This document shows, one piece after another, positions 1 to 64,000 of a DNA stretch of 64,000 nucleotides. Each line of letters begins with the position of its first letter. The stretch's first letter is position 1. The notes below the pieces were generated by a model. It ran no database searches. It saw only the letters and a list, made by a program, of their open reading frames with translations, and was not told the origin of the DNA. The DNA is taken from the IMG/VR virus record IMGVR_UViG_3300020411_000935, positions 18,873-82,872 of that record; one strand, given 5' to 3'. The translations under genes were made by a program, and so were the position numbers. Source of the stretch: a virus.

Positions 1-1
1 A

Positions 2-289
2 GGACCTGTATCTAATCATAGATCATGGCAAGATCCTGCAACTCTAGGGAGTCAAACGAACACACAGGGAGATGCGGTTGCTAGATCAGAAGCATGTATC
101 AAAGCAATCGGAAGTGCAGAAGGAACAGGAAGACTCGTGGGTACCTCGGTTGGTGCTTCTGCTGCTCCTGCTCTGTCTAACATCCCCTTTATTGGTTGGG
201 TCGCTGCTGGTTGGGTGGCAATGTTTAGTGGCAATCAGGGTGCTGACATAGGTGGCAGCATGGCAGAAGGTCTAAACGAAAACTGCTAA
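2..289 (+). CDS. 5'-truncated small exported or membrane-associated protein of unknown function
   Basis: The frame is open from the window edge to a TAA at 287-289, so the start lies outside. About 95 residues are visible. The C-terminal half is rich in Gly and Ala with a hydrophobic stretch (IPFIGWVAAGWVAMF) followed by GNQGADIGGSMAEGL, a small-residue pattern that could pack in a membrane. It ends in Cys. The stop overlaps the next start (TAATG), so it is the first member of a chain of tiny genes before the hli genes. I do not recognise the family. Confidence 0.6.
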   Translation, partial: GPVSNHRSWQDPATLGSQTNTQGDAVARSEACIKAIGSAEGTGRLVGTSVGASAAPALSNIPFIGWVAAGWVAMFSGNQGADIGGSMAEGLNENC

Positions 290-378
290 TGTGGGAAGGT
301 ATACTTATTATTGCAGTCGGGTCTGTTGTCTTCATTCTTGTTGACATATGGATCAGGGAGAAATTCGGAAAGAAATAG
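289..378 (+). CDS. 29-residue single-pass membrane peptide
   Basis: ATG overlaps the previous stop. The product is almost entirely one hydrophobic helix (ILIIAVGSVVFILVDIW) followed by a basic tail (REKFGKK), a typical positive-inside membrane peptide. Coupled translation with the gene before supports it being real. Function unknown. Confidence 0.5.
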   Translation: MWEGILIIAVGSVVFILVDIWIREKFGKK

Positions 379-386
379 CATAAATA
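379..386 (+). promoter_or_regulatory. Late-promoter-like box CATAAATA
   Basis: CATAAATA matches T4 late promoter TATAAATA at 7 of 8 positions and lies in the gap directly before the small gene that starts at 408. It is one of several such boxes in this window. Activity is inferred. Confidence 0.35.
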
Positions 387-407
387 GTAACAGTTCTTTA
401 CAATTGA

Positions 408-536
408 ATGTCAGAAGTTCAGCACATGTTGATCAAGGTGATAATGTTGATATTTGTCACCACTGTTCCTACAGCGTTAGTGCTGTCAATCTTTTTGCGG
501 GTTTGGGGTAGAAATATAAGCAAGGATGATGCGTGA
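408..536 (+). CDS. 42-residue small membrane protein
   Basis: It starts at ATG 408 and ends with TGA at 534-536. One hydrophobic helix spans residues 8-30 (LIKVIMLIFVTTVPTALVLS), followed by a basic and then acidic tail. It lies in the gap between the first tiny genes and the hli promoter. No recognised family. An alternative reading in another frame (311-511) looks like a shadow because it lacks a plausible domain or ribosome binding site. Confidence 0.45.
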   Translation: MSEVQHMLIKVIMLIFVTTVPTALVLSIFLRVWGRNISKDDA

Positions 537-554
537 CATAAGTGTGTCTTATGT
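536..554 (+). other. Inverted repeat (possible weak terminator) before the hli promoter
   Basis: ACATAAG (536-542) and CTTATGT (548-554) form a 7 bp stem with a 5-base loop. It begins at the stop codon of the preceding small gene and ends 9 bases before the -35 box. There is no T-tract, so termination is uncertain; it may separate the two transcription units. Confidence 0.3.
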
Positions 555-562
555 AAAGTTTC

Positions 563-591
563 TTGACAAAATTTTATTTTTTATATATAAT
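563..591 (+). promoter_or_regulatory. Perfect sigma70-type promoter before the hli genes
   Basis: TTGACA at 563-568, exactly 17 bases, then TATAAT at 586-591. Both hexamers match the bacterial housekeeping consensus completely. The first hli start is 27 bases downstream of the -10. This suggests host RNA polymerase transcribes the hli group early in infection. Confidence 0.8.
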
Positions 592-617
592 TATGTAACA
601 AAAGTTCACAATTACTA

Positions 618-815
618 ATGACTGTAACTACTGAATCAGGCGGACGTCAAAATGCGTTTCCAACTGAAACAAAACCCTACGTTGATGAAAGCGTAGTATA
701 TGAAGGGTATCCTCAAAATGCTGAGAAAGTAAATGGTCGTTGGGCAATGGTTGGTTTCATTGCACTGATTGGTGCTTATGTTACAACAGGACAAATCATT
801 CCTGGTATCTTCTAA
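618..815 (+). CDS. hli: High-light-inducible protein (Hli/Scp), chlorophyll a/b-binding-like
   Basis: 65 residues. The C-terminal half holds the Hli core: AEKVNGRWAMVGFIALIGAY, with the E-x-x-N-G-R-x-A-M motif that binds chlorophyll in one transmembrane helix, and the end TTGQIIPGIF common in cyanophage Hli proteins. In cyanobacteria Hli proteins bind pigment and protect photosystems from excess light; phage copies are thought to keep the host photosystem working during infection. It is first in a row of four and lies directly behind a consensus promoter. Confidence 0.95.
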   Translation: MTVTTESGGRQNAFPTETKPYVDESVVYEGYPQNAEKVNGRWAMVGFIALIGAYVTTGQIIPGIF

Positions 816-940
816 TGGATTTTTCACATTCCTACTGGAGATATGCTGAGAAAGTCAATGGACGTCTCGCCATGCTCGGTCTAGTGATCGGCACTATCAA
901 CTATGGTCTATTCGGATGGATAGCACCAGGTTTATTCTAA
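815..940 (+). CDS. hli: High-light-inducible protein, second copy
   Basis: 41 residues; the ATG overlaps the stop of the first hli gene. The core YAEKVNGRLAMLGLVIGTIN carries the E-x-x-N-G-R-x-A-M pigment-binding motif. The helix ends with YGLFGWIAPGLF. It lacks the N-terminal extension of the first copy. Tight coupling points to co-expression of several slightly different Hli proteins. Confidence 0.92.
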   Translation: MDFSHSYWRYAEKVNGRLAMLGLVIGTINYGLFGWIAPGLF

Positions 941-965
941 GCAAACAATTACAAGGTACAAACAA

Positions 966-1073
966 ATGACACCAGAAGCAGAAAAGTTTAACGGTTGGAT
1001 GGCAATGATTGGATTCGTTGCAGCAGTTGGAGCATACGCAACAACAGGTAACATCATTCCAGGTATATTCTAA
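966..1073 (+). CDS. hli: Very short high-light-inducible protein, third copy
   Basis: 35 residues. AEKFNGWMAMIGFVAAVGAY aligns with the Hli core, but the usual Arg after Asn-Gly is Trp (NGW in place of NGR). In the Hli helix that Arg forms a salt bridge with Glu of a partner helix, so this copy may pack or bind pigment differently. It ends TTGNIIPGIF like the first copy. It is near the minimum length for the family, yet sits in frame in the array. Confidence 0.85.
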   Translation: MTPEAEKFNGWMAMIGFVAAVGAYATTGNIIPGIF

Positions 1074-1201
1074 TGAAAGACAATATCGAACCACAAAAGA
1101 AAATTGCAGAAAGATGGAACGGTAGACTTGCTATGTTAGGTTTGATTGCAGCAGCAACTTCAGACTTATTGACAGGTCACATGTTCTTCGGTCAGTTCTA
1201 A
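1073..1201 (+). CDS. hli: High-light-inducible protein, fourth copy
   Basis: 42 residues; the ATG overlaps the preceding stop (TAATG). IAERWNGRLAMLGLIAAATS contains the Hli motif with the E and NGR intact. The C-terminus (LLTGHMFFGQF) differs from copies one and three. The four helices diverge in sequence, so they are not a recent identical duplication. Confidence 0.9.
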   Translation: MKDNIEPQKKIAERWNGRLAMLGLIAAATSDLLTGHMFFGQF

Positions 1202-1375
1202 ATGACAGATCTCTCTGTAGTAAATGATATATCACCCTTTCAAGCAATACTATGGTGCTTCTATCCCATAGGAGCACTTGTATTTCTTGAACTATTCATC
1301 CGTGCCATCAATGATGACGACGATGATGATTTTGATGGTGGTAAAGCAGTCCCAGTTTATCAAGGAGCAACCTAA
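1202..1375 (+). CDS. 57-residue membrane protein with an aspartate run
   Basis: It starts directly after the fourth hli stop. A hydrophobic helix (residues 14-35, with YPIGALVFLELFI) is followed by NDDDDDDFDGG, six Asp in a row. The stop overlaps the next ATG. Function unknown. The position suggests a photosynthesis-linked or membrane accessory role, but that rests on context only. Confidence 0.6.
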   Translation: MTDLSVVNDISPFQAILWCFYPIGALVFLELFIRAINDDDDDDFDGGKAVPVYQGAT

Positions 1376-1449
1376 TGCAACACTTACTATTCACAACATT
1401 AGTAACAGCATACATCATATCAGGTGTAGGCAACATCGCTTTCGCATGA
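1375..1449 (+). CDS. 24-residue hydrophobic peptide
   Basis: ATG overlaps the preceding stop and its own TGA overlaps the next ATG. The product is one short hydrophobic segment (LLFTTLVTAYIISGVGNIAFA), which resembles a single helix or a free signal peptide. Coupling on both sides is the main reason to call it. Confidence 0.4.
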   Translation: MQHLLFTTLVTAYIISGVGNIAFA

Positions 1450-1541
1450 AGAAAGTATTTTACAATCCATACTATCCATTGATAGAATTCGGATTCTTTG
1501 TTATTGTAGGCACAGTAGCAGGATTCGCAGGAGTAGTATGA
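1446..1541 (+). CDS. 31-residue single-pass membrane peptide
   Basis: Starts within the end of the previous gene. The basic, aromatic start (MKKVFYNPYYPLIEF) is followed by a hydrophobic helix (GFFVIVGTVAGFAGVV). The last codons overlap the next gene (ATGA). Size and form resemble small photosystem subunits, but no family is recognised. Confidence 0.5.
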   Translation: MKKVFYNPYYPLIEFGFFVIVGTVAGFAGVV

Positions 1542-1858
1542 AAGGTTACACACCACTAAAACAAGTTCCCAGAATATTTTGTTGGGCAGTCGTCTTTGCA
1601 ATATTGTTTGGTATAACTACCACAGCATATGCAGACGTACCAGTATTATATGTTCAAGTTCCTCAGTGGACTGACGATTGGGCGGTGTGTGCAGTAGACA
1701 TACCTGACGCAAAATGTCATTGGTATGTACAACAGGCAGACAACACATTTGGTGAAGGTTTCGATTGGGAAACTGCTCCATGGTTTGATGCCAACGGTTT
1801 ATACGATGTCCCCGCAATGCAAGCATCGACAGCAGTGGAGAAGTTGCAAGATAGATAG
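1538..1858 (+). CDS. Exported protein of unknown function with signal peptide
   Basis: 106 residues. A basic N-terminus and hydrophobic segment (residues 12-30) end in TTTAYADVP, a good signal peptidase site after Ala-Tyr-Ala. The mature part is acidic and Trp-rich (QWTDDWAVCAVD, CHWYVQQ, FDWETAPWFD) with two Cys that could pair outside the cytoplasm. It ends the run of small genes started by hli. Family not recognised. Confidence 0.7.
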   Translation: MKGYTPLKQVPRIFCWAVVFAILFGITTTAYADVPVLYVQVPQWTDDWAVCAVDIPDAKCHWYVQQADNTFGEGFDWETAPWFDANGLYDVPAMQASTAVEKLQDR

Positions 1859-1875
1859 TATGCTATCATGGCAAC

Positions 1876-2457
1876 ATGGAAAAGATAGAGATCGGTAATA
1901 ACTTCCACAACTTCTTAGAGGTTGTAGAAAAAAGATTTATAAAAAATGAAAGATGGGATAGGTCGTATGATTATCATGCGGATCCCATCTTTTTTACTAG
2001 CATCACATTCTTAAAAATGTTGCTAGAAAATAATCAAAGACTTGACTTGCCAAGTAAGTATCTGGTATTCAATGATCAGGAGGATGTGACACCAAGAAAG
2101 AAGTTTGATCACGACCTACTGAAAAGAAAATTTCCTAAGTGTATTGACACACCTGTTGTAGGATACTATCCTCCTACAGGATTTGTAGGTTGGCATACTA
2201 ACTACAAGGTGCCAGGTCATATAATATTGTTCAATTGGTCAGAAGATGGAGAAGGGTTCTTCAGATTTGCCAAAGGAAATAAAATGGATACTATAAAGGA
2301 TGGTAAGGGTTGGAGTTGTAAGGTGGGATACTTCGGAGAGAATGTAGAAGATCAACTCTGGCACTGTGCTAGGACAGAGTGTCGTAGGTTTTCTTTTTCG
2401 TATCGGTTTGCAAACAAACAAGATTGGCAGGATGCAGTTGACTTGATACTGGGTTAG
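1876..2457 (+). CDS. Putative 2OG-Fe(II) oxygenase-like protein
   Basis: 193 residues. The central segment GFVGWHTNYKVPGHIILFNW, then a Phe-rich strand and LWHCARTECRRFSFSYRF, resembles a double-stranded beta-helix dioxygenase: first His in WHTN, second His in LWHC, and Arg before the last strand for 2-oxoglutarate. The first motif is H-x-N rather than the usual H-x-D/E, so iron binding is uncertain. It lies directly upstream of the sliding clamp gene. The substrate cannot be told from sequence. Confidence 0.6.
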   Translation: MEKIEIGNNFHNFLEVVEKRFIKNERWDRSYDYHADPIFFTSITFLKMLLENNQRLDLPSKYLVFNDQEDVTPRKKFDHDLLKRKFPKCIDTPVVGYYPPTGFVGWHTNYKVPGHIILFNWSEDGEGFFRFAKGNKMDTIKDGKGWSCKVGYFGENVEDQLWHCARTECRRFSFSYRFANKQDWQDAVDLILG

Positions 2458-2466
2458 TGTTATTGT
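2438..2466 (+). promoter_or_regulatory. Candidate sigma70-type promoter before the sliding clamp gene
   Basis: TTGACT at 2438-2443, 17 bases, then TATTGT at 2461-2466, with TG one base before the -10 (extended -10). It overlaps the end of the preceding gene and stands about 40 bases before the clamp start. Confidence 0.45.
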
Positions 2467-2504
2467 ATAGATGTTAGACATTTATCATGAAACTCAGGGA
2501 ACCT

Positions 2505-3179
2505 ATGAGACTATCTGAAAAGACAACTAAAATTCTTCAGAACTTCACGTCTATCAATCAGTCATTGCATTTCAAAGAAGGAAATACATTGAGAACTATG
2601 TCAGTCATGAAAAATGTTCTGGCAGAGGCAGAGATTGAAGAGTACATACCACGTGAATTTGCAATCTATGATTTGCCACAGTTCTTGAACACATTGTCAT
2701 TGACTGCTACACCATCTATTGATGTGTCTAGTAACCAGTCACATGCAACAATCAAAGGAACAACAAATCATCAGACAAAATTCTTCTTCTGCGATCCTAG
2801 TGTCATTGTGGCACCACCAGAAAAGAAGATGGAACTTCCTAGTATAGATGTGGAGTTCAATTTGTCAGAGCAAGACCTAAAGAGTTTGCTCAAAGCATCA
2901 TCTATCATGCAACTACCAGACCTATCTGTTGTAGGTAATGGTAATAGTGTAGAAGTGATAGTATCTGATCGTAAGAATGATACATCAAATGTTTATAGTC
3001 TTACTGTAGGAAAAACTGAACACACATTCTCATTCAACTTCAAGATAGAGAATATCAAAACACTTATTGGTGGATATACTGTTCAGATTTCTAAGAAGAA
3101 TCTTGCTAAGTTCTACAGTAGTTCATATAAACTTACATACTTTATTGCATTAGAACCTGATTCTAAATTCGATGAATAA
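2505..3179 (+). CDS. 45: Sliding clamp, DNA polymerase accessory protein gp45
   Basis: 224 residues, close to T4 gp45 (228). The start MRLSEKTTKILQNFTSINQS aligns with the T4 N-terminus; other matches include EFAIYDLPQFLNTLSL and the C-terminal YFIALEPDSKFDE, like the T4 end (VVALEADSTHDF). gp45 forms a trimeric ring that holds gp43 on DNA and, in T4, also activates late transcription. I chose ATG 2505 because AGGGA stands 4 bases upstream and it matches the T4 start; ATG 2487, adding 6 residues, is the alternative. It precedes the clamp-loader gene 44. Confidence 0.93.
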   Translation: MRLSEKTTKILQNFTSINQSLHFKEGNTLRTMSVMKNVLAEAEIEEYIPREFAIYDLPQFLNTLSLTATPSIDVSSNQSHATIKGTTNHQTKFFFCDPSVIVAPPEKKMELPSIDVEFNLSEQDLKSLLKASSIMQLPDLSVVGNGNSVEVIVSDRKNDTSNVYSLTVGKTEHTFSFNFKIENIKTLIGGYTVQISKKNLAKFYSSSYKLTYFIALEPDSKFDE

Positions 3180-3252
3180 TTACGGACTAGAGATAGCGTT
3201 CTGGGTTATACTAGGACTCTATCTCGTATATCTCTGGGAGGAGAAAAAGTGA
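3172..3252 (+). CDS. 26-residue membrane peptide
   Basis: Overlaps the last codons of gene 45 and the start of the next gene (GTGA). One hydrophobic helix (LEIAFWVILGLYLVYLW) is followed by EEKK. Its last codons also form the ribosome binding site (GGGAGGAG) of the next gene, so its translation may be coupled. Function unknown. Confidence 0.5.
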   Translation: MNNYGLEIAFWVILGLYLVYLWEEKK

Positions 3253-3386
3253 ATAGTGAAGGTAACGAAGACAAGGGTACACCTAGAGTAAACAAAGACG
3301 CTGTCAAAAAGTTAGTCAAACAATACAAGAAAATCAAGAAGTACCACAAGTCAAACATCTTTCAAATCAGACAACTAGATGACTAA
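3249..3386 (+). CDS. 45-residue Lys-rich small protein
   Basis: GTG start at 3249 with a strong Shine-Dalgarno (GGAGGAG) about 6 bases upstream. The product is soluble and basic (KKLVKQYKKIKKYHK) with an acidic end (RQLDD). It overlaps the start of gene 44 by 8 bases. The strong ribosome binding site and spacing make it a likely gene. It could bind nucleic acid, but no family is recognised. Confidence 0.55.
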   Translation: MNSEGNEDKGTPRVNKDAVKKLVKQYKKIKKYHKSNIFQIRQLDD

Positions 3387-4323
3387 TGAATTTCTATGGG
3401 TCGAGAAGTATCGTCCCAAGACAATCGAAGAGTGTATTTTACCAGACTCAACAAAGAAAACCTTTGCTGAGTTTGTACAGTCTGGTGAATTACCTAACTT
3501 ATTACTTGCAGGTCCACCAGGTGTAGGTAAAACTACAGTTGCAAAGGCATTATGTAATGAGTTAGGTGTTGATTATTATGTAATCAATGGTTCTGACGAA
3601 GGAAGATTTCTAGATACTGTAAGAAACCAAGCAAAGAGTTTTGCTTCTACTGTCTCGTTGACGAGCAGTGGCAACCATAAAGTAATCATAATAGATGAAG
3701 CAGACAACACGACCCACGATGTACAACTCCTCCTTAGGGCAAATATTGAAGCGTTTTATAACAACTGTCGTTTCATCTTCACCTGTAATTACAAGAACAA
3801 AATTATTGAACCTCTCCACAGCAGATGCTCGGTGGTCGAGTTCGGAATTAGAGGGAAAGAAAGACAAGAACTAGCAGCAAAATTCTTCAAAAGATTACAG
3901 ACAATACTGGCAGAAGAAAAAGTAAAGGCAGAACCTAAAGTTTTAGTAGGACTCATCAACAAACATTTTCCTGACTGGAGAAGAGTTCTAAACGAATGCC
4001 AGAGATATTCTACAAGTGGTGAGATTGGTAGTGAAGTTCTTACCGCACTATCTCCAACGAATACAAGTGAGTTGATAGGTTTTCTATCTAAGAAAGAGTT
4101 TCAAAATGTAAGGAAATGGGTAGTACAAAATCTTGACAATGATCCCAACTCTATACTAAGATCAGTATACGATTCAATATACGAAAACTTGAAACCGTCC
4201 TCTATTCCAGAAGCGGTTCTCATCATTGCAAAGTATCAATACCAATCAGCATTTGCTGCTGATCAGGAAATCAACATGCTTGCAGCAATGACTGAACTCA
4301 TGGTGCAATGTGAGTTCAAATAA
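3379..4323 (+). CDS. 44: Clamp loader large subunit gp44 (AAA+ ATPase)
   Basis: 314 residues (T4 gp44: 319). WVEKYRPKTIEECILP at the N-terminus is the clamp-loader signature. Walker A GPPGVGKT at residues 45-52, Walker B IIIDEAD near 103-109, and the SRC motif near 148-150 that contributes an arginine finger. With gp62 it opens the gp45 ring and loads it on DNA using ATP. In T4 gene 62 follows directly; here gene 62 lies 5 kb downstream, separated by metabolic genes. Confidence 0.96.
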   Translation: MTNEFLWVEKYRPKTIEECILPDSTKKTFAEFVQSGELPNLLLAGPPGVGKTTVAKALCNELGVDYYVINGSDEGRFLDTVRNQAKSFASTVSLTSSGNHKVIIIDEADNTTHDVQLLLRANIEAFYNNCRFIFTCNYKNKIIEPLHSRCSVVEFGIRGKERQELAAKFFKRLQTILAEEKVKAEPKVLVGLINKHFPDWRRVLNECQRYSTSGEIGSEVLTALSPTNTSELIGFLSKKEFQNVRKWVVQNLDNDPNSILRSVYDSIYENLKPSSIPEAVLIIAKYQYQSAFAADQEINMLAAMTELMVQCEFK

Positions 4324-4352
4324 TGTATAATTAGTATGTACGAAGTTTTATT

Positions 4353-4625
4353 ATGGACGTGACTCCCCAACAACCAGTCGGAATTATCCAAGAGATACCT
4401 GTTTGTCTCCCAGAACCACCACCAGAAGGTAGAACAATGATTCAGCATGTTGGAGTTGCTGGCATTGTTATCTTCCTAGTATCAGCAATCGTTGCATCAT
4501 TCTGGTTGATTGGTAAAGGATTGACTAAAGAACAACTAGCAGATCTAAAGAAAAAAGAAGAGGCACCAAAGCGAAAAACTAGAAAGAGAACAAGTGCCAA
4601 AAGTAAAAATACTAAGTCAGAGTAG
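4353..4625 (+). CDS. 90-residue single-pass membrane protein with Lys-rich tail
   Basis: The Pro-rich N-terminus is followed by a hydrophobic helix near residues 33-54 (GVAGIVIFLVSAIVASFWLI) and a strongly basic C-terminus (KKKEEAPKRKTRKRTSAKSK). The layout suggests an inner-membrane anchor with a cytoplasmic tail that could touch nucleic acid. It stands between gene 44 and the epimerase gene, whose ATG follows its stop by one base. Function unknown. Confidence 0.65.
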   Translation: MDVTPQQPVGIIQEIPVCLPEPPPEGRTMIQHVGVAGIVIFLVSAIVASFWLIGKGLTKEQLADLKKKEEAPKRKTRKRTSAKSKNTKSE

Positions 4626-4626
4626 T

Positions 4627-5532
4627 ATGAAGTGTTTAGTTACAGGCGGTGCGGGATTCATAGGATCTCACATCGTCGAAAGACTACTGGAAGATGGTAG
4701 TGAAGTTGTCGTTGTGGACAATGAATCAGCAGTTAGTAATGATGAATTCCACTGGTATGCATCAGCAAGTAATCATAAGGTAGACATAAGAGATTATGAT
4801 AAGATAAGACCATTGTTTGATGGTGTAGATTGTGTTTTTCATTTAGCAGCATTCAGTAGAATACAAATTGCTATGAAAAATCCAGATGCTTGTATAGATG
4901 TCAATTACGTTGGCACTAACAATCTTCTGAAATGTGCTGTGGAAGCAGGAGTAAAAAGATTTGTAAACTCTTCCACATCATCCTCATATGGTTTAGCAAA
5001 CACACCTCCTCTAAGAGAGGACATGCCTACAGATTGTCTAAACCCATACTCAGCATCTAAAGTTGGAGCAGAAATTTTATGTCAGATGTATTCAAAATTG
5101 CACGGACTCTCAACCGTGACCTTGAGGTACTTCAATGTTTACGGTCCTCGTCAACCACTAAAGGGAACATATGCTCCCGTGATTGGTTTGTTCGAGGAGC
5201 AAAAGAAAGCAAGAAAACCATGCACCATAGTTGGTGATGGTGAGCAGAGAAGAGATTTCACACACGTGTCAGATGTAGTAGAAGCAAATATGTGTGCAAT
5301 GCAAACAAGTTGTGATGGAGTATTTAATATTGGTACTGGTAAAAATCATTCTGTAAATGATATTGCAAAATTAGTCAATAACCCTTATAATACAATACAA
5401 ATACCATCAAGACCTGGTGAAGCAAGAGTTACTCTTGCAGACAATACAAAGGCAAAAACATTATTGGGTTGGGAACCTAAGAAAGAACTTCATGAATACT
5501 TTGAAAACTCCTCTAAGATATCCTGGCGGTAA
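4627..5532 (+). CDS. NAD-dependent nucleotide-sugar epimerase/dehydratase (extended SDR)
   Basis: 301 residues. TGGAGFIGSH at 6-15 is the Rossmann NAD-binding motif; later come a FVNSSTSSSYG strand, the catalytic YSASK (Y-x-x-x-K) and NVYGPRQPLKGTYAPVIGLF, typical of UDP-glucose 4-epimerase-like enzymes. It should act on a nucleotide sugar in the cytoplasm. ATG 4627 gives the motif at the expected distance. Its 3' end overlaps the methylase gene by 41 bases in another frame. It stands far from the main glycan cluster at 46-63 kb but may feed it. Confidence 0.88.
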   Translation: MKCLVTGGAGFIGSHIVERLLEDGSEVVVVDNESAVSNDEFHWYASASNHKVDIRDYDKIRPLFDGVDCVFHLAAFSRIQIAMKNPDACIDVNYVGTNNLLKCAVEAGVKRFVNSSTSSSYGLANTPPLREDMPTDCLNPYSASKVGAEILCQMYSKLHGLSTVTLRYFNVYGPRQPLKGTYAPVIGLFEEQKKARKPCTIVGDGEQRRDFTHVSDVVEANMCAMQTSCDGVFNIGTGKNHSVNDIAKLVNNPYNTIQIPSRPGEARVTLADNTKAKTLLGWEPKKELHEYFENSSKISWR

Positions 5533-6304
5533 GTCTAGAGCAGTAGAGAAGATATATTCAAGATTCCCTAATGGTATAAAAGAATATCGTGAACCTTTTT
5601 TGGGTGGTGGTAGTGTTGCATGCTACATCACACAGAAACATCACAACCTCCCTGTATGGGTAAACGATTTGTACTTCCCTTTATATAATTTTTGGGTACA
5701 ACTTCGTGATAATAATGATTATGTTTACAAAGAACTACAACAACTCAAGAAGAGTCACCCTGATCCCTTATCAGCAAAAGATTTGTTCCTTGATGCAAAG
5801 GAGAAGTTGAACGATGAGACCACCGATCTCCCCGACAAGGCTGTTTATTTCTATATTGTTAATAAGTGTAGCTTCAGTGGGCTTACTGAATCGTCTTCGT
5901 TCTCCCCGCAAGCCTCAGATTCCAACTTTTCTATGCGAGGTATCGAAAAGATGCCCTATTACGGATTACTTATAAAGAAGTGGAAAATAACAAACTTATC
6001 TTACCAAGAGTTACTAGATGGTGATGATGCATTCTGTTATCTTGATCCACCATACGAGATAGGTTCTAATCTGTATGGTAAAAAGGGTGCGATGCACAAA
6101 GGATTTGATCACGATCTGTTTTTTACTACATGTGATCTATCAAAACAAGATTGTTTAGTCAGTTATAATACTACACAAGTTATAAAGAGTAGATTTCTAA
6201 ATTGGACAGCATCAGAATTTGATCTGACATACACTATGAGATCAGTTGGTGATTATATGAACGAACAGAAACAAAGAAAGGAATTGCTATTGTCAAACTA
6301 CTAG
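5492..6304 (+). CDS. dam: D12-class N6-adenine DNA methyltransferase (Dam-like)
   Basis: 270 residues. LRYPGGKSRAVEKI near the start is the SAM-binding motif of the D12/Dam family, and CYLDPPYEIG near residue 185 is the catalytic DPPY motif. The family methylates adenine N6, often in GATC, and may protect phage DNA or mark it. The ATG lies inside the epimerase gene, so the two are coupled. Specificity is not readable from the sequence. Confidence 0.9.
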   Translation: MNTLKTPLRYPGGKSRAVEKIYSRFPNGIKEYREPFLGGGSVACYITQKHHNLPVWVNDLYFPLYNFWVQLRDNNDYVYKELQQLKKSHPDPLSAKDLFLDAKEKLNDETTDLPDKAVYFYIVNKCSFSGLTESSSFSPQASDSNFSMRGIEKMPYYGLLIKKWKITNLSYQELLDGDDAFCYLDPPYEIGSNLYGKKGAMHKGFDHDLFFTTCDLSKQDCLVSYNTTQVIKSRFLNWTASEFDLTYTMRSVGDYMNEQKQRKELLLSNY

Positions 6305-6326
6305 ATAATATAGCAATATACAAAAT

Positions 6327-6626
6327 ATGTTATCTACACAATACCGACTGCGACTTGAAGGTATTTGCAAGTCGATTGCTGCCGGTCAAGAAGTCTCAAT
6401 AGCAGACATGATCTGGGCAGAAAAACTTTCAAAAGCAAATACGAGTGCAAGAGGTATGTTGAAAACTGCAAGACGTATGGTAACAAATCCAAACGATTCT
6501 TTTCTGAATAGCTTGAACATAGGAGACCCCGATTCAAGTAATCATCGAAGGGGTTTCACATCACCTGATGAGGTGGTAGACTGGTTTCATCAAGAGAGAT
6601 CAGATGACTGGAGACAACGTGACTGA
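6327..6626 (+). CDS. Conserved-looking hypothetical protein, 99 residues
   Basis: Soluble, helical and basic in the middle (SIADMIWAEKLSKANTSARG, then MLKTARRM), with an acidic end. I recall similar proteins in T4-like cyanophages but know no function. It overlaps the next gene by 23 bases. Confidence 0.65.
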   Translation: MLSTQYRLRLEGICKSIAAGQEVSIADMIWAEKLSKANTSARGMLKTARRMVTNPNDSFLNSLNIGDPDSSNHRRGFTSPDEVVDWFHQERSDDWRQRD

Positions 6627-6864
6627 GTATGAAAAGAGAGCACTCAATCCATGTTGGCAACATAAACAAAAGTGTATTGCCATGTTCACCCTTGATTCAC
6701 ACAACACTTCGTACTTATATCGAAGAGAAGATAGATCATATTACTGGCAGCATTGTAGAAAGGAAGCGGAAGACGACGTCTTCGTAGACGCTGATGGTTT
6801 ACAACTTGATTTGTTAGGTGATCCTGTTCTATCTAAAGAATTTATTATGAATGCTATAATGTAG
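6604..6864 (+). CDS. Hypothetical protein, 86 residues
   Basis: No recognised domain. The sequence has Cys-x7-Cys (CWQHKQKCIAMF), several Tyr and Arg, and an acidic stretch (EAEDDVFVDADGLQLDLLGD). It lies between the preceding gene, which it overlaps, and PTOX. An extended -10 element sits in its last codons. Confidence 0.55.
   Translation: MTGDNVTEYEKRALNPCWQHKQKCIAMFTLDSHNTSYLYRREDRSYYWQHCRKEAEDDVFVDADGLQLDLLGDPVLSKEFIMNAIM
6852..6860 (+). promoter_or_regulatory. Extended -10 element before PTOX
   Basis: TGCTATAAT: a perfect TATAAT (6855-6860) with TG one base upstream, 18 bases before the PTOX ATG. No -35 is visible at the right distance. The same TGCTATAAT occurs after gene 43 at 15640-15648. 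Confidence 0.4.
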
Positions 6865-6878
6865 GTATATATACTCAC

Positions 6879-7379
6879 ATGAAGCAAATCAACACATTCG
6901 TCTTAGATATTACAATCTATATCTTAGACTTCCTCTACAGAGGTAGAGACTTTCAAAGGTTCTGGGTTCTTGAAGTGATTGCCAGAGCACCTTACTTTTC
7001 TTTTATAAGTGTGTTACACTTTAGAGAATCACTGGGACTGAGAGGAGAAGATCATGTACACTTGATGAAGGAACATTTTTATCAGGCACTCAATGAAACA
7101 GAACATCTTGAAGAAATGGAGCTTAGAGAAGGTAACAGGTATTGGATTGACCGCTTCTTTGCCAAACATCTTGTTTTACTTTATTATTGGATTATGGTTG
7201 GGTACTATCTTCTTAGTCCTAAGAACGCTTATGACATCAACTTGAAGATAGAGAAGCATGCTTTTGAGACATATACAAAGTATCTTCTATATCATCCAGA
7301 AGATAAAAAGATAGCAGAGATAGCACAGGATGAATTAGAACATGCAAAAGAACTACAACATGCTATGATGATGATATGA
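6879..7379 (+). CDS. ptoX: Plastoquinol terminal oxidase (PTOX/AOX family)
   Basis: 166 residues. All diiron ligand motifs of the alternative-oxidase family are visible: LEVIARAPY (Glu32), NETEHLEEM (Glu73, His76), HAFETY (Glu130) and DELEHAKE (Glu152, His155), with hydrophobic helices at the membrane face. PTOX oxidises plastoquinol and reduces oxygen to water, so it can drain electrons from photosystem II when carbon fixation is shut down. Phage PTOX fits with phage PsbA and Hli. It overlaps the amidinotransferase gene by 4 bases (ATGA). Confidence 0.93.
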   Translation: MKQINTFVLDITIYILDFLYRGRDFQRFWVLEVIARAPYFSFISVLHFRESLGLRGEDHVHLMKEHFYQALNETEHLEEMELREGNRYWIDRFFAKHLVLLYYWIMVGYYLLSPKNAYDINLKIEKHAFETYTKYLLYHPEDKKIAEIAQDELEHAKELQHAMMMI

Positions 7380-8710
7380 TATCAGTACATCAACATTGGG
7401 ATCCATTGAAAGTATGTGCGGTTGGTAGATGCTACCCACCGCATTTCTTTTCTAGGATAAAAAATAGTAAAGTTCGTAATGCAATGGAGAAGATTGCATT
7501 CGAGACTGAAGAAGATTATCAGAAACTAATAAGCAAATTAGAAGAGTTTGGTGTCACTGTTTTGAGAACAGATATAAGTGAAGACCCAGAGGTATATGTA
7601 AAGGATCAGAAACAACAACCTAAAGGTCAAGGACATGTGACAAAGTATCCTCCCATGTTTCCAAGAGATTATACTGCTATGATAGGTGGCACATTCTTCA
7701 TGCCATCAAGAAACTATGGGCAGAACATTGACGTAGCAAAAATATTTGAAAGATTATGTAACTCAGAGATGTCAGACTTGACTCATCGTGAGAGACTTAT
7801 GGCAAAAATGCTAGAGCAAATGCTAGAACCTCAGAAAAATTTGTCTACATCTATGTCATTATTCAAGTTTCGCACTCAAAAGAAATATCACCATAAAGTA
7901 AAAATTTTAACAGGTCTAGATTTTGATTATATGATAGATGAGATAGTCAAAGCAGAGACCATGCAGATAGGTGCACCTAATAAGTGTCCTAACCACAGTG
8001 AATTTTATCCCTATACTACTATAGAGCAGTGGTTGAAGGATAATAATGTGCCAATCGTATATGATCAGTACATAAACTCTGCTACTATGTTCAGAATCGG
8101 TAAAGATTTGTATTTTAGTTTCTGTCATGTCATCAATAAACTCAATCAAAAGAGTTTTGACAGGAAACTAAGAAGATTATTCCCTGATTATCGTATAAAT
8201 TACCTCGCTAACACAGGACATAGTGATGGTAGTACATGTGTAGTCAAACCAGGTCTTGTAGTTTCACTAAAAGACACCGAAAATTGCAGTAAATTATTCC
8301 CTGACTGGGACATTTGTAGTATAACAGGGGAGTCTTGGGACAAAGTAGATGGTTTTCTTAAGATGAAGGAGAAAACTAGAGGAAAATACTTCGTTGCGGG
8401 CGAAGAAGACAACGATGACTTGATAGAATACATGGATAGTTGGTTATCACACTGGCAAGTATACGTTGAGGAGTCAGTTTTTGATGTAAATATGCTAGTT
8501 ATTGATGAAAAAAACATCATATGCAATGGTTATAACGAGAAAGTGTTCAAATATTTTGAAAAACATGGTGTCACTCCACACATTGTAAATATGAGACATA
8601 GATACTTCTGGGATGGAGGTCTACATTGTGTAACCTCAGACTTACACCGTGAAGGAGAGCGAAAAGACTACTTCCCTGACAGAAATTATGTTTCAGATCT
8701 TATAGCATGA
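7376..8710 (+). CDS. Amidinotransferase-like protein (guanidino-group modifying superfamily)
   Basis: 444 residues. FPRDYTAMIGGTFFMPS resembles the substrate-binding R-D region of glycine amidinotransferase and arginine deiminase; HRYFWDGGLHCVTSDLHREG near residue 418 contains the catalytic Cys of the superfamily. Such enzymes move or hydrolyse the amidino group of arginine. An insertion-rich middle (residues 85-230) differs from short deiminases. It is coupled to PTOX upstream and to a gene of unknown function downstream. Whether it acts on free arginine or another guanidino compound is unknown. Confidence 0.82.
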   Translation: MISVHQHWDPLKVCAVGRCYPPHFFSRIKNSKVRNAMEKIAFETEEDYQKLISKLEEFGVTVLRTDISEDPEVYVKDQKQQPKGQGHVTKYPPMFPRDYTAMIGGTFFMPSRNYGQNIDVAKIFERLCNSEMSDLTHRERLMAKMLEQMLEPQKNLSTSMSLFKFRTQKKYHHKVKILTGLDFDYMIDEIVKAETMQIGAPNKCPNHSEFYPYTTIEQWLKDNNVPIVYDQYINSATMFRIGKDLYFSFCHVINKLNQKSFDRKLRRLFPDYRINYLANTGHSDGSTCVVKPGLVVSLKDTENCSKLFPDWDICSITGESWDKVDGFLKMKEKTRGKYFVAGEEDNDDLIEYMDSWLSHWQVYVEESVFDVNMLVIDEKNIICNGYNEKVFKYFEKHGVTPHIVNMRHRYFWDGGLHCVTSDLHREGERKDYFPDRNYVSDLIA

Positions 8711-9150
8711 AGGATTTACTCCAAGATTGGTTTGATTTTTTACAAAAACCGAACAAATCATTTGATAATATGCCACCTTGTCCCTTTGCTAAGTCGGCAT
8801 TCCAAAGAAAGAAGATAGAGATAGTAGAATACAAGAATATGCTCACAGTTATAGAGTATATGATGAAACCATGGGAGAAAGAGGTGGTTATATTTGTACT
8901 ACAGGACTATGGTGCAGCATATTTACAGTGGTTAGCAATCAAATTGGGTATCATGTACCCTGATTTCATATTTTTAGAGGATCATCCTGACCTAGAAGAG
9001 AACATTGACGGTCAAATAATGAATAGTGGTAAAGTATTGCTGCTAGTACAGGAAAGAAAGGAGTTAGAGGACGCAAGAAGGGACTTGATGAAGACAAAAT
9101 ATTACGATAAGTGGACGTTGGAACTAAAACAAAGGATATTCAATCGGTAA
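8707..9150 (+). CDS. Hypothetical protein with a PPCPFA motif, 147 residues
   Basis: It overlaps the amidinotransferase stop (ATGA). It begins with an amphipathic helix, then DNMPPCPFAKSAFQRKKI and a mixed alpha/beta body. The single Cys in CPFA followed by basic residues could be an active or metal site, but no family is recognised. Coupling suggests it works with the amidinotransferase. Confidence 0.6.
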   Translation: MKDLLQDWFDFLQKPNKSFDNMPPCPFAKSAFQRKKIEIVEYKNMLTVIEYMMKPWEKEVVIFVLQDYGAAYLQWLAIKLGIMYPDFIFLEDHPDLEENIDGQIMNSGKVLLLVQERKELEDARRDLMKTKYYDKWTLELKQRIFNR

Positions 9151-9155
9151 ATATA

Positions 9156-9164
9156 TGTTATACT
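9156..9164 (+). promoter_or_regulatory. Extended -10 element before the GTG-start gene at 9186
   Basis: TGTTATACT: TATACT (9159-9164) with TG one base upstream, about 20 bases before the GTG start. No clear -35. It would serve the small gene at 9186, gene 62 and regA. Confidence 0.35.
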
Positions 9165-9185
9165 AAGTTTTTATGGAGGGAACTG

Positions 9186-9335
9186 GTGTCTGAAGACGTA
9201 TCTGATCTGTGGGATGATATGGGCACACTAAACTCATTGTATAGTGAAATGTGTTGGAAAAATGATGAACCTATTGAGTTTATCCCTGATTACAAAAACG
9301 ATTGCATCATTATTAGGCGAAAGAAATGGAACTAA
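9186..9335 (+). CDS. 49-residue acidic protein before gene 62
   Basis: GTG 9186 has GGAGGG 5 bases upstream and follows an extended -10, which decides the start; a longer reading from 9111 would run into the preceding gene. The product is acidic (SEDVSDLWDDMGTLNS) with a basic end (RRKKWN). It overlaps gene 62 by 10 bases. No known family. Confidence 0.6.
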   Translation: MSEDVSDLWDDMGTLNSLYSEMCWKNDEPIEFIPDYKNDCIIIRRKKWN

Positions 9336-9706
9336 AAGACTGGTTGAAGTCTATCAACGAGACTAAAACCAATCTTATTGATAATGACTCTACACTTGAA
9401 CCAAAATACTTACCCTATATCGTGAACAGATGTATGTCTGGTCAGATAGACACTTTGATGTTTGCAAATGAGATGAACATCAGTAATCATCTAGATAACA
9501 AGTTACAATACGACTTTTTACTATATACTTTGAGGAAAAAGAAGAGATTTTCTCCTTGGATGAGAAAAGATGAACTGTCTAACCTTAGTATTGTGAAGGA
9601 ATACTACGGGTACAGTGATGAAAAAGCAAGACAAGTTCTACCTCTACTTACCGAAGACCAACTCAACATTATTACACGACGGTTGAATACCGGAGGATTG
9701 AAATGA
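9326..9706 (+). CDS. 62: Clamp loader small subunit gp62
   Basis: 126 residues, shorter than T4 gp62 (187) but typical of cyanophage homologues as I recall them. Diagnostic stretches are MSGQIDTLMFANEMNIS, the conserved RKKKRFSPWMRKD and the C-terminal ITRRLNTGGLK. It pairs with gp44 in the loader. The T4 order 62-regA is kept, with an ATGA overlap to regA, whereas gene 44 is 5 kb away. Confidence 0.88.
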   Translation: MELKDWLKSINETKTNLIDNDSTLEPKYLPYIVNRCMSGQIDTLMFANEMNISNHLDNKLQYDFLLYTLRKKKRFSPWMRKDELSNLSIVKEYYGYSDEKARQVLPLLTEDQLNIITRRLNTGGLK

Positions 9707-10134
9707 CTTTTGAAAACGAATTTGCTTGGTCTCCTGATAAAATGGTTGAGATAATACTCAAAGAACCTGATGATTTTCTGAAGGTTCGAGAGACTCTCAC
9801 CAGAATTGGAGTGGCATCAAGAAAAGAGAAGAAACTATACCAGTCATGCCACATATTGCATAAGCAAGGTAGGTATTACATAGTACACTTCAAGGAATTG
9901 TTTGCTTTGGATGGCAAACATGCTAACTTGACAGAGAATGACGTACAAAGACGTAATAGAATAATCAAATTACTTGTCGATTGGGGTCTAGTAGGTATAT
10001 CTGACTCTGGATTAGAGACAATATCTAATATGTCATCACTAAATCAAATCAAAGTCATCTCATTCAAGAACAAAAAGGATTGGGTGTTAGAAACCAAATA
10101 TAACATAGGTAAAACTAAAACAACTACTAAATAA
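9703..10134 (+). CDS. regA: RegA translational repressor of early genes
   Basis: 143 residues (T4 RegA: 122). Very similar to T4 through PDDFLKVRETLTRIGVAS, KKLYQSCHILHKQGRYYIVH, DWGLVGI and the end VISFKNKKDWVLETKYNIG. RegA binds the start regions of early mRNAs and blocks ribosomes. It has about 12 extra residues at the N-terminus; Met at 9742 would give the T4 length, but the ATGA overlap with gene 62 favours 9703. It is followed by a strong terminator. Confidence 0.95.
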   Translation: MTFENEFAWSPDKMVEIILKEPDDFLKVRETLTRIGVASRKEKKLYQSCHILHKQGRYYIVHFKELFALDGKHANLTENDVQRRNRIIKLLVDWGLVGISDSGLETISNMSSLNQIKVISFKNKKDWVLETKYNIGKTKTTTK

Positions 10135-10183
10135 AAACGTCACCATTCGTGCGTGACACGCTACATACGGATATACGCTACCG

Positions 10184-10211
10184 AAAAGGGGGTTTCCACG
10201 ACCCCCTTTTT
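10184..10211 (+). terminator. Intrinsic terminator after regA
   Basis: AAAAGGGGGT (10184-10193), loop TTCCACG, ACCCCCTTTT (10201-10210) and five T in total. A 10 bp stem with five G:C pairs and a U-tract is a good rho-independent terminator. It ends the replication-gene transcription unit before Hsp20. Its A-tract also allows some function on the other strand. Confidence 0.85.
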
Positions 10212-10280
10212 CATGTCTGATTATATAATTAGTATTGTCGCCTACGGGGACATTACAATTAGACGCTTTAGGAGGTCACC

Positions 10281-10715
10281 ATGTTCGGAAACGGATCTAT
10301 AACTTTGTCTGTGCCTGATACACAGAAGTATCTTGAAAAGATACAAAGAAACATGATTGGATTTGATGATTGGTTCAATGAGTTCGATCAACACTTCGTA
10401 AACACAAACTACCCACCTTATAATAGTATAAAGGTATCAGAAAACCAGTATAGGTTAGAGGTAGCACTAGCAGGATTCAAGAAAGACAACATCAAAGTCT
10501 TCACACAGGAAGGAAAACTTACAATAGAAGGTAAGAAAGAGGATGGTGTTGCACATGACTATGTTCATAAGGGATTAGCACAAAGAGCATTCACTCGTAC
10601 TTGGGCATTACCTGAGGAACTTAAGATTGATAGTGTAAAATTTGAAGATGGTCTACTATTAGTAGAGATCAAGAAGGTTTTACCAGAATCACAACAACGT
10701 AAAGACTGGCTCTAA
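10281..10715 (+). CDS. hsp20: Small heat-shock protein Hsp20 (alpha-crystallin family)
   Basis: 144 residues. The alpha-crystallin domain spans about 45-135: YRLEVALAGFKKDNIKVF, KLTIEGKKED, the A-F-x-R-x-W-A-L-P strand (QRAFTRTWALPEELKID) and GLLLVEIKK. Hsp20 holds unfolding proteins and is widespread in T4-like cyanophages; its client there is not established. AGGAGG lies 5 bases before the ATG. It is preceded by a terminator and a TATAAT at 10224-10229 without clear -35. Confidence 0.94.
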   Translation: MFGNGSITLSVPDTQKYLEKIQRNMIGFDDWFNEFDQHFVNTNYPPYNSIKVSENQYRLEVALAGFKKDNIKVFTQEGKLTIEGKKEDGVAHDYVHKGLAQRAFTRTWALPEELKIDSVKFEDGLLLVEIKKVLPESQQRKDWL

Positions 10716-10739
10716 ATAATACTACAACACGGTAGTATT
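10711..10739 (+). promoter_or_regulatory. Late-promoter-like box TCTAAATA with a perfect 8 bp hairpin
   Basis: TCTAAATA (10711-10718) overlaps the hsp20 stop. AATACTAC (10718-10725) and GTAGTATT (10732-10739) form a perfect 8 bp stem with a 6-base loop, ending 2 bases before the GTG of the next gene. There is no T-tract. It may be a late promoter with a structured leader. Confidence 0.4.
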
Positions 10740-10741
10740 GA

Positions 10742-11482
10742 GTGTACAAGAAAGTCTTACATCATATAAAAGCGTCAGATCTACGGGAAACCGCAGGTCT
10801 GACTTTGCGTTTTAGGGACGAATTGAATGATAAGTTCTGGGTAAATGGTACTTTGAGACCTCAAGTTCGTAAATCTATTATGAACTTTGCCAAAGCATTT
10901 GCTGACTACGTAGATCTGAATGACAGAGCAGTAGTTGATGTGCTTATGTTAGGTGGTAATGCAGGATATAATTATACAAAATATTCTGATATAGATGTGC
11001 ATCTGGTGGTAGATACAAACTATATTCCACAGTGTGACCCATTATTTCTTGATGATTATTACATGGATAAGAAGACATTGTGGGAATTGACTCATGATGT
11101 AAAGATATATGGTGTCCCAGTAGAACCATACATCGAAAGACCAGGTGTTACACGTAAGAAATGTCAGGGTGTGTATAGTGTATTGAAGGGATACTGGATA
11201 CAGGAACCAACAAAGTTTGAAGATGACTTTGATGAGAATGAGTTGATGAAGAAGGTGAATAACATCAAGAATAAGTTAGACACACTAATAAAATCTGAGA
11301 AACCAGAGGCATTGAAAACAATTGTCAATAAAATAAGGATGGCAAGAGCATCATCACTAGATCGATATGGTGAATATGGTTTTGAAAATCTTGTGTTCAA
11401 AGAATTACGTAACAGTGGGTACATAGACAAAGTACGTAGTTCTATGCTATCATTGAAGAATAAAAGTCTATCCTTATTATGA
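10742..11482 (+). CDS. Putative nucleotidyltransferase (Pol beta superfamily)
   Basis: 246 residues from GTG. LMLGGNAGYNYTKYSDIDVH contains the superfamily pattern: a Gly-Gly followed about ten residues later by D-I-D (D-x-D metal ligands), then a hydrophobic strand (LVVD). The C-terminal half is helical and basic. Members add nucleotides to RNA, proteins or small molecules; here the substrate is unknown. A hairpin sits directly before the start, with no Shine-Dalgarno. Confidence 0.65.
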   Translation: MYKKVLHHIKASDLRETAGLTLRFRDELNDKFWVNGTLRPQVRKSIMNFAKAFADYVDLNDRAVVDVLMLGGNAGYNYTKYSDIDVHLVVDTNYIPQCDPLFLDDYYMDKKTLWELTHDVKIYGVPVEPYIERPGVTRKKCQGVYSVLKGYWIQEPTKFEDDFDENELMKKVNNIKNKLDTLIKSEKPEALKTIVNKIRMARASSLDRYGEYGFENLVFKELRNSGYIDKVRSSMLSLKNKSLSLL

Positions 11483-11742
11483 TAAAGGTTATATTATTCA
11501 AGAACAATCTCGTTCTTATCTCTAGATTAGAAGAGGTAGGGTCTGAGATGGGTGAACCAGACTGTAAACTTATAGATCCTTTTGAACTCAAAGGTGAGTT
11601 CTTAGAATCATGGCCATCATTCAGTATGCAAAGAGAAATGATGGTACATTCAGATAGTTTTCTTACCATATTAGAACCTGACAAGAAGCAGCTAGACAAA
11701 TATCAATCGTTGACTGCCAAGAATGTCACAGAAAAAGCTTAG
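11479..11742 (+). CDS. Conserved-looking phage hypothetical protein, 87 residues
   Basis: MIKVILFKNNLVLISRLEEV then GSEMGEPDCKLIDPFEL is a pattern I recall from many T4-like cyanophages and pelagiphages, with two beta strands that could form a small barrel. Function unknown. It overlaps the preceding gene (ATGA) and the radical SAM gene by 20 bases. Confidence 0.65.
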   Translation: MIKVILFKNNLVLISRLEEVGSEMGEPDCKLIDPFELKGEFLESWPSFSMQREMMVHSDSFLTILEPDKKQLDKYQSLTAKNVTEKA

Positions 11743-13147
11743 AATACTTTGGTTATATCCTAATCAGCATATGAGAGTCACACCACCAGGTGGTGTTGCT
11801 ATTATATCTGCTTGTTTAAAACGTGCTGGTTATAATAACATGGAACTGTTTGATGCCACATGGTATCCTATTGATAAGGAAGATGTGCATGCTAGACCTG
11901 ATAGAGATAGGGAAAGAAGTAAGAGGGGAATGTTTCCTGAGTATAAGTGGGAGAGAGATGATATAAAATTAGAACTAGAAGAGATCGACATGTACACAGC
12001 ATGGAGAAATAAGGTCTTGGAGTTCAAACCAGATGTAATTATCTCATCTATTGTGGAGGATACTTATTACCTTTGGAAAAATTTTATGTCTAAGATTGAG
12101 GACGTGAATTTTATCAATGTTGTTGGTGGTGTCTTTGCCACATATGCTCCTCAAGTATTTGAAGGACAAGTAGATTACATATGTCGTGGAGAAGGAGATG
12201 AAGCAATACCTGAGTTGATGGATCTTATTAGTGAAGGTAAGACAGGACATCATATTGCAAATATACATCCTAATCCAATGAGACCGGCAATGGATGTCGA
12301 TAAATTACCACCAACAGACCATCAAATATTTGATGAGAGATCATTATACAGACCATTTCAAGGTAAGATAATCAAGATTGCTACTGTAGAAACACAGCGT
12401 GGGTGTCCATACAAATGTAAGTTCTGTAACTCACCATCCAATGCTGGAATATACAAAGAAGAAACTAACAGTGCATTCTTTAGAAAGAGATCTGTTGAGA
12501 GTCAGGAAAGAGAACTTGTAGACCTCATTGAGAAACATAATATAGAAGTTCTCTGGATAGTTACTGATACATTTCTCACTATGTCAAAGAGGGAGTTTGA
12601 TAAGTGGGCAACGATGTATAGTAAATACAAACTACCATTTTTTACACAGACAAGACCAGAGTTATTGACACCTTACCAAGCAAGAACACTGAAAGAATTA
12701 GGATGTATCAAAATGAATCTAGGTGTAGAGCATGGTGACCCACAGTTCCGTAAAGATGTTGTAGGCAGGATATATCATAATGATGTAGCGATAGAAGCGT
12801 TTAGGATTGCAAGAGAAGCAGGACTATCTACTACATGTAATTTTATTATTGGGTATCCATATGAGACTATGGAACTTTGTATGAAGTCAGTTGAATTAGC
12901 ATCACAATTACATTGTGATGATACGAATGCCTTCATGTACACACCATATCATGGTACACCACTAAGGGATATGTGTGTAGATGCAGGATTTATAGACAAA
13001 GATTTGATAGTTGAGATGAGAAGTGATGATCAAGGTTCGTATCTAAACATGCCACCACCATACATGAGTAAAGAGGAAATACAATACATGTTCAATAATT
13101 TTGTGAGGTTGTTTAGAGAACGGGAACGTGCTATAGTGTCGTCATGA
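11723..13147 (+). CDS. B12-binding-domain radical SAM protein
   Basis: 474 residues. The N-terminal half (about 1-190) looks like a cobalamin-binding Rossmann domain: PPGGVAIISACLKRAGY and YICRGEGDEAIPELM are typical. ETQRGCPYKCKFCNSPS near 228-235 holds the C-x-x-x-C-x-x-C that binds the 4Fe-4S cluster and SAM. The C-terminal half continues the TIM barrel (CIKMNLGVEHGD, TCNFIIGYPYET). Relatives methylate or rearrange unactivated carbons. It sits directly before gene 43, overlapping it by 4 bases. Substrate unknown. Confidence 0.88.
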   Translation: MSQKKLRILWLYPNQHMRVTPPGGVAIISACLKRAGYNNMELFDATWYPIDKEDVHARPDRDRERSKRGMFPEYKWERDDIKLELEEIDMYTAWRNKVLEFKPDVIISSIVEDTYYLWKNFMSKIEDVNFINVVGGVFATYAPQVFEGQVDYICRGEGDEAIPELMDLISEGKTGHHIANIHPNPMRPAMDVDKLPPTDHQIFDERSLYRPFQGKIIKIATVETQRGCPYKCKFCNSPSNAGIYKEETNSAFFRKRSVESQERELVDLIEKHNIEVLWIVTDTFLTMSKREFDKWATMYSKYKLPFFTQTRPELLTPYQARTLKELGCIKMNLGVEHGDPQFRKDVVGRIYHNDVAIEAFRIAREAGLSTTCNFIIGYPYETMELCMKSVELASQLHCDDTNAFMYTPYHGTPLRDMCVDAGFIDKDLIVEMRSDDQGSYLNMPPPYMSKEEIQYMFNNFVRLFRERERAIVSS

Positions 13148-15639
13148 GATATTACACTAACGTCCAGATGGTTGGGAATGATTTTCTCGTCCGTGGATAT
13201 GAGGATGGCAAATCGTTTACTACCAGAGAGAAATATAACCCTACACTTTTTGTGCCAAGCAAGAAGAGGACAAAATATAAAACATTAGATGGCAAATATG
13301 TACAGAGTGTCAAACCTGGTTCTGTAAGAGACTGTAGAGAATTTTATAGGACACATGGTGAGGTAAAAGGATTTGAAATATTTGGAAACAACAGATACAT
13401 CTATCAATATATCTCTGACAAATACCCAGAGAAGGAAATAGTATTTGATATCAACAAGATCAAACTTGTAACGATTGATATTGAGGTCAAATCAGAGAAG
13501 GGATTCCCTACAGTACAGGCATGTGATGAGGAGATGCTTTGCATCACACTACAGGACTATGCTACTAAAAGGATATTGACATTCGGTGTAGGTCCTTACC
13601 ATCACAATGACAAGATGGTCAAGTATGTACAGTGTAATGATGAGTATGATATGCTCCAGCATTTTATAACATACTGGTCAGCAAATCCACCAGAAGTTGT
13701 GACAGGATGGAACTGTCAGTTATATGATATAGCATATCTTGCTAAGAGAATTACCAGAGTTCTAGGTGAGAAGTCATGTAAAAAATTATCACCATGGGGT
13801 CTAGTAACTCATGAAGAAATTTATCTACAGGGTAGAGCACATACTGTATATGATATTGGTGGTGTCACAGTCCTAGATTACCTTGACTTATACCGTAAGT
13901 TTACATACAAAGCACAGGAGTCATACAAACTAGACTACATTGGTGAAGTAGAACTGGGTAAGAAGAAGTTAGATCACTCAGAGTTTGATACCTTCAAAGA
14001 TTTTTATACTAAAGCATGGAATAAATTTGTAGACTACAACATCCAAGACGTTAGACTTGTTGACGCTCTGGAAGAGAAGATGAAGTTGATTGAACTTGCT
14101 GTGACTATGGCATTTGACGCAAAAGTTAACTTTACAGACGTGTTTTATCAGGTTAGAATGTGGGATATGATAATATATAATGACCTTAAACGTAAGGGCA
14201 TTGTAATACCACCTAAGAAAGATGAATCTAAAAGCGAAAAGTATGCAGGAGCGTATGTCAAAGAACCTATACCTGGTATCTACGACTGGGTTGTTTCTTT
14301 TGACCTCAATAGTCTATATCCTCATCTTATTATGCAGTACAATATATCTCCAGAAACTCTTCTGGATGAGAGATATCCTAATGTAAGTGTTGATAAGTTA
14401 TTGAATGAAGAGGTAGACCTATCTGGTTTAGATGGTGTGACTGTGTGTCCTAATGGTGCCATGTTTACTACAGAGAAACAGGGGTTCCTACCTAAGTTGA
14501 TGGACAAGATATACAGTGAACGTGTTGTCTTCAAGAAGAAGATGATCAAAGCAAAGAAAGCATACGAGAAGAACCCTAGTAAAGAATTAGAAAGAGAAAT
14601 ATCTAGATGTAATAATATACAGATGGCAAAGAAGATACAACTAAACAGTGCTTATGGTGCTATCGGTAACAACTATTTTAGGTATTATAAATTAGAGAAC
14701 GCTGAAGCTATAACGCTAGGCGGTCAGTTCTCTATTCGCTGGATTGAGAATAGAATGAACAAATACATGAACAAAATTTTGAAAACTAACGAGGTTGATT
14801 ATGTCATTGCTTCTGATACCGATTCCATTTATCTCAATATGGGTCCTCTGGTCAAAGTTATATACGAGAAACGAGAGAAGACTACTGAGGGCATTGTTGG
14901 GTTCCTTGATAAGATCTGTGAAGTGGAACTTGAAAGGTATATTTCGAGTTCTTACCAAGCGTTGGCCACGTACGTCAATGCCTTTGAGCAAAAAATGTTT
15001 ATGAAGCGTGAGACAATAGCAGAGAGAGGTATATGGACAGCGAAGAAAAGATACATTCTAAATGCATGGGACATAGAAGGTGTGAGGTTTGCAGAACCTA
15101 AGTTGAAGATCATGGGAATAGAAGCAGTCAAGTCTTCTACCCCTGCTCCATGCAGAGAAATGATTAAAGAAGCATTAAGAATTATCATGAGTGGTACAGA
15201 GGATAATGTGATAGATTATATTGATGACAGTCGTAAGAAATTTAGGCAGATGGATCCCAGTCTCGTTGCCTTCCCTAGGTCTTGCAACAATGTAGACAAA
15301 TATCATAGTAATTTTTCAATCTATACAAAGGGAACTCCCATACATGTTAGAGGATCTTTACTGCATAATCACTACGTCAAAAAGTATAAATTAGAAAACA
15401 AATACTCATACATACAAAATGGGGATAAGATTAAATTTTGTTATCTGACAAAACCTAACCCGATTCAAGAGAACGTAATATCTTTCAATGGTGATTTTCC
15501 TACAGAACTAGGACTAAACAAATACATCGATTATACTTTGATGTTTGAGAAGAGTTTCGTGGAACCTCTCAAGGCAGTCTTAGATGCAATAGGATGGTCA
15601 GTAGAAAGGCAAGCAACACTTGAAAGTTTTTTCATGTGA
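13144..15639 (+). CDS. 43: Family B DNA polymerase gp43
   Basis: 831 residues (T4: 898). Proofreading exonuclease: TIDIEV (Asp112, Glu114), TGWNCQLYDIAYL, and YNIQDVRLV. Polymerase: motif A SFDLNSLYPHLI near 385, motif B KKIQLNSAYGAIGN near 498, motif C ASDTDS near 556. The C-terminus (ESFFM) follows the T4 type that ends in a clamp-binding peptide. It is the replicative polymerase, working with gp45, gp44/62, gp41 and gp61. A good promoter lies in its last codons, serving the genes downstream. Confidence 0.98.
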   Translation: MRYYTNVQMVGNDFLVRGYEDGKSFTTREKYNPTLFVPSKKRTKYKTLDGKYVQSVKPGSVRDCREFYRTHGEVKGFEIFGNNRYIYQYISDKYPEKEIVFDINKIKLVTIDIEVKSEKGFPTVQACDEEMLCITLQDYATKRILTFGVGPYHHNDKMVKYVQCNDEYDMLQHFITYWSANPPEVVTGWNCQLYDIAYLAKRITRVLGEKSCKKLSPWGLVTHEEIYLQGRAHTVYDIGGVTVLDYLDLYRKFTYKAQESYKLDYIGEVELGKKKLDHSEFDTFKDFYTKAWNKFVDYNIQDVRLVDALEEKMKLIELAVTMAFDAKVNFTDVFYQVRMWDMIIYNDLKRKGIVIPPKKDESKSEKYAGAYVKEPIPGIYDWVVSFDLNSLYPHLIMQYNISPETLLDERYPNVSVDKLLNEEVDLSGLDGVTVCPNGAMFTTEKQGFLPKLMDKIYSERVVFKKKMIKAKKAYEKNPSKELEREISRCNNIQMAKKIQLNSAYGAIGNNYFRYYKLENAEAITLGGQFSIRWIENRMNKYMNKILKTNEVDYVIASDTDSIYLNMGPLVKVIYEKREKTTEGIVGFLDKICEVELERYISSSYQALATYVNAFEQKMFMKRETIAERGIWTAKKRYILNAWDIEGVRFAEPKLKIMGIEAVKSSTPAPCREMIKEALRIIMSGTEDNVIDYIDDSRKKFRQMDPSLVAFPRSCNNVDKYHSNFSIYTKGTPIHVRGSLLHNHYVKKYKLENKYSYIQNGDKIKFCYLTKPNPIQENVISFNGDFPTELGLNKYIDYTLMFEKSFVEPLKAVLDAIGWSVERQATLESFFM

Positions 15640-15648
15640 TGCTATAAT
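15620..15648 (+). promoter_or_regulatory. Strong sigma70-type promoter after gene 43
   Basis: TTGAAA (15620-15625), 17 bases, TATAAT (15643-15648), with TG one base before the -10. It begins inside the last codons of gene 43 and lies 19 bases before the next ATG. It would drive the run up to uvsX and gene 41. Confidence 0.65.
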
Positions 15649-15666
15649 ATAATTTTACATCATGTT

Positions 15667-15846
15667 ATGGACTTACCTATAGACGACAAAGAGTTTGACT
15701 ATATTGTGCTTGCTCTCTGGAAGTGCAGGAAATCTGAAAATATGTGTGGTGATTTGTACGAGAAATTGAAGTTGGTAAAGGAATACAAAGATCAAGGTTT
15801 ACCTTACAAGAAAATACTCAGAGAAAAACACGGTATCGTAGCATGA
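15667..15846 (+). CDS. 59-residue hypothetical protein
   Basis: Starts at ATG 15667 and ends at TGA 15844-15846. Helical (FDYIVLALWKCRKS, LYEKLKLVKEYKDQG) with a basic end (KKILREKHGIVA). Small proteins of this form near gene 43 are common in T4-like cyanophages as I recall. The stop overlaps the next start. Function unknown. Confidence 0.6.
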   Translation: MDLPIDDKEFDYIVLALWKCRKSENMCGDLYEKLKLVKEYKDQGLPYKKILREKHGIVA

Positions 15847-16049
15847 GAATGAAATTGTATGGAGCAACAGGCAAGGGTAGACTTCCTACGTTAGGATCTC
15901 TATTCGATATAAACAATTACCCAAAGTTTAATGTAGCACTACACCAGAGTAGGTGGCCAGTGGTATGGTGGGATGAGAAGGTCGAAGCAAGAAGAAATAA
16001 AAAACGCATTCAACAAGAGAAGATAGATAGATTATATCCTAAGGTATAA
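15843..16049 (+). CDS. 68-residue basic hypothetical protein
   Basis: ATG overlaps the previous stop; Met at 15849 is an equal alternative. MKLYGATGKGRLPTLGSLFD then HQSRWPVVWWDEK and a Lys/Arg-rich helix. It looks like a small nucleic-acid binder, but no family is recognised. Confidence 0.5.
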   Translation: MRMKLYGATGKGRLPTLGSLFDINNYPKFNVALHQSRWPVVWWDEKVEARRNKKRIQQEKIDRLYPKV

Positions 16050-16507
16050 TGTTTTTTGAAAAAGTGAGTTTGGTCACGGGTGGGTTTGATCCTATCCACA
16101 GTGGTCACATACAATATTTTGCTAGAGCAAAAGATCTATCAAACTACCTAGTGGTTGGTTTGAATGGTGATCCATGGTTGACTAGAAAGAAGGGTCAGTA
16201 TTTTCAGAGTTGGACAGAGCGAGCAGATATAATAAGACATTTGGATATGGTTGACGCTGTGATATCATGGGATGATGCTGATGATTCTGCCTGTGGTGCA
16301 ATAGATAAGTGTCTTGATATAGCACAGGAAGTTATCTTTTGCAATGGTGGAGACAGAGGCAAGGGGAACACCCCAGAACTTGACAAATTCCAAAAGAATG
16401 ATAGAGTTAAGTTTGAATGGGGTATCGGTGGTACAGATAAAATGAACAGCAGTTCATGGATTCTCCACGGATACTTTGAAAGACAACGTAAACTTCTTGG
16501 CATATGA
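16049..16507 (+). CDS. Cytidylyltransferase-like protein (HxGH nucleotidyltransferase)
   Basis: 152 residues. TGGFDPIHSGHIQYFARAKD near the start is the H-x-G-H motif that binds the nucleotide phosphates in glycerol-3-phosphate cytidylyltransferase, RfaE and related enzymes. CNGGDRGKGNTPE and IGGTDKMNSSSWI fit the second half, where the family usually has the S-S-T/S loop. It should make a CDP or ADP derivative of a sugar, alcohol or cofactor precursor. It is coupled to both neighbours (TAATG and ATGA overlaps). Confidence 0.82.
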   Translation: MFFEKVSLVTGGFDPIHSGHIQYFARAKDLSNYLVVGLNGDPWLTRKKGQYFQSWTERADIIRHLDMVDAVISWDDADDSACGAIDKCLDIAQEVIFCNGGDRGKGNTPELDKFQKNDRVKFEWGIGGTDKMNSSSWILHGYFERQRKLLGI

Positions 16508-16656
16508 ATTGTTGGCACTGTCAAACTGAACTCATCTGGGGTGCGGACTTCGATGGTGCAGACTATGGATGTGAGGAAGACTATTCTATAGTCTCTACAT
16601 TTACATGTCCTAAATGTGAATCATATGTAGAAGTTTATTACCCAAATAAAAACTAA
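16504..16656 (+). CDS. 50-residue zinc-ribbon-like protein
   Basis: It starts in the stop of the preceding gene and its stop overlaps the uvsX ATG. Cys3-x2-Cys6 (CWHC) and Cys35-x2-Cys38 (CPKC) are 29 residues apart, a classic four-Cys zinc site, around an acidic middle. Coupling to uvsX suggests a small replication or recombination helper, by position only. Confidence 0.65.
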   Translation: MNCWHCQTELIWGADFDGADYGCEEDYSIVSTFTCPKCESYVEVYYPNKN

Positions 16657-17663
16657 TGGATTTTTTGAAAGACGTTATCAAGGAGATTGGAGATGATTAC
16701 GCCACGGTTGCGAACAAAATCGATGATACGGAGAGAACGGTTGACACAGGTTCTTACATACTCAACGCTCTTGTTAGTGGCAGTGTCTTCGGTGGCGTTA
16801 GTGGCAATAAGATTACAGCCATTGCTGGAGAAACCTCAACAGGAAAGACTTATTTCTCCCTCGCAATCGTCAAGAACTTCTTAGACAAGCACCCTGATGG
16901 TGGTGTCATGTATTTTGACACAGAGTCTGCAATCACAAAAGGATTGTTAGAGTCTCGTGGTATAGACTTAGAACGTGTAGGTATTATAAATGTAGTTACA
17001 ATAGAACAGTTTCGTAACAGAGCACTAACCGTCGTAGACAAATATCTTGGTTTGGAAGAATCAGATAGAAAACCTATGATGTTTGTATTAGACTCTTTGG
17101 GTATGCTCTCCACAGAGAAAGAGATCAAAGATGCACTGGATGATAAGCAAGTCCGTGACATGACTAAATCTCAACTTGTGAAGGGTGCATTTAGAATGTT
17201 AACTCTCAAATTAGGTCAAGCAAATGTCCCACTCATTGTCACAAATCACACGTATGATGTCATCGGAGCTTATGTTCCAACTAAAGAAATGGGAGGAGGT
17301 AGTGGACTCAAGTACGCAGCAAGTACAATCATATATCTCAGCAAGGGAAAAGAAAAGGATGGCACGGAAGTCGTCGGAAATATTATCAAAGCGAAGACTG
17401 TCAAGTCTCGTCTAAGTAGAGAGAATAGGCAAGTAGAGATACGTTTATTCTATGATGAACGTGGTCTGGACAGATACTATGGACTGCTAGATCTTGCAGA
17501 GAAGCATGGTGTTATAAAGAAGGTTGCTAATAGGTATGAAATTGATGGTAAGAAAGTATATGCTAAAGAGGTATACAAAAATCCTGAGAAGTATTTTACA
17601 CCAGAACTAATGCAAGCATTAGATGAAGTATCACTCAAAGAGTTTACATATGGAGGTGAATAA
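16656..17663 (+). CDS. uvsX: RecA-like recombinase UvsX
   Basis: 335 residues (T4 UvsX: 391). Walker A GETSTGKT at 58-65; Walker B in MMFVLDSLGML; VPLIVTNHTYD, then GGGSGLKYAASTIIYLSK, are the RecA/UvsX core. It coats single-stranded DNA for strand exchange and recombination-dependent replication. Its stop at 17661-17663 abuts the GTG of gene 41. Confidence 0.95.
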   Translation: MDFLKDVIKEIGDDYATVANKIDDTERTVDTGSYILNALVSGSVFGGVSGNKITAIAGETSTGKTYFSLAIVKNFLDKHPDGGVMYFDTESAITKGLLESRGIDLERVGIINVVTIEQFRNRALTVVDKYLGLEESDRKPMMFVLDSLGMLSTEKEIKDALDDKQVRDMTKSQLVKGAFRMLTLKLGQANVPLIVTNHTYDVIGAYVPTKEMGGGSGLKYAASTIIYLSKGKEKDGTEVVGNIIKAKTVKSRLSRENRQVEIRLFYDERGLDRYYGLLDLAEKHGVIKKVANRYEIDGKKVYAKEVYKNPEKYFTPELMQALDEVSLKEFTYGGE

Positions 17664-19046
17664 GTGACGGAAAGAGTTCCTCTTACCATCCTCAAAAATC
17701 TTATTCACAACGAAACATATACACGACAGGTCATACCTTTCATCGAACCTGATTATTTTGAAGAAAGGACAGATCGTATTGTTTTTGAAGAGGTTGCAAA
17801 GTTTTTGAATGAATATGATAAGACTCCTACTAAAGAGGTCTTACATATTGAGGTAGAAAAACGAGTCGATGTTACTGAGGATGAGTATAAAACTATAGAA
17901 CAACTGATATCTGCACTTGATACAGAGGTGTCAGAGTCAAAGTGGTTGCTTGATACTACAGAGGATTGGTGTAAACAGAGAGCGATATACTTAGCACTTA
18001 TCAAAAGTATACAGATTGCTGATGGACAAGATGAACACAAGAAACCAGAAGCAATCCCTGCTATACTGTCAGATGCACTGGCAGTTGGATTCGACCAACA
18101 TGTTGGTCATGATTACATAGATGATTCGGAGGATCGTTATGCTTACTACCACAGAGTCGAGAACAAAATACCATTTGATCTCGAATACTTCAACAAAATT
18201 ACCTCAGGTGGGATCTCTGATAAGACTCTCAATATCGCTCTCGCTGGTACTGGCGTTGGTAAGTCTTTATTCATGTGCCATGTTGCTAGTTCATGTCTTG
18301 TACAGGGTAAAAATGTCCTGTACATCACTCTTGAGATGGCAGAGGAGAAGATTGCAGAGAGGATAGATGCAAATCTACTTGACACAAATATAAAAGACAT
18401 TGCAGAATTACCTGAGAAAATATTCAACAAAAAGATAACAAATCTATCTAAGAAGACAGAGGGTAAGTTGATTGTCAAGGAATATCCTACTGCATCAGCA
18501 CATTGTGGACACTTCAAGTCACTATTGCAGGAGTTGAAGTTGAAAAAATCCTTCTCTCCTGATATAATATTTGTAGATTACCTAAACATTTGTGCTTCTT
18601 CTAGGTATAGAACAGCAGTAAATGTAAATTCCTATTCATATGTCAAAGCAATCGCAGAAGAACTACGAGGACTTGCTGTTGAATTTAGTCTACCAATTGT
18701 CTCAGCTACGCAAACTACTAGGTCTGGTTTTGCTAGTTCTGACCCTAATCTTACTGACACAAGTGAATCTTTTGGTCTCCCTGCCACTGCTGATCTTATG
18801 TTTGCTCTTATTAGCACAGAAGAGTTGGAGGGACTTAATCAAATAATGGTCAAACAGTTGAAGAATAGATACAATGATCCGACAATCAACAAAAGATTTG
18901 TCGTAGGCATTGACAGAGCAAAGATGCGACTGTATGATGTAGAACAGGGAGCACAGCAAGATATTGTTGAAGACATAGAAGTTGTGCAACACAATAAAAA
19001 AGAACAATCACAATCCAAATCTAAATTCGATGACTTCAAATTTTGA
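17664..19046 (+). CDS. 41: Replicative DNA helicase gp41 (DnaB-like)
   Basis: 460 residues (T4: 475), GTG start directly after uvsX. Walker A GTGVGKS at 195-201; IIFVDYLNICAS is the Walker B strand; LPIVSATQTTRSGF carries the sensor Gln; MVKQLKNRYNDPTINKRFVV is the helicase C-terminal signature. It unwinds DNA ahead of gp43 as a hexamer with primase gp61, encoded here at 31.0 kb. It overlaps mazG by 17 bases. Confidence 0.95.
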   Translation: MTERVPLTILKNLIHNETYTRQVIPFIEPDYFEERTDRIVFEEVAKFLNEYDKTPTKEVLHIEVEKRVDVTEDEYKTIEQLISALDTEVSESKWLLDTTEDWCKQRAIYLALIKSIQIADGQDEHKKPEAIPAILSDALAVGFDQHVGHDYIDDSEDRYAYYHRVENKIPFDLEYFNKITSGGISDKTLNIALAGTGVGKSLFMCHVASSCLVQGKNVLYITLEMAEEKIAERIDANLLDTNIKDIAELPEKIFNKKITNLSKKTEGKLIVKEYPTASAHCGHFKSLLQELKLKKSFSPDIIFVDYLNICASSRYRTAVNVNSYSYVKAIAEELRGLAVEFSLPIVSATQTTRSGFASSDPNLTDTSESFGLPATADLMFALISTEELEGLNQIMVKQLKNRYNDPTINKRFVVGIDRAKMRLYDVEQGAQQDIVEDIEVVQHNKKEQSQSKSKFDDFKF

Positions 19047-19434
19047 TAAGTATGTTCGCTTCGTAAATCAAGTTACGAGTGACGAATCTAAAGATGCTGT
19101 AGCATTCATGAACCGTATACAAGACCTGAAGGAGCAGAAGACTGAAATGCATCGTCTTTTGACAGGAGCAGTAGGTGTATGTTCTGAAGGTGGAGAGTTT
19201 TTAGAGATAGTAAAGAAGATGATATTCCAAGGCAAACCATGGGATGAGGCAAATATACGTCATCTCAAGATAGAACTAGGAGATATCATGTGGTATGTTG
19301 CACAGTGCTGCATGGCATTAGATGTACCTCTTGAGGAGATAACTGACATGAATATTGATAAGTTATCTAAGAGATACCCTAACGGTATGTTCCAAGAGTA
19401 CTATTCGGAGAACAGAAAGGAAGGTGACCTCTAG
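19030..19434 (+). CDS. mazG: MazG-like nucleotide pyrophosphohydrolase
   Basis: 134 residues from ATG 19030. VGVCSEGGEFLEIVKKMIFQ gives the E-x-x-E helix and IELGDIMWYVAQC the E-x-x-D helix that bind magnesium in all-alpha NTP pyrophosphatases. Phage MazG has been proposed to cut ppGpp or deoxynucleoside triphosphates, changing host growth state or recycling nucleotides. A longer start at 18982 would lie wholly inside gene 41 and looks unlikely. Confidence 0.92.
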   Translation: MTSNFDKYVRFVNQVTSDESKDAVAFMNRIQDLKEQKTEMHRLLTGAVGVCSEGGEFLEIVKKMIFQGKPWDEANIRHLKIELGDIMWYVAQCCMALDVPLEEITDMNIDKLSKRYPNGMFQEYYSENRKEGDL

Positions 19435-20119
19435 TTATTGTATAACTTGTCTTAAGATAGGCGACAAATTTGACCATTCATATGTGAATAATCTTTATGG
19501 TATGATAAGTCGCCAGTCTGATGCAGATTTTTATTGCTTTACGGATGATCCTGAGGGGATTGATCCTAAGGTAAATGTTGTAGAGATAGACGCTAGTGAG
19601 TATCAATCATGGGATAACTGGTGGGCAGCGTGGTGGAAGATAGTACTCTTCGTTCGTCCTGAGTTAGAACAGTATAGCAGAAAGATCTTTTTTGACCTAG
19701 ATGTTATCATTCACGGAAATATCTCACAAGTACTTGACTTTGATAGTAACTTTGCATTAGTATACAGTACATGGAAGGGAGTTCCCTTCAAAATGAAGTA
19801 CCCACACAAGAGTTTATTCAACTCAAGTGTTATAGTTTGGAAAGACGCTACGTCAATCTATGAGTATTTTATGCAAAACGCAAAACATTATGTGTCTAAA
19901 TATGCAGGAACGGATGATTTCTACCACAACGAAGGAATCAAGAGAGAACAACTACCGCACTGCATATATTCCTACAGGGATGGAGAGAAACCAAATCAAT
20001 TGAACAGTTTTATTTTGAGACAGAACAAAGCAATAGCACTCCTACATCAGAGACCAAAGAATCATGAATTGAGTGAATCAGAACATCCAATAGTGAAACA
20101 CTGGAACGTTTATATATAA
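19424..20119 (+). CDS. Putative glycosyltransferase with D-x-D motif
   Basis: 231 residues from GTG 19424, which has AAGGA just upstream inside mazG. YRNKIF-type strand here reads YSRKIFFDLDVIIHGNI, with D-L-D as the metal-binding D-x-D of GT-A enzymes; SLFNSSVIVWK and a late HWNVYI fit a GT8-like or related fold. It transfers a sugar from a nucleotide donor, acceptor unknown. It lies far from the glycan cluster. Confidence 0.75.
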   Translation: MTSSYCITCLKIGDKFDHSYVNNLYGMISRQSDADFYCFTDDPEGIDPKVNVVEIDASEYQSWDNWWAAWWKIVLFVRPELEQYSRKIFFDLDVIIHGNISQVLDFDSNFALVYSTWKGVPFKMKYPHKSLFNSSVIVWKDATSIYEYFMQNAKHYVSKYAGTDDFYHNEGIKREQLPHCIYSYRDGEKPNQLNSFILRQNKAIALLHQRPKNHELSESEHPIVKHWNVYI

Positions 20120-20188
20120 ACGTACGAGGAGTGATGCTGCCTGTCCAAAAAAGATCGTCGTTCAACAACTTTATAATCAAAAAACATT

Positions 20189-20443
20189 ATGTCTTTTGTT
20201 AATCCTAAGTGGTTCGAGCGTTTTCCTCGCACCATTACTAAAGCAGTTACATGGCGTAGCTGGATGATGGTTACTAACAGTGTAATCGGTTGGATCGTTT
20301 CGGGTGATCCTTGGAAAGGTCTTACAATCGGACTTATGGCACTCGTCATAAACTCCACACTTTATATTCTACATGAGCGTCTCTGGAACAGAAACGACTG
20401 GCAGCGTAGAACAACTTCTGCTACAGAGAAAGTTTACATCTAA
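20189..20443 (+). CDS. DUF2061 membrane protein
   Basis: 84 residues. RTITKAVTWRSWMMVTNSVI and ILHERLWNRNDWQ are the two signatures of DUF2061, with two hydrophobic helices between (SVIGWIVSGDPWKG, LTIGLMALVINSTLYI). The family is of unknown function in bacterial membranes and is seen in cyanophages. A TATAAT at 20172-20177 lies just upstream, without a -35. Confidence 0.85.
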   Translation: MSFVNPKWFERFPRTITKAVTWRSWMMVTNSVIGWIVSGDPWKGLTIGLMALVINSTLYILHERLWNRNDWQRRTTSATEKVYI

Positions 20444-20456
20444 TAAATACTATTAG
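20440..20456 (+). promoter_or_regulatory. Late-like box AATAAATA inside a small hairpin
   Basis: CTAATA (20440-20445), loop AATAC, TATTAG (20451-20456); AATAAATA (20442-20449) lies within it. It stands about 25 bases before the TRAP-like gene, whose Shine-Dalgarno is AAGGGG. Confidence 0.4.
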
Positions 20457-20481
20457 TAAAACTATTCCTAAGGGGTAATTT

Positions 20482-21441
20482 ATGAAAACAATTAGATGGG
20501 TTCTAGCACACGAACCAATTGAATTGTTTCTAAGAGCTGCGAGAAAGTTCAAGGCATCTATGGAAGCAATCGCACCAGGTGCTCTGAACATCGAAATTCT
20601 TACACTCTCTGAGTACGCTGAGAAGTATAATAACGGTGAGTCAATTACTAAGCACGACTTACTAGATCTAATGGCAGAAGGGAAGATTGAGGTTTCCCAG
20701 ATGTACACCTCAACATTAGGTCGTAAGCACAACAAAGATTTCTGGGCATTAGATATGCCATTCTTGTTCCGTGATCATGATCACGCAAGTCATGTCTTTG
20801 AAGGTCCTATTGGTAAGTCACTACTTGATGGTTTAGCAGATCCTGCTAAAGGTGAAAAGGGCGGAGTAAAAGGTTTAGCGTTCACATACTCAGGTGGATA
20901 CAGAAACATCCCTGCAAACGCAGAAATACATAAGATCGAAGACTTTGAAGGACTTGAGTTACGTTGTAACAAATCTCCTATCGCTATTGAAACTCTAGAA
21001 TGCGTTGGTGCTAAGACAGTTCCAATCGAATTAGAGCAAATCAACGAAGGAGTTCAGTCTGGAATTATCGTTGGTGGAGAGTCAACATACCCTCGCTTCT
21101 TTGGATTGAAGCAGAATGAGTGTATGAATACAATCAACGACACATCACACAGTCTATTCCTTACATCAATCATTGTAAGTGAAGAGTTCTGGAACTCTCT
21201 AGACAAAGATCTTCAAGATAAGATCCAAGACGCATCATTCGATGCTGCTAGAGCAGAAAGAGTTTGGTCTGTGGAAGACATTGACTTAGTCAAGTCTGCA
21301 TGTGCCGATGAGAACATCAACGTTGTCACTATGAGCGACGAAGAGAAGTCTAGATTCAAAGAAAAGACAGCATACATCTATGACAAGTATGCACACTTGT
21401 TCCCAGAGGGACTTGTGGATTCTATAAAAGAAACAAAATAA
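20482..21441 (+). CDS. TRAP-type solute-binding protein (DctP-like) without signal peptide
   Basis: 319 residues. The fold is recognisable from MPFLFRDHDHASHVFEGPIG, LAFTYSGGYRNIPAN, and GLELRCNKSPIAIETLECVG followed by GAKTVPIELEQINEGVQSG, which in DctP proteins binds a carboxylate with a conserved Arg. Bacterial members are periplasmic; this one begins MKTIRWVLAHEPIELFLRAA with no hydrophobic leader, so it should stay in the cytoplasm or enter the virion. It is a stand-alone gene with its own leader and terminator. Confidence 0.85.
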   Translation: MKTIRWVLAHEPIELFLRAARKFKASMEAIAPGALNIEILTLSEYAEKYNNGESITKHDLLDLMAEGKIEVSQMYTSTLGRKHNKDFWALDMPFLFRDHDHASHVFEGPIGKSLLDGLADPAKGEKGGVKGLAFTYSGGYRNIPANAEIHKIEDFEGLELRCNKSPIAIETLECVGAKTVPIELEQINEGVQSGIIVGGESTYPRFFGLKQNECMNTINDTSHSLFLTSIIVSEEFWNSLDKDLQDKIQDASFDAARAERVWSVEDIDLVKSACADENINVVTMSDEEKSRFKEKTAYIYDKYAHLFPEGLVDSIKETK

Positions 21442-21463
21442 ATTCCACAGTGCATGGAATCCT

Positions 21464-21489
21464 AGGGAGTCTTCGGACTCCCTTTTTTT
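21464..21489 (+). terminator. Intrinsic terminator with TTCG loop
   Basis: AGGGAGTC (21464-21471), TTCG, GACTCCCT (21476-21483) and a run of seven T (21483-21489). A C(UUCG)G tetraloop on an 8 bp stem with a U-tract is very stable. It isolates the TRAP-like gene from the PP-loop genes. Confidence 0.9.
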
Positions 21490-21520
21490 GTGTCTATATA
21501 CTACATGGGATCCTTTTATA

Positions 21521-22591
21521 ATGCAATTTCTTGAGTGGCCATCTCAATATCTCTCTAGTGCAAAGTATTTTGATACTCCTAGGTATCAAATGTTCTTTCT
21601 GAAAGAAGAGAATGAATTGAACAGATGGATGGGCATGAGATGTATATGTAGAGCAGGATTATTACCAACAAAAAGAAATTACACAGTTATATCACCACTA
21701 CCAGATTTTGTAGACAATAATTTTCACACTGATATGACTATAGATGATTGCTGTAGAGATGCAGCAGATCTATGTGTCGAATATGCTGACGGTAGAACGA
21801 TAAATCTCTTGTGGTCTGGTGGTATTGATAGTACTACTGTATTCTATGCCTTACACAACACAGGTCTTACCATAAATGTACACTGTGACCCTCAGGTAGA
21901 GAAGGAAGCACCATTCATATTCAGTAAACTAGATGAGTATGTCAATATGAATGTTATCATGCACCACCATGACAATACTCAAGACTGTGCACCCTATGAA
22001 GCAGGGATGAGTGTAAGGAAGGGAGTACAACCTTACATAAACGAGGACAATATATTTGTAACAGGTGAGATTGGTGATCAAATATTTGGTACAGGTAAGA
22101 TATTTGCTTTTCCACCAGACAAATGGGACAGAGATTACAGGGAGAGTATACCTGAGAGGATAGATGAACTGACTTATGACACTATGCACTATGCCTTGAA
22201 CAAAGAAGGTGCTAGTCTAAAGCAATGGATGTGGGCAGGAAGTTATATGTTCAAATATCAAACAGCAGCAGTCCGTAGCATCAGATACTATGGTGCTGTA
22301 GCACCGTTTGCTCCATATAATAATTGCTTCCACTTCTTTGATACACCTAACTGGAATAGATATGGACATACTAATCAAGATGAGAACAGTTCTTGGCAGA
22401 AACCAAAGGAGTATAAGATGCCACTCAAACAGTGGATATATGAACAGAATGGTGATGAATATTATAGAGATAACAAACTAAAGTTTCCATCATCTAATAG
22501 AAAGAGATTATATAACAATGATCTTGATGGTTTGCATGACAATGAGGAGTGGTTTGCACTTCAGAAGTCTGTCTTTGGGGGTAATATGTAG
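21521..22591 (+). CDS. Asparagine-synthase-like PP-loop ATPase, first of a tandem pair
   Basis: 356 residues from ATG 21521; a TTG at 21488 lies in the terminator and is rejected. INLLWSGGIDSTTVFYAL holds the S-G-G-x-D-S PP-loop that binds ATP and adenylates a substrate; FVTGEIGDQIFGTG matches the second loop of asparagine synthetase (usually GEGADELFGGY). There is no N-terminal glutaminase domain, so ammonia or another nucleophile must be supplied otherwise. It overlaps its paralogue by one base. Confidence 0.8.
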   Translation: MQFLEWPSQYLSSAKYFDTPRYQMFFLKEENELNRWMGMRCICRAGLLPTKRNYTVISPLPDFVDNNFHTDMTIDDCCRDAADLCVEYADGRTINLLWSGGIDSTTVFYALHNTGLTINVHCDPQVEKEAPFIFSKLDEYVNMNVIMHHHDNTQDCAPYEAGMSVRKGVQPYINEDNIFVTGEIGDQIFGTGKIFAFPPDKWDRDYRESIPERIDELTYDTMHYALNKEGASLKQWMWAGSYMFKYQTAAVRSIRYYGAVAPFAPYNNCFHFFDTPNWNRYGHTNQDENSSWQKPKEYKMPLKQWIYEQNGDEYYRDNKLKFPSSNRKRLYNNDLDGLHDNEEWFALQKSVFGGNM

Positions 22592-23793
22592 TGGGATATC
22601 AAGAACTAGATGAAAATATATTAGAGTCTATGCATCCAGACCGTAACGCTCATTCATGGTCTGAAGATGGTAGTCTTGAACCTCCTTATGATTATAAATG
22701 GAGCACTGAATATATGCCTAGGGGTTTGAAAAACAAGGAGGGGAAGGGATGGTATTATAAAGGTAATTTTACTAACAAAGAGAACGCACTCAACAGATAT
22801 TTTAGGACTAGATGTGTATGTAGGAGAGGTAAAATTGTACCCAAACACCCATACAAAATAATATCACCACTACCTACCAACCTTCACACTGATATGTCAT
22901 TTGATAATGTGTGTGAGGATGCTGTCAACGTTATCAATGATAATTCTAATGGAAGAAAGATAAACTTATTATGGTCAGGTGGTATTGATAGCACCACTGC
23001 ACTATATGCTTTTGCTAGAACAAATATACCAATCAATGTACACTACGATGTCTCAGCAAAGAATGAGTGTACAACAGGGTGGAATGATCTAGAGACAGGT
23101 AAGTTTAGTAACATAACTGCTATCAATCATGGATACGTCAACGAAAGATTTGCTCTTAGAACTCCTCTGATTCCATACGTAAAAGATACTAACAATTTAT
23201 TTGTCACAGGTGAGATAGGAGACAATATAATGGGTTCAGCAAGAGTATTTTTATACCCACAAGAAGTTAGAAATGATCATTTCAATAAGGTAATTCCTGA
23301 TTGGGTGGCAGAAATATGCCATCAGTCATTGATGTGTGTTCTGAACAAGAAAGATGTTAGTCTAAAGCAATGGACTTGGGCATGGTGTTTCATGATCAAG
23401 TATCAGTACTGTCAGGTCAGATGTCATGAACAATATAATATAGCACCTTATCCACCACTCAATAATGCGTTTCACTTCTTTGATACACCTAACTTTCAGA
23501 GGTGGGCGGTCACAAATCAGGACTATATAAACAGTTGGCAAGAAATACCTGAGTATAAGATGCCATTGAAACAGTTTATATACGAGCAGAATGGTGATAA
23601 GTTTTATAGAGATCATAAACTAAAGACCCCATCATCTAATAGACGTAGGGTACAAGGAGGATTCAATTTTGAAGATCAGGTCACTGGACTTGAATTGAAC
23701 GACGAATATATAAGAGTGATAAAGAAAACCTTTGGAGCAAATACTCCAGATGTAAAGGGGTTCTCTAGAGAAGAAAGAAAAAACATGTACTAA
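22591..23793 (+). CDS. Asparagine-synthase-like PP-loop ATPase, second of a tandem pair
   Basis: 400 residues, GTG start at 22591 inside the stop of the first copy. It has INLLWSGGIDSTTALYAFAR (PP-loop), FVTGEIGDNIMGSA, and a C-terminal segment YKMPLKQFIYEQNGDKFYRD that is nearly the same as YKMPLKQWIYEQNGDEYYRD in the first copy. The duplication is old: the loops and ends are conserved, the rest has diverged. A paired enzyme or one catalytic plus one regulatory subunit is possible. Confidence 0.8.
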   Translation: MGYQELDENILESMHPDRNAHSWSEDGSLEPPYDYKWSTEYMPRGLKNKEGKGWYYKGNFTNKENALNRYFRTRCVCRRGKIVPKHPYKIISPLPTNLHTDMSFDNVCEDAVNVINDNSNGRKINLLWSGGIDSTTALYAFARTNIPINVHYDVSAKNECTTGWNDLETGKFSNITAINHGYVNERFALRTPLIPYVKDTNNLFVTGEIGDNIMGSARVFLYPQEVRNDHFNKVIPDWVAEICHQSLMCVLNKKDVSLKQWTWAWCFMIKYQYCQVRCHEQYNIAPYPPLNNAFHFFDTPNFQRWAVTNQDYINSWQEIPEYKMPLKQFIYEQNGDKFYRDHKLKTPSSNRRRVQGGFNFEDQVTGLELNDEYIRVIKKTFGANTPDVKGFSREERKNMY

Positions 23794-24614
23794 TGATAGA
23801 CAGAGGTAAACAATTTGAATTTGCTGTCATGAAGTCTGCTTATAGTAGGATAAGAAACCCTAGTCTTACTAAGCAATCCATGCTGGCATTTTTTAATGGT
23901 CAACCTATAGAAGCTAATGTACAAAATGCAGCAGATAAAATGGTGGATAGGATAGGTGGGAGTAGAAATACTATTAGAGGTAATGATCCATTCTATGACT
24001 CTTTTATATTGATGGGTGGACAAAGACCTGAACCAAAAACAGATATCATATTCAGAAAAAATGGTGTCAAACATAGATGTTCTCTGAAATATGGTGGTAG
24101 GTTTCAATTATCTTCTGCTGGTATAGAGAGTACTGTAAAGGTAATGAATGATGTGCTAACAAAAGTATCCTTTAGTGGGGGTCTTGGTGGGTTGCAAGTA
24201 AAGAAAGTTGCCTCAGTGCTATCAGAACTATCAGAAGTATTTGAAGGACCTAAAAGACAAGAGAAACCTATAATGGATAGACTTATGAGAGAAGCAAAGA
24301 AGGAGGGTGGTATAAATGAAACGTTGCAAGATATACTAGGGTCAAGAAAAATGCCAGATGGATCAAAAGTATTTCAAACATTCAAGGAAGAGTTAGTCAG
24401 GGAAGCATTGACAGGTAGAATTATGTTTGGTGTCAACAATGATAAGACTGCTAACTTTATATTGACTGATAGCTATCTACGTAGGATAGATGCTACACTT
24501 GTAAGAGAGGTCACATCAAAGACCTATGTGGATATTCGACCCAAAGGTCGAGGACTAACTAAGGAGGGTATTAAATTAAATGAAGCAGTCGTCCGAATTG
24601 AATCAATTGATTGA
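23793..24614 (+). CDS. Hypothetical protein, possible PD-(D/E)XK nuclease fold
   Basis: 273 residues; the ATG overlaps the preceding stop. RPEPKTDIIFRKNGVKHRCS then LKYGGRFQLSSAG resembles a D-x(n)-S-L-K nuclease core (Asp on one strand, Lys on the next), and the flanking sequence is helical and basic. The evidence is only this motif. It could instead be a structural protein, since it leads into the head-protein-like genes. Its end overlaps the next gene by 35 bases. Confidence 0.5.
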   Translation: MIDRGKQFEFAVMKSAYSRIRNPSLTKQSMLAFFNGQPIEANVQNAADKMVDRIGGSRNTIRGNDPFYDSFILMGGQRPEPKTDIIFRKNGVKHRCSLKYGGRFQLSSAGIESTVKVMNDVLTKVSFSGGLGGLQVKKVASVLSELSEVFEGPKRQEKPIMDRLMREAKKEGGINETLQDILGSRKMPDGSKVFQTFKEELVREALTGRIMFGVNNDKTANFILTDSYLRRIDATLVREVTSKTYVDIRPKGRGLTKEGIKLNEAVVRIESID

Positions 24615-24801
24615 TGAGTTGATCGAGGTCTATAAGGTACAGAAGACTCGTCGAAAACAAATCATGGTTAAAGAAGTTGAAGACTTCCAACGCTTTTTCT
24701 ATGCTATAACTGGAGCCATAGATAAATATAAGCAAATGCAATATGTTGGACTGCATTATATTGAATCCAACAAAAAATCAATCTACGAAAAATTGAAGTG
24801 A
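24580..24801 (+). CDS. 73-residue helical hypothetical protein
   Basis: Charged helices: LNQLIDELIEVYKVQKTRRK then VEDFQRFFYAITGAIDKYKQ, probably coiled coil. Nested between two overlapping neighbours (start inside the nuclease-like gene, GTGA overlap with the next). Function unknown; T4-like phages often have short helical scaffold proteins in such places. Confidence 0.55.
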   Translation: MKQSSELNQLIDELIEVYKVQKTRRKQIMVKEVEDFQRFFYAITGAIDKYKQMQYVGLHYIESNKKSIYEKLK

Positions 24802-25697
24802 AACAGTTCACACAATTCATAACTGAAGCAAGAACCACTAAGGCATCGCAAGAAGCGAAGCGTTTAGGTCTCGTTGGTGATGGTCATGGAGACTGGTATG
24901 ACAGACAAGGAAACCTGAAGGCAAAGACTGTCAAGGGTGAACTTAAGATGTTCAGTGGTCAAGGCAGTGGTGAAGATGAGATGGGCACTCGTGGATCTAG
25001 TGCAGCAGCAACAGTTGCTAAACGTGGTTCGGGTGATGACGGACCTACACTTGCAAGTAAAGTTGCAGCAAGGTCAGTACAAACAGCACAACCCAATCCA
25101 AACTCTGCCAATGGACAGGCAAAGGCAGCACTACAAAATGTCAGTAGAGAGAACCCACTTACGATTGCGTTTGATAAATTTGACAAAGATGATGTCACCG
25201 ATAACATACTTGCTACAGTAGAGGAAGTATCAGGTGGAGAATACTTCTACATTTTTCCAAGTAGAGACACTGAAATTGAGGAACTAAAGAATGCATATCC
25301 TAAGATTAGCGAGTCCATCGTTGACGATGCAAACGCAGAAACAATCTACGACGTCTTACAATCACTCTATGAAAATGGATTTGACGCAATTAATATCGTT
25401 GTACGACAGTCCAGAGCAAAAGAAATCTCAGAGCTAGCATTGAAAGCAAACGGTCAACTCTACAATTATATTATGATGAACGTCATACCTGTAGATGAAC
25501 GTACTATAAGAGAGCAATATTTGGCAGGAGATATATTCAAGAATGGTTCAATGATTGAGTCACACAGTAGAGTAGGACAGATCTTTAGACGTGGTGCTAA
25601 TCATCTGATTTGTGTTGATGAGAATAAAGAAATCTTCAGAGCATGGATATCAGAGGCAAAAGAAATAGATAAACTATTCCTGCCACTTGATTTTTGA
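24798..25697 (+). CDS. Putative internal head protein with capsid-targeting N-terminus
   Basis: 299 residues, GTG start. MKQFTQFITEA resembles the capsid-targeting sequence of T4 internal proteins (MKTYQEFIAEA), which the prohead protease gp21 cuts after Glu; here the cut would follow Ile-Thr-Glu10. A Ser/Ala/Gly-rich linker (about 60-120) joins it to a compact C-terminal domain (ENPLTIAFDKFDKDD onward to KLFLPLDF) that I do not recognise. By analogy it may be packed in the head and injected. Two capsid-targeted-type proteins frame a Lys-rich gene pair here. Confidence 0.6.
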   Translation: MKQFTQFITEARTTKASQEAKRLGLVGDGHGDWYDRQGNLKAKTVKGELKMFSGQGSGEDEMGTRGSSAAATVAKRGSGDDGPTLASKVAARSVQTAQPNPNSANGQAKAALQNVSRENPLTIAFDKFDKDDVTDNILATVEEVSGGEYFYIFPSRDTEIEELKNAYPKISESIVDDANAETIYDVLQSLYENGFDAINIVVRQSRAKEISELALKANGQLYNYIMMNVIPVDERTIREQYLAGDIFKNGSMIESHSRVGQIFRRGANHLICVDENKEIFRAWISEAKEIDKLFLPLDF

Positions 25698-25703
25698 TAA
25701 ATA
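25696..25703 (+). promoter_or_regulatory. Late-promoter-like box GATAAATA
   Basis: GATAAATA matches the T4 late box at 7 of 8 positions, overlaps the stop of the preceding gene, and stands 23 bases before the ATG of the Lys-rich gene at 25727. It is followed by ATACG as in other copies. Confidence 0.5.
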
Positions 25704-25726
25704 ATACGATAAGACTTAGGAAAGAA

Positions 25727-26518
25727 ATGAGTAATCCCTTTACACAAGTATACGATGATCTAAGATCACCTTATTTGCAAGAGAAAAAAGCAAAGAAAGA
25801 TTATGATGGTGATGGTAAGATTGAAAGTGGTTCCAAAGAACATGCTGGTGTAGTACATAATGCTATACAGAAGAAGAAAGGTGGCAAACCTGATGGTCAG
25901 GACACTCGTACTGAGGGTAAAGCATATGGACTTTACAAAGGGGATGGTAAAGTAAGGATTGGTCAGAAGCAGGAAGAGAAGAAACCACCAAGAACTGCTA
26001 AAGGTGCTATGGCATATGATGGTCCTAACAAGGCAGCATCTGAAGCAAGAGATAGAATCATTGCTAAGACTAAGGCAAAGAGAGCGAAGTTGAAGAAGGA
26101 AGACTGGAGAGCAGACTTAGGGTTTGAAATAGTTGAGCATCATCAAAAGGATGAAAATGGTAATGTCATTGAGCATGAAGATGAAGCAGATGGAACACCT
26201 AGTTCTGTAGAGGAAGCAGTAAAGGGAGAGAAGTTAGACATCAAGACAACAGGTGTAAAGAACAAGGTCGAGATCAATCCTGAGATGAAGACCGAAGGAT
26301 ATGGTGGGATGGCGAAGAAGAAAAAGAAAAAATTTAGTGAGAGTCTAAAGCAAGCACGTAAGAACATTGGTATGGATCCTAATAAACCTTCCTGTTGGAA
26401 AGGTTACAAGGCAACTGGTACCAAGATGAAGGGCGGTAAGAAAGTTCCTGATTGTAAGAAGGAATCTCTAATGGATAAAGTAGAGACTGACGCACTCAAG
26501 CTGTTCAATGCTAAATGA
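25727..26518 (+). CDS. Lys-rich modular protein, putative head-internal
   Basis: 263 residues from ATG 25727 (TAGGAAAG 3-9 bases upstream). By my count 51 residues are Lys. Short modules recur from other phage proteins: KKDYDGDGKIESGSKEHAGV (EF-hand-like D-x-D-x-D-G), a run of six Lys near 205, and KPSCWKGYKATGTKMKGGKK with Cys before and after. No enzyme motif. A highly basic protein next to capsid-targeted ones suggests DNA packing inside the head. It overlaps the next gene by 11 bases. Confidence 0.65.
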   Translation: MSNPFTQVYDDLRSPYLQEKKAKKDYDGDGKIESGSKEHAGVVHNAIQKKKGGKPDGQDTRTEGKAYGLYKGDGKVRIGQKQEEKKPPRTAKGAMAYDGPNKAASEARDRIIAKTKAKRAKLKKEDWRADLGFEIVEHHQKDENGNVIEHEDEADGTPSSVEEAVKGEKLDIKTTGVKNKVEINPEMKTEGYGGMAKKKKKKFSESLKQARKNIGMDPNKPSCWKGYKATGTKMKGGKKVPDCKKESLMDKVETDALKLFNAK

Positions 26519-28904
26519 AAAAGCAGTCTCCCGAAAACAACAAAGATTCTTCGGGATGGTTAGAGCGGCTCAAAAAGGTGAGGCGAAAACTACCTCACCT
26601 GAGGTTGCCAGAACTGCTGCCAGCATAAAGATGAAAGATGCAAAGAAGTTTGCATCAACTAAACATAAAGGACTACCTGAAAAGAAAATGAAAAAGGAAT
26701 CTGTAAGTGAAGACGCTAAAATGAGGAGGCAGAGTGATGAGAAACTCGCTGCTGCTCATAAGAAGTTTAGTAGTATGGATCAGAGTCCTGCTAACTCTTT
26801 CATGAAGAAAAGAATAGAGAAGGAAATCAATAGAAGAAAGAAGAGTGTAAAGGAAGATAAGGAAGCGTATCATACCATGTCTACTAAAGAGTTCAACAAA
26901 ACTCACAGAGATTTCAAGAGTGGTTCAAAGAAGAAGGGTAATGCAAGAGTAACAAAGGGAGTCACTAATCCATCAGGTACTACTACACCTGTGTCCAGAC
27001 GTGTAAAGTTTTCTGACGAGTACATATATGAATTAGACTTGAAGAAGATAGGTAAGAAGGTAATCAACAAAGCAAAAGAGGTCTGGAATAGACCTATTAT
27101 GAAACCTAATATTACTAAGGATCAGCACCTACAGAAGATAAGGAACTCAGGTGGAGACACATCACATTGGGAGTCAACACAACAAGAGGGTGTATTCACT
27201 ACAGGTGCAGCATTGACTGCTGCTGGTCTTGCAGCATGGAAGTTTGCTCAAGGTATGAAGGCAAGAAACCAGATGAAGAAATCTATTGACACACCTGGTA
27301 CTAATCTTAATAACATAAAAAGAGCAACCGATCAGAAGAATAAACTTCTTCAGCAATTGAATCAATCACACGAACCAGAAGGTGAGATGACTGAAGGATT
27401 CTATCAAAAAAGATATACCACTGGTGGATATAAGACTGTGGGTAAAAATAAGAGGATGGATAAGTCAAATAAAAGATCTGGTGATAGTAAAGCACAGTAT
27501 AGAGAACTACATAAAGATCTAGCGAAAATAAAAAAGGAAGAGACTATTGTAGAGAAGAAAAAGATGGTCAAGATCAAGGTCAATAGACCTATCAAGACTA
27601 AGGTAACTGACATTGGACCTGGTGGTAAGGAATATGTTAGAAAGGATTGGAGTGAAGAGACTCTAACTGAGATAAAGTTTAGTTTTAGAAGGACATCTAA
27701 ACCTAAGGAGACAGAAAGGAAACCACAGAAAGCACAAGACGCTGGTGCTAGAGGTAGAAGAATGCTCAAGAGAAGAGAGTATGCTGCTAAGATATCAGGT
27801 AGTGAGGACAATGTGCCTGATGATCTAAGAGATAGTGTACAATATGAGCAATCATGTGGCGAAGGGATGTATTTCTGTAAGGAGAAAGGTAAGTGTATGC
27901 CTATACCAAAGGGTAGTAAGGTAGAGAAGGGTGGTAACCTTGTCAAAGAGACATCTGTAGCACTCAAGTTTGGAACAAGTGGAACAGATCTTAGTATTGG
28001 CGGTACATCTGTAAGAAATACAATCAATAATGTAAAGACAGGAGTAAATGCCATCAAGAACATCAAAAAAGATGGTCTTGTAAAAGGTATTAAGAATACT
28101 TTCACCAAAACTAAGGTAGAAAAACCATCTATAGCAACTAACATTGACAATGCAATCAAGAACTTCAAGAAGGAAGAGACTGAGTTGGATAGAATACGTA
28201 ATGCAATCAAGACAAAGACTATGAATGGTAAACCACTAACTGATAAGCAGATAGAGGGTTTGAAAGCTGGTCTTACACAAGGTGGTAACAAGGTACAAGA
28301 GGGGGCTGCTTGGACAAAAAAGTCTGGAAAGTCTCCATCAGGGGGACTAAATGAGAAGGGTCGTAAGTCTTATGAACGTGAGAATCCTGGCTCAGATTTG
28401 AAAGCACCTAGTAAAAAGAAAGGTAATAAGAGAAGAGCATCATTCTGTGCAAGGATGAGTGGTATGAAGAAGAAGTTGACCTCTAAGAAGACTGCAAATG
28501 ATCCTAATTCTAGAATCAACAAGTCTCTCAGAGCATGGAACTGTGAGTATGAACCTGAAACACCTATGCTACCTGAAGCAACTCGTCTAAAGAAAGAGAA
28601 GGGTTATGATAAAGGTGGTACCAAGAAACCTACAGGTCCTAAGGTAAAGGACGCTGCTCTTGATGCTGTAAAGAAAAAGTATAAGGGTCAGATAATGAGG
28701 AGTGGTAGCAACCAACCTAAGAAGGTGAAGGGTGCGAAGACTACTGGTGTTGGTAAGTATCTTGCTAGACATAAGGAGAAGCAACAACTCAAGAAAGACA
28801 CTAAGGAGATGGGTTATGGTAGTGATACAAAGTCTTATGTAAATGCTAGAGCAAGATATGGTAGTAAGGAGAACATGAAATCTGGTAAGGGATTAGGAAC
28901 ATGA
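26508..28904 (+). CDS. 798-residue Lys-rich mosaic protein with DUF3008 and DUF6321-like modules
   Basis: The N-terminus (KAVSRKQQRFFGMVRAAQKG to FASTKHKGLP) is a DUF3008 module. Later modules: a hydrophobic helix near 245-260 (TGAALTAAGLAAWKFAQGM), CGEGMYFCKEKGKCMPIPKG near 453, and GLNEKGRKSYERENPGSDLK through RASFCARMSGMKKKLTSKKT near 615-680, a DUF6321-like block. Modules are joined by poly-basic linkers, with several L/M-x-E sites (LPEA, LTEI, MTEG) that could be prohead-protease cuts. Probably a polyprotein-like internal head component. Enzyme activity is not evident. Confidence 0.65.
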   Translation: MLNEKAVSRKQQRFFGMVRAAQKGEAKTTSPEVARTAASIKMKDAKKFASTKHKGLPEKKMKKESVSEDAKMRRQSDEKLAAAHKKFSSMDQSPANSFMKKRIEKEINRRKKSVKEDKEAYHTMSTKEFNKTHRDFKSGSKKKGNARVTKGVTNPSGTTTPVSRRVKFSDEYIYELDLKKIGKKVINKAKEVWNRPIMKPNITKDQHLQKIRNSGGDTSHWESTQQEGVFTTGAALTAAGLAAWKFAQGMKARNQMKKSIDTPGTNLNNIKRATDQKNKLLQQLNQSHEPEGEMTEGFYQKRYTTGGYKTVGKNKRMDKSNKRSGDSKAQYRELHKDLAKIKKEETIVEKKKMVKIKVNRPIKTKVTDIGPGGKEYVRKDWSEETLTEIKFSFRRTSKPKETERKPQKAQDAGARGRRMLKRREYAAKISGSEDNVPDDLRDSVQYEQSCGEGMYFCKEKGKCMPIPKGSKVEKGGNLVKETSVALKFGTSGTDLSIGGTSVRNTINNVKTGVNAIKNIKKDGLVKGIKNTFTKTKVEKPSIATNIDNAIKNFKKEETELDRIRNAIKTKTMNGKPLTDKQIEGLKAGLTQGGNKVQEGAAWTKKSGKSPSGGLNEKGRKSYERENPGSDLKAPSKKKGNKRRASFCARMSGMKKKLTSKKTANDPNSRINKSLRAWNCEYEPETPMLPEATRLKKEKGYDKGGTKKPTGPKVKDAALDAVKKKYKGQIMRSGSNQPKKVKGAKTTGVGKYLARHKEKQQLKKDTKEMGYGSDTKSYVNARARYGSKENMKSGKGLGT

Positions 28905-29212
28905 AGAGTTATAAACAATTTGTAACTGAAATGCCAGCACCTTATAATGATTACAAAGAACTGGCAAAGGATAAAGGTCTTGATCTCACTGATGCATTTC
29001 AAAGAAGAAAAGCAATTAGAATGTTCAGTTCTATGCAGAGAATGGGTGTGCCTAAGGGTGTAAAAGAGGGTAATGTCACTGGTATCAATGACGGTGGTAT
29101 GAAGGATGCTCAGAATCAAGCGAACAAAGATATGAAGAACACTAAGTATGACCCTACAGAGGGTAAGAGACGTGGTAAGGGACTGTTAGATAGATTACTA
29201 AAAGGAGTGTAA
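28901..29212 (+). CDS. Putative internal head protein with capsid-targeting N-terminus, small
   Basis: 103 residues; the ATG overlaps the preceding stop (ATGA). MKSYKQFVTEM again resembles T4 MKTYQEFIAE, with a cut expected after Val-Thr-Glu10. The rest is basic and polar (RRKAIRMFSSMQRMGVPKGV, KRRGKGLLDRLLKGV). It closes the group that began at 24798. Role in the head is inferred from the N-terminus and context. Confidence 0.6.
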   Translation: MKSYKQFVTEMPAPYNDYKELAKDKGLDLTDAFQRRKAIRMFSSMQRMGVPKGVKEGNVTGINDGGMKDAQNQANKDMKNTKYDPTEGKRRGKGLLDRLLKGV

Positions 29213-29249
29213 ATAATATCCTATATAATATGGAACTTTAGGGATTATT

Positions 29250-29447
29250 ATGTTTGGATTTCTACTACCATTTGCTACAAAAATCATTACTGATGCTGTA
29301 GACAAGATACCTGACAACGAAGAGTTGGGTGAAAAACTAATAGAAGTGTGTCTAATCATTCTAGGTAAAGCAGTAAAGCTTACAAAGACTGACATGGACG
29401 ATAGACTACTTGAAACAGTAGCTAAGGCAATCAAAGCCAAAGGATAA
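29250..29447 (+). CDS. 65-residue helical hypothetical protein
   Basis: Begins MFGFLLPFATKIITDAVDKI, continues acidic (PDNEELGEKLIEVC), then LIILGKAVKLTKTD. Two amphipathic or membrane helices are possible, so a holin-like role cannot be excluded. A TGTAAATA box lies at 29208-29215 and a TATAAT just after it. A GATAAATA box overlaps its stop. Confidence 0.55.
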   Translation: MFGFLLPFATKIITDAVDKIPDNEELGEKLIEVCLIILGKAVKLTKTDMDDRLLETVAKAIKAKG

Positions 29448-29450
29448 ATA
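29443..29450 (+). promoter_or_regulatory. Late-promoter-like box GATAAATA before a structural gene
   Basis: GATAAATA is followed by GTAAAACGTAAAACG, a direct repeat, then GAGGAAAAG as ribosome binding site for the ATG at 29480. Position before a likely virion protein fits late control. Confidence 0.5.
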
Positions 29451-29479
29451 GTAAAACGTAAAACGAGGAAAAGAACGAC

Positions 29480-30049
29480 ATGGCACTCTGGGGAGCATCA
29501 GATTCTGATGAATCTAAGCCAAAGAACTTGACAACTGCTGAGAAGAAAGAAGTCTTTGCTAACGCTAGTGGTTGGGTAAGAGAAGCTGGTTCAGCACTTA
29601 GTGGTAATAACAACACTAACGCTGACCCCGAACTCTTAGTCGCTATTAGTGGACTAGCGGTATCACTAGGTGCTGCTGACATTACTGAGATTGAATTTAT
29701 ATCTACAGCGTTTGACAAGTCTGCTGGTGGTGTACTACAAGTTAGAGTCAGATTCAATGAGGCAGTTGACGTAACTGGAACTCCTCAGTTGACTATCACT
29801 AACGATACAGTAGCAAGAAACGTTACCGCTTCATATGCTAGTGGTACAACAACTAATGAATTAGTCTTTAGTAAGACCATTGGTGCTGCTGCTAACGACA
29901 CTAACGCTGGCGACGTACTATCAATTGGAGCAAATGCTCTGGCACTAAACGGTGGAACTATCAAGGATACAGGCACTAACACAGCGTCTACTATCACTAA
30001 TTCTGCTGCTATCGGTACTGCTGCTGGAACTTTAACAGTAGAAGCCTAA
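29480..30049 (+). CDS. Virion structural protein with Ig-like domain (putative)
   Basis: 189 residues. The N-terminal domain (MALWGASDSDESKPKNLTTA, then EKKEVFANASGWVREAG) resembles a domain common in cyanophage structural proteins. From about residue 75 a beta-rich Ser/Thr/Ala-rich domain (VRVRFNEAVDVTGTPQLTIT, FSKTIGAAANDTNAGDVLSI) matches the bacterial Ig-like type found in surface and fibre proteins. It likely decorates the capsid or tail and binds surfaces. Promoted by a late-like box. Confidence 0.7.
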   Translation: MALWGASDSDESKPKNLTTAEKKEVFANASGWVREAGSALSGNNNTNADPELLVAISGLAVSLGAADITEIEFISTAFDKSAGGVLQVRVRFNEAVDVTGTPQLTITNDTVARNVTASYASGTTTNELVFSKTIGAAANDTNAGDVLSIGANALALNGGTIKDTGTNTASTITNSAAIGTAAGTLTVEA

Positions 30050-30066
30050 AAAGGCAATGAATCTAA

Positions 30067-30438
30067 ATGAAATTTGATGAACTAAATGATGACAATTATG
30101 TGCTATTTGCTATAAAACATTATGAAAATCCTCATGCTGCCACCATGGAAGACTTTGAGGAGGACTTAAAAAGATTCAAGTATATCAAAAGGTTGATGAA
30201 GAAATATGTAGTATCAGGGGAACTAAAGCATCACCTGATACTCAACCATATGATTATTTGTTTTAATGTATTTGGCGAAGGTGCAATACCGTTATTCTTC
30301 TACAAGATTGATAAAGAGTATTGGTCTCTTATCAAAACTTTCTTACAATTCCTGAATCGAATACCAGATTTTCCTAAGACTGGTCTCGATAGTATACCAA
30401 CACACAAGGAAGCATACGTTATTCTAAATTCTATCTAA
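30067..30438 (+). CDS. Conserved phage hypothetical protein (DUF7207-like)
   Basis: 123 residues. MKFDELNDDNYVLFAIKHYE, then FEEDLKRFKYIKRLMKKY and LILNHMIICFNVFGEGAIPL match a family I recall near structural genes in T4-like marine phages. Mostly helical, no catalytic pattern. It overlaps the next gene by one base. Confidence 0.7.
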   Translation: MKFDELNDDNYVLFAIKHYENPHAATMEDFEEDLKRFKYIKRLMKKYVVSGELKHHLILNHMIICFNVFGEGAIPLFFYKIDKEYWSLIKTFLQFLNRIPDFPKTGLDSIPTHKEAYVILNSI

Positions 30439-30638
30439 TGAAGGATTGGAAAAGCATAAGAGAAGAGATGATGTCCACCGATCCTGGTAGTACTGGGAAG
30501 GCAGGTTTCTCCTCGCAAGCAGATGACGAAGGTCCTGTGGCAGGGTATGATAAAGGGATGAAACCTAAGAAAAAGAAGAAGTATGCAACTGCTGGTCATG
30601 GATCACGTAGAAGATGGATGAACAGTGGACCCAAATAA
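30438..30638 (+). CDS. 66-residue basic protein, head-module type
   Basis: DWKSIREEMMSTDPGSTGKA then AGYDKGMKPKKKKKYATAGH and GSRRRWMNSG. The Lys run and the K-Y-A-x-x-G-x-G-S-R-R module recall the Lys-rich proteins just upstream, so it may also enter the head. Overlaps the next gene by 14 bases. Confidence 0.55.
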   Translation: MKDWKSIREEMMSTDPGSTGKAGFSSQADDEGPVAGYDKGMKPKKKKKYATAGHGSRRRWMNSGPK

Positions 30639-31008
30639 TGCTGCCAATAACGCTATACTAGAAAGACTAGAGAGAATTGTAGAGTCCCTGCAAGAGAACT
30701 CAGTCAAGATGGGACAGTTGCTTGCTGTTCACAATGAGAAGTTAGATAAACAAGATAGAATAGATGCAGTACTGTTTGAGAAGATAGAACAGGTTGATGA
30801 GAAGTTAGATCGTCATGCAAGAGAAATAAAGAAAGGATGTGAGAGAGATATAATGCTAGTAGATAAGCGTCTTCGTACTATAGAGCAGAAGATGTGGACT
30901 ATAGCAGGAGCGTTGACCATTATAAGTTTCGTGGTCTCACCTCTTGGACAAATCTTCATAAGAAACTTGACCACTAATACGACGTCTGCTATCATACAGA
31001 AAAACTAA
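30625..31008 (+). CDS. Coiled-coil protein with C-terminal membrane helix
   Basis: 127 residues. A long heptad region (about 8-85; ILERLERIVESLQENSVKMG, IEQVDEKLDRHAREIK) is followed by a hydrophobic helix at about 92-112 (MWTIAGALTIISFVVSPLGQ). The layout resembles XhlA-type hemolysin and lysis-accessory proteins, so a lysis or membrane role is possible. Not certain. Confidence 0.6.
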   Translation: MDPNNAANNAILERLERIVESLQENSVKMGQLLAVHNEKLDKQDRIDAVLFEKIEQVDEKLDRHAREIKKGCERDIMLVDKRLRTIEQKMWTIAGALTIISFVVSPLGQIFIRNLTTNTTSAIIQKN

Positions 31009-31017
31009 ACCTTTGTA

Positions 31018-31998
31018 ATGATTCACATTGATGCCAAGTATATAAGTTTGGTATCTGCTCGACTTGGTAAATTCAAAAGGACAAAGAACAATCTCTATAC
31101 GTTCAGGTGTCCTTATTGTGGTGACTCGAAGAAGAATAAGAACAAAACTAGAGGATATCTGTACCAAGTCAAGACAGATTTCAATTTCAAATGTCATAAC
31201 TGTGGTCTCTCCAGATCCTTCACAAACTTTCTAAAGGATCAAGACCCCCAACTGTATGATCAGTACGTTCTGGAGCGATATAAAGAAGGTCTGACAGGCA
31301 AGGCAACGACCACACCTGAACCAGACTTCAAGAAGATAATCAATAAACCTGTATTCAAAAAGAAAATTGATTTGCCTTTAGCATCTGAAAATGCTAGGGC
31401 ATCTTCCTATTTAAAGAACCGTAAACTAAATCCAGACAAGTTCTATTACGCTGAGAGGTTCAAGCACTTCTGCAATACTATCAAACCGACATTTACTAAT
31501 GTTCGTGATGAACATGCACGTATCGTAATCCCAATGTACGACTCAAATAAGAGATTGATTGGTCTTCAAGGACGTGCTTTGGACGGGTTTGTACAACCTA
31601 AATATTTGACCCTGATGTTAGTGGAAGATCACCCCAAAGTGTATGGGTTTGATACAATAGATGAAACGAAACAGGTTTATGTCACAGAAGGACCATTTGA
31701 CTCAACGTTCATTGATAATTCCATTGCTATGTGCGGTAGTGACGTGGATCTTAGCGGGTATGGTGATTTGGAATTTACCTACGTCTTCGACAACGAACCA
31801 AGGAACAGGGAAATCGTCTCTAAGATTACTAAATCCATCGAGAAATCCCACAAGGTGGTGATATTTCCCACACAAATCAGAGAAAAAGACATCAATGACA
31901 TGGTTTTAGCTGGACATGATGTCAATTCTCTGCTAGAATCCAACACATATACAGGATTAAAAGCCAAACTAAAACTACAAACTTGGAAAAAAGTATGA
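31018..31998 (+). CDS. 61: DNA primase gp61
   Basis: 326 residues (T4: 342). The zinc-binding domain has FRCPYCGDSKKNKNKT and FKCHNCGLSR (two C-x-x-C pairs). The TOPRIM domain has QVYVTEGPFDSTFI with the catalytic Glu and an AMCGSDVDLSG-type strand; the D-x-D follows as YVFDNEPRN, in which the second acid is Glu. It makes RNA primers with helicase gp41. It overlaps nrdA by 4 bases. Confidence 0.94.
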   Translation: MIHIDAKYISLVSARLGKFKRTKNNLYTFRCPYCGDSKKNKNKTRGYLYQVKTDFNFKCHNCGLSRSFTNFLKDQDPQLYDQYVLERYKEGLTGKATTTPEPDFKKIINKPVFKKKIDLPLASENARASSYLKNRKLNPDKFYYAERFKHFCNTIKPTFTNVRDEHARIVIPMYDSNKRLIGLQGRALDGFVQPKYLTLMLVEDHPKVYGFDTIDETKQVYVTEGPFDSTFIDNSIAMCGSDVDLSGYGDLEFTYVFDNEPRNREIVSKITKSIEKSHKVVIFPTQIREKDINDMVLAGHDVNSLLESNTYTGLKAKLKLQTWKKV

Positions 31999-34289
31999 GC
32001 AACGGTATAAAAGTTGTAAAGAGAAACGGTTCTACTGAACCATTGAATCTTGAAAAGATGCACATCATGGCAGAACGTGCATGTGAAAATTTAGCAGGAG
32101 TCTCTGCATCACAGGTAGAGATACAATCTGGTATACAATTCTATGATGGTATCACTACTGCTGAGATACAGAATATTCTAATCAAGTCTGCTAGTGATCT
32201 TATAACACTTGACAATCCTAACTATCAGTTCGTTGCTGCTAGACTTATGCTCTTTGCCCTCCGTAAGGGTCTGTATGGTAAGTTAGAAACAATTCCACAC
32301 CTTCATGACCATATCAAGGAGTGCGTTGAGAGAGGTCTGTATGACACCACAGTGCTTGATAAATATTCTGATGAAGAGATCAATGAAATAGATGGTATAA
32401 TAGATCATGATCGTGACTTCCTGTTTACCTATGCAGGATTGAGACAAGTCTTTGACAAGTATCTTGTACAAGACAGAAGCAGTGGTGAAGTGTATGAGAC
32501 ACCACAGCAGATGTACATTATGATTGCTGCTACACTATTTGCAAACTACCCTAAGGAAACAAGAATCAGTTATGTTCAGAGATACTACAACAGCATCAGC
32601 AAACACAAGCTCAACATTCCCACACCTGTCATGGCGGGAGTTAGAACTCCACTTCGACAATTCGCTAGCTGTGTTCTTGTGGATATTGATGACACCCTCG
32701 ATAGCATCTTTAGCAGTGATATGGCTATCGGCAAGTATGTTGCACAGAGGGCGGGTATTGGCATCAATGCGGGCAAAATCCGTGGCATCAACAGTAAAAT
32801 CAGAGGCGGAGAAGTTCAACACACAGGCGTTATACCTTTCCTCAAAAAGTTTGAAAGTACTGTCAGATGCTGCACTCAAAATGGCGTTAGAGGTGGATCA
32901 GCGACTGTCCACTTCCCCATCTGGCACCAAGAAATAGAAGATATAATTGTACTCAAGAATAACAAAGGAACAGAGGACAACCGTGTCAGAAAACTCGACT
33001 ACTCAATCCAAATCTCAAAACTTTTTTACGAAAGGTTTATCAAGAATCAAGACATCTCGCTTTTTTCCCCTCATAATTGTCCTGACTTGTTTGAGAGTTT
33101 TGGGACCGATAGGTTTGATGAGTTATATTGCGGTTACGAGTTGGATGAATCAATCCCAAGAAAAACCATCGCTGCACAAGAACTCTTCCTCGCAATTCTA
33201 AAGGAGAGAGCAGAGACTGGTCGTATATACATCATGAATATCGACCACTGCAATAGTCATTCATCATTTATTGACAAGGTTTCTATGAGTAACCTCTGTC
33301 AGGAGATTACCCTACCTACTACACCCCTGCAACACATCGATAAGGAAGGTGAGATAGCACTGTGTATATTGTCTGCTGTAAACGTAGGAAAGGTACAGTC
33401 AGATAAAGAACTGGAGTCACTATGTGACCTTGCAGTCAGAGCATTAGATGAGATTATAGATTATCAAGAGTATCCTGTTGCTGCTGCTGAGAAATCTACT
33501 AAGGCAAGAAGATCTCTTGGTATAGGTTACATTGGACTAGCACATTACTTTGCAAAATTAGGGTTTGCTTATGATTCTCAGGAGGCATGGGACGCAGCAC
33601 ATACACTAACCGAGTCGTTCCAATACTTCTTACTAAAAGCATCAAATCAACTCGCAAAAGAGAAGGGTGCATGTGAATATTTTGACCGCACAAAATACTC
33701 TTTGGGACAACTTCCAATTGATACATATAAGAAGGATGTAGATGAGATTACAACAGTAGCATACCAACATGATTGGGATTCTTTACGGAATGACATCAAG
33801 ACCCACGGTCTTAGGCACTCAACATTGTCCGCACAGATGCCTTCGGAGAGCAGTTCCGTTGTGTCAAACGCTACCAATGGAATCGAACCACCTAGAGACT
33901 ACTTGTCCATTAAGAAGTCCAAGAAAGGACCTCTTAAGCAAGTTGTGCCACAGTATAGTAAACTAAAAAATAACTATACATTGTTATGGAATATGAAAGA
34001 CAATCAGGGATACATAAATGTTGTCTCTGTGATGCAAAAATTCTTTGATCAAGCAATATCTGGTAATTGGTCATACAACCCAGAGAATTATCCAAATAAT
34101 GAAGTGCCAGTTTCTGTTATGGCACAAGATTTGTTGACCACATATAAGTATGGATGGAAAACTTCCTACTATCAGAACACTCATGACATGAAGAGTGATG
34201 AAATAGAGGAACCGGTAGCATCTACTAAAGATCTAATAGCAGAAATAGAAAACCTATCGGAAGAATCCTGTGATTCCTGTGCAATTTAG
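31995..34289 (+). CDS. nrdA: Class I ribonucleotide reductase large subunit NrdA
   Basis: 764 residues from ATG 31995. N-terminal ATP-cone (VVKRNGSTEPLNLEKMHIMA). Catalytic cysteines: FASCVLVDIDD near 225, NLCQEITLP near 435 with Glu two residues on, ALCILSAVN near 457. The C-terminus ESCDSCAI holds the C-x-x-C that is re-reduced by thioredoxin or glutaredoxin. It makes deoxynucleotides for phage DNA synthesis. Base composition in 32.62-33.2 kb looks less A-rich than the rest of the gene. Confidence 0.97.
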   Translation: MSNGIKVVKRNGSTEPLNLEKMHIMAERACENLAGVSASQVEIQSGIQFYDGITTAEIQNILIKSASDLITLDNPNYQFVAARLMLFALRKGLYGKLETIPHLHDHIKECVERGLYDTTVLDKYSDEEINEIDGIIDHDRDFLFTYAGLRQVFDKYLVQDRSSGEVYETPQQMYIMIAATLFANYPKETRISYVQRYYNSISKHKLNIPTPVMAGVRTPLRQFASCVLVDIDDTLDSIFSSDMAIGKYVAQRAGIGINAGKIRGINSKIRGGEVQHTGVIPFLKKFESTVRCCTQNGVRGGSATVHFPIWHQEIEDIIVLKNNKGTEDNRVRKLDYSIQISKLFYERFIKNQDISLFSPHNCPDLFESFGTDRFDELYCGYELDESIPRKTIAAQELFLAILKERAETGRIYIMNIDHCNSHSSFIDKVSMSNLCQEITLPTTPLQHIDKEGEIALCILSAVNVGKVQSDKELESLCDLAVRALDEIIDYQEYPVAAAEKSTKARRSLGIGYIGLAHYFAKLGFAYDSQEAWDAAHTLTESFQYFLLKASNQLAKEKGACEYFDRTKYSLGQLPIDTYKKDVDEITTVAYQHDWDSLRNDIKTHGLRHSTLSAQMPSESSSVVSNATNGIEPPRDYLSIKKSKKGPLKQVVPQYSKLKNNYTLLWNMKDNQGYINVVSVMQKFFDQAISGNWSYNPENYPNNEVPVSVMAQDLLTTYKYGWKTSYYQNTHDMKSDEIEEPVASTKDLIAEIENLSEESCDSCAI

Positions 34290-34317
34290 AGTGACTGAGT
34301 CTACACCAGTCAATGGT

Positions 34318-35451
34318 ATGACTGTCTTCAATAAAGGACATGTCGATACAAAAGAACAACCTATGTTCTTTGGTGCACCCCTTGGTGTGCAGAGATATGA
34401 TTCATATAAGTATCCTGTGTTTGAGAAACTAACAAACCAGATGCTTGGATACTTTTGGAGACCAGAAGAGGTGTCTCTACAAAAGGATCGTGGTGACTAC
34501 CAGTCTCTACGTCCAGAGCAGAAGCATATCTTTACTTCTAATTTGAAATATCAAATACTCCTTGACTCTGTACAAGGTCGTGGTCCTGGTATGGCATTCT
34601 CACCCTACTGTGCACTGCCTGAGTTGGAAGGTGCTATGAATGTATGGCAGTTTATGGAGATGATTCATAGTAGATCATACACTTATATTATCAAGAATGT
34701 TTATCCAGATCCAGCAGAGGTTTTTGATACCATACTGGATGATGATAAGATATTGGCACGTGCTAAGTCAGTGACTGCTGCCTATGATGACTTCATCAAC
34801 ATGGCACATCAATATGATCAGAGTAACTGGTGGAGACCTGAGTGGAAGAATGCTAGTTACAATGCGTCTTATGAAGAAAGAGAACTAAAACGTAAACTTT
34901 ATCTTGCTGTATCTAATGTCAATATACTCGAAGGTATTCGTTTTTATGTTAGTTTTGCTTGCAGTTTTGCATTTGGAGAACTCAAACTCATGGAAGGTTC
35001 GGCAAAAATCATCTCACTTATTGCAAGAGACGAGAACCAACATACAGTCCTCACTCAACAAATGATCAAGGCATGGCAGAAGGGAGATGACCCTGTCATG
35101 AGTGAGATAATGAAAGAAGAAGAGCAAACTGTCATTGACATGTATAGAATGGCAGTGGAAGAAGAGAAAGAGTGGGCACAATACTTATTCAAAGATGGTA
35201 GCATGATAGGACTCAACGATAAGTTACTTGTTAAATATGTTGAGTGGATCTGCAATAAAAGAATGAGAGCGATTGGACTAGATCCTATATATGATGCACC
35301 CATAAAGAACAACCCACTACCTTGGACAGAACATTGGATTAGTTCTAAAGGTTTACAGGTTGCACCACAGGAGACAGAGGTAGAAAGTTATGTCGTCGGA
35401 GGAATCAAACAAGACGTCAAGAAGGACACGTTCTCAGGATTCAAACTCTAG
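34318..35451 (+). CDS. nrdB: Class I ribonucleotide reductase small subunit NrdB
   Basis: 377 residues (T4: 388). Diiron and radical region: FMEMIHSRSYTYI (Glu, His, radical Tyr), and LIARDENQH for the second Glu/His pair; YFWRPEEVSL near the start. I place the start at ATG 34318 because MTVFNKGHVD aligns with T4 MSTVFN; GTG at 34270 or 34291 would overlap or abut nrdA and add 16 or 9 residues. It generates the tyrosyl radical for NrdA. The end overlaps the next gene by 62 bases. Confidence 0.94.
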   Translation: MTVFNKGHVDTKEQPMFFGAPLGVQRYDSYKYPVFEKLTNQMLGYFWRPEEVSLQKDRGDYQSLRPEQKHIFTSNLKYQILLDSVQGRGPGMAFSPYCALPELEGAMNVWQFMEMIHSRSYTYIIKNVYPDPAEVFDTILDDDKILARAKSVTAAYDDFINMAHQYDQSNWWRPEWKNASYNASYEERELKRKLYLAVSNVNILEGIRFYVSFACSFAFGELKLMEGSAKIISLIARDENQHTVLTQQMIKAWQKGDDPVMSEIMKEEEQTVIDMYRMAVEEEKEWAQYLFKDGSMIGLNDKLLVKYVEWICNKRMRAIGLDPIYDAPIKNNPLPWTEHWISSKGLQVAPQETEVESYVVGGIKQDVKKDTFSGFKL

Positions 35452-35680
35452 AGGAAGATTCGATCCACCTTTGAATAAAGATGGATCTCCTTGTTTGAAA
35501 GGTAGAATTATAAACCTAATACAAGTAGTAGTGGTAACACAGTTACTGATAGTTGCTGCTACTATCCATGGATGTCTTATGCCAGGTAGAGAGTGTAACT
35601 CAGAAACTAAACAACATATTGCTAACATGATGACTGTTATAACTACCTCTACATTTGCTTTATATGCTGCTGAGAAGTGA
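35390..35680 (+). CDS. Two-helix membrane protein, 96 residues
   Basis: Polar basic N-terminus (NKTSRRTRSQDSNSRGRFD), then a helix near 42-63 (LIQVVVVTQLLIVAATIHGC) and a second near 76-93 (IANMMTVITTSTFALYA). Starts inside nrdB and overlaps the first SGNH gene (GTGA). Holin-like size but no proof. Confidence 0.6.
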   Translation: MSSEESNKTSRRTRSQDSNSRGRFDPPLNKDGSPCLKGRIINLIQVVVVTQLLIVAATIHGCLMPGRECNSETKQHIANMMTVITTSTFALYAAEK

Positions 35681-36342
35681 AGTTTTATTTTGATGGTTGC
35701 TCTTTCACTGCTGGTGGAGGATTCAAAAAGTTTGGACACGAAAATTATAAAAATTTACTATGGACACACCATGTCTGTGACCATTTCAATGCAGAAGAAC
35801 ATAACTTTGCCATAGGTGGTGCTGCTAATGACACCATACTCAGAAATTTTTTCGTCAAAAATTATGATGAGTTGGAAACCTATGACTGTTTCTTTATGCA
35901 GACTACCATTACTGCTAGGAGTGAGTGGTTTGATGATATAAAAAATATTTGGAGGAGATATAAGTTCAAGGCAAAGGTTTATAAAGATCAACTCAGGAAG
36001 GAAGACCCTGTGCTAGAGGAATGGATTGACTACTATTTGAAGAGAATATACAGCGATAAAGCAGGACGAGTGAAGGAAGAGGTGACATATAGGAGCATAG
36101 ATTCACACCTAAAAGCATTGAACAAACCTGTGTTCTGGTCTACAGTTATAAAAAATAAAGAATCTCGCATGGATTACCACTTGAACTTCAAGGATCCTAA
36201 TCAAACTACTAATCTTCCTAAGACAAGGTACGACAGTTTCCCTGATGGACACCCAAGTGTTGAAGGACATAGGCAGATCGCCAAAGATGTTATAAAAGTA
36301 ATAAATAGTAACACTATATTCAAAGGAATAACATGTCCGTAG
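35677..36342 (+). CDS. SGNH-hydrolase-like protein, paralogue 1 of 4
   Basis: 221 residues, GTG start. FYFDGCSFTAGGG holds the block-I Ser (G-C-S), IGGAANDTIL the block II/III Gly-Asn, and FPDGHPSVEGHRQIA the block-V Asp-x-x-His: the GDSL/SGNH esterase layout. Such enzymes hydrolyse or move acyl groups (for example O-acetyl on sugars). The first 30 bases are nearly the same in the paralogues at 37875 and 39805. Gly-Asn in block III is less exact than in characterised esterases. Confidence 0.72.
   Translation: MKFYFDGCSFTAGGGFKKFGHENYKNLLWTHHVCDHFNAEEHNFAIGGAANDTILRNFFVKNYDELETYDCFFMQTTITARSEWFDDIKNIWRRYKFKAKVYKDQLRKEDPVLEEWIDYYLKRIYSDKAGRVKEEVTYRSIDSHLKALNKPVFWSTVIKNKESRMDYHLNFKDPNQTTNLPKTRYDSFPDGHPSVEGHRQIAKDVIKVINSNTIFKGITCP
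36300..36307 (+). promoter_or_regulatory. Late-promoter-like box AATAAATA
   Basis: Followed by GTAACACTAT (ATAGT and ACTAT can pair) and AAAGGAA before the ATG at 36333. It lies within the end of the SGNH gene. Confidence 0.4.
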
Positions 36343-36656
36343 ATTTAAATTCATCAGCTAAAACATATAACCTAGCAGTTAGAGCAAAAGGTAGACTATC
36401 TGCGGATGGTATTATAGAGTTCCCAAAAGCATGGGCGGGTAAAGTAAAGACTAATACTATCTCTATTATACTTACTCCTTACAAATCATATCAAGAATTA
36501 TATGTTGAGTCTATATCATATGGAAGTAAAGCAATAGTAAAGAATGCAGCAGGATCTCATATTCAAGGATGGTATTTTCTAATCGCTAACCTACAGGACG
36601 GTGTAGAAATAGACACCAGCACAGGTAACTACAGTAATACTCAAGCGTTTGAGTAA
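36333..36656 (+). CDS. Beta-rich hypothetical protein, paralogue A, probably structural
   Basis: 107 residues. RAKGRLSADGIIEFPKAWAG then KVKTNTISIILTPYKSYQEL, YVESISYGSKAIVKN and WYFLIANLQDG. The gene after it repeats the pattern residue by residue (RVKGDIPDNGVINFP...), so the two are paralogues. The pattern F-P-x-x-W-x-G-K-V and L-T-P resembles short domains on phage structural proteins. It follows a late-like box. Confidence 0.6.
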   Translation: MSVDLNSSAKTYNLAVRAKGRLSADGIIEFPKAWAGKVKTNTISIILTPYKSYQELYVESISYGSKAIVKNAAGSHIQGWYFLIANLQDGVEIDTSTGNYSNTQAFE

Positions 36657-36760
36657 TGAATGGTAGAGGTGATGGCCGCAAACTAAAGATTTGGGGTGAG
36701 ATATACCATAAGTACAGAACAGATTCAGGCAAAATTTACATCCAAGAGGAGGGACAACCA

Positions 36761-37039
36761 ATGGCAAAGAATCGAGGGGATCATGCACCAACATTTGGTG
36801 CAGTCAGAGTAAAGGGTGACATACCAGACAATGGGGTTATAAATTTCCCTGCTGATTGGAAGGGTAAGATAGACATTGACAGTATTGTCATAATGGTTAC
36901 ACCACATGGTGCATTCCAAAGATTATATGTTGACTCTATACAAGGAGAAGTCTCAGCAGTTGTAGCGAATGCTATTAGCGGACCTATCAAGGGTTCATAT
37001 ATGATAATCTGTAACCTTAAAGGTTATCCTAAAAATTGA
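36761..37039 (+). CDS. Beta-rich hypothetical protein, paralogue B, probably structural
   Basis: 92 residues from ATG 36761, which has AGGAGG 8 bases upstream and gives the same N-terminal length as paralogue A. RVKGDIPDNGVINFPADWKG, KIDIDSIVIMVTPHGAFQRL and YMIICNLKGYP align with A. A longer reading starts at 36656, overlapping the previous stop, and would add 35 residues; the strong ribosome binding site makes 36761 more likely. Confidence 0.6.
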   Translation: MAKNRGDHAPTFGAVRVKGDIPDNGVINFPADWKGKIDIDSIVIMVTPHGAFQRLYVDSIQGEVSAVVANAISGPIKGSYMIICNLKGYPKN

Positions 37040-37878
37040 TACCTTTATTATTAAATTTTGGAACTGCATACTCTGCGACCAGTCCATTGTGGCGAACTCT
37101 ACAAGATGATACTAAGTATCTGCACACTGGACATCGTAAGAAGACTCATTGGTTATGGTTACTAAGGAATCAAGATACCAATGTGGAGAGGAAGTTTGTT
37201 CTCACACCAGAACCTTCTGCTCAAGCACCATCAAGACAGCATATAAAATTTACTAAAGAGGAGGAGGACTATTTCTTTTCTCTTCCTACATCTATAGAGA
37301 AATATATTGAATATTATAAAAGGCATTGGGACTATCTTGATGGTGAGTTCAAGTCGGTGGGTGACTTCTGTAATAAGATGGCAGTGGCAGATGAGGAATA
37401 TCTTTGTTTTCTACGTGACAAGTTGTCTGAACACTTTGATGTTAAGATAACTCTGATATTCAGAGACCCTGTTCGTAAGATATGGTCTGAAGCACGTACA
37501 GAATACAGTAGAATATACAACAAGAAGGGTGGTATAAGACGATCAGCTTTATATGGTGAGGTGTATGAGAAGTATGCTAGAGTTTTTGGTGAGGAGAGAG
37601 TGTTACCAATGGTTATGGAAAGGATATGGGAAGACCCTAGTGAACTGTCAGACTTCTTAGGACATCCTATTCCAAAAATGCATAGGAATGCATACTATCC
37701 AGAGAGAGGTACTAACATAAAAGAGTTCCCTGAGTTCTGGGATCAATGGAGAAATGAAAAGAATCCTATAGACTATGATAGGTTGAGAAAGGAGTTTGAT
37801 TTATGCTATGTGGATTATAAAAGAGTCTTTGGAGATGTACCTGTAGAGTGGGGTAAAAAGGACATAGATATAGTATGA
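37036..37878 (+). CDS. Putative sulfotransferase
   Basis: 280 residues with a TTG start overlapping the preceding stop; no ATG is suitable, because LLLNFGTAYSATSPLWRTLQ at the very start is the PAPS 5'-phosphosulfate loop. ITLIFRDPVRKIWSEARTEY near 140 is the 3'-phosphate-binding motif (R-D-P-x-R-x-x-S). It should transfer sulfate from PAPS to a hydroxyl, perhaps on a glycan. It is set between SGNH paralogues and overlaps the next by 4 bases. Confidence 0.8.
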   Translation: MIPLLLNFGTAYSATSPLWRTLQDDTKYLHTGHRKKTHWLWLLRNQDTNVERKFVLTPEPSAQAPSRQHIKFTKEEEDYFFSLPTSIEKYIEYYKRHWDYLDGEFKSVGDFCNKMAVADEEYLCFLRDKLSEHFDVKITLIFRDPVRKIWSEARTEYSRIYNKKGGIRRSALYGEVYEKYARVFGEERVLPMVMERIWEDPSELSDFLGHPIPKMHRNAYYPERGTNIKEFPEFWDQWRNEKNPIDYDRLRKEFDLCYVDYKRVFGDVPVEWGKKDIDIV

Positions 37879-38561
37879 AATTTTATTTTGATGGATGCTC
37901 CTTCTCACATGGGTATGCCATGAGTGAGTATGGACATGATTTCCTAGCAAATCGTTGGACAAAATTAGTTTCTGATCACTACGGTGCAGAAGAATTCAAC
38001 TTGTCATCAGGTGGTGCTGCTAATGACACCATACTGAGACATTTTTTTATGGGAGAGAAGTTTAGAGAGCACAATGTGATGAAGAATCCTATACGATTCG
38101 ATCTCAACGACTTTGATTTATTTTTTATACAGTCTACGTCACCTAGAAGAGGTGAGTATTGGAATAGAACTACTATGAAGTGGGAAAGATATAAGTTTAG
38201 AGGTGTCAAGAAAGAAGCAGAGAAGAGAAAGAAAAATCCTGAGTTGCAGAGGTGGATACAGTACTGGTTGACTGACATATATGACCCAAAACAGGGTGCA
38301 GTTTATGAGACTGTGATGATGAAAGCAATTACATCACATCTTAAACTACTGAAGAAACCATACATAACTCTTACGTTTATGAATCCAGAGAGTGCTGTTA
38401 TGGACTACGACATATATCTAAACGCTGCAAGTAAACACTATGTGACTGAAGAGATAACTACAAAGTATGATAAATTACCTGATGGACACCCATCACCACT
38501 GGGTAATAGACAAATTGCTGATGATATTATAAAGTTGATAGATGAAAAAGTTTTACTTTGA
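37875..38561 (+). CDS. SGNH-hydrolase-like protein, paralogue 2 of 4
   Basis: 228 residues. KFYFDGCSFSHGYAM (block-I Ser), SSGGAANDTILRHFF, and LPDGHPSPLGNRQIADDI (Asp-x-x-His region). It is the longest copy, with an insertion at about 60-75 and a long basic middle. ATGA overlap with the sulfotransferase gene suggests joint translation and a shared pathway. Confidence 0.72.
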   Translation: MKFYFDGCSFSHGYAMSEYGHDFLANRWTKLVSDHYGAEEFNLSSGGAANDTILRHFFMGEKFREHNVMKNPIRFDLNDFDLFFIQSTSPRRGEYWNRTTMKWERYKFRGVKKEAEKRKKNPELQRWIQYWLTDIYDPKQGAVYETVMMKAITSHLKLLKKPYITLTFMNPESAVMDYDIYLNAASKHYVTEEITTKYDKLPDGHPSPLGNRQIADDIIKLIDEKVLL

Positions 38562-39126
38562 TGGTGACTCATGGATGAATGGTGGAGGACTAGAGTTATG
38601 TGGTCTTCCTAGGAAATCACGTTGGTCTACCTTAGTATGTGAACATTTTGGAGCAGAAGAAACTAATTTAGCAACTGGTGGTGCACCTATTGACACTGCT
38701 ATGCGACATCTATTTACTGGTAAGTATAAAAAGAAAGAGATTCCTCTCCATGAGTTTGATATGTTCTTCATACAACTGTCTTACCCTCGTAGAAGAGAAT
38801 ACTTTTGTGATATTGAAAAGAGATGGAGGAGATATCATCCAGATAAAGATAAGTGGGCAGAGGACTATCTCAAATACAAATACAGTGAGGTACAGGGGAG
38901 AGTAATAGAACAGATTGCAGTCAAATCTATAAGAGCATACTGTAAAGAACTTGGTAAACCATTGTTCCTGTGCACTCAATGGAAAAATGCAAATAAAGAT
39001 TTAGATTATGACCTATTTCTCCATACATATGCTAGACTACCTGATGGAGGGCACCCTTCAGTCAAAGGTCATCGTCACATTGCTGATGATGTAATAAAAT
39101 TTATGACAAATGAACTACATTTTTGA
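38542..39126 (+). CDS. SGNH-hydrolase-like protein, paralogue 3 of 4, diverged
   Basis: 194 residues. KKFYFDGDSWMNGGG has G-D-S, closer to the classical GDS motif than the G-C-S of its neighbours. TGGAPIDTAMRHLF lacks the Asn of the AND motif, and LPDGGHPSVKGHRHIADD has one extra Gly in the Asp-Gly-His region. It overlaps the previous gene by 20 bases and the HAD gene by 17. The changes suggest different activity or substrate. Confidence 0.7.
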   Translation: MKKFYFDGDSWMNGGGLELCGLPRKSRWSTLVCEHFGAEETNLATGGAPIDTAMRHLFTGKYKKKEIPLHEFDMFFIQLSYPRRREYFCDIEKRWRRYHPDKDKWAEDYLKYKYSEVQGRVIEQIAVKSIRAYCKELGKPLFLCTQWKNANKDLDYDLFLHTYARLPDGGHPSVKGHRHIADDVIKFMTNELHF

Positions 39127-39808
39127 TGTTGATGGCACACTGACTCCTGCTAGGAGACAAATGGACTTGTCTTTCATGGCATGGTTCATAATATTTGAAT
39201 GCAAGCACCCTGTGTATCTGGTGACTGGTAGTGATAGACAGAAGACTATAGATCAGGTGGGTCTTGATGTGTATAACAGAGCACAGAGAGTATATAATTG
39301 TTCTGGTTCAGATGTGTGGGAGGGAGATCGTAATGTTTATAGAGACGATTGGAAACTACCTCATGATGCCAATGCATGGTTGATGTTAGAACTCAAGCAA
39401 AGTAATTTTACTATCAGAACTGGTACACATATAGAAAGGAGACCTGGTTGTGTCAACTTTAGTATCTTAGGTAGAGGTGCTAACTTTGAGGAGAGAGAAG
39501 TATATAAGCAATGGGATAAAGATGAGAATGAGAGACATCAAATTGCTAGGAGATTCAATAGAGAGTTTCCTGACCTCTATGCTACTGTTGGTGGTGAGAC
39601 AGGACTAGACATAGCACCACAAGGTAGAGATAAGAGTCAGATACTTAGAGACTTTGATGGAGATATAAAATTCTTTGGTGATAAGATGGAGAAAGGAGGT
39701 AATGACTTCCTTCTTGCACAGACAATAAGAGAAAAAAAATTAGGTGCTACCTATTATGTGTTTGATTATAAGCATACTTGGGAGATATTACAGTACGAAA
39801 ATAAATGA
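39110..39808 (+). CDS. Eukaryotic-type phosphomannomutase-like HAD enzyme
   Basis: 232 residues. FDVDGTLTPAR is HAD motif I (D-x-D-G-T). HIERRPGCVNFSILGRGA then ER...Y matches the cap domain of eukaryotic PMM, where Arg binds the sugar phosphate; GGETGLDIAPQGRDKSQIL and KFFGDKMEKGGNDF are HAD motifs III-IV with the PMM spacing (usual GDKTxPGGND). It would interconvert mannose-6- and mannose-1-phosphate, or dephosphorylate a sugar. Length is close to PMM (about 245). It is flanked by SGNH genes. Confidence 0.8.
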   Translation: MNYIFDVDGTLTPARRQMDLSFMAWFIIFECKHPVYLVTGSDRQKTIDQVGLDVYNRAQRVYNCSGSDVWEGDRNVYRDDWKLPHDANAWLMLELKQSNFTIRTGTHIERRPGCVNFSILGRGANFEEREVYKQWDKDENERHQIARRFNREFPDLYATVGGETGLDIAPQGRDKSQILRDFDGDIKFFGDKMEKGGNDFLLAQTIREKKLGATYYVFDYKHTWEILQYENK

Positions 39809-40404
39809 AATTTTATTTTGATGGTTGCTCCTTTACATTTGGTCAAGGAGTGCCAGCAGATAAAAGATGGAGTTACCTTGTAAGTAAACACTTTGGTGCT
39901 GAAGAATTTAATATAGCAAGTAGTGGTGCCACCAATGATACTATCATGAGGCACTTTTTTACAGGACAAACTATGAATGAGTATGTTCCTGATATGACAT
40001 TTGATCTAAAAGATTTTGATTTATTCTTTATTCAATTTACTTTTCATATAAGAAGAGAGTACTATGATAGCAGTGCCAGTAGATGGAGAAGGTATAGGTA
40101 CAATGATAATGGTGCACGATGGTCACAAAGACACATTCAATTCTTCCAACACTACAGTACAGAGATACACACCAAGTATCAGGAGAAAGTTTTTGAGGAA
40201 ATAAATCATACTGCTATAACCTCACACTTGAAGTGTCTGGATAAACCATACTTCTTAGGACACTTGGGACAATCCTTTGGTATGACATATGATTATGATT
40301 TCCGTACACCAGTTGACCTACTGCCATGTCACCACCCATCAATAGAGGGTAATAAAGTGATAGCAAAAAAGGTTATAGATATAGTGGAGAAAAAATTATT
40401 ATGA
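39805..40404 (+). CDS. SGNH-hydrolase-like protein, paralogue 4 of 4
   Basis: 199 residues. KFYFDGCSFTFGQGV (block-I Ser), IASSGATNDTIMRHFF, and a C-terminal LLPCHHPSIEGNKVIAKK, in which the usual D-G-H is C-H-H: the catalytic Asp is missing at the expected place. It may be inactive or use another acid. The first 28 bases are almost those of paralogue 2. ATGA overlaps on both sides. Confidence 0.7.
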   Translation: MKFYFDGCSFTFGQGVPADKRWSYLVSKHFGAEEFNIASSGATNDTIMRHFFTGQTMNEYVPDMTFDLKDFDLFFIQFTFHIRREYYDSSASRWRRYRYNDNGARWSQRHIQFFQHYSTEIHTKYQEKVFEEINHTAITSHLKCLDKPYFLGHLGQSFGMTYDYDFRTPVDLLPCHHPSIEGNKVIAKKVIDIVEKKLL

Positions 40405-40730
40405 AACCGCAATCAGCGAAGGCAAAGGGTAGGAAACTACAGCAGTGGGTGAGAGATAAACTTATTGAACATAGGGAAGTACATCCTGAGGACATCGAGT
40501 CTAGGTCTATGGGTGCTGGTGGTGAAGATCTTATTATGGCACGAGATGCTAGACAAAAGTTCCCTTTTAGTATAGAATGTAAGAACCAAGAGAAGTTGAA
40601 CGTTTGGGATGCTTATCAACAAGCAATTGATAACTCTGGTGACTACGAACCTATTCTTATAATGAAGAAAAATGGTAAAAAACCACTGGTTGTCATGGAC
40701 GCGGAAAGCTTTATCAAGTCCAAAGGCTGA
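40401..40730 (+). CDS. PD-(D/E)XK-type nuclease, Holliday-junction-resolvase-like
   Basis: 109 residues. KAKGRKLQQWVRDKLIEHRE, then SMGAGGEDLIMARDARQKFP and FSIECKNQEKLNVWDAYQQA: Glu of the first helix, G-E-D in the core, and E-C-K (E-x-K) on the next strand are the ligands of small endonucleases of the resolvase type. It may cut branched DNA during packaging or degrade host DNA. ATGA overlap with the last SGNH gene. Confidence 0.78.
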   Translation: MKPQSAKAKGRKLQQWVRDKLIEHREVHPEDIESRSMGAGGEDLIMARDARQKFPFSIECKNQEKLNVWDAYQQAIDNSGDYEPILIMKKNGKKPLVVMDAESFIKSKG

Positions 40731-40731
40731 T

Positions 40732-40944
40732 ATGGAAGACTGGCGTTACTCAGACGAGAGAATGTTACTGAGGGCAGAAGTCTTTCGTGCATTGCAACAT
40801 CATTTAGCAGACCATACACGTGCAGTGTATGAGTTCTGTACTCTATGGGTAGATCAAGGAAACCCCAATACTAATGGTATTGAACAGGCATTTCAAGACT
40901 ACCTACGTAAACTAGCAGAGGATTCTTATGCAAAAACTAATTAA
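40732..40944 (+). CDS. 70-residue helical hypothetical protein
   Basis: ATG lies one base after the nuclease stop. EDWRYSDERMLLRAEVFRAL, QHHLADHTRAVYEFCTLWVD then an acidic helix. No known domain. It overlaps the next gene by 17 bases. Confidence 0.6.
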   Translation: MEDWRYSDERMLLRAEVFRALQHHLADHTRAVYEFCTLWVDQGNPNTNGIEQAFQDYLRKLAEDSYAKTN

Positions 40945-41155
40945 TGCAGCAGCACTATTCGCTGGTGCAGTATCACTCGCTGTCGTTGGTACAGCAGGGT
41001 ATGTATACATCAGAAAAGACGCTATCATTGAGAGCGTCAAAGAGAAAGCACTTGAAGCAGTGATGGGAAGCGTTACTGAGTCACTACCTAGTGTTGATCT
41101 ACCTGATGCTACAGGACCAGCAATACCTTCAATACCTACACCACCATCCCTATAA
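40928..41155 (+). CDS. 75-residue membrane or exported protein with Pro-rich tail
   Basis: Hydrophobic helix at about 5-28 (INAAALFAGAVSLAVVGTAG), a charged middle and a tail ending SLPSVDLPDATGPAIPSIPT. A signal anchor or cleaved signal peptide is possible. Its stop lies inside a perfect late box. Confidence 0.6.
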   Translation: MQKLINAAALFAGAVSLAVVGTAGYVYIRKDAIIESVKEKALEAVMGSVTESLPSVDLPDATGPAIPSIPTPPSL

Positions 41156-41175
41156 ATAAAACTGCCTAGCAGTTT
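41151..41175 (+). promoter_or_regulatory. Perfect T4-type late box TATAAATA with following hairpin
   Basis: TATAAATA at 41151-41158 is identical to the T4 late consensus. Directly after it AAACTGC (41159-41165), loop CTA, GCAGTTT (41169-41175) form a 7 bp hairpin, 4 bases before the ATG at 41180. The hairpin would lie in the leader and cover the ribosome binding region. Confidence 0.6.
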
Positions 41176-41179
41176 CTAG

Positions 41180-41584
41180 ATGGAAGATAAGAAGGACAAA
41201 CCTAAAGGTCCTATAGGTAAACTCCAAGAGTTTGCTGAAGATAAAGAAGAGCAGTTAGTAATTCTTAGTACATTTGTTCGCCTTGGTATTCTGGTGTGGT
41301 CTGGTGCAATATTAACATTGAACTACGTCACAATACCAGGTTGGGAACAAGACAAAATCGATCCGACCTTTATAGCTTCGGTGTTTACGGGAGTTACAGC
41401 TACGTTCGGAATCCAGACCGGTGGTAAGAAAAAGAACGGTGAAGCTGGTGGAGGTGTTAACATAACCAAGAAGGATATGGAGATGCTCATCGCCAAAGCA
41501 GCAGAAGCAGCACCCACTCAAACAATCAGGTTAGAACAGGGTCCCGTGACAATATCAGCGAGTCCAAATAAAAAGTCATCATAG
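41180..41584 (+). CDS. Two-helix membrane protein, conserved in cyanophages
   Basis: 134 residues. Charged start (MEDKKDKPKGPIGKLQEFAE), then helices at about 30-48 (LSTFVRLGILVWSGAILTL) and 60-80 (DPTFIASVFTGVTATFGIQT), then a soluble tail. I recall this layout from many cyanophage genomes, often near lysis or structural genes; a holin-like role is possible but unproven. Confidence 0.68.
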   Translation: MEDKKDKPKGPIGKLQEFAEDKEEQLVILSTFVRLGILVWSGAILTLNYVTIPGWEQDKIDPTFIASVFTGVTATFGIQTGGKKKNGEAGGGVNITKKDMEMLIAKAAEAAPTQTIRLEQGPVTISASPNKKSS

Positions 41585-41631
41585 GATACCTGTGGTATAG
41601 TACATAGTAATGTAGTAAATAATACAGAACT

Positions 41632-41802
41632 ATGAAACACTATATCGTAGGTTATCATGACATGATGAACAACGTTATAGAGATCTGTGAGTACGCAGAG
41701 GATGCTTTCCAAGCACTACAGCAAGCAAAGCATGACATCCCAGAACTCATAGGTCACCCAAATGCATGTGAGTATTGTTACCTAGAAGATGGAAGAACTT
41801 GA
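41632..41802 (+). CDS. 56-residue hypothetical protein
   Basis: Starts 10 bases after an AGTAAATA box (41614-41621). MKHYIVGYHDMMNNVIEICE, then a helix and a C-terminal C-E-Y-C pair near His. It overlaps the next gene by 14 bases. Function unknown. Confidence 0.55.
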   Translation: MKHYIVGYHDMMNNVIEICEYAEDAFQALQQAKHDIPELIGHPNACEYCYLEDGRT

Positions 41803-42589
41803 CTTCATACACTCTCCAAGTGTGAATAAGATAGAGGTAACTATACCTCCTATCAGAGTTCTCAACGTGCCAAATATAAAAGTATTCAATGCACCCTCTG
41901 TACCTAACGTAACAGTCCCAGTTACAGTGTACATTGGGAAACCAATAGTAGATTTACCAGGTTGTGTAGAAGCACACCCAGAAGACGAAGGAAAAAGTCC
42001 CTCACTTGTCACGGATGACAGTGATGGGACTGTTGTTTTATGTGACGGTCAGTATCCATCCTTTGATGCGATGGACTATGTACCAGAAGATATAATAATA
42101 ACGACAGAAGCACCACCACCCGAAGTGCAACCACCACCAGATCCACCAGGTGCACCAGAGGTTCCTGAGACTACTGATCTAGGTACAGAGGAACAACCAT
42201 GTCCTGCACCAGGTCAACCAAGAGTGGGTGATCTATCTCAAAGTGGAGATGAGAAGGTTATAGGTCATGAACTCCAAGGCACGACCTGTGTAGTATTATA
42301 TGAACCTACTACTGCTATTGAAAAATATTTACCAACTACAAACGTGGTTACGACTACAGCAGTCATAGCAACTGTTGCTACTGCGTCTGCCCTATTTGCA
42401 AAACCCCTAGCGGATTTGATTCTGAGGGCTGTGAAACCTCTAATAAAGAAGGCAACTGATACTGTGAAGAAGAAACTGGGACGTCATCGGACTTTGTCTC
42501 CTCAGGAGGTGAGATCAAATAAGTATCGGGAGAAGAGGGGTCTACCTCCTTTGAAGGTTCCGAAAAAGAATAAGAAGTTGAAGGGATAG
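41789..42589 (+). CDS. Pro-rich membrane-anchored protein, putative virion structural
   Basis: 266 residues. Repeated V-P-N/V-x-V elements (IRVLNVPNIKVFNAPSVPNV) suggest beta structure; a Pro-rich linker spans about 108-135 (APPPEVQPPPDPPGAPEVPE); a hydrophobic helix lies near 185-210 (VVTTTAVIATVATASALFAK) and the tail is basic. The last 212 bases overlap a minus-strand gene. Likely a surface or structural protein. Confidence 0.65.
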   Translation: MEELDFIHSPSVNKIEVTIPPIRVLNVPNIKVFNAPSVPNVTVPVTVYIGKPIVDLPGCVEAHPEDEGKSPSLVTDDSDGTVVLCDGQYPSFDAMDYVPEDIIITTEAPPPEVQPPPDPPGAPEVPETTDLGTEEQPCPAPGQPRVGDLSQSGDEKVIGHELQGTTCVVLYEPTTAIEKYLPTTNVVTTTAVIATVATASALFAKPLADLILRAVKPLIKKATDTVKKKLGRHRTLSPQEVRSNKYREKRGLPPLKVPKKNKKLKG

Positions 42590-43400
42590 AGTGGGTATGA
42601 TTTGGTAATGTATTTGGTGGGTTCACTAATACAACATCAGCACATACAGAGTAGTAAGGAGACTTTGGATGGAACATAATTCCCTCCTTCATTAGCTGAC
42701 CACAATTTTTTAATCTAGCTATCTCAAAATCTAATCTCTTGTTGGCATTTGTCTGCTCGATGAATGCTATCTGCTGTGTTGCTGCCTCTTTACATAACTG
42801 AGTCAATTTCCTATCAAGTGGCCAACTTATAGTACCACTGATACCTATTGATATATTCTGGTTGTTTTTCTGACCTGTTCTTGTTGGTTTATAAAATAAA
42901 ATTTCACCGGGATGATCGGGTACACCGTCATCATTGGCGTCTAGCATGTTGTACACTGGATCCATCCAGTAATCTTCGTAAGGATGCTGTTCGCTGAGAC
43001 TCCCAGTGAAGAACGGAGTAAGGTTCATGGTAGCACCTTGACACTGTATACCATTACTATAAGTGTTGGTAATATAAGGTCCTTGTAAAACCTGTATTGC
43101 CTGATTGGTTACTGAGCCTGAAGAGTTGGCGACTGGATTAGCGGTAGCAGAAACTCCCCCCACGTCTGTGTTTGCTAAGACTGGGGTAGTTATGGTAAAA
43201 AGACTAAGGACGGATAGTACTGATGTACTTATTGACTGAAGATTGAGGTTGTATCTGTGACGCTTTGTATTGTTGTTGTTCTTTGTATTATTGTCTGTGT
43301 CTGTAAGCCTGGGCCATTGTAGTGCTCCGTGAATTGGAACGCTTGTCCTACATTGTTCTGTGTCCAGTTTGGTTTTTGTTCTAAGTCTAAACCAGTCCAT
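42378..43400 (-). CDS. Exported protein without an obvious start codon, third of the minus-strand trio
   Basis: The open frame runs from 43400 down to 42378. Its first 57 codons overlap the preceding gene in the -1 frame. A signal-peptide-like segment starts only at about residue 57 (STSVLSVLSLFTITTPVLAN), and no in-frame ATG, GTG or TTG lies between 43400 and it. The mature part has QAIQVLQGPYITNTYSNGIQ, DYWMDPVYNMLDANDDGVPD and Cys pairs, a pattern I recall in cyanophage exported proteins. The true start may be an ATA at the upstream stop, the ATG at 43400, or a frameshift. The Ser/Pro-rich C-terminus overlaps the + strand gene. Confidence 0.6.
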   Translation of the reverse strand: MDWFRLRTKTKLDTEQCRTSVPIHGALQWPRLTDTDNNTKNNNNTKRHRYNLNLQSISTSVLSVLSLFTITTPVLANTDVGGVSATANPVANSSGSVTNQAIQVLQGPYITNTYSNGIQCQGATMNLTPFFTGSLSEQHPYEDYWMDPVYNMLDANDDGVPDHPGEILFYKPTRTGQKNNQNISIGISGTISWPLDRKLTQLCKEAATQQIAFIEQTNANKRLDFEIARLKNCGQLMKEGIMFHPKSPYYSVCADVVLVNPPNTLPNHTHSIPSTSYSFSEPSKEVDPSSPDTYLISPPEETKSDDVPVSSSQYQLPSLLEVSQPSESNPLGVLQIGQTQ

Positions 43401-43672
43401 GATGAAGTCACTCCATTCAAAGTATTAGATTGAGCACTCCCCACATCAGGAGATATGCTCGTGCCATCGTGTTGTACGTTTGTCCCCGTTACCGAGTATG
43501 TCCAGCCTGTCGAGTAATCCATAGAATTAATCGTCTCTGTCACGGTAGACGTCGTCTCCGTGTGGCTGGTCATCGAGCCCTGTGTGAAGTTAGGGACCAC
43601 AGGGACTGCAATCGCAGTCGGTGCAGTCGCAAGGACAAGTGCACTGACAGTTATCGCACGATACAGTTTCAT
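43229..43672 (-). CDS. Exported Thr/Ser-rich protein, second of the minus-strand trio
   Basis: 147 residues. Signal peptide: MKLYRAITVSALVLATAPTA then a cut at AIA-VP. The mature part is beta-rich and polar (PNFTQGSMTSHTETTSTVTE, ending IIQRTTTIQSVTDTTSIFSQ), suited to a fibrous or surface protein. AAGGAG lies 12 bases before the ATG. Its last 172 bases also encode the start of the next minus-strand frame. Confidence 0.75.
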   Translation of the reverse strand: MKLYRAITVSALVLATAPTAIAVPVVPNFTQGSMTSHTETTSTVTETINSMDYSTGWTYSVTGTNVQHDGTSISPDVGSAQSNTLNGVTSSWTGLDLEQKPNWTQNNVGQAFQFTEHYNGPGLQTQTIIQRTTTIQSVTDTTSIFSQ

Positions 43673-43688
43673 TTGTTACCATAACTCC

Positions 43689-44180
43689 TTATTTTATAGT
43701 AAGTTCAGTGACATGCTGTCCTGTAGCTGAAGTACCTGCACCACCAGCAGTTATTGTCATAACCCCTGCACTGGTTATAGTTCCAGCGAGTGTGTCTTTT
43801 GTACCAGCAGCAGTTGAAGTTTGGTTACTGAAGTTTCCTACAGCACCTACTGTTGGTGCTGATGTTGAAACAGCGTCTCCTTGGGTGTATGACTGGGTAA
43901 AGCTGAAAGCTGCACCAGGTACATCTTGAGTTGCTGCTATAGTACCAGGAGCATAAACACCTGAAGTTATAGTACCAACAGAAACAGTACCAGCTGTTGT
44001 ACCATCTGTTGTATCGACACCGTTTCCAGTGATAGAGAATGAGGATCCAATCCTCTCAACCTGTGTTGCTGCTGCGTTCACTTGTAACTGAACACTTGAT
44101 GACAGTCTGTGAGTAATGTCTGCACGAGCAGTCATCGGTGCAGCTAACGCTAACATAATAAAAGGAATAAGTTTTTTCAT
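43689..44180 (-). CDS. Exported Ala/Thr/Gly-rich protein, first of the minus-strand trio
   Basis: 163 residues from ATG 44180 (ATG 44195 would add five). Signal peptide MKKLIPFIMLALAAPMTARA, cut before DITHRL. The mature chain is low-complexity and beta-prone (FSITGNGVDTTDGTTAGTVS, FSFTQSYTQGDAVSTSAPTV) and ends GQHVTELTIK. Such composition is usual for self-assembling or surface proteins. A minus-strand late-like box precedes it. Confidence 0.75.
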   Translation of the reverse strand: MKKLIPFIMLALAAPMTARADITHRLSSSVQLQVNAAATQVERIGSSFSITGNGVDTTDGTTAGTVSVGTITSGVYAPGTIAATQDVPGAAFSFTQSYTQGDAVSTSAPTVGAVGNFSNQTSTAAGTKDTLAGTITSAGVMTITAGGAGTSATGQHVTELTIK

Positions 44181-44203
44181 TCTTATACGTAGCATTCTAG
44201 CCG

Positions 44204-44211
44204 TATTTATG
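44204..44211 (-). promoter_or_regulatory. Minus-strand late-promoter-like box CATAAATA
   Basis: On the minus strand CATAAATACGG stands about 24 bases before ATG 44180. It lies in the divergent gap between the exported-protein trio and talC, and suggests late expression of the trio. Confidence 0.45.
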
Positions 44212-44246
44212 ATAATATATATCCAACGATAAAAATACCTAGAAAC

Positions 44247-44906
44247 ATGAGAATTTTTCTTGACACTGCTGACACAGAAGTGATCAACAAGCACTATGTC
44301 ACTGGTCTTATAGACGGTGTCACAACAAACCCAACACTTATACGTAAGAGTGGTAGAGATCCCATCAAAGTCTACGAAGAGTTAGCAGAGTTAGGACTCA
44401 CTGACATCAGTATGGAGGTTGGTGGTAATGCCATGGAGATGGTAGAAGAAGGCAAGAGACTTGCTACTTTGTTTGGAAATGTTGCAACCATCAAGGTTCC
44501 ATGTACACCAGAGGGTCTATGGGTATGCAGAGAGTTGAAAAGAAATCTTATAAATGTAAATGTAACTTTGATATTCTCAGCAGCACAAGCAATCCTTGCA
44601 GCAAAGGCAGGAGCAAAGTATGTTTCTCCTTTCGTTGGTAGATTGAATGACAACTCTGTAAATGGATTAGACTTGATTGAAGAGATCAATGGTATATTCA
44701 CAGTGCAGGGTGTGCATGAGACAGAGATACTATCTGCATCTATTAGAGATGTGTCTGGTGTGTCTGGTTCATTCGCTAGAGGTGCTGACATAGTTACAAT
44801 GCCACCATCAGTATTTGAAAAGATGTACAACCACATCTTGACTGATAAAGGGTTAGAACTATTCAATGCAGACCTAGAGAGCATAGCAAATGCGAATCAT
44901 TCATAA
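44247..44906 (+). CDS. talC: Transaldolase TalC (fructose-6-phosphate aldolase-like)
   Basis: 219 residues, the short TalC type. MRIFLDTADTEVIN, DGVTTNPTLI and ATIKVPCTPEG with the Schiff-base Lys83; then KYVSPFVGRLND and LSASIRDVSGV. Phage TalC feeds the pentose phosphate pathway and supplies NADPH and ribose-5-phosphate during infection, in step with NrdA/B. It starts the + strand run after the divergent gap and overlaps the next gene by 17 bases. Confidence 0.96.
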   Translation: MRIFLDTADTEVINKHYVTGLIDGVTTNPTLIRKSGRDPIKVYEELAELGLTDISMEVGGNAMEMVEEGKRLATLFGNVATIKVPCTPEGLWVCRELKRNLINVNVTLIFSAAQAILAAKAGAKYVSPFVGRLNDNSVNGLDLIEEINGIFTVQGVHETEILSASIRDVSGVSGSFARGADIVTMPPSVFEKMYNHILTDKGLELFNADLESIANANHS

Positions 44907-45423
44907 CGCAGTATCAGAAGAACTCATCGACAGATGCCTCGATGAGATGAATAGGAAGAGGAAGCAAGACGTATGGGGTATAAGTAAATGGAAGTGGGAT
45001 GAGAAACTAACGAAAGGATTCAAACAGTATTGTTTCTCATCCAGACCAGAGGTCTATCAGTTCAATGACCTCCGTAACCAGTTGACTCAATATTTTGATC
45101 AAGTTCCTACAAACATAAACTATCACTTGTGGTTACCAGGTTCTGGTATCAATTGGCATGATGATAAAGCAAGTTTATATGGTGCTACATTATATCTAAA
45201 CACATGGGAACCAGAGAAGGGTGGTGTATTCATGTGGAGAGAGAAGTTGAGTGGTGAATTGAAGTGTATTCACCCTCAAAGAAATATGCTTATGATAAAT
45301 GAGCAGGGAGAAGATCATGCTGTGACACCTATCATGGTCAATGAATCATTTGGTAATAGAAAGAGTGTTCAGATATTCTGTGGTCTACCTAAAGAGAATA
45401 GTACTGACATACATGAGAGATAA
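44890..45423 (+). CDS. 2OG-Fe(II) oxygenase
   Basis: 177 residues. INWHDDKASLYGATLYLN gives the His-x-Asp pair; IHPQRNMLMINEQGEDHAVT gives the distal His; NRKSVQIF gives the basic residue for 2-oxoglutarate. The compact double-stranded beta-helix hydroxylates proteins, sugars or small molecules. Coupled to talC upstream and to another oxygenase-like gene downstream. Confidence 0.82.
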   Translation: MRIIHNAVSEELIDRCLDEMNRKRKQDVWGISKWKWDEKLTKGFKQYCFSSRPEVYQFNDLRNQLTQYFDQVPTNINYHLWLPGSGINWHDDKASLYGATLYLNTWEPEKGGVFMWREKLSGELKCIHPQRNMLMINEQGEDHAVTPIMVNESFGNRKSVQIFCGLPKENSTDIHER

Positions 45424-45952
45424 TATAATCTCAAAACATATAGGATTAGACTGGGCAGATGATGTAGAACTGCTCTGCAAGAAACTAATACTACAACATA
45501 AGTGGAGTAATAAAAATTATAAGAGAGGTGAATATGTATTTGATATAGCACCAAACAATCTAGGATTCTTTCAACCTCTGTTTGATATAATAAAACAAGA
45601 AGTTATAACACTATATCCTAAGGCAGATATACCAGATAGAATATTCAATAAGAGTTGGGCGTACGTATCTAATCAAGATAGGACTGTGAGTTTTATGCAC
45701 AACCACATGCCTGAGAAAGTAAAGAAAGATATATCTACTGTCTTCTACCTACGGAAACCACCACAGTCAGGTGACATCATGTTTTTATTGGGTGGAGAAG
45801 AGTATATACATAAACCAGTGGAAGGTGAACTCCTTATCTTCCCTGCTACATACTATCACTCACCTTTGCCATCTAAAACAAAGGAATATCGGATAGCAAT
45901 CAATGTCAATGTGGTCACTCTAAATGAGTATGATTACTTCCTTGACAACTGA
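45413..45952 (+). CDS. 2OG-Fe(II) oxygenase-like protein
   Basis: 179 residues from ATG 45413. FMHNHMPEKVKKDISTVFYL supplies the first His (H-N-H in place of H-x-D), GELLIFPATYYHSPLP the distal His and KEYRIAINVN the Arg. The fold is that of the family; H-x-H at the iron site is unusual. It overlaps the preceding oxygenase by 11 bases, so two related enzymes are made together. Confidence 0.75.
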   Translation: MRDNIISKHIGLDWADDVELLCKKLILQHKWSNKNYKRGEYVFDIAPNNLGFFQPLFDIIKQEVITLYPKADIPDRIFNKSWAYVSNQDRTVSFMHNHMPEKVKKDISTVFYLRKPPQSGDIMFLLGGEEYIHKPVEGELLIFPATYYHSPLPSKTKEYRIAINVNVVTLNEYDYFLDN

Positions 45953-45957
45953 GGTGA

Positions 45958-46224
45958 ATGAACAGTATAATTATGTCGTTAGTTCAAAAAACAATGTCGA
46001 AGAAGGGATCTTTTCTTTCGAGATTCAAAAACAAATCTCAACTCCTTGTATCTGCTGTTGAAAATAAGATAGATTTAGAGTATGATCATCCTAGTCTTTA
46101 TGATTCTCTAAAGTCTTTCTATCAGTCACAGGACATTTACTTCTATAATGATAAAGATAAAGATTACGATGTTATTATGGAGAACTTAGAGTATGATTTA
46201 TTGAATACGGGGTTTATTGGATGA
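45958..46224 (+). CDS. 88-residue hypothetical protein
   Basis: GAGGTGA stands just before the ATG. The N-terminus is basic (MSKKGSFLSRFKNKSQLL), the C-terminus acidic (NDKDKDYDVIMENLEYDLL). No recognised domain. It overlaps the cupin gene by 4 bases. Confidence 0.55.
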   Translation: MNSIIMSLVQKTMSKKGSFLSRFKNKSQLLVSAVENKIDLEYDHPSLYDSLKSFYQSQDIYFYNDKDKDYDVIMENLEYDLLNTGFIG

Positions 46225-46583
46225 TTGAAAAAGAAAGAAGACCATGGGGTTACTTCACTGTCTTGAAAAGGAGTGAGAATTATTGTGTCAAAGAACTCTT
46301 CGTAGAACCAGAGATGAGAATCTCTCTACAATTCCATAGGTATCGTACTGAGGACTGGGTTGTTGTAGAAGGTGATGGTGTAATAACTCAAGGTAATCTT
46401 GAGACACCATGTAAAGTTGGTGATACATTCTTTATACAAATAGAACAACGACATCGTATACAGGGTGGTAAGAAGGGAATAAGAATTATAGAAGTACAAA
46501 GAGGTGACTGTCAGGAAGATGATATTGTAAGACTACAAGACGATTATAATCGTGTAGATCATTTTGCATGGGGTCACTACTAA
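46221..46583 (+). CDS. Cupin, mannose-6-phosphate isomerase type II-like
   Basis: 120 residues, equal to the C-terminal domain of ManC/AlgA alone. RRPWGYFTVLKRSENYCVKE, EMRISLQFHRYRTEDWVVVE, FFIQIEQRHRIQGG and IIEVQRGDCQEDDIVRLQDD give the conserved metal-binding cupin. It converts fructose-6-phosphate to mannose-6-phosphate, which the HAD enzyme at 39.1 kb could pass to mannose-1-phosphate. It opens the glycan cluster. Confidence 0.88.
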   Translation: MIEKERRPWGYFTVLKRSENYCVKELFVEPEMRISLQFHRYRTEDWVVVEGDGVITQGNLETPCKVGDTFFIQIEQRHRIQGGKKGIRIIEVQRGDCQEDDIVRLQDDYNRVDHFAWGHY

Positions 46584-46792
46584 TGAATCCAGATGATTTC
46601 AAACCAGAAGACCCTGCACATTACCAACGTGGTAAGATACAAGTCTGGGATTTCATAGCAGATCAAGGACTTGACTTCTTCGCTGGTAATGTAGTGAAGT
46701 ATGTCTGTCGTGCAGGATACAAGGACGATAAAGTCCAAGACCTAAAGAAGGCAAAAGCATACATTGATAAACTTATAGACTTATGTTCCTAG
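46583..46792 (+). CDS. DUF3310 protein
   Basis: 69 residues from ATG 46583 (overlapping the cupin stop). PAHYQRGKIQVWDFIADQGL then FAGNVVKYVCRAGYKDD and KAKAYIDKLI match DUF3310, a small phage protein of unknown role that often occurs with nucleotide or DNA genes. It overlaps rmlB-like by 10 bases. Confidence 0.85.
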   Translation: MNPDDFKPEDPAHYQRGKIQVWDFIADQGLDFFAGNVVKYVCRAGYKDDKVQDLKKAKAYIDKLIDLCS

Positions 46793-47727
46793 TTACAGGT
46801 GGTGCAGGATTTATTGGCAGTAACTTCCTACACTATCTCAAAAAATATACTGGTGTAGATGATCAGGTTGTTATCATTGACAACCTATCTTATGCTGCTG
46901 ACAAACAATACATGCCACTCAATGATCAGTTTGTATTTGAGTACTGTGATATATCACAGGAGGAGAATGTAAATTATATCTTTGACAAGTATAAGATCAA
47001 GAAAGTATTTCACTTCGCTGCTGAGTCACACGTTGATAATAGTATAACTAATTACAGACCTTTCTTAGAGGCAAATGTAATTGGTACAATCAATTTATTG
47101 AATGCCAGTCTAAGACATAACGTAGAGAAGTTCCATCACATATCTACTGATGAAGTGTATGGTTCTTTAGAATATTATGACAAGGTATTATTCAAGGAGA
47201 CAACACCATATGACCCTAGAAATCCGTACTCGGCAAGCAAAGCAGCGTCTGACCATTTTGTCAAGACGTGGCATAACACTTATGGTCTACCTTATCTTAT
47301 TACTAACTGCTCTAACAACTATGGTCCTCATCAACATGTAGAGAAGTTGATACCTAAAGTTATATACAATGCGTTTAGAAATAAGATTACATACATGCAT
47401 CAAGGTGGACATCAAGTAAGAGATTGGTTATATGTTTACGATCATTGTTCTGCAATATGGAAACTGGAAGAGAAGAATATAATCAACGATCACTTCAACG
47501 TAGGTGGTTCATGTGAGAGGAGAAATATAGATGTTACTATAATGATATTAGATATGCTGAAGAAACCACATGATCTGATTGGTATCAGCAATGAAAGACC
47601 TGGCATTGACAAACGATATGGAATGGATCATAGTAAGATTACACAACGCACAGGATGGAGACCTACTACAGATTTTGAAGTAGGTATTCGTGCTACTATC
47701 ACATGGTATCTAGAAAAGCTAGTATGA
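46783..47727 (+). CDS. dTDP-glucose 4,6-dehydratase-like (RmlB)
   Basis: 314 residues. TGGAGFIGS at 5-13 binds NAD; HFAAESHVDNSI, HHISTDEVYGS (Thr-Asp-Glu of dehydratases) and YSASKAASD (catalytic Tyr/Lys), NNYGPHQHVEKLIPKVI are all RmlB. It makes a 4-keto-6-deoxy sugar nucleotide, the entry to many deoxysugars. The donor nucleotide (dTDP, CDP or GDP) is not fixed by these motifs. The next gene starts in its stop. Confidence 0.9.
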   Translation: MFLVTGGAGFIGSNFLHYLKKYTGVDDQVVIIDNLSYAADKQYMPLNDQFVFEYCDISQEENVNYIFDKYKIKKVFHFAAESHVDNSITNYRPFLEANVIGTINLLNASLRHNVEKFHHISTDEVYGSLEYYDKVLFKETTPYDPRNPYSASKAASDHFVKTWHNTYGLPYLITNCSNNYGPHQHVEKLIPKVIYNAFRNKITYMHQGGHQVRDWLYVYDHCSAIWKLEEKNIINDHFNVGGSCERRNIDVTIMILDMLKKPHDLIGISNERPGIDKRYGMDHSKITQRTGWRPTTDFEVGIRATITWYLEKLV

Positions 47728-48542
47728 TTTCACTATACGGTCACGGTTTCATAGGTAAAACTTTCAAGAACCTATACAAAGAACAAGTTGAAGTACAGGA
47801 AAGAGATGATAGAGTGCCAAGGCACAATGACATCCTGTACATGATCTCTACCACCCACAACTACAATGTACATGATCAGATCACTTTGGATGTCGAAACA
47901 AATCTTCGAGTCCTTTGTGAAACACTCGACTTCTGTAGATCAGAAGACATCACATTCAATTTCGTTTCCTCATGGTTTGTCTATGGAAAAGGGGGAACAC
48001 TTCCCGCAACCGAAGTATCGGATTGCAAACCAACAGGATTTTATTCTATTACCAAGAAGTGTGCAGAGGATCTTATCATTTCTTTCGCTCAAACGACGGG
48101 GATGAAGTATAGAATCCTGAGACTATGTAATGTCATGGGTGAAGGAGATACTAATGCCAGTAGGAAAAAGAATGCTATCCAATGGATGGTAAATGAATTG
48201 AAACAAGATCGTGATATCAAAGTATATGATAAAGGATCTCATTGTCGTGATATAATGCATGTCAAGGATGTATGTAGAGCAATGAAACTTGTTATGGACA
48301 AGGGTGAGTTGAATGAAATCTACAACATAGGGTCAGGACAACCCACTAAGGTTAGTGAGATTGTAGAACTCGCTAAACACTTCACAAGATCTCGTGGTGA
48401 GATTATAAGCATTGATCCACCAGAGTTCCATAACAACGTGCAGACACAACACTTCTGGTTAGATACATCTAAGTTGAGGAAGTTAGGTTTTGCACAGCAC
48501 ATCACCAATGAATTTATTGTCAAAGATTTATGTATAACCTAG
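47724..48542 (+). CDS. NAD-dependent nucleotide-sugar reductase/epimerase (SDR)
   Basis: 272 residues from ATG 47724. SLYGHGFIGKTFKN is the Rossmann Gly-rich loop; VSSWFVYGKGG and FYSITKKCAED give the Ser and Tyr-x-x-x-Lys; NIGSGQPTKVSEIVELA is typical of extended SDRs. It probably reduces or epimerises the keto-sugar made upstream. Bases about 47.83-48.11 kb have a composition unlike the flanks. Overlaps the next gene by 13 bases. Confidence 0.82.
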   Translation: MISLYGHGFIGKTFKNLYKEQVEVQERDDRVPRHNDILYMISTTHNYNVHDQITLDVETNLRVLCETLDFCRSEDITFNFVSSWFVYGKGGTLPATEVSDCKPTGFYSITKKCAEDLIISFAQTTGMKYRILRLCNVMGEGDTNASRKKNAIQWMVNELKQDRDIKVYDKGSHCRDIMHVKDVCRAMKLVMDKGELNEIYNIGSGQPTKVSEIVELAKHFTRSRGEIISIDPPEFHNNVQTQHFWLDTSKLRKLGFAQHITNEFIVKDLCIT

Positions 48543-49834
48543 GAGAACAGGTCGACAACTTCATATTCAGTCTTGAGAAAGGTGGATATGATATCATGCC
48601 TTATCTTCCAAACAAGAACTGGAAACCAGGCGATCCCATTTATTACTCAGGTCCTTACTGGGACAATAGAGAAGTTACTGCTGCTATTACAACACTACTA
48701 GGTGGTAAGTGGTTGCCAGCAGGAGAGAATGTCAACAAGTTTGAACGTGCATTCTCTAAGAAGTTTGACTTCAAGCATTCTGTCATGGTCAATAGTGGTT
48801 CGTCTGCTAACCTAGTGATGATTGCTGCGTTGAAAAAGTTTTTTGATTGGCATGATGGAGATGAAATTATAGTATGTGCATGTGGTTTCCCTACTACTAT
48901 CAATCCTATCATTCAGAATGGATTGAAACCTGTCTTTGTAGACATAGACATGGAAGATTTGAATTGGAACCTACAACAGATAGAAGATAAACTTACACCT
49001 AGAACTGTTGCTGTTTTCTCATCACCTGTTCTTGGTAATCCCTATGACTTCGATAAGTTTTTTAAGATTCTTGATAGGAACAGACTGCATTACATTGCTG
49101 ACAACTGTGACTCCTTGGGTAGCAAGTGGAGAGGTGAGTTGCTGACTAAAAAAGCCGTCGCAGCGTCTTGTTCTTTCTATCCAGCACATCATATCTGCAC
49201 GATTGAAGGTGGAATGATCTCCTCTAATATCGAGGAGATAGTTCAGATCGCCAGATCGTTTGCTTGGTGGGGTCGTGGATGTTACTGTGTAGGTGCCCAG
49301 AATAAATTGCCCAACGGTGTCTGTGGAAAGAGATTTGATCGCTGGTTGGAAGGGTACGACCAAGATGTCGATCATAAGTATGTCTTTGGCGTCCAAGGAT
49401 ACAACCTCAAGCCTGCCGATCTGCAAGGGTCTATTGGACTTGTGCAGTTGGAGAAGCAGACAGAGATACATTGTGTCCGTCGTATGAATAAAGGAGCACT
49501 CACTCAGGTCTTCAACCAAATTCCTGGTTGCAGGGTTGTTGAAGAGAAAGAACATGCTGAGACCTCTTGGTTTGGAGTTCCGATAATATATAAGGACGGT
49601 AAACACCACCTTGTAAAGTATCTAGAAGATCATGGAATCCAAACGAGGAATTATTTTGCTGGTAATATTCTTATGCATCCTGCTTATAGGCATATCGAAC
49701 CTGCATCAAACTATCCCAGAGCTTCAGAAGTTCTAGACAACGTGTTCTTTATAGGGTGCTCACCAGTTATTACGGTGGACATGCTAGACTACATAGATCA
49801 TGTTATAATAAAATATATCAAAGAAAACAAATGA
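48530..49834 (+). CDS. RfbH/DdhC-like CDP-4-keto-6-deoxyhexose 3-dehydrase (E1)
   Basis: 434 residues, DegT/StrS fold. SCSFYPAHHICTIEGGMISS has His at the place where aminotransferases carry the PLP Lys, as in RfbH/E1 and ColD dehydratases. WGRGCYCVGAQNKLPNGVCG, together with C and R-F-D after it, matches the Cys cluster that holds the 2Fe-2S centre of E1. It should remove the C3 hydroxyl to make a 3,6-dideoxy sugar. No E3 reductase partner is seen here. Met at 48596 is an alternative start. Confidence 0.87.
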   Translation: MYNLGEQVDNFIFSLEKGGYDIMPYLPNKNWKPGDPIYYSGPYWDNREVTAAITTLLGGKWLPAGENVNKFERAFSKKFDFKHSVMVNSGSSANLVMIAALKKFFDWHDGDEIIVCACGFPTTINPIIQNGLKPVFVDIDMEDLNWNLQQIEDKLTPRTVAVFSSPVLGNPYDFDKFFKILDRNRLHYIADNCDSLGSKWRGELLTKKAVAASCSFYPAHHICTIEGGMISSNIEEIVQIARSFAWWGRGCYCVGAQNKLPNGVCGKRFDRWLEGYDQDVDHKYVFGVQGYNLKPADLQGSIGLVQLEKQTEIHCVRRMNKGALTQVFNQIPGCRVVEEKEHAETSWFGVPIIYKDGKHHLVKYLEDHGIQTRNYFAGNILMHPAYRHIEPASNYPRASEVLDNVFFIGCSPVITVDMLDYIDHVIIKYIKENK

Positions 49835-50964
49835 AAAAGAGAGCATTAGTGCTTGGTGCCGGTGGGTTCATCGGTTCACATATGGTAAAGAGATTGATTA
49901 GCGAAGGTTATTGGGTAAGAGGTGTTGACCTCAAGCACCCTGACTTCTCTGACACTGTTGCCAACGAATTTGTAACAGGAGATCTCACAGATAGAGAATT
50001 TATGATGAGAGTCATACACTTTAGAGGAGAGTCTGGAAACTTCTACGGTCCTGTTCCTTTCCAGTATGAAGAACCATTTGATGAGATCTATCAATTTGCT
50101 GCTGACATGGGTGGTGCAGGATATATCTTTACTGGTGAGCATGATGCTGACTTGATGCATAACTCTGCTCTTATTAATATAAATCTCCTATCATGTCAAA
50201 AGGAGATGAATGAAAGTTACCCACGTCTTCTACAACCTGTACCTGACGCAGTGGGTAAAACTAAAATATTCTATTCAAGTTCTGCCTGTATGTACCCTGA
50301 GTACAACCAACTTGATCCAGATAATCCTGATTGTCGTGAGGATTCCGCTTACCCTGCTGCACCTGATTCTGAATATGGATGGGAAAAATTATTCAGCGAG
50401 AGGTTATATCTCGCTTACAGTCGTAATCATAATTTCGATGTTAGGATTGCGAGGTATCATAACATCTACGGACCAGAAGGAACTTGGTACGGTGGAAGAG
50501 AAAAAGCTCCCGCAGCTATCTGTAGAAAAGTGGCGTACGCAACCAGTGGAGACTCAATTGAAGTATGGGGAGATGGACTTCAAACACGAAGCTTCCTCTT
50601 CATCGATGAATGTATTGAAGCAACACGTAGACTCATGGAAGGAACGTGGACTGATCCCATAAACATAGGTTCAGAAGAGATGGTAACCATTGATCAGTTA
50701 GTAGATACTGCTGCTAAAGTTGCCAATAAAGAAATTGGTAAGGATCATATTGATGTACCACACACAGGTGTAAGAGGTAGAAACTCTAACAACGATCTTA
50801 TCAGAGAGAAGTTAGGTTGGGATTATAGTACAACACTTGAGGAGGGAATGAGTAAGACATACAACTGGATCATGTCACAGATTACTAAGGACATGTTCCC
50901 TGTTGATGCAGAGCATGATATAACTGGTAAGAAGTATCTGTCTTATGGTAACTGTGGCAAATGA
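49831..50964 (+). CDS. GDP-mannose 3,5-epimerase-like SDR
   Basis: 377 residues from ATG 49831. LGAGGFIGSHMVKRL (NAD), SSSACMYPEYNQL, DSEYGWEKLFSERL (Tyr-x-x-x-Lys) and IYGPEGTWYGGREKAPAAIC are the signature of plant-type GDP-mannose 3,5-epimerase. It links the mannose route (cupin, PMM-like) to GDP-L-galactose or GDP-gulose. Its ATG lies in the stop of the RfbH-like gene. Confidence 0.88.
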   Translation: MKKRALVLGAGGFIGSHMVKRLISEGYWVRGVDLKHPDFSDTVANEFVTGDLTDREFMMRVIHFRGESGNFYGPVPFQYEEPFDEIYQFAADMGGAGYIFTGEHDADLMHNSALININLLSCQKEMNESYPRLLQPVPDAVGKTKIFYSSSACMYPEYNQLDPDNPDCREDSAYPAAPDSEYGWEKLFSERLYLAYSRNHNFDVRIARYHNIYGPEGTWYGGREKAPAAICRKVAYATSGDSIEVWGDGLQTRSFLFIDECIEATRRLMEGTWTDPINIGSEEMVTIDQLVDTAAKVANKEIGKDHIDVPHTGVRGRNSNNDLIREKLGWDYSTTLEEGMSKTYNWIMSQITKDMFPVDAEHDITGKKYLSYGNCGK

Positions 50965-51617
50965 ATACAACCTATAATTATGAAAAGGATACACTAAAGC
51001 ATCCTTTCAGTGGACACACTAAAGTATTTGAAAATTACTCTCAAGCATATCAGGACTTGTTTGTTCTGTCCATGCTGAAGGGTAAGAGGAATGGTAAGTA
51101 CGTTGAGGTTGGTGCAAACCATCCTCAAAGTATGAGTAACACATTCTTATTAGAGACTGTATTTGAATGGAGAGGATTCTCTATTGAAATAGAGAAAGCA
51201 ATGTGTGAAGTCTTCAATGGAGACATGGCAAGACAGAACCATTGCTATGAAGCAGATGGTACAGTGTTTGATTACGAGGAAGCAATCAAGAAAGAGAAGT
51301 GGCAAGGTAGAATAGACTACCTTTCTCTTGACTGTGAACCACCTAATATAACATTTGATGTGCTGAAAAAGTTTCCACTAGATGAGTACAGATGTAGTGT
51401 TATAACCTTTGAACATGATGCATACAAAGATGGTTTTGGTATCATGGATGCGTCAAGAAAATACTTGACAGAGAAAGGATATGTGTTAGTATGTTCTAGT
51501 GTATGTAACGGATCAAATCCATACGAAGACTGGTGGGTTGATCCATACGTAGTCAAAGAGGAAACATACAAACCATTTGAATGTATGGGTGCCGAAGCAA
51601 GAGACATTTTTATATGA
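50961..51617 (+). CDS. FkbM-like SAM methyltransferase
   Basis: 218 residues. GKYVEVGANHPQSMSNTFLL then EWRGFSIEIEKAM is the SAM-binding loop, with the acidic residue at the end of strand two; DYLSLDCEPPNITFDVL follows. The family O-methylates sugars or lipids. Its place among glycosyltransferases suggests methylation of a sugar. ATGA overlaps on both sides. Confidence 0.82.
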   Translation: MNTTYNYEKDTLKHPFSGHTKVFENYSQAYQDLFVLSMLKGKRNGKYVEVGANHPQSMSNTFLLETVFEWRGFSIEIEKAMCEVFNGDMARQNHCYEADGTVFDYEEAIKKEKWQGRIDYLSLDCEPPNITFDVLKKFPLDEYRCSVITFEHDAYKDGFGIMDASRKYLTEKGYVLVCSSVCNGSNPYEDWWVDPYVVKEETYKPFECMGAEARDIFI

Positions 51618-52390
51618 AAATTTCTCATTGGTATGGTAGACTAGGTAATAACATACAACAATGTGCTGTTGGTTTGATGATGGCACAAGCATACAAGACC
51701 ACATTTGAATCTATTCCACACGATGTCATCAAACAATTTTCGGTTAAATTTGGGGATGGTCGTAGTGACCATCAGTCCAAATTTTTCTATTATCAAGGAC
51801 CGTACAAAGAAGTTACGATTGATTCTTCGTTGGTCTACACTCAGATACGAGCGTTTTGTAAGGAGTTTATATACCCTCAGTTGGCACTCCCCAGTGTTGA
51901 TGTTCCTGATGACACTCTTGTCATCCATATTCGCAGTGGAGATGTTTTTGACAAGAACGTCACTAACCCTGATCAATATGTTCCTAATCCCTACGTTTTT
52001 TACTTTACTTTGCTTGAAGCCTTTGAGAAGGCAATAGTAGTAACAGAACCTGATAACTATAATCCTATCATAGAAGAACTAAGAAAGAATCCAAAGGTAA
52101 CTATACAATCTAAGAGTGTGGAACAAGACTTTGCCACACTAATCAATGCAAAACATGTAGCAACATCAGGTGTAGGAACATTTGGTACTGCTGCTGCATT
52201 GTGTAGTAGAAAGATAGAAGAATTATATTGTACTGACCTCCATATTACAGAGCACCTAAATTATAAGATGTTCTATAATACTGATGTCAGGATCAACCTT
52301 ATGGAACTACCTGATTACATAGGTATAGGAGAATGGACTAACTCTGATGAGCAACGACAATTCCTTTTCGATTACAAGGCACAAACTTAA
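51614..52390 (+). CDS. Fucosyltransferase-like glycosyltransferase
   Basis: 258 residues from ATG 51614. KISHWYGRLGNNIQQCAVGL is the G-R-L-G-N-x-x-x-Q start of GT11-like enzymes, and LVIHIRSGDVFDKN the H-x-R-x-G-D loop that binds GDP-fucose; SGVGTFGTAAAL is in place of the N-S-S-F-S-W motif. It should move a GDP-linked deoxysugar. It overlaps the next gene by 44 bases. Confidence 0.78.
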   Translation: MKISHWYGRLGNNIQQCAVGLMMAQAYKTTFESIPHDVIKQFSVKFGDGRSDHQSKFFYYQGPYKEVTIDSSLVYTQIRAFCKEFIYPQLALPSVDVPDDTLVIHIRSGDVFDKNVTNPDQYVPNPYVFYFTLLEAFEKAIVVTEPDNYNPIIEELRKNPKVTIQSKSVEQDFATLINAKHVATSGVGTFGTAAALCSRKIEELYCTDLHITEHLNYKMFYNTDVRINLMELPDYIGIGEWTNSDEQRQFLFDYKAQT

Positions 52391-52889
52391 ACTTACACAT
52401 CAGAAACTCATAGAGAATCTGTGTAAGAAGTTGCCATACTTTTACTTTGATGATTGTGCTTATGGTAATTTTGAGCATGACCTAAAGACTGACATGCATC
52501 CGTACTTCAGTCACACATTATTGAACGAAGAAGGAGAGAAGTCAGAACACTTCCGTAAGTTCCCATGGATTCCAATTGGTCAAGCAATAGGTATGCCTAA
52601 TAATATAATGATGAGAGCACACATGACATTACAATACCCTAGACCTGATGTCTTTGGTGTACCTCACAACTCACATATAGATCAACCTGATAGAAAACAT
52701 ATTGTGGCACTATATTATCCCAATAAAGCAGACGGTGACACATTCTTTTTCGACTCTGATCAAAAGGTTATACATAGAGAAACACCTGAAAGAGGGAAGG
52801 TTGTAGTCTTTGATGGGTCACAGTACCACTCAAGTTCTTCACCATCTAAGACCACTAGATTCACCCTCAATATAAATTATTACCCATGA
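52347..52889 (+). CDS. 2OG-Fe(II) oxygenase
   Basis: 180 residues. VPHNSHIDQPDRKHIVALYY (His-x-Asp), GKVVVFDGSQYHSSSSPSKT (distal His) and TRFTLNINY (Arg) form a complete facial triad and cosubstrate site. Found inside the glycosyltransferase run, so the substrate may be a sugar or a glycoprotein. ATGA overlap with the next gene. Confidence 0.85.
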   Translation: MSNDNSFSITRHKLKLTHQKLIENLCKKLPYFYFDDCAYGNFEHDLKTDMHPYFSHTLLNEEGEKSEHFRKFPWIPIGQAIGMPNNIMMRAHMTLQYPRPDVFGVPHNSHIDQPDRKHIVALYYPNKADGDTFFFDSDQKVIHRETPERGKVVVFDGSQYHSSSSPSKTTRFTLNINYYP

Positions 52890-53734
52890 AAATTTTTGAC
52901 GTTTTTACTTTTTATAATGAACTAGATCTATTAGAACTAAGAATGAATATCTTAGGTAACTCAGTAGATTATTTTGTTATCAATGAGGCAAACATAACCT
53001 TCACAGGTAAACCAAAACCCCTATACTTTGCAGAGAATAGAAAGAGATTCAAGAAGTGGGACGATAAAATAATATATCATCTAACAGAGGACGACAATAA
53101 AACATACGAGCAATACTATGAGGGTGTCCCTTACCATCGTAGTATGATAGAAGAAGGTATAAAAGATTTACCAATACATTATCAAAGAGCATGCTTCCAT
53201 AAGGACTCAGCAATCTATGGGTTCCTTGATATAGCAGAGGACAATGACATTATACTAACAAGTGATGCAGATGAAATTGCAAACCCAGAAGCGATACAGT
53301 GTATAGACAGTTGGTTTGATCCAAAGAATCATTATGTATTGACAGGTCCTTTATATTACTACTACCTCAATGTAAAGTGTGAGGATCAGTGGATGGGAAC
53401 AAGAGTATGTGATATGAAAACACTGAAGAGCATGAGTGTAGATAAACTAAGACAGTCACATGAATTTGCATACAAGATTGCTGATGCATCATGGCACTGG
53501 AGTTTCTTTGGTGATGCTGATACTGTTAGGGAGAAGATGGATGCATATGAACATCAGGAAAATAATAAAGCAGAGTTCAGAGATAGTATGGAGGATAGGA
53601 TAAAAAATAATCAAGATCCTTATGGTAGAAGTTATCTGTATACTCCTACAACTGTACCAATAGACGATTCATTCCCTGCTTATGTAAGAGCACAGAAGAA
53701 TCGTAAGATGAAGAAGTTTATAAAGACATCATGA
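52886..53734 (+). CDS. GT17 family glycosyltransferase
   Basis: 282 residues. KIFDVFTFYNELDLLELRMN then DYFVINEANITFTGKPKPLY is the GT17 signature (eukaryotic MGAT3, beta-1,4-N-acetylglucosaminyltransferase), and DIILTSDADEIANPEAI has the D-x-D and following Glu. It probably adds a GlcNAc or similar residue. Overlap by 4 bases on both sides. Confidence 0.87.
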   Translation: MKIFDVFTFYNELDLLELRMNILGNSVDYFVINEANITFTGKPKPLYFAENRKRFKKWDDKIIYHLTEDDNKTYEQYYEGVPYHRSMIEEGIKDLPIHYQRACFHKDSAIYGFLDIAEDNDIILTSDADEIANPEAIQCIDSWFDPKNHYVLTGPLYYYYLNVKCEDQWMGTRVCDMKTLKSMSVDKLRQSHEFAYKIADASWHWSFFGDADTVREKMDAYEHQENNKAEFRDSMEDRIKNNQDPYGRSYLYTPTTVPIDDSFPAYVRAQKNRKMKKFIKTS

Positions 53735-54648
53735 ATGTTATATCAGGACCTGCAATAGCAGACCTCTGTGACTATGACTTTGGTGATCAGGCAGGAGTCG
53801 TAGGTCAGGTGTTAAATGCATTCATGAAGGATGCTAATACTGACAACATAGAGTTTATTACATTTGTAAACCAGAGTGATAAGGATGTCTTGACTCTATT
53901 CATAGATAATATTAGATTATATAATAGACAGATCAAATGCAACAACGATGCTGATCAGCGTTGGGTAGATGGTCTACAGTCTAAAAACGATCTAATGAAG
54001 TTATGTGCTTCACTAGACAAAAAATTTATAGTCTTTTGTAACAATGAAGATACTCCTATCAACAGTGATATTGATATACCTCCTAACGTATTGGGGGTCT
54101 ATGGTGCTAATGCGATAGGGACTCATAAAAAATTACATCCATTTCCTTACGGAGTGGGAAGGAGGTTACATGTCCACGATAATAGACAAGATGTTCTCAT
54201 CCATGCGATGGGAGACGATCCCAAACCTAGAAAACTTCTCTACATTAATCACTCTGAGCATACCAACCTATCGGTTCGTGGAAACATCAGGGATATGTTT
54301 TCCAATAAGTCCTTTGCAACTGTCGGAGAAAGAAAAGAATACAGATACTATCTAAGAGACATTCAGGATCATAAGTTTATGATATGTCCTGAAGGGAATG
54401 CTGTGGATTGCCATAGGAACTGGGAGGTTTTGTATATGAAACGAGTTCCTATCATGAAAAGAAACCCATATCTAGAGAGGTTATACGATAACTATCCTGT
54501 GTTATGGGTAAATGATTATGGTACCATAACAAAAACAATGTTAGCAGAGCATGATGATCTGTTTGTAAGAGCTAGAAATCTTGACGTAAATATGCTACAC
54601 TTACACAGTATATTCAATAGGGCGGTAAACCGTGCTAAAAATACCTGA
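53731..54648 (+). CDS. Exostosin-like (GT47) glycosyltransferase
   Basis: 305 residues. KFMICPEGNAVDCHRNWEVL then YMKRVPIMKRNPYLERLYDN and PVLWVNDY form the C-terminal nucleotide-sugar site of exostosin-like enzymes; the N-terminal half is a diverged GT-B domain. Acceptor unknown. Overlaps the next gene by 17 bases. Confidence 0.78.
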   Translation: MNVISGPAIADLCDYDFGDQAGVVGQVLNAFMKDANTDNIEFITFVNQSDKDVLTLFIDNIRLYNRQIKCNNDADQRWVDGLQSKNDLMKLCASLDKKFIVFCNNEDTPINSDIDIPPNVLGVYGANAIGTHKKLHPFPYGVGRRLHVHDNRQDVLIHAMGDDPKPRKLLYINHSEHTNLSVRGNIRDMFSNKSFATVGERKEYRYYLRDIQDHKFMICPEGNAVDCHRNWEVLYMKRVPIMKRNPYLERLYDNYPVLWVNDYGTITKTMLAEHDDLFVRARNLDVNMLHLHSIFNRAVNRAKNT

Positions 54649-55297
54649 TGTCACACTCATAATACTGGCAGATTTAGACCTTCCAGATGCAGTGTACGCA
54701 ATAAATAAATCATGCGAAAAGATTCAATGGGGTCGAGCTAAGTTTTTAGGTAGTAAAAAACCAGAAGGACTATGTGATCAGGTTGAGTATGAAGAAACCT
54801 ATCCCATAGAAAGTATCAATGACTTTAATTTTTATTGTATTTACAATCTTACTAATCACGTCAGGACCTCGCATTGCCTTCTCATACATCCGGACGGCTA
54901 CGTTATTCGTCCTCATCTTTGGGATAATAAATTTCTTGAGTATGACTACATTGGTGCACCGTGGAGAGATGACCCAACAGCGTACCTTGACCCGTGGGGA
55001 AGGAACCAACGTGTCGGGAATGGAGGATTTTCCCTACGCTCCAAGCGTCTACTCGACGTCCCCACAAAAGTCACCGTCCCTTGGGAAGTAAACGAGGGTA
55101 CTTTTTATAAGCACATGAATGCCGGACTATATAACGAGGACGGGAACATATGCGTTCATAACAGGCACATCTTCGAGGGACAGGGATGTGTGTATGCTCC
55201 CGTCGAGGTGGCGAGTAAGTTCTCTAGAGAAGAGATGCTACCAGACAGTGAACAAGAAACCTTTGGTTTCCATTATCATTTTCAAGAAATACGATGA
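54632..55297 (+). CDS. DUF5672 glycosyltransferase-like protein
   Basis: 221 residues, GTG start. HCLLIHPDGYVIRPHLWDNK, EYDYIGAPWRDDP and RVGNGGFSLRSKRLLDVPTK are the DUF5672 signature. Members are predicted GT-A transferases. The stretch 54.85-55.2 kb is richer in G and C, with codons such as CCG, CGT and GTC, than its A-rich neighbours, so the gene or its middle may have come from another source. ATGA overlap with the next gene. Confidence 0.82.
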   Translation: MLKIPDVTLIILADLDLPDAVYAINKSCEKIQWGRAKFLGSKKPEGLCDQVEYEETYPIESINDFNFYCIYNLTNHVRTSHCLLIHPDGYVIRPHLWDNKFLEYDYIGAPWRDDPTAYLDPWGRNQRVGNGGFSLRSKRLLDVPTKVTVPWEVNEGTFYKHMNAGLYNEDGNICVHNRHIFEGQGCVYAPVEVASKFSREEMLPDSEQETFGFHYHFQEIR

Positions 55298-56082
55298 CTA
55301 CAAAATTCTATCCACTATGGTGGAATCCGTGGGGTGACAAAGGACTTGACTTCAAAAAGAATGTAAGTATCTCAATCGATAATTTAGATTGTGATGAGAG
55401 TGCAGACTATAAGATATTATTTTTAGCAGAACCATATTCTATTCTCCCTACTGTTACAGAGGGAGCACTTCGTGGTGCAATGAAGTTCGATAAGATATAC
55501 ACATTTACACAGAAGATATTAGATCACTATCCACAGGCAGAACTATTTGAGTGGGGTAGTAGTTGGTTAGACTTCAAGGATCTAAAACTAAACAAGGGTA
55601 ATAATGTCACCTTTGTAACCAGTGAGAAGTATCAGACACTAGGACACAAGTTACGTCTGGATATATACGAGTTACTCAAGAGTATTGATGTGTCTAATGG
55701 TCTACAATACTATGCACATAAGTCACCACCATTCCATGACAGAAGGAATGACTTCTTTGAGTCTGCTAAGTTCCACATCGCTGTTGAAAATTCCAGACAG
55801 AAGAACTACTTCACAGAAAAAGTAATAGATTGTTTTGCATCTAAGACTGTACCAATATACTATGGATGTCCTAACATCAATGAGTGGTTCAACATGGATG
55901 GTATAATAACATTCAATACAATAGATGAACTAGAGAATATATTATCAAGTCTTGATGCTAACAAATATGATGTCAGATTAGATGCTATCGAAGATAACTA
56001 TCAGAGAGCAAAGAAATTTCATAGCGACAATGATGTCGTACCTAGACTTACTGATAGGATAGTCAAAGAGGTAAATGGATGA
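55294..56082 (+). CDS. GT10 alpha-1,3-fucosyltransferase-like
   Basis: 262 residues. FHIAVENSRQKNYFTEKVID then CFASKTVPIYYGCPNINEWF and GIITFNTIDEL are the GT10 C-terminal GDP-fucose site (usual F-E-N-S...Y-x-T-E-K). The N-terminal acceptor domain is short. With two GT11-like genes it suggests a fucose-like residue in the product. Confidence 0.88.
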   Translation: MTTKFYPLWWNPWGDKGLDFKKNVSISIDNLDCDESADYKILFLAEPYSILPTVTEGALRGAMKFDKIYTFTQKILDHYPQAELFEWGSSWLDFKDLKLNKGNNVTFVTSEKYQTLGHKLRLDIYELLKSIDVSNGLQYYAHKSPPFHDRRNDFFESAKFHIAVENSRQKNYFTEKVIDCFASKTVPIYYGCPNINEWFNMDGIITFNTIDELENILSSLDANKYDVRLDAIEDNYQRAKKFHSDNDVVPRLTDRIVKEVNG

Positions 56083-56765
56083 CGGTCAGTTATTGTATAC
56101 CGACCCATGATAGCAATCCAAAATGTCAATCCTACTTGTTTGATATTTTCTATGCTCTGTCAGAACAAACTGATAAGGACTTCAACGTGTGGATTTCCGA
56201 TCATGGAAAGACAGACAAAGTTCTCGATGCTTGTAAAGAATACTCAGATCTATTTCATATAAACTATGTTAGAAATAAGACTAATCATGGGAACATTTCT
56301 GCTAACACTAATCACGCTCTTCGTCACGCAGATGGTGACATACTAAAGGTTCTCTTCTCTGATGATTTCATACTAACCAGAACCCTCACAGAAGATTTAC
56401 ATAAGGCATTCAAATTGGATGTCGACTGGGCGGTTACAGGGTTTGCTCACACCCTAGATAATGGACAGACACACTACAATCCAAAGGTGCCTGTCTGGAA
56501 TGACCGTTTATTAGAAGGGGTAAATACTCTTAGTTCACCATCTATTCTCGCACTGAGAAAAGGTATTGAGGAGTATTTTGATGAGGAACTTGTTATGCTG
56601 ATGGACTGTGACATGTACTATAGATTGTACAGAGATCATGGACAACCAGCAGTGATAAAAACTTATCACATCTCTAATAGAGAACACCCTAATCAAACAC
56701 AAAGACAATACGAAGATCTCTTACCAAAGGAGATTGAATACTTGAAAGAAAAACATTCATCATGA
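56079..56765 (+). CDS. GT2 family glycosyltransferase
   Basis: 228 residues. VSYCIPTHDSNPKCQSYLFD, NHGNISANTNHALRHADGDI and KVLFSDDFI (D-D metal site), then MLMDCDMYYRLYRDHG. Typical inverting GT-A enzyme without membrane helices. ATGA overlaps at both ends. Confidence 0.85.
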   Translation: MTVSYCIPTHDSNPKCQSYLFDIFYALSEQTDKDFNVWISDHGKTDKVLDACKEYSDLFHINYVRNKTNHGNISANTNHALRHADGDILKVLFSDDFILTRTLTEDLHKAFKLDVDWAVTGFAHTLDNGQTHYNPKVPVWNDRLLEGVNTLSSPSILALRKGIEEYFDEELVMLMDCDMYYRLYRDHGQPAVIKTYHISNREHPNQTQRQYEDLLPKEIEYLKEKHSS

Positions 56766-56998
56766 AACTAAATTATGCTGTAACCATAGGTTACTTTGCT
56801 ACTGCTATGTTGACAGGTGGACTTGTCTATCTTGGTCATAGTAATCATAGAGTATCAGCTAGTAATGATCGACTTACTGTAGAGGTACAAGCACTCATTG
56901 AAGCATACGTGACAAGTGATAAGGATTGTTATTTGTTAGCACCTAAACCAAAAGATTGGTTGATATGGGAAGAAATGCCTTACAAAATTAAATCATGA
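56762..56998 (+). CDS. 78-residue single-pass membrane protein
   Basis: Hydrophobic helix at about 5-26 (YAVTIGYFATAMLTGGLVYL), then a polar domain with Trp-rich end (PKPKDWLIWEEMPYKIK). It sits between glycosyltransferase genes with ATGA overlap on both sides. It might anchor the enzymes at the membrane. Function unknown. Confidence 0.6.
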   Translation: MKLNYAVTIGYFATAMLTGGLVYLGHSNHRVSASNDRLTVEVQALIEAYVTSDKDCYLLAPKPKDWLIWEEMPYKIKS

Positions 56999-57783
56999 CA
57001 ATAGGATTCAACCACTTAGGAAGACATGGCAGACTGGGTAATCAAATGTTCCAGTATGCAGGACTACGAGGCATAGCAGCACATCGTGGTTTTGATTTTA
57101 TGATTCCTGATAGTGACTTCAAAGATGAGTGGACAGACCATCAACTCTTTGAGGCATTCAAACTAAAAGGTTTGACTAACATAGGAATGTGTCCTGGCAC
57201 CTACGTAGGTGAAGCACACTTCCATTATGATGCAAACTTGTTCAACAATATGCCTGACAATCATAATGTATATGCATACTTACAGAGTACAAAATACTTT
57301 GAGCATATAGAAGATGAAATACGTGAGGACTTTGAGTTCAAGAATGAGATCAGAGAACCATGTGAAGACATGATTGCAACGGTGAGTGATCCTATTGCAT
57401 TACACGTTCGTCGAGGTGACTATATACAGAACTGTGATAATCATCCACCATGTCCAAAGGAATACTATGACGCTGCCCTATCAAAGTTTGATGCTAAACG
57501 TAATGTTATTATTTTTTCTGACGATCCTGAATGGTGTGGCACTGAGTTCCCTGATGATAGGTTCCTTATCTCAGAAGGTGGAGACAATCTTGCAGACTTG
57601 TGCATGATGAGTCTGTGTTCTGATTTCATTATAGCTAACTCATCATTCAGTTGGTGGGGGTCATGGTTGAGTAAGAATCCTAACAAAAGGGTAATAGCAC
57701 CTGACAAATGGTTCGGAATAGGGTATACTAAGAACCATATAACATCTGATCTATACTGTAGCAACTGGGAGGTATTAAAGTAA
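56995..57783 (+). CDS. GT11 alpha-1,2-fucosyltransferase
   Basis: 262 residues. HGRLGNQMFQYAGLRGIAAH, ALHVRRGDY near 137 (GDP-fucose pyrophosphate site), FSDDPEWC and IIANSSFSWWGSWLSKNPNK are all four GT11 motifs intact. It should transfer L-fucose, or a like GDP-sugar, in alpha-1,2 linkage. Complete and better conserved than the relative at 51.6 kb. Confidence 0.93.
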   Translation: MTIGFNHLGRHGRLGNQMFQYAGLRGIAAHRGFDFMIPDSDFKDEWTDHQLFEAFKLKGLTNIGMCPGTYVGEAHFHYDANLFNNMPDNHNVYAYLQSTKYFEHIEDEIREDFEFKNEIREPCEDMIATVSDPIALHVRRGDYIQNCDNHPPCPKEYYDAALSKFDAKRNVIIFSDDPEWCGTEFPDDRFLISEGGDNLADLCMMSLCSDFIIANSSFSWWGSWLSKNPNKRVIAPDKWFGIGYTKNHITSDLYCSNWEVLK

Positions 57784-58691
57784 TGGCAGATAAAATCGTA
57801 CAAGAGGGAGTGGAGATTCCTGATCTTGGTATGTACGAAGACCTACAAATTCAACCTATAAATTCGTGGGATCTAACAAGCACTACATTTATCATACCTC
57901 TTAGGTGTGAGACAGCAGATAGAATTAGAAATATAACTACCTCATTGGTATATCTTCTAAAGAATTTTGACACTCAAATAATAATAAAAGAACATGATAA
58001 GGAATCTGTATTCCTAAAGCAAGTTGTTCCTATGCTTGATGAGGTAGTACCTCCTATCAAGATGCATAATATACACCACATATTTGAGGAGACAGATGAA
58101 GTAATATTCCATCGCACCAGACTACTCAATGATATGTTGGAGTTGGTAGAGACACCTGTTGTATGTAACTATGATGCAGATATACTACTCCCACTAAACA
58201 GTTACATACTCGCACAGAATACTATACTCCAAGGTTACAATGGTGAAGATATAAAATGTGTATACCCTTATGGAATAGGTGAATTCCAATACCAGTTGTT
58301 TATCAAGGATGAAGATGTTACTCGTTTCATTAATTCTAATTTCAATTTCGGAGCGTTCCAAGGAAAGGCAAACTTATATGATGCCAAGTTTGGTTTCTGT
58401 CAATTCTTCGACACGAAAGAATACCGTAGACTAGGTGCAGAGAACGAAGGGTTTGTAGCATATGGTTATGAAGATGACGAACGCTATCATAGATTCAATA
58501 CTTGTTCTAAGGTATTGAGATTGAATGATCATGTGTTCCACATGGAGCATGGTAGGACACCTAATTCATGGTTCAATAACCCACACATAGAAAGTAACAG
58601 GGAACTGTGGCAGAAGTTGAGTAAGATGACTCGCAAACAACTTGAAGAATATTATGCTAACCCTGATTACTTAAATGCCCGACAGAAATAA
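57783..58691 (+). CDS. Glycosyltransferase, galactosyltransferase-like GT-A
   Basis: 302 residues; the ATG overlaps the GT11 stop. STTFIIPLRCETADRIRNIT, TPVVCNYDADILLP (D-x-D) and GYEDDERYHRFNTCSKVLRL with HVFHMEHGR are the layout of the galactosyltransferase/GT2 group (usual G-W-E-D-D motif). Overlaps the next by 17 bases. Confidence 0.8.
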   Translation: MADKIVQEGVEIPDLGMYEDLQIQPINSWDLTSTTFIIPLRCETADRIRNITTSLVYLLKNFDTQIIIKEHDKESVFLKQVVPMLDEVVPPIKMHNIHHIFEETDEVIFHRTRLLNDMLELVETPVVCNYDADILLPLNSYILAQNTILQGYNGEDIKCVYPYGIGEFQYQLFIKDEDVTRFINSNFNFGAFQGKANLYDAKFGFCQFFDTKEYRRLGAENEGFVAYGYEDDERYHRFNTCSKVLRLNDHVFHMEHGRTPNSWFNNPHIESNRELWQKLSKMTRKQLEEYYANPDYLNARQK

Positions 58692-59475
58692 AGCGATAAA
58701 AAAACTAGATGGTTTTCCTAAAGTGTTGTGGATCAATCTTGATCGCTGCACAGAGAGAAGGAAGTATATGGAAGATCATCTATCCTATTGGGGAATAAAA
58801 GATCATCATCGTATCTCAGGTATAGATGGTGAAGAGTTTGAAGAGTACCTAAAAGGAACAGTTCCTGATCAGATGAATACAGGTGAGTGTGCTTGTGTCA
58901 TGTCACACTTGAATGCCCTCAAATATTTTGTAGAAGAGACAGACTTAGATGAGGTTTTCATCATGGAAGATGATGTAGATTTATCTACTGCATCTAGTTG
59001 GACTTTCAATTGGAAAGATGTACGTAAGAGACTCCCCATAAACTTTGATTGTCTTCAACTTACTATTATAAATCCTAATGGTATAACCTTGAAACTTCAC
59101 CATAGATTTATCAATGACTTTTCTGCTGCTTGCTACCTTATTACTCGTCATCATGCAACTAAGTGCATCCGTCTACACCAAAGAGGAACGCAGTGGAAGA
59201 TCGACCAGAACATCAGACCAAGAGCAGTCTCGGAAGACCTAATATTAGATAGCGGTAAGTCATATGCTACACCCTTGTTCAATTACAGGATGGACTTGGG
59301 TTCTAATATACATGAAGAACACCTTGACATTTTTCACAAAGGAAGTAATAATGCATTAAAGGAGTTCTGGGAATACCAAGCAGTGGATCATACCATTGAA
59401 CAAATCATGGAACTTGATGAGTATGTTGGTAGAGTTCCGCCATCAGTATACCTAAATCAATTGAAAGAAAAATGA
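58675..59475 (+). CDS. GT25 family glycosyltransferase (LPS-type)
   Basis: 266 residues. VLWINLDRCTERRKYMEDHL, TGECACVMSHLNALKYFVEE and VFIMEDDVDLS are the GT25 signature found in LPS galactosyltransferases and procollagen galactosyltransferases. The E-D-D is the metal site. ATGA overlap with the following oxygenase gene. Confidence 0.87.
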   Translation: MPDRNKAIKKLDGFPKVLWINLDRCTERRKYMEDHLSYWGIKDHHRISGIDGEEFEEYLKGTVPDQMNTGECACVMSHLNALKYFVEETDLDEVFIMEDDVDLSTASSWTFNWKDVRKRLPINFDCLQLTIINPNGITLKLHHRFINDFSAACYLITRHHATKCIRLHQRGTQWKIDQNIRPRAVSEDLILDSGKSYATPLFNYRMDLGSNIHEEHLDIFHKGSNNALKEFWEYQAVDHTIEQIMELDEYVGRVPPSVYLNQLKEK

Positions 59476-60233
59476 ACACATCTATTACACCACTTGAGAG
59501 TGACGAGTACGATCCTATTATCAAGGCACCAGAACCAGTATTCACAGAGATGAAAGACTATGGTGCCATAGGTGTCTTTGAGAACTTTGTCAAACCAGAA
59601 TTTTGTGACTCACTCGTAGATCTTTTTGAGTTCTGGTACACAAAAAAATATTTCAAGAACATACCATCAACACATGATGTGACTAAGATGGGTGACGAGA
59701 CATTTACATTGGATCATTTCAATGATGGTAAGACTCAGTTTCCACAGGGTGGAATGGGTAGAAAGGATCATCAACTATACCTAGAGATATGTGATCAGAC
59801 TATGACTATGCAAGTCAACCAGTCTGTAGGTATGGCATTTGAAATGTATGTCAAGAAGTACTCAGGTCTTGTAGATGCAAGTGACCCTGTATCATCATGG
59901 ACATGTAAGTTACAACGTACTGATCCTGGTGGTGGTTATCATGTATGGCATTGTGAGAATGGTAACTTCTTGTATAGAGATAGAGTTCTAACATGGATGA
60001 TATATCTAAATGATATTCCATATGAGAATGGTGGAGCAACAGACTTCTATCATCAAGAGATATCTTTCCAACCAAAGAAAGGTACAGTAGTATTGTGGCC
60101 AGCAGCATATACTCACATGCATCGTGGTGCATTTCTAACAGGTGAAAAGTCAAAGTATATTGCAACAGGTTGGTTCATTAGAGAACCTGGTAACGTAACA
60201 GAGAAGACACTGAGTGAAGCAGCACAAAAATGA
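59472..60233 (+). CDS. 2OG-Fe(II) oxygenase (prolyl-hydroxylase-like)
   Basis: 253 residues. GGGYHVWHCENGNFLYRDRV (His-x-Glu), LTWMIYLNDIPYENGGATDF, and GTVVLWPAAYTHMHRGAFLT (distal His) with GEKSKYIATGWF (Lys for 2-oxoglutarate) follow the prolyl-4-hydroxylase plan. A GT25 next to a prolyl or lysyl hydroxylase-like enzyme recalls collagen-type glycosylation in function order, but this is only suggestive. Confidence 0.85.
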   Translation: MNTSITPLESDEYDPIIKAPEPVFTEMKDYGAIGVFENFVKPEFCDSLVDLFEFWYTKKYFKNIPSTHDVTKMGDETFTLDHFNDGKTQFPQGGMGRKDHQLYLEICDQTMTMQVNQSVGMAFEMYVKKYSGLVDASDPVSSWTCKLQRTDPGGGYHVWHCENGNFLYRDRVLTWMIYLNDIPYENGGATDFYHQEISFQPKKGTVVLWPAAYTHMHRGAFLTGEKSKYIATGWFIREPGNVTEKTLSEAAQK

Positions 60234-61810
60234 TATTCTATACGTGCATTACGAACGGTTATGATACTGTTCCTGACGTATATTACGATAAAGATTGTCA
60301 GTATATTTGTTTCCATGATGGTACTATAGAGACCACTAAACCACTATGGAAATATATCAAGATAGATGTAGAAGAAGAGTGTCCAGTTAGAAGATCATAT
60401 CATCCTAAACATTGTCCTCATTTATATTTTGATGAGGGTGAGTATGTTGTATGGGTTGACGCTGCATATAATATCACACAAGAACTTGTAGAGTTTTCTA
60501 AAGAATATGAAGGTGACTTTATGTTACCAATACATCCTGAGAAGAGATCATTGACTGCTGAGTTCAATAAACTACATGCTTATGGATTCTCTACCAAAGA
60601 TGAGATCATAGACATGGCACGTCTCATGCAGAGTAGAGGATATGATCCTAAAGACTACGATCAAACTATAAACTGTGTGATATGGAGGAGACTTACACCA
60701 GAGGTTATTGAATGGGGTAAGGTATGGAGAGAATGGTATATGGGTGGAGTGAATAGAGATCAAGTCTCTAGTTCAATGGCAGAGTATCTTGTAGTCAAGG
60801 CAGATAGAAACCCTACACCCATGGTGGATCTATCAAAACCAAATAGAATCAAACCATACAATCATTCATTTTGTATAGACAAACCAACTAATAGATCTAT
60901 TGTAGACTTACAGACAGAGTTGAATGAGATTTTCAACTTCAAAGATATAGCAAGTATCATGATAAAATCTACAACAGATTCATTACCGTTTGAATTTGGA
61001 TCTGATATTGATACACAACTAATAGTATTCACATGTATTACTAATAACTATGATGTATTCCCTAGGGAATCATACTACGATCCTAATGTAAAGTATGTGT
61101 GTTTCCATGATGGCACTATTGATACTACAGTAAAACCATGGATATATGTTGAGTTAGATTTAGATATAGAAGATCCAAGAGACTTTGCATTCTATGTCAA
61201 AGCAAATGCACATGAGTTCTTTCCAGAAAATTCTTACACAGTATGGATAGATGGTTGTTTCGTATTGACTGAGTTGTTTATAGAGAGAAGTATGAAATCA
61301 TTTCCATTCTCTGCACTAAAACATGGAGGTAACTTCTCTTTACTTGATGAGATTATAGAAGGATATACATGTGCATTCTTTTCAGAGGAAACTCTCATGA
61401 ATTTTATAAATGAATTGAATACTAATGGATATAATTTTAAGAACTATTCCAGTCCACAATGCACAATAGTGTGGAGAAAATTGACGGAAGAAATAAAAAC
61501 ATTCAATGAGAGATGGTACATGTGGGGTAATAAAAAATACAATCGTGACAACATACCATTTGATGCTGCCATACAGGACACTGGAATAGAACCACTCTTC
61601 TATGGTGATAGAAATCAATCTGGTATCAAATTAGGATTCTTCAATAAGATAGGAAGGAGAGGTAAACATCCACAACATGGTGACAAGAAACAATACCTTA
61701 GACTACAAGAATTAATGATAAAATTATATAAGATTACTGGACTGAACTATAAAATACATGCTAGATATAAACATCATGATTTTTACATGAAGTATTTCAA
61801 TATTATATGA
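60230..61810 (+). CDS. Two-domain DUF616 (TOD1/MUCI70-like) glycosyltransferase
   Basis: 526 residues with an internal duplication. Domain 1 (about 1-200): FYTCITNGYDTVPDVYYDKD, YICFHDGTIET, YVVWVDAAYNI. Domain 2 (about 263-526): VFTCITNNYDVFPRESYYDP, YVCFHDGTIDT, YTVWIDGCFVL. The V-W-I/V-D stretch is the likely metal-binding strand of this GT-A-like family. Linker about 200-262. It is coupled by ATGA to both neighbours, which carry the same domain. Confidence 0.82.
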   Translation: MIFYTCITNGYDTVPDVYYDKDCQYICFHDGTIETTKPLWKYIKIDVEEECPVRRSYHPKHCPHLYFDEGEYVVWVDAAYNITQELVEFSKEYEGDFMLPIHPEKRSLTAEFNKLHAYGFSTKDEIIDMARLMQSRGYDPKDYDQTINCVIWRRLTPEVIEWGKVWREWYMGGVNRDQVSSSMAEYLVVKADRNPTPMVDLSKPNRIKPYNHSFCIDKPTNRSIVDLQTELNEIFNFKDIASIMIKSTTDSLPFEFGSDIDTQLIVFTCITNNYDVFPRESYYDPNVKYVCFHDGTIDTTVKPWIYVELDLDIEDPRDFAFYVKANAHEFFPENSYTVWIDGCFVLTELFIERSMKSFPFSALKHGGNFSLLDEIIEGYTCAFFSEETLMNFINELNTNGYNFKNYSSPQCTIVWRKLTEEIKTFNERWYMWGNKKYNRDNIPFDAAIQDTGIEPLFYGDRNQSGIKLGFFNKIGRRGKHPQHGDKKQYLRLQELMIKLYKITGLNYKIHARYKHHDFYMKYFNII

Positions 61811-62658
61811 AGTATTATACAGCAATCACCAACGCATACCATGAACTACCACCTAATAAATCAGGTGAACATTTTATATGTTACCATGATGGCACTGTAG
61901 AGGAGCAAGAAGGTTGGGAACTAAGAGAGATACAATACTCTCATGATGATCCTGTCAGAGTGTCACGTCATCCAAAAATATTGTGTCCTATAGAAGGTAA
62001 AAGTGTTTATATTGATGCATCTAAACTTCATACTGTTATATCTGCAAGACATACCTCTGTAAATTTCTTTGAGTTGAGTGAGAATATATTGAATGACCAT
62101 AACTTCTTCTTGATGCAGCATCCACATAAGTATTACTATCTTGAGGAGTGTGCTGAGTATATTCATAGAGGATTCATGGAACCATTTGACATTATAAACT
62201 TTACAAGAGAAGTAAAACAAGAGACTGAGTTCGACTTCTCTAAATTTTTCTCACCATTAGGTACAGTATTGTGGAGGAACTCTGAAGCATGGATGCCTAA
62301 CATGGTGTGGTGGAAGTGGTACATGAGAGGTGGTAAGAGAGATCAAGTATCTTTATCTGTCGCACTACAGACATCAGGAGTGGAGTATGGTTGGGATGAG
62401 TGTAGACATTGTGTTGGTTGGTGGTCTGATGCTAACCCTGTTGATGGTAAATGGTGGAAGAATAAAGGTGGTAGATATGGTGGTAAAAGAATTGATCCTA
62501 CTGATACAGTGGAGCAACTAGCAAAGATTACAGGACTCAGCATGAGGATGAGATATCGTGCTGCTATTATGAAGGAGACAGGAGACTGGTTGTTTGGAGA
62601 TAGAACAGGTTATTGGGAAAAGAATGACCCTAAGTTAGTGATAGTGAATGGATTCTAG
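61807..62658 (+). CDS. DUF616-like glycosyltransferase, diverged third copy
   Basis: 283 residues. KYYTAITNAYHELPPNKSGE, FICYHDGTVEE and IEGKSVYIDASKLHTV align with the neighbours, but the V-W-I-D strand is V-Y-I-D and the following segment differs. Later matches include LGTVLWRNSEAW and MRGGKRDQVSLSVALQTSG, shared by all copies. Possibly altered donor or acceptor. Overlaps the next by 11 bases. Confidence 0.78.
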   Translation: MKYYTAITNAYHELPPNKSGEHFICYHDGTVEEQEGWELREIQYSHDDPVRVSRHPKILCPIEGKSVYIDASKLHTVISARHTSVNFFELSENILNDHNFFLMQHPHKYYYLEECAEYIHRGFMEPFDIINFTREVKQETEFDFSKFFSPLGTVLWRNSEAWMPNMVWWKWYMRGGKRDQVSLSVALQTSGVEYGWDECRHCVGWWSDANPVDGKWWKNKGGRYGGKRIDPTDTVEQLAKITGLSMRMRYRAAIMKETGDWLFGDRTGYWEKNDPKLVIVNGF

Positions 62659-63529
62659 GATAGTAATATACAGTTGCATAACCAATGGGTATGATGAGAT
62701 ACCTGATGAGCATTACTATGATCCTGATATCAAGTATGTTATGTTCACTGACAATACTGTGAAGAGGAAAGGACCTTGGGAGTTCAGAGAGATACCATGT
62801 GATCACCCATGCCATAGGAGAAGGTCAGCATATGTTAAGATCAATCCTCATAAAGTATTTCCTTATGGTACTAAGACTGTATGGTTAGATGGTTGCTATG
62901 TAATGACACCTAAGTTTGTAGACAACTGTAAGAAGTATCTGGAGCATAGGTTTACTATCATGAGACACTGTGAGAAGTTCAATTACTATGAGGAAATACT
63001 TGAAAGTTTCTTACCATCAATGTGTACTTTTGATGAGGCGATAGAGATATCAAAAACTATAAGGGACGTGGGATATAACTTCAAGGAGTATTGTAGTCCT
63101 GTATTAGCATCTATATGGAGAGTATTAGATCAGGACATGTATACCTTCGGTGATTTGTGGTGGAAGTATTCTCTCATAGGAACTAACAGAGATCAAATAT
63201 CATTTGACACAGCAAGGCAGTTGACTAAGACAGAACTACAGATCATAGAGAATGCATGGATAAAAAAGGAAGCATACATTGATGAGAACAATATCAAAAG
63301 ACATAAGCACCTAGCAGGAGAGGTAGGTATAGTCTTTGGGTATCAGGGTAAGAAGTATAGAAGGAAACTTCATCCACAGAATGGACACAAGCAACAATGG
63401 AGACAGAAGAGAGAGTTATTGAACGCACTCCGTCCTATCACTGGGTTGCATCCAATCATTGCTCGCTTCAACTTTGATGAGTTTGTAGATAGGAATGTTC
63501 TTTGTCCTCAACTACCTATTCAGAGTTGA
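62648..63529 (+). CDS. DUF616 (TOD1/MUCI70-like) glycosyltransferase, fourth domain copy
   Basis: 293 residues, ATG at 62648 inside the end of the preceding gene. VIYSCITNGYDEIPDEHYYD, KYVMFTDNTVKRKG, HRRRSAYVKINPHKVFPYGT and KTVWLDGCYVM are the most complete family signature of the four; GTNRDQISFDTARQLTKTEL and LHPQNGHKQQW follow. It ends the glycan cluster; a consensus promoter overlaps its stop. Confidence 0.87.
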   Translation: MDSRIVIYSCITNGYDEIPDEHYYDPDIKYVMFTDNTVKRKGPWEFREIPCDHPCHRRRSAYVKINPHKVFPYGTKTVWLDGCYVMTPKFVDNCKKYLEHRFTIMRHCEKFNYYEEILESFLPSMCTFDEAIEISKTIRDVGYNFKEYCSPVLASIWRVLDQDMYTFGDLWWKYSLIGTNRDQISFDTARQLTKTELQIIENAWIKKEAYIDENNIKRHKHLAGEVGIVFGYQGKKYRRKLHPQNGHKQQWRQKRELLNALRPITGLHPIIARFNFDEFVDRNVLCPQLPIQS

Positions 63530-63554
63530 CATACCCGTAACATTTTGTTATAAT
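63526..63554 (+). promoter_or_regulatory. Perfect sigma70-type promoter before psbA
   Basis: TTGACA (63526-63531), exactly 17 bases, TATAAT (63549-63554), with TG one base before the -10. Same design as the hli promoter at 563. An AATAAATA late-like box (63552-63559) overlaps the -10, so one site could serve early and late transcription. The leader to the ATG at 63666 is about 105 bases. Confidence 0.8.
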
Positions 63555-63563
63555 AAATAAACC

Positions 63564-63581
63564 AGTGAGGATTTCCTCACT
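63564..63581 (+). other. Hairpin in the psbA leader
   Basis: AGTGAGG (63564-63570), loop ATTT, CCTCACT (63575-63581): a 7 bp perfect stem at or just after the predicted transcription start. No T-tract. It may protect the 5' end of psbA mRNA, as leader hairpins do in other systems, or attenuate transcription. Confidence 0.4.
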
Positions 63582-63665
63582 TATACTACTCCCCTCAAAC
63601 CAAGACCTATAGGGAGAATAAATTAAGTCTTTTTATACCCTTCATATACCCGCACTCATTTTCAA

Positions 63666-64000
63666 ATGACAACTATTACACGTAAGCGTGGTGGTTTGCT
63701 ATCTGGATGGGACGAGTTTTGTGAGTGGGTAACCTCCACTGACAATCGCTTGTACGTTGGTTGGTTTGGTGTCTTAATGATTCCATGTCTTCTAACTGCT
63801 GCTGCTTGTTTTATCGTAGCATTCATCGCTGCACCTCCTGTCGACATCGACGGAATCAGAGAACCAGTTGCTGGATCTCTACTCTTTGGTAACAACATCA
63901 TCTCTGGTGCTGTCGTTCCATCATCCAATGCTATTGGACTTCACTTCTATCCTATCTGGGAAGCTGCTACTCTAGATGAGTGGTTGTATAACGGTGGTCC
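63666..64000 (+). CDS. psbA: Photosystem II D1 protein PsbA, 3' part outside the window
   Basis: The first 111 codons of about 360 are present. [58 protein letters not shown] and the lumenal loop [20 protein letters not shown] are D1. Phage D1 replaces the fast-turning host D1 so that photosynthesis continues during infection. No intron is seen in the visible part. Codon use (TCC, GTC, GGT) is less A-rich than in the glycan genes. Confidence 0.98.

Follow-up and report, generated by a model that had tools for sequence, protein, structure and literature searches.

The window analyzed here is a 64,000-nucleotide stretch of the viral record IMGVR_UViG_3300020411_000935, and its genes are named by their first position in it. 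Reading of the ORFs bore out the positions of four genes (24798, 25727, 26508, and 28901) and the two similar N-termini, MKQFTQFITEA and MKSYKQFVTEM, that a first-pass annotation had given for the outer two (Table 1). In order, 24798 contains a capsid-targeting N-terminus, module 2, a degenerate nucleotidyltransferase domain, and a small C-terminal beta domain. Module 2 is a conserved piece that other cyanophages also have in kinases and in large proteins; the large proteins had no Pfam match, and judged by eye they may be HNH nucleases. Downstream in the window lie a gp61-like ORF at 31018 and an nrdA-like ORF at 31983, both named by eye.

Table 1. Features of the window, with positions counted from its first nucleotide; a slash marks a junction in a motif
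Feature	Position	Strand	Remarks
T4-GC190 family protein	24798..25697	+	299 aa, GTG start, N-terminus MKQFTQFITEA
Capsid-targeting sequence (CTS) MKQFTQFITE of 24798	24798..24827	+	gp21 predicted to cleave behind Glu10 (codon 24825-24827)
Module 2 of 24798, approximate extent	24831..24953	+	Residues about 12-52
Lys-rich modular protein 25727	25727..26518	+	263 aa; ATG inside ORF 25694-26518; start MSNPFTQVYDDL
Lys-rich modular protein 26508	26508..28904	+	798 aa; start MLNEKAVSRKQQ
Glu598 of 26508 (VQE/GAAW)	28299..28301	+	Candidate gp21 site at the DUF6321 edge; putative cleavage
Basic protein 28901	28901..29212	+	103 aa; capsid-targeting start MKSYKQFVTE(M)
Small Lys-rich protein	30438..30638	+	Resembles gp23 N-arm

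The first-pass annotation had compared the two N-termini with MKTYQEFIAEA as the start of T4 internal head proteins. This holds for ipII and ipIII (NC_000866) but not for ipI, likewise an internal protein, whose start, MKTFKEFTSTTT, departs from the tag pattern. In T4 IPIII, residues 4 and 7 serve mainly targeting and residues 8 and 10 serve processing (PMC9026906, in the part drawn on here). All four features, an aromatic residue 4, F7, an aliphatic residue 8, and Glu10, are present in 24798 and 28901. At the DNA level, the pattern RTG-AAR-NNN-TWY-(6)-TTY-NTN-NNN-GAR matched the window exactly twice, at the starts of these two genes, and matched 0 of 100 shuffled windows (mean, 0.00); it was composed after both genes had been seen, but it encodes the T4 consensus. 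There was no third match in the window, and neither 25727 nor 26508 starts with a CTS. Across 15 whole records, the ATG-initiated pattern gave 22 matches in 13 records, including T4 ipII and ipIII and T4-GC190 in 11 of 14 cyanophages, and a reversed control gave none. A search for gp21 in the same genome succeeded (E value, 2.5e-35), and the record encodes gp21, gp22, and gp23 (Peptidase_S77, T4_CASP, and Gp23). The gp23 of this phage itself has a tag-like AFLSE/A at residue 52.

By sequence, position, and N-terminus, 24798 is a member of the cyanophage "cytidyltransferase" family T4-GC190. Homologues were matched in 384 records, 46 of which cover at least 80% of the query. The family sits between gp41/mazG and gp61/nrdA; the S-CREM2 gene is upstream of gp61/nrdA, yet distant from gp41/mazG. 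Loci were located by internal motifs, and 76 of the best 80 of 585 entered the N-terminus count, the others being L062 and L066 (contig end) and L095 and L104 (aligned only from residue 79). Among the resulting 67 unique N-termini, F7 and E10 were invariant (67/67 each), position 4 was F or Y in 66 and position 11 was A in 64, residue 8 was L, I, F, or V, and residues 3, 5, 6, and 9 varied. These conserved positions coincide with the targeting and processing map of T4 IPIII. The conservation of residues 4, 7, 8, and 10 across the family, seen in the kind of cyanophage alignment that had been proposed as a check, upholds the earlier claim of capsid-targeting N-termini. L095 and L104 start with MKKFSEFLGS, in which F4, F7, and L8 are retained and Glu10 is lost; Glu10 is thus absent in 2 of the 78 loci having an N-terminus among the best 80 of 585. 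A one-residue-shorter tag, MK[FL]xxF[LI]xEA, occurs in 7 of the 76 loci, outside the 67 unique N-termini. The CTS is retained without module 2 in S-CREM2 ORF154 and, one residue shorter, in SSZBM1_140.

The enzyme domain of 24798 is altered. The active-site motif GRFNPP[TH]xGH is lost, with DKFDKDDVT in its place, and nine relatives (L024 and L031-L038) likewise lack GRFNPP; the nucleotidyltransferase motif is kept in 84 of 114 module-2 ORFs (not deduplicated). The domain is probably inactive in the window copy, so that binding something is likelier than catalysis in this phage. Sites of the form [LIVM].E were more frequent in 24798 than in shuffled sequence (11 versus 5.1; P = 0.004). The structure model had a mean pLDDT of 69 and a pTM of 0.49, with pLDDT below 50 at residues 1 to 5 and 7 to 12. 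A PDB fold search with this model returned nothing at <= 1e-3; its weak matches, to MscS, to Tudor domains, and to one NaMN adenylyltransferase at rank 41, are compatible with the model having a small beta domain at the C-terminus and a Rossmann-like part, but they prove nothing.

The second tagged protein, 28901, had no tblastn match in the phage collection at 1e-5. All four tag residues are present in four of the eight loci of its family. In the other four, the targeting residues are retained but those for cleavage are not, residue 8 being Lys or Thr and the Glu standing at position 9. The core of 28901 that is conserved in L128-L131 starts after VKE56/GNV. A Pfam search of 28901 and 25727 gave nothing above the cutoff.

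Between the tagged genes, the lysine richness described earlier was confirmed, at 51 of 263 residues in 25727 and 144 of 798 in 26508 (18 to 19%). The L/M-x-E sites noted in these genes exist, but they are not enriched over shuffled sequence ([LIVM].E, 12 versus 8.5 with P = 0.12 in 26508, and 4 versus 3.4 with P = 0.46 in 25727). Because shuffled composition gives similar counts, we rejected them as evidence of processing. We compared the window proteins with all 219 S-CREM2, 10 S-SCSM1, and 13 S-SZBM1 proteins. The virion protein SSZBM1_139 shares, at 81% identity, a 48-residue stretch of 25727 that includes the CWKGYKATGTKMKGGKKVPDC module, and the N-terminal module of 26508 is common to the virion protein SSCSM1_93. 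Rather than a plain polycation, 26508 comprises several conserved modules, among them a DUF6321 domain, and by eye its C-terminal segment is a separate P-SSM4 protein starting with MLSFKAYLAEK. At the DUF6321 boundary, a Glu lies at most 4 residues before a Trp in 79 of 86 usable contexts (of 88); we did not take this as proof of cutting, as the contexts come from related sequences and the Glu could itself be part of the domain. The DUF6321 model (pLDDT, 84; pTM, 0.53) had no match in a PDB search, and our literature search found no mention of the domain. The small protein at 30438-30638 has homologues, SCREM2 ORF160 and SSCSM1_97, that are virion proteins, and it is probably part of the same head-protein set. 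With this gene, the set is wider than the interval first proposed.

Next to these sequence comparisons stand published virion proteomes and T4 work, consulted in excerpt (PMC9026906, PMC3037559, PMC10665884, PMC9146016, PMC9602691, and PMC9964418). In these excerpts, T4-GC190 is treated as a metabolic enzyme or auxiliary metabolic gene and was recovered in virions of S-SM1, S-SZBM1, S-SCSM1, and S-CREM2, with no packaging signal named. It was not detected in S-PM2, and the excerpts on the 14 virion proteins of S-CREM1 do not name it. The S-CREM2 virion list includes five of six motif genes (P = 0.003; P = 0.0002 without 24 structural proteins), among them a kinase and a SAM lyase. The tag is not the sole route of entry, since 23 of the 28 listed S-CREM2 virion proteins not classed as structural are without the motif at residue 1. 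Replication in S-SZBM1 failed: the fixed-motif genes SSZBM1_191 and SSZBM1_192 gave 0/2 among its 30 listed virion proteins. When the one-residue-shorter form was allowed, a form introduced only after SSZBM1_140 had been seen, the counts were 5/7 in S-CREM2 (P = 0.009) and 1/3 in S-SZBM1, together 6/10 (P = 0.004); this adds SSZBM1_140, on the virion list, and S-CREM2 ORF30, off it. In S-SCSM1, genes 89-93, 95, and 97 are labeled virion proteins (7 of the 10 genes 89-98, and 7 of the 15 genes that separate mazG from the primase), and SSCSM1_30 carries the tag and is not so labeled in the excerpt. The suggestion that the set is packed in the head thus gains from virion homologues of 24798 and of the 25727 and 26508 modules, but not from 28901, which has no phage-collection match.

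Taken together, these results make it likely that 24798 and 28901 are T4-like internal head proteins, processed by gp21, with Lys-rich head-packaged partners. We infer docking, cutting, ejection, and action in the host as follows. The first ten residues would act as a T4-type capsid-targeting sequence, with residues 4 and 7 docking the protein onto the prohead core and residues 8 and 10 presenting the chain to gp21, which would cut after Glu10 ahead of DNA packaging. The mature protein would remain in the head alongside the DNA and would most likely enter the host. The proteins 25727 and 26508 may be partners assembled from shuffled modules, at least one Lys-rich module being bounded by a Glu/small-residue junction as a possible gp21 cut.

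The tagged proteins might instead be prohead-core assembly components like T4 gp22, gp67, and gp68, most of them destroyed or released by gp21 and with no host function. We regard this as rather unlikely, though it is the likeliest of the three alternatives. T4 core proteins are gp21 cut and mostly leave the head according to the excerpts, the tagged SSZBM1_191, SSZBM1_192, and SSCSM1_30 are absent from the virion lists consulted, the window's enzyme domain has no active-site motif, and in our judgment the Lys- and acid-rich modular proteins resemble core material. However, T4-GC190, a kinase, a SAM lyase, and a Cas9-annotated protein were recovered from virions in the published lists, and a nucleotidyltransferase motif kept in 84 of 114 module-2 ORFs (not deduplicated) would be needless for a scaffold. 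Less likely still is DNA condensation alone, in which the Lys-rich proteins would be packaged as counter-ions and no member of the set would act in the host; it accounts for the lysine content of 25727 and 26508 and for the listed Lys-rich virion proteins SSCSM1_92, SSCSM1_93, SCREM2 ORF136, and SCREM2 ORF160, but not for the enzyme motif retained in other T4-GC190 relatives or for the conserved modules of 26508.

It seems improbable that the N-terminus forms an ordinary part of the T4-GC190 fold or serves as a host-binding peptide, with a coincidental likeness to T4 and virion enzymes present as carry-over. The authors of two cyanophage proteomes allow, in the excerpts, for carry-over of abundant proteins, and both fixed-motif S-SZBM1 genes are off the list. 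Against this reading, conservation falls on the positions mapped in T4 (PMC9026906), the motif is associated with the S-CREM2 virion list, residues 1 to 5 and 7 to 12 of the model have pLDDT below 50, and similar tags occur on unrelated cargos: a nucleotidyltransferase, a kinase, a SAM lyase, DUF6321, and a Cas9-annotated protein, the last with its tag at residue 18.

The internal head protein reading can be extended, more tentatively and at somewhat short of even chances, to modular head delivery in T4-like cyanophages. A portable N-terminal tag (CTS, often with module 2) would bring unrelated enzymes (the nucleotidyltransferase, kinase, SAM lyase, and Cas9-annotated protein) into the head, gp21 would cut Lys-rich polyproteins at Glu/small-residue module boundaries into basic DNA-packed peptides, all would enter the host, and T4 gp61.1 could be a member that has been overlooked. 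A T4-type head tag on cyanophage proteins with virion relatives suggests a route by which enzymes enter particles, and it suggests a head-protein identity for a gene that has been listed among auxiliary metabolic genes. Two groups that detected metabolic enzymes or kinases in virions of cyanophages could not, in the excerpts consulted, tell cargo from carry-over, and a conserved gp21-type tag offers a mechanism that bears on this question. Further cargo can be named by sequence alone, and protein injection by ocean viruses becomes testable. In agreement with the first-pass annotation, our literature search found no title or abstract describing a CTS or internal head proteins in cyanophages; the sole paper found with "capsid targeting sequence" and cyanophage names cyanophages just in its reference list.

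Among known systems, the window shares M-K-x-[FY]-x-x-F-[LIV]-x-E with T4 ipII and ipIII, of the IPI/IPII/IPIII group, and has gp21 in the same genome. We noted this likeness only in the tag; the cyanophage cargos, unlike the T4 proteins, are enzymes and modular Lys-rich proteins whose cleavage and ejection are predicted. T4 Alt, a head-packaged ADP-ribosyltransferase, is similar in that the head carries an enzyme and not a basic peptide, as described in the excerpts, but it is a different enzyme from the cyanophage cargos. The ejection proteins of the giant phage SPN3US and P1 DarA and Hdf are also phage head proteins, and those of SPN3US are stated in the excerpts to enter the cell; these belong to other phage groups and were likened by description. 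From the cyanophage "cytidyltransferase"/NMNAT-like virion protein, the window lineage differs in having lost GRFNPP[TH]xGH. The S-CREM2 virion kinase ORF14 and Cas9-annotated ORF12 combine, like 24798, a CTS-like sequence with module 2, but they carry unrelated cargo, and the CTS-like stretch of ORF12 is preceded by about 17 residues.

The window covers bases 18873-82872 of a virus record 82,872 bases long, and the four ORFs lie where the first-pass annotation had placed them and as it described them: two genes (24798 and 28901, named by start position) opening with a ten-residue T4-type capsid-targeting tag and two lysine-rich genes (25727 and 26508) between them. The annotation had also proposed looking for the prohead protease gp21 in the same genome. 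Because gp21 (Peptidase_S77), a T4-type scaffold gp22, and the major capsid protein gp23 are all encoded in the record, the machinery it called for is present. The gp23 of this phage reads AFLSE|A at residue 52, and the tag therefore resembles the likely capsid maturation site.

Using the DNA pattern RTG-AAR-NNN-TWY-NNN-NNN-TTY-NTN-NNN-GAR (protein M-K-x-[FY]-x-x-F-[LIVMF]-x-E), we found two matches in the window, the starts of 24798 and 28901, and none in any of 100 shuffles. The ATG form was run on T4 and 14 cyanophages, as whole records, and matched 22 times over 13 of the 15, with no match for the reversed control; the RTG form gave two in an additional record, S-SCSM1 (control, 0). Once translated, the ATG matches comprised the cyanophage "cytidyltransferase" family T4-GC190 in 11 of the 14 cyanophages, T4 ipII, ipIII, and gp61.1, the S-CREM2 SAM lyase, an S-CREM1 protein with DUF6321 immediately after the tag, and six further unknowns. 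T4 ipI falls outside the pattern, which thus overlooks true cases. T4 gp61.1 is absent from the table of T4 head proteins in the available text of PMC9026906. A separate family of ~105 to 109 amino acids, MK[ST][FY]xxF[LM]SESVxIxGDFNG (L140, L144, L153, and L236), also has a tag-like start; its members S-SZBM1_191 and SSCSM1_30 are both close to terminase genes and are missing from their respective virion lists.

The 24798 protein belongs to T4-GC190; tblastn matched it in 384 phage records, with 80% or more of the query covered in 46. The gene lies between gp41/mazG and gp61/nrdA in most cyanophages examined; the S-CREM2 copy sits upstream of gp61/nrdA and distant from gp41/mazG. We took the best 80 of 585 viral-contig members, ordered by similarity to the Syn9 protein and chosen by internal motifs, not by the N terminus. 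All 67 unique N termini of this best-80 sample have F7 and E10; 66 have F or Y at residue 4, and 64 have A11. Position 8 holds L, I, F, or V, and residues 3, 5, 6, and 9 vary; seven rows carry a tag one residue shorter. Two loci (L095 and L104) have lost E10 and retain F4, F7, and L8. This map agrees position by position with that of T4 IPIII, in which, in the available text, residues 4 and 7 mainly direct targeting and residues 8 and 10 processing (PMC9026906).

Behind the tag lies a conserved piece of ~40 residues (module 2), and the tag is retained in T4-GC190 members that lack it. A module 2 HMM matched 114 ORFs in the loci searched, overlapping ones included; the nucleotidyltransferase motif GRFNPP[TH]xGH is present in 84 and absent from 30, namely, 21 window-type copies, four kinases, and five large proteins. 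A tag-like stretch precedes module 2 in all five large proteins and, of the kinases, in that of S-CREM2; its counterpart in the L016 kinase is aliphatic (MKRLGRLLAE), and the stretches of the L013 and L014 kinases are degenerate. The T4-GC190 body in relatives is a nucleotidyltransferase (PF01467 match in both relatives scanned). In 24798 and its nearest relatives, DKFDKDDVT or similar replaces the motif, and this conserved copy of the domain is probably inactive. The Cas9 name of one large S-CREM2 protein looks doubtful; it has no Pfam match at 0.01.

Coordinates and membership of tagged and neighboring features
Feature	Location	Description
T4 gp61.1	L154:2467-2631	start MKTFKEFIKED, 54 aa, Lys-rich; between genes 41 and 61, the site of the cyanophage island
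S-CREM2 virion protein annotated as Cas9	L020:7704-10313	tag-like stretch plus module 2; matches phrog_3561 (function unknown)
P-SSM4 protein	L009:8335-8925	196 aa, start MLSFKAYLAEK
30438, small Lys-rich protein	window 30438-30638	resembles gp23 N-arm, GFSSQADDEGPVAGYD versus GFSGGAAVGGPVAGFD; matches phrog_696 "major head protein"
DctP-type TRAP solute-binding protein	window 20482-21441	PF03480, E 1.2e-40
Module 2 kinases without the nucleotidyltransferase motif		L013, L014, L016, L020
Module 2 large proteins		L013, L014, L016, L018, L020
S-CREM2 motif genes in virion list		ORF6 SAM lyase, ORF13, ORF14 kinase, ORF136, ORF154 nucleotidyltransferase
S-CREM2 motif gene outside virion list		ORF175, 55-aa ORF

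Virion proteomics had been named as a check, and published data on homologues of 24798 bear on it: in the available parts of the reports, T4-GC190 is present in purified S-SM1 virions (PMC3037559) and among the virion proteins of S-SZBM1 (PMC9146016), S-SCSM1 (PMC9602691, with which the labels of that record agree), and S-CREM2 (PMC10665884). It was reportedly not detected in S-PM2 virions (PMC3037559) and is not named in the available passages on 14 S-CREM1 virion proteins, and the authors of two of the proteome papers allow for carry-over. In S-CREM2, 6 of the 219 genes read start with M..[FYL]..[FYLW][ILVMF].E, and 5 of these belong to its list of 52 virion proteins (Fisher P = 0.0032; P = 0.00024 with 24 structural proteins removed). 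The motif core occurs six times at offset 0, where the other offsets would predict 0.14. Of the 28 virion proteins outside the structural class, 23 do not carry it at residue 1. For S-SZBM1, neither of two annotated motif genes is in the shorter list of 30 proteins; its listed nucleotidyltransferase has the shorter tag MRFRQFIIEA. With that form admitted post hoc, 6 of 10 motif genes of the two phages are virion proteins (base rate, 82/437; P = 0.004). One of two S-SCSM1 pattern genes bears a virion label.

We compared the window proteins with all S-CREM2, 10 S-SCSM1, and 13 S-SZBM1 proteins. A 48-residue stretch of the 25727 protein recurs at 81% identity in SSZBM1_139, a virion protein, and there is a weak match (26 residues; E, 0.005) to a second virion protein, SSCSM1_92. 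The N-terminal module of 26508 is 71% identical to virion protein SSCSM1_93 and 72% to SSZBM1_194, outside the virion list; its DUF6321 domain is 36% identical to virion protein SCREM2 ORF137 and closer to SSZBM1_192 (83%), also outside the list. The downstream gene 30438 has virion homologues in SCREM2 ORF160 and SSCSM1_97; in this set, 29250, 30067, and 30625 match nonvirion proteins. Virion labels fall on 7 of 10 S-SCSM1 genes 89 to 98 and on 7 of 15 between mazG and primase. By eye, the P-SSM4 protein corresponds to the C-terminal part of 26508 as a separate protein with its own tag-like start, an arrangement suggesting that tagged and untagged proteins exchange modules.

The L/M-x-E sites that the annotation took as a sign of processing did not hold up, their counts in the lysine-rich proteins being no higher than composition predicts. 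A narrower but stronger observation is the Glu bordering DUF6321. Although the upstream sequences of the 88 unique contexts are diverse, 79 of the 86 usable ones have a Glu no more than four residues ahead of the first Trp (upstream Glu content predicts 33%; binomial P of ~6e-30, not a true probability because the sequences are related), and in 74 a small residue follows it. The upstream stretch is itself tag-like in several contexts (L147, L204, L207, and L195); the boundary Glu may be part of the domain itself. In the 28901 family, L128 to L131 join MKTFKQF[KT]E straight to GNV..., which in the window comes after VKE56, and the conserved core therefore begins directly after a Glu; in these four loci, however, residue 8 is Lys or Thr.

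The TRAP gene, in a T4-like cyanophage, adjoins two proteins, 21488 and 22591, with the motif NLLWSGGIDSTT and no Pfam match at 0.001.

Taken together, and in our judgement, 24798 is very probably a capsid-targeted protein and 28901 probably one. Cutting after Glu10 is predicted and likely, head packaging of the lysine-rich partners is reasonably likely, and putative ejection with action in the host is slightly favored. Searches of the open-access literature (subscription papers, e.g., on Syn9 and S-PM2, being outside this scope) turned up no description of such a system in cyanophages. It is of the same kind as the T4 internal-head-protein system, but the cyanophage cargo differs.
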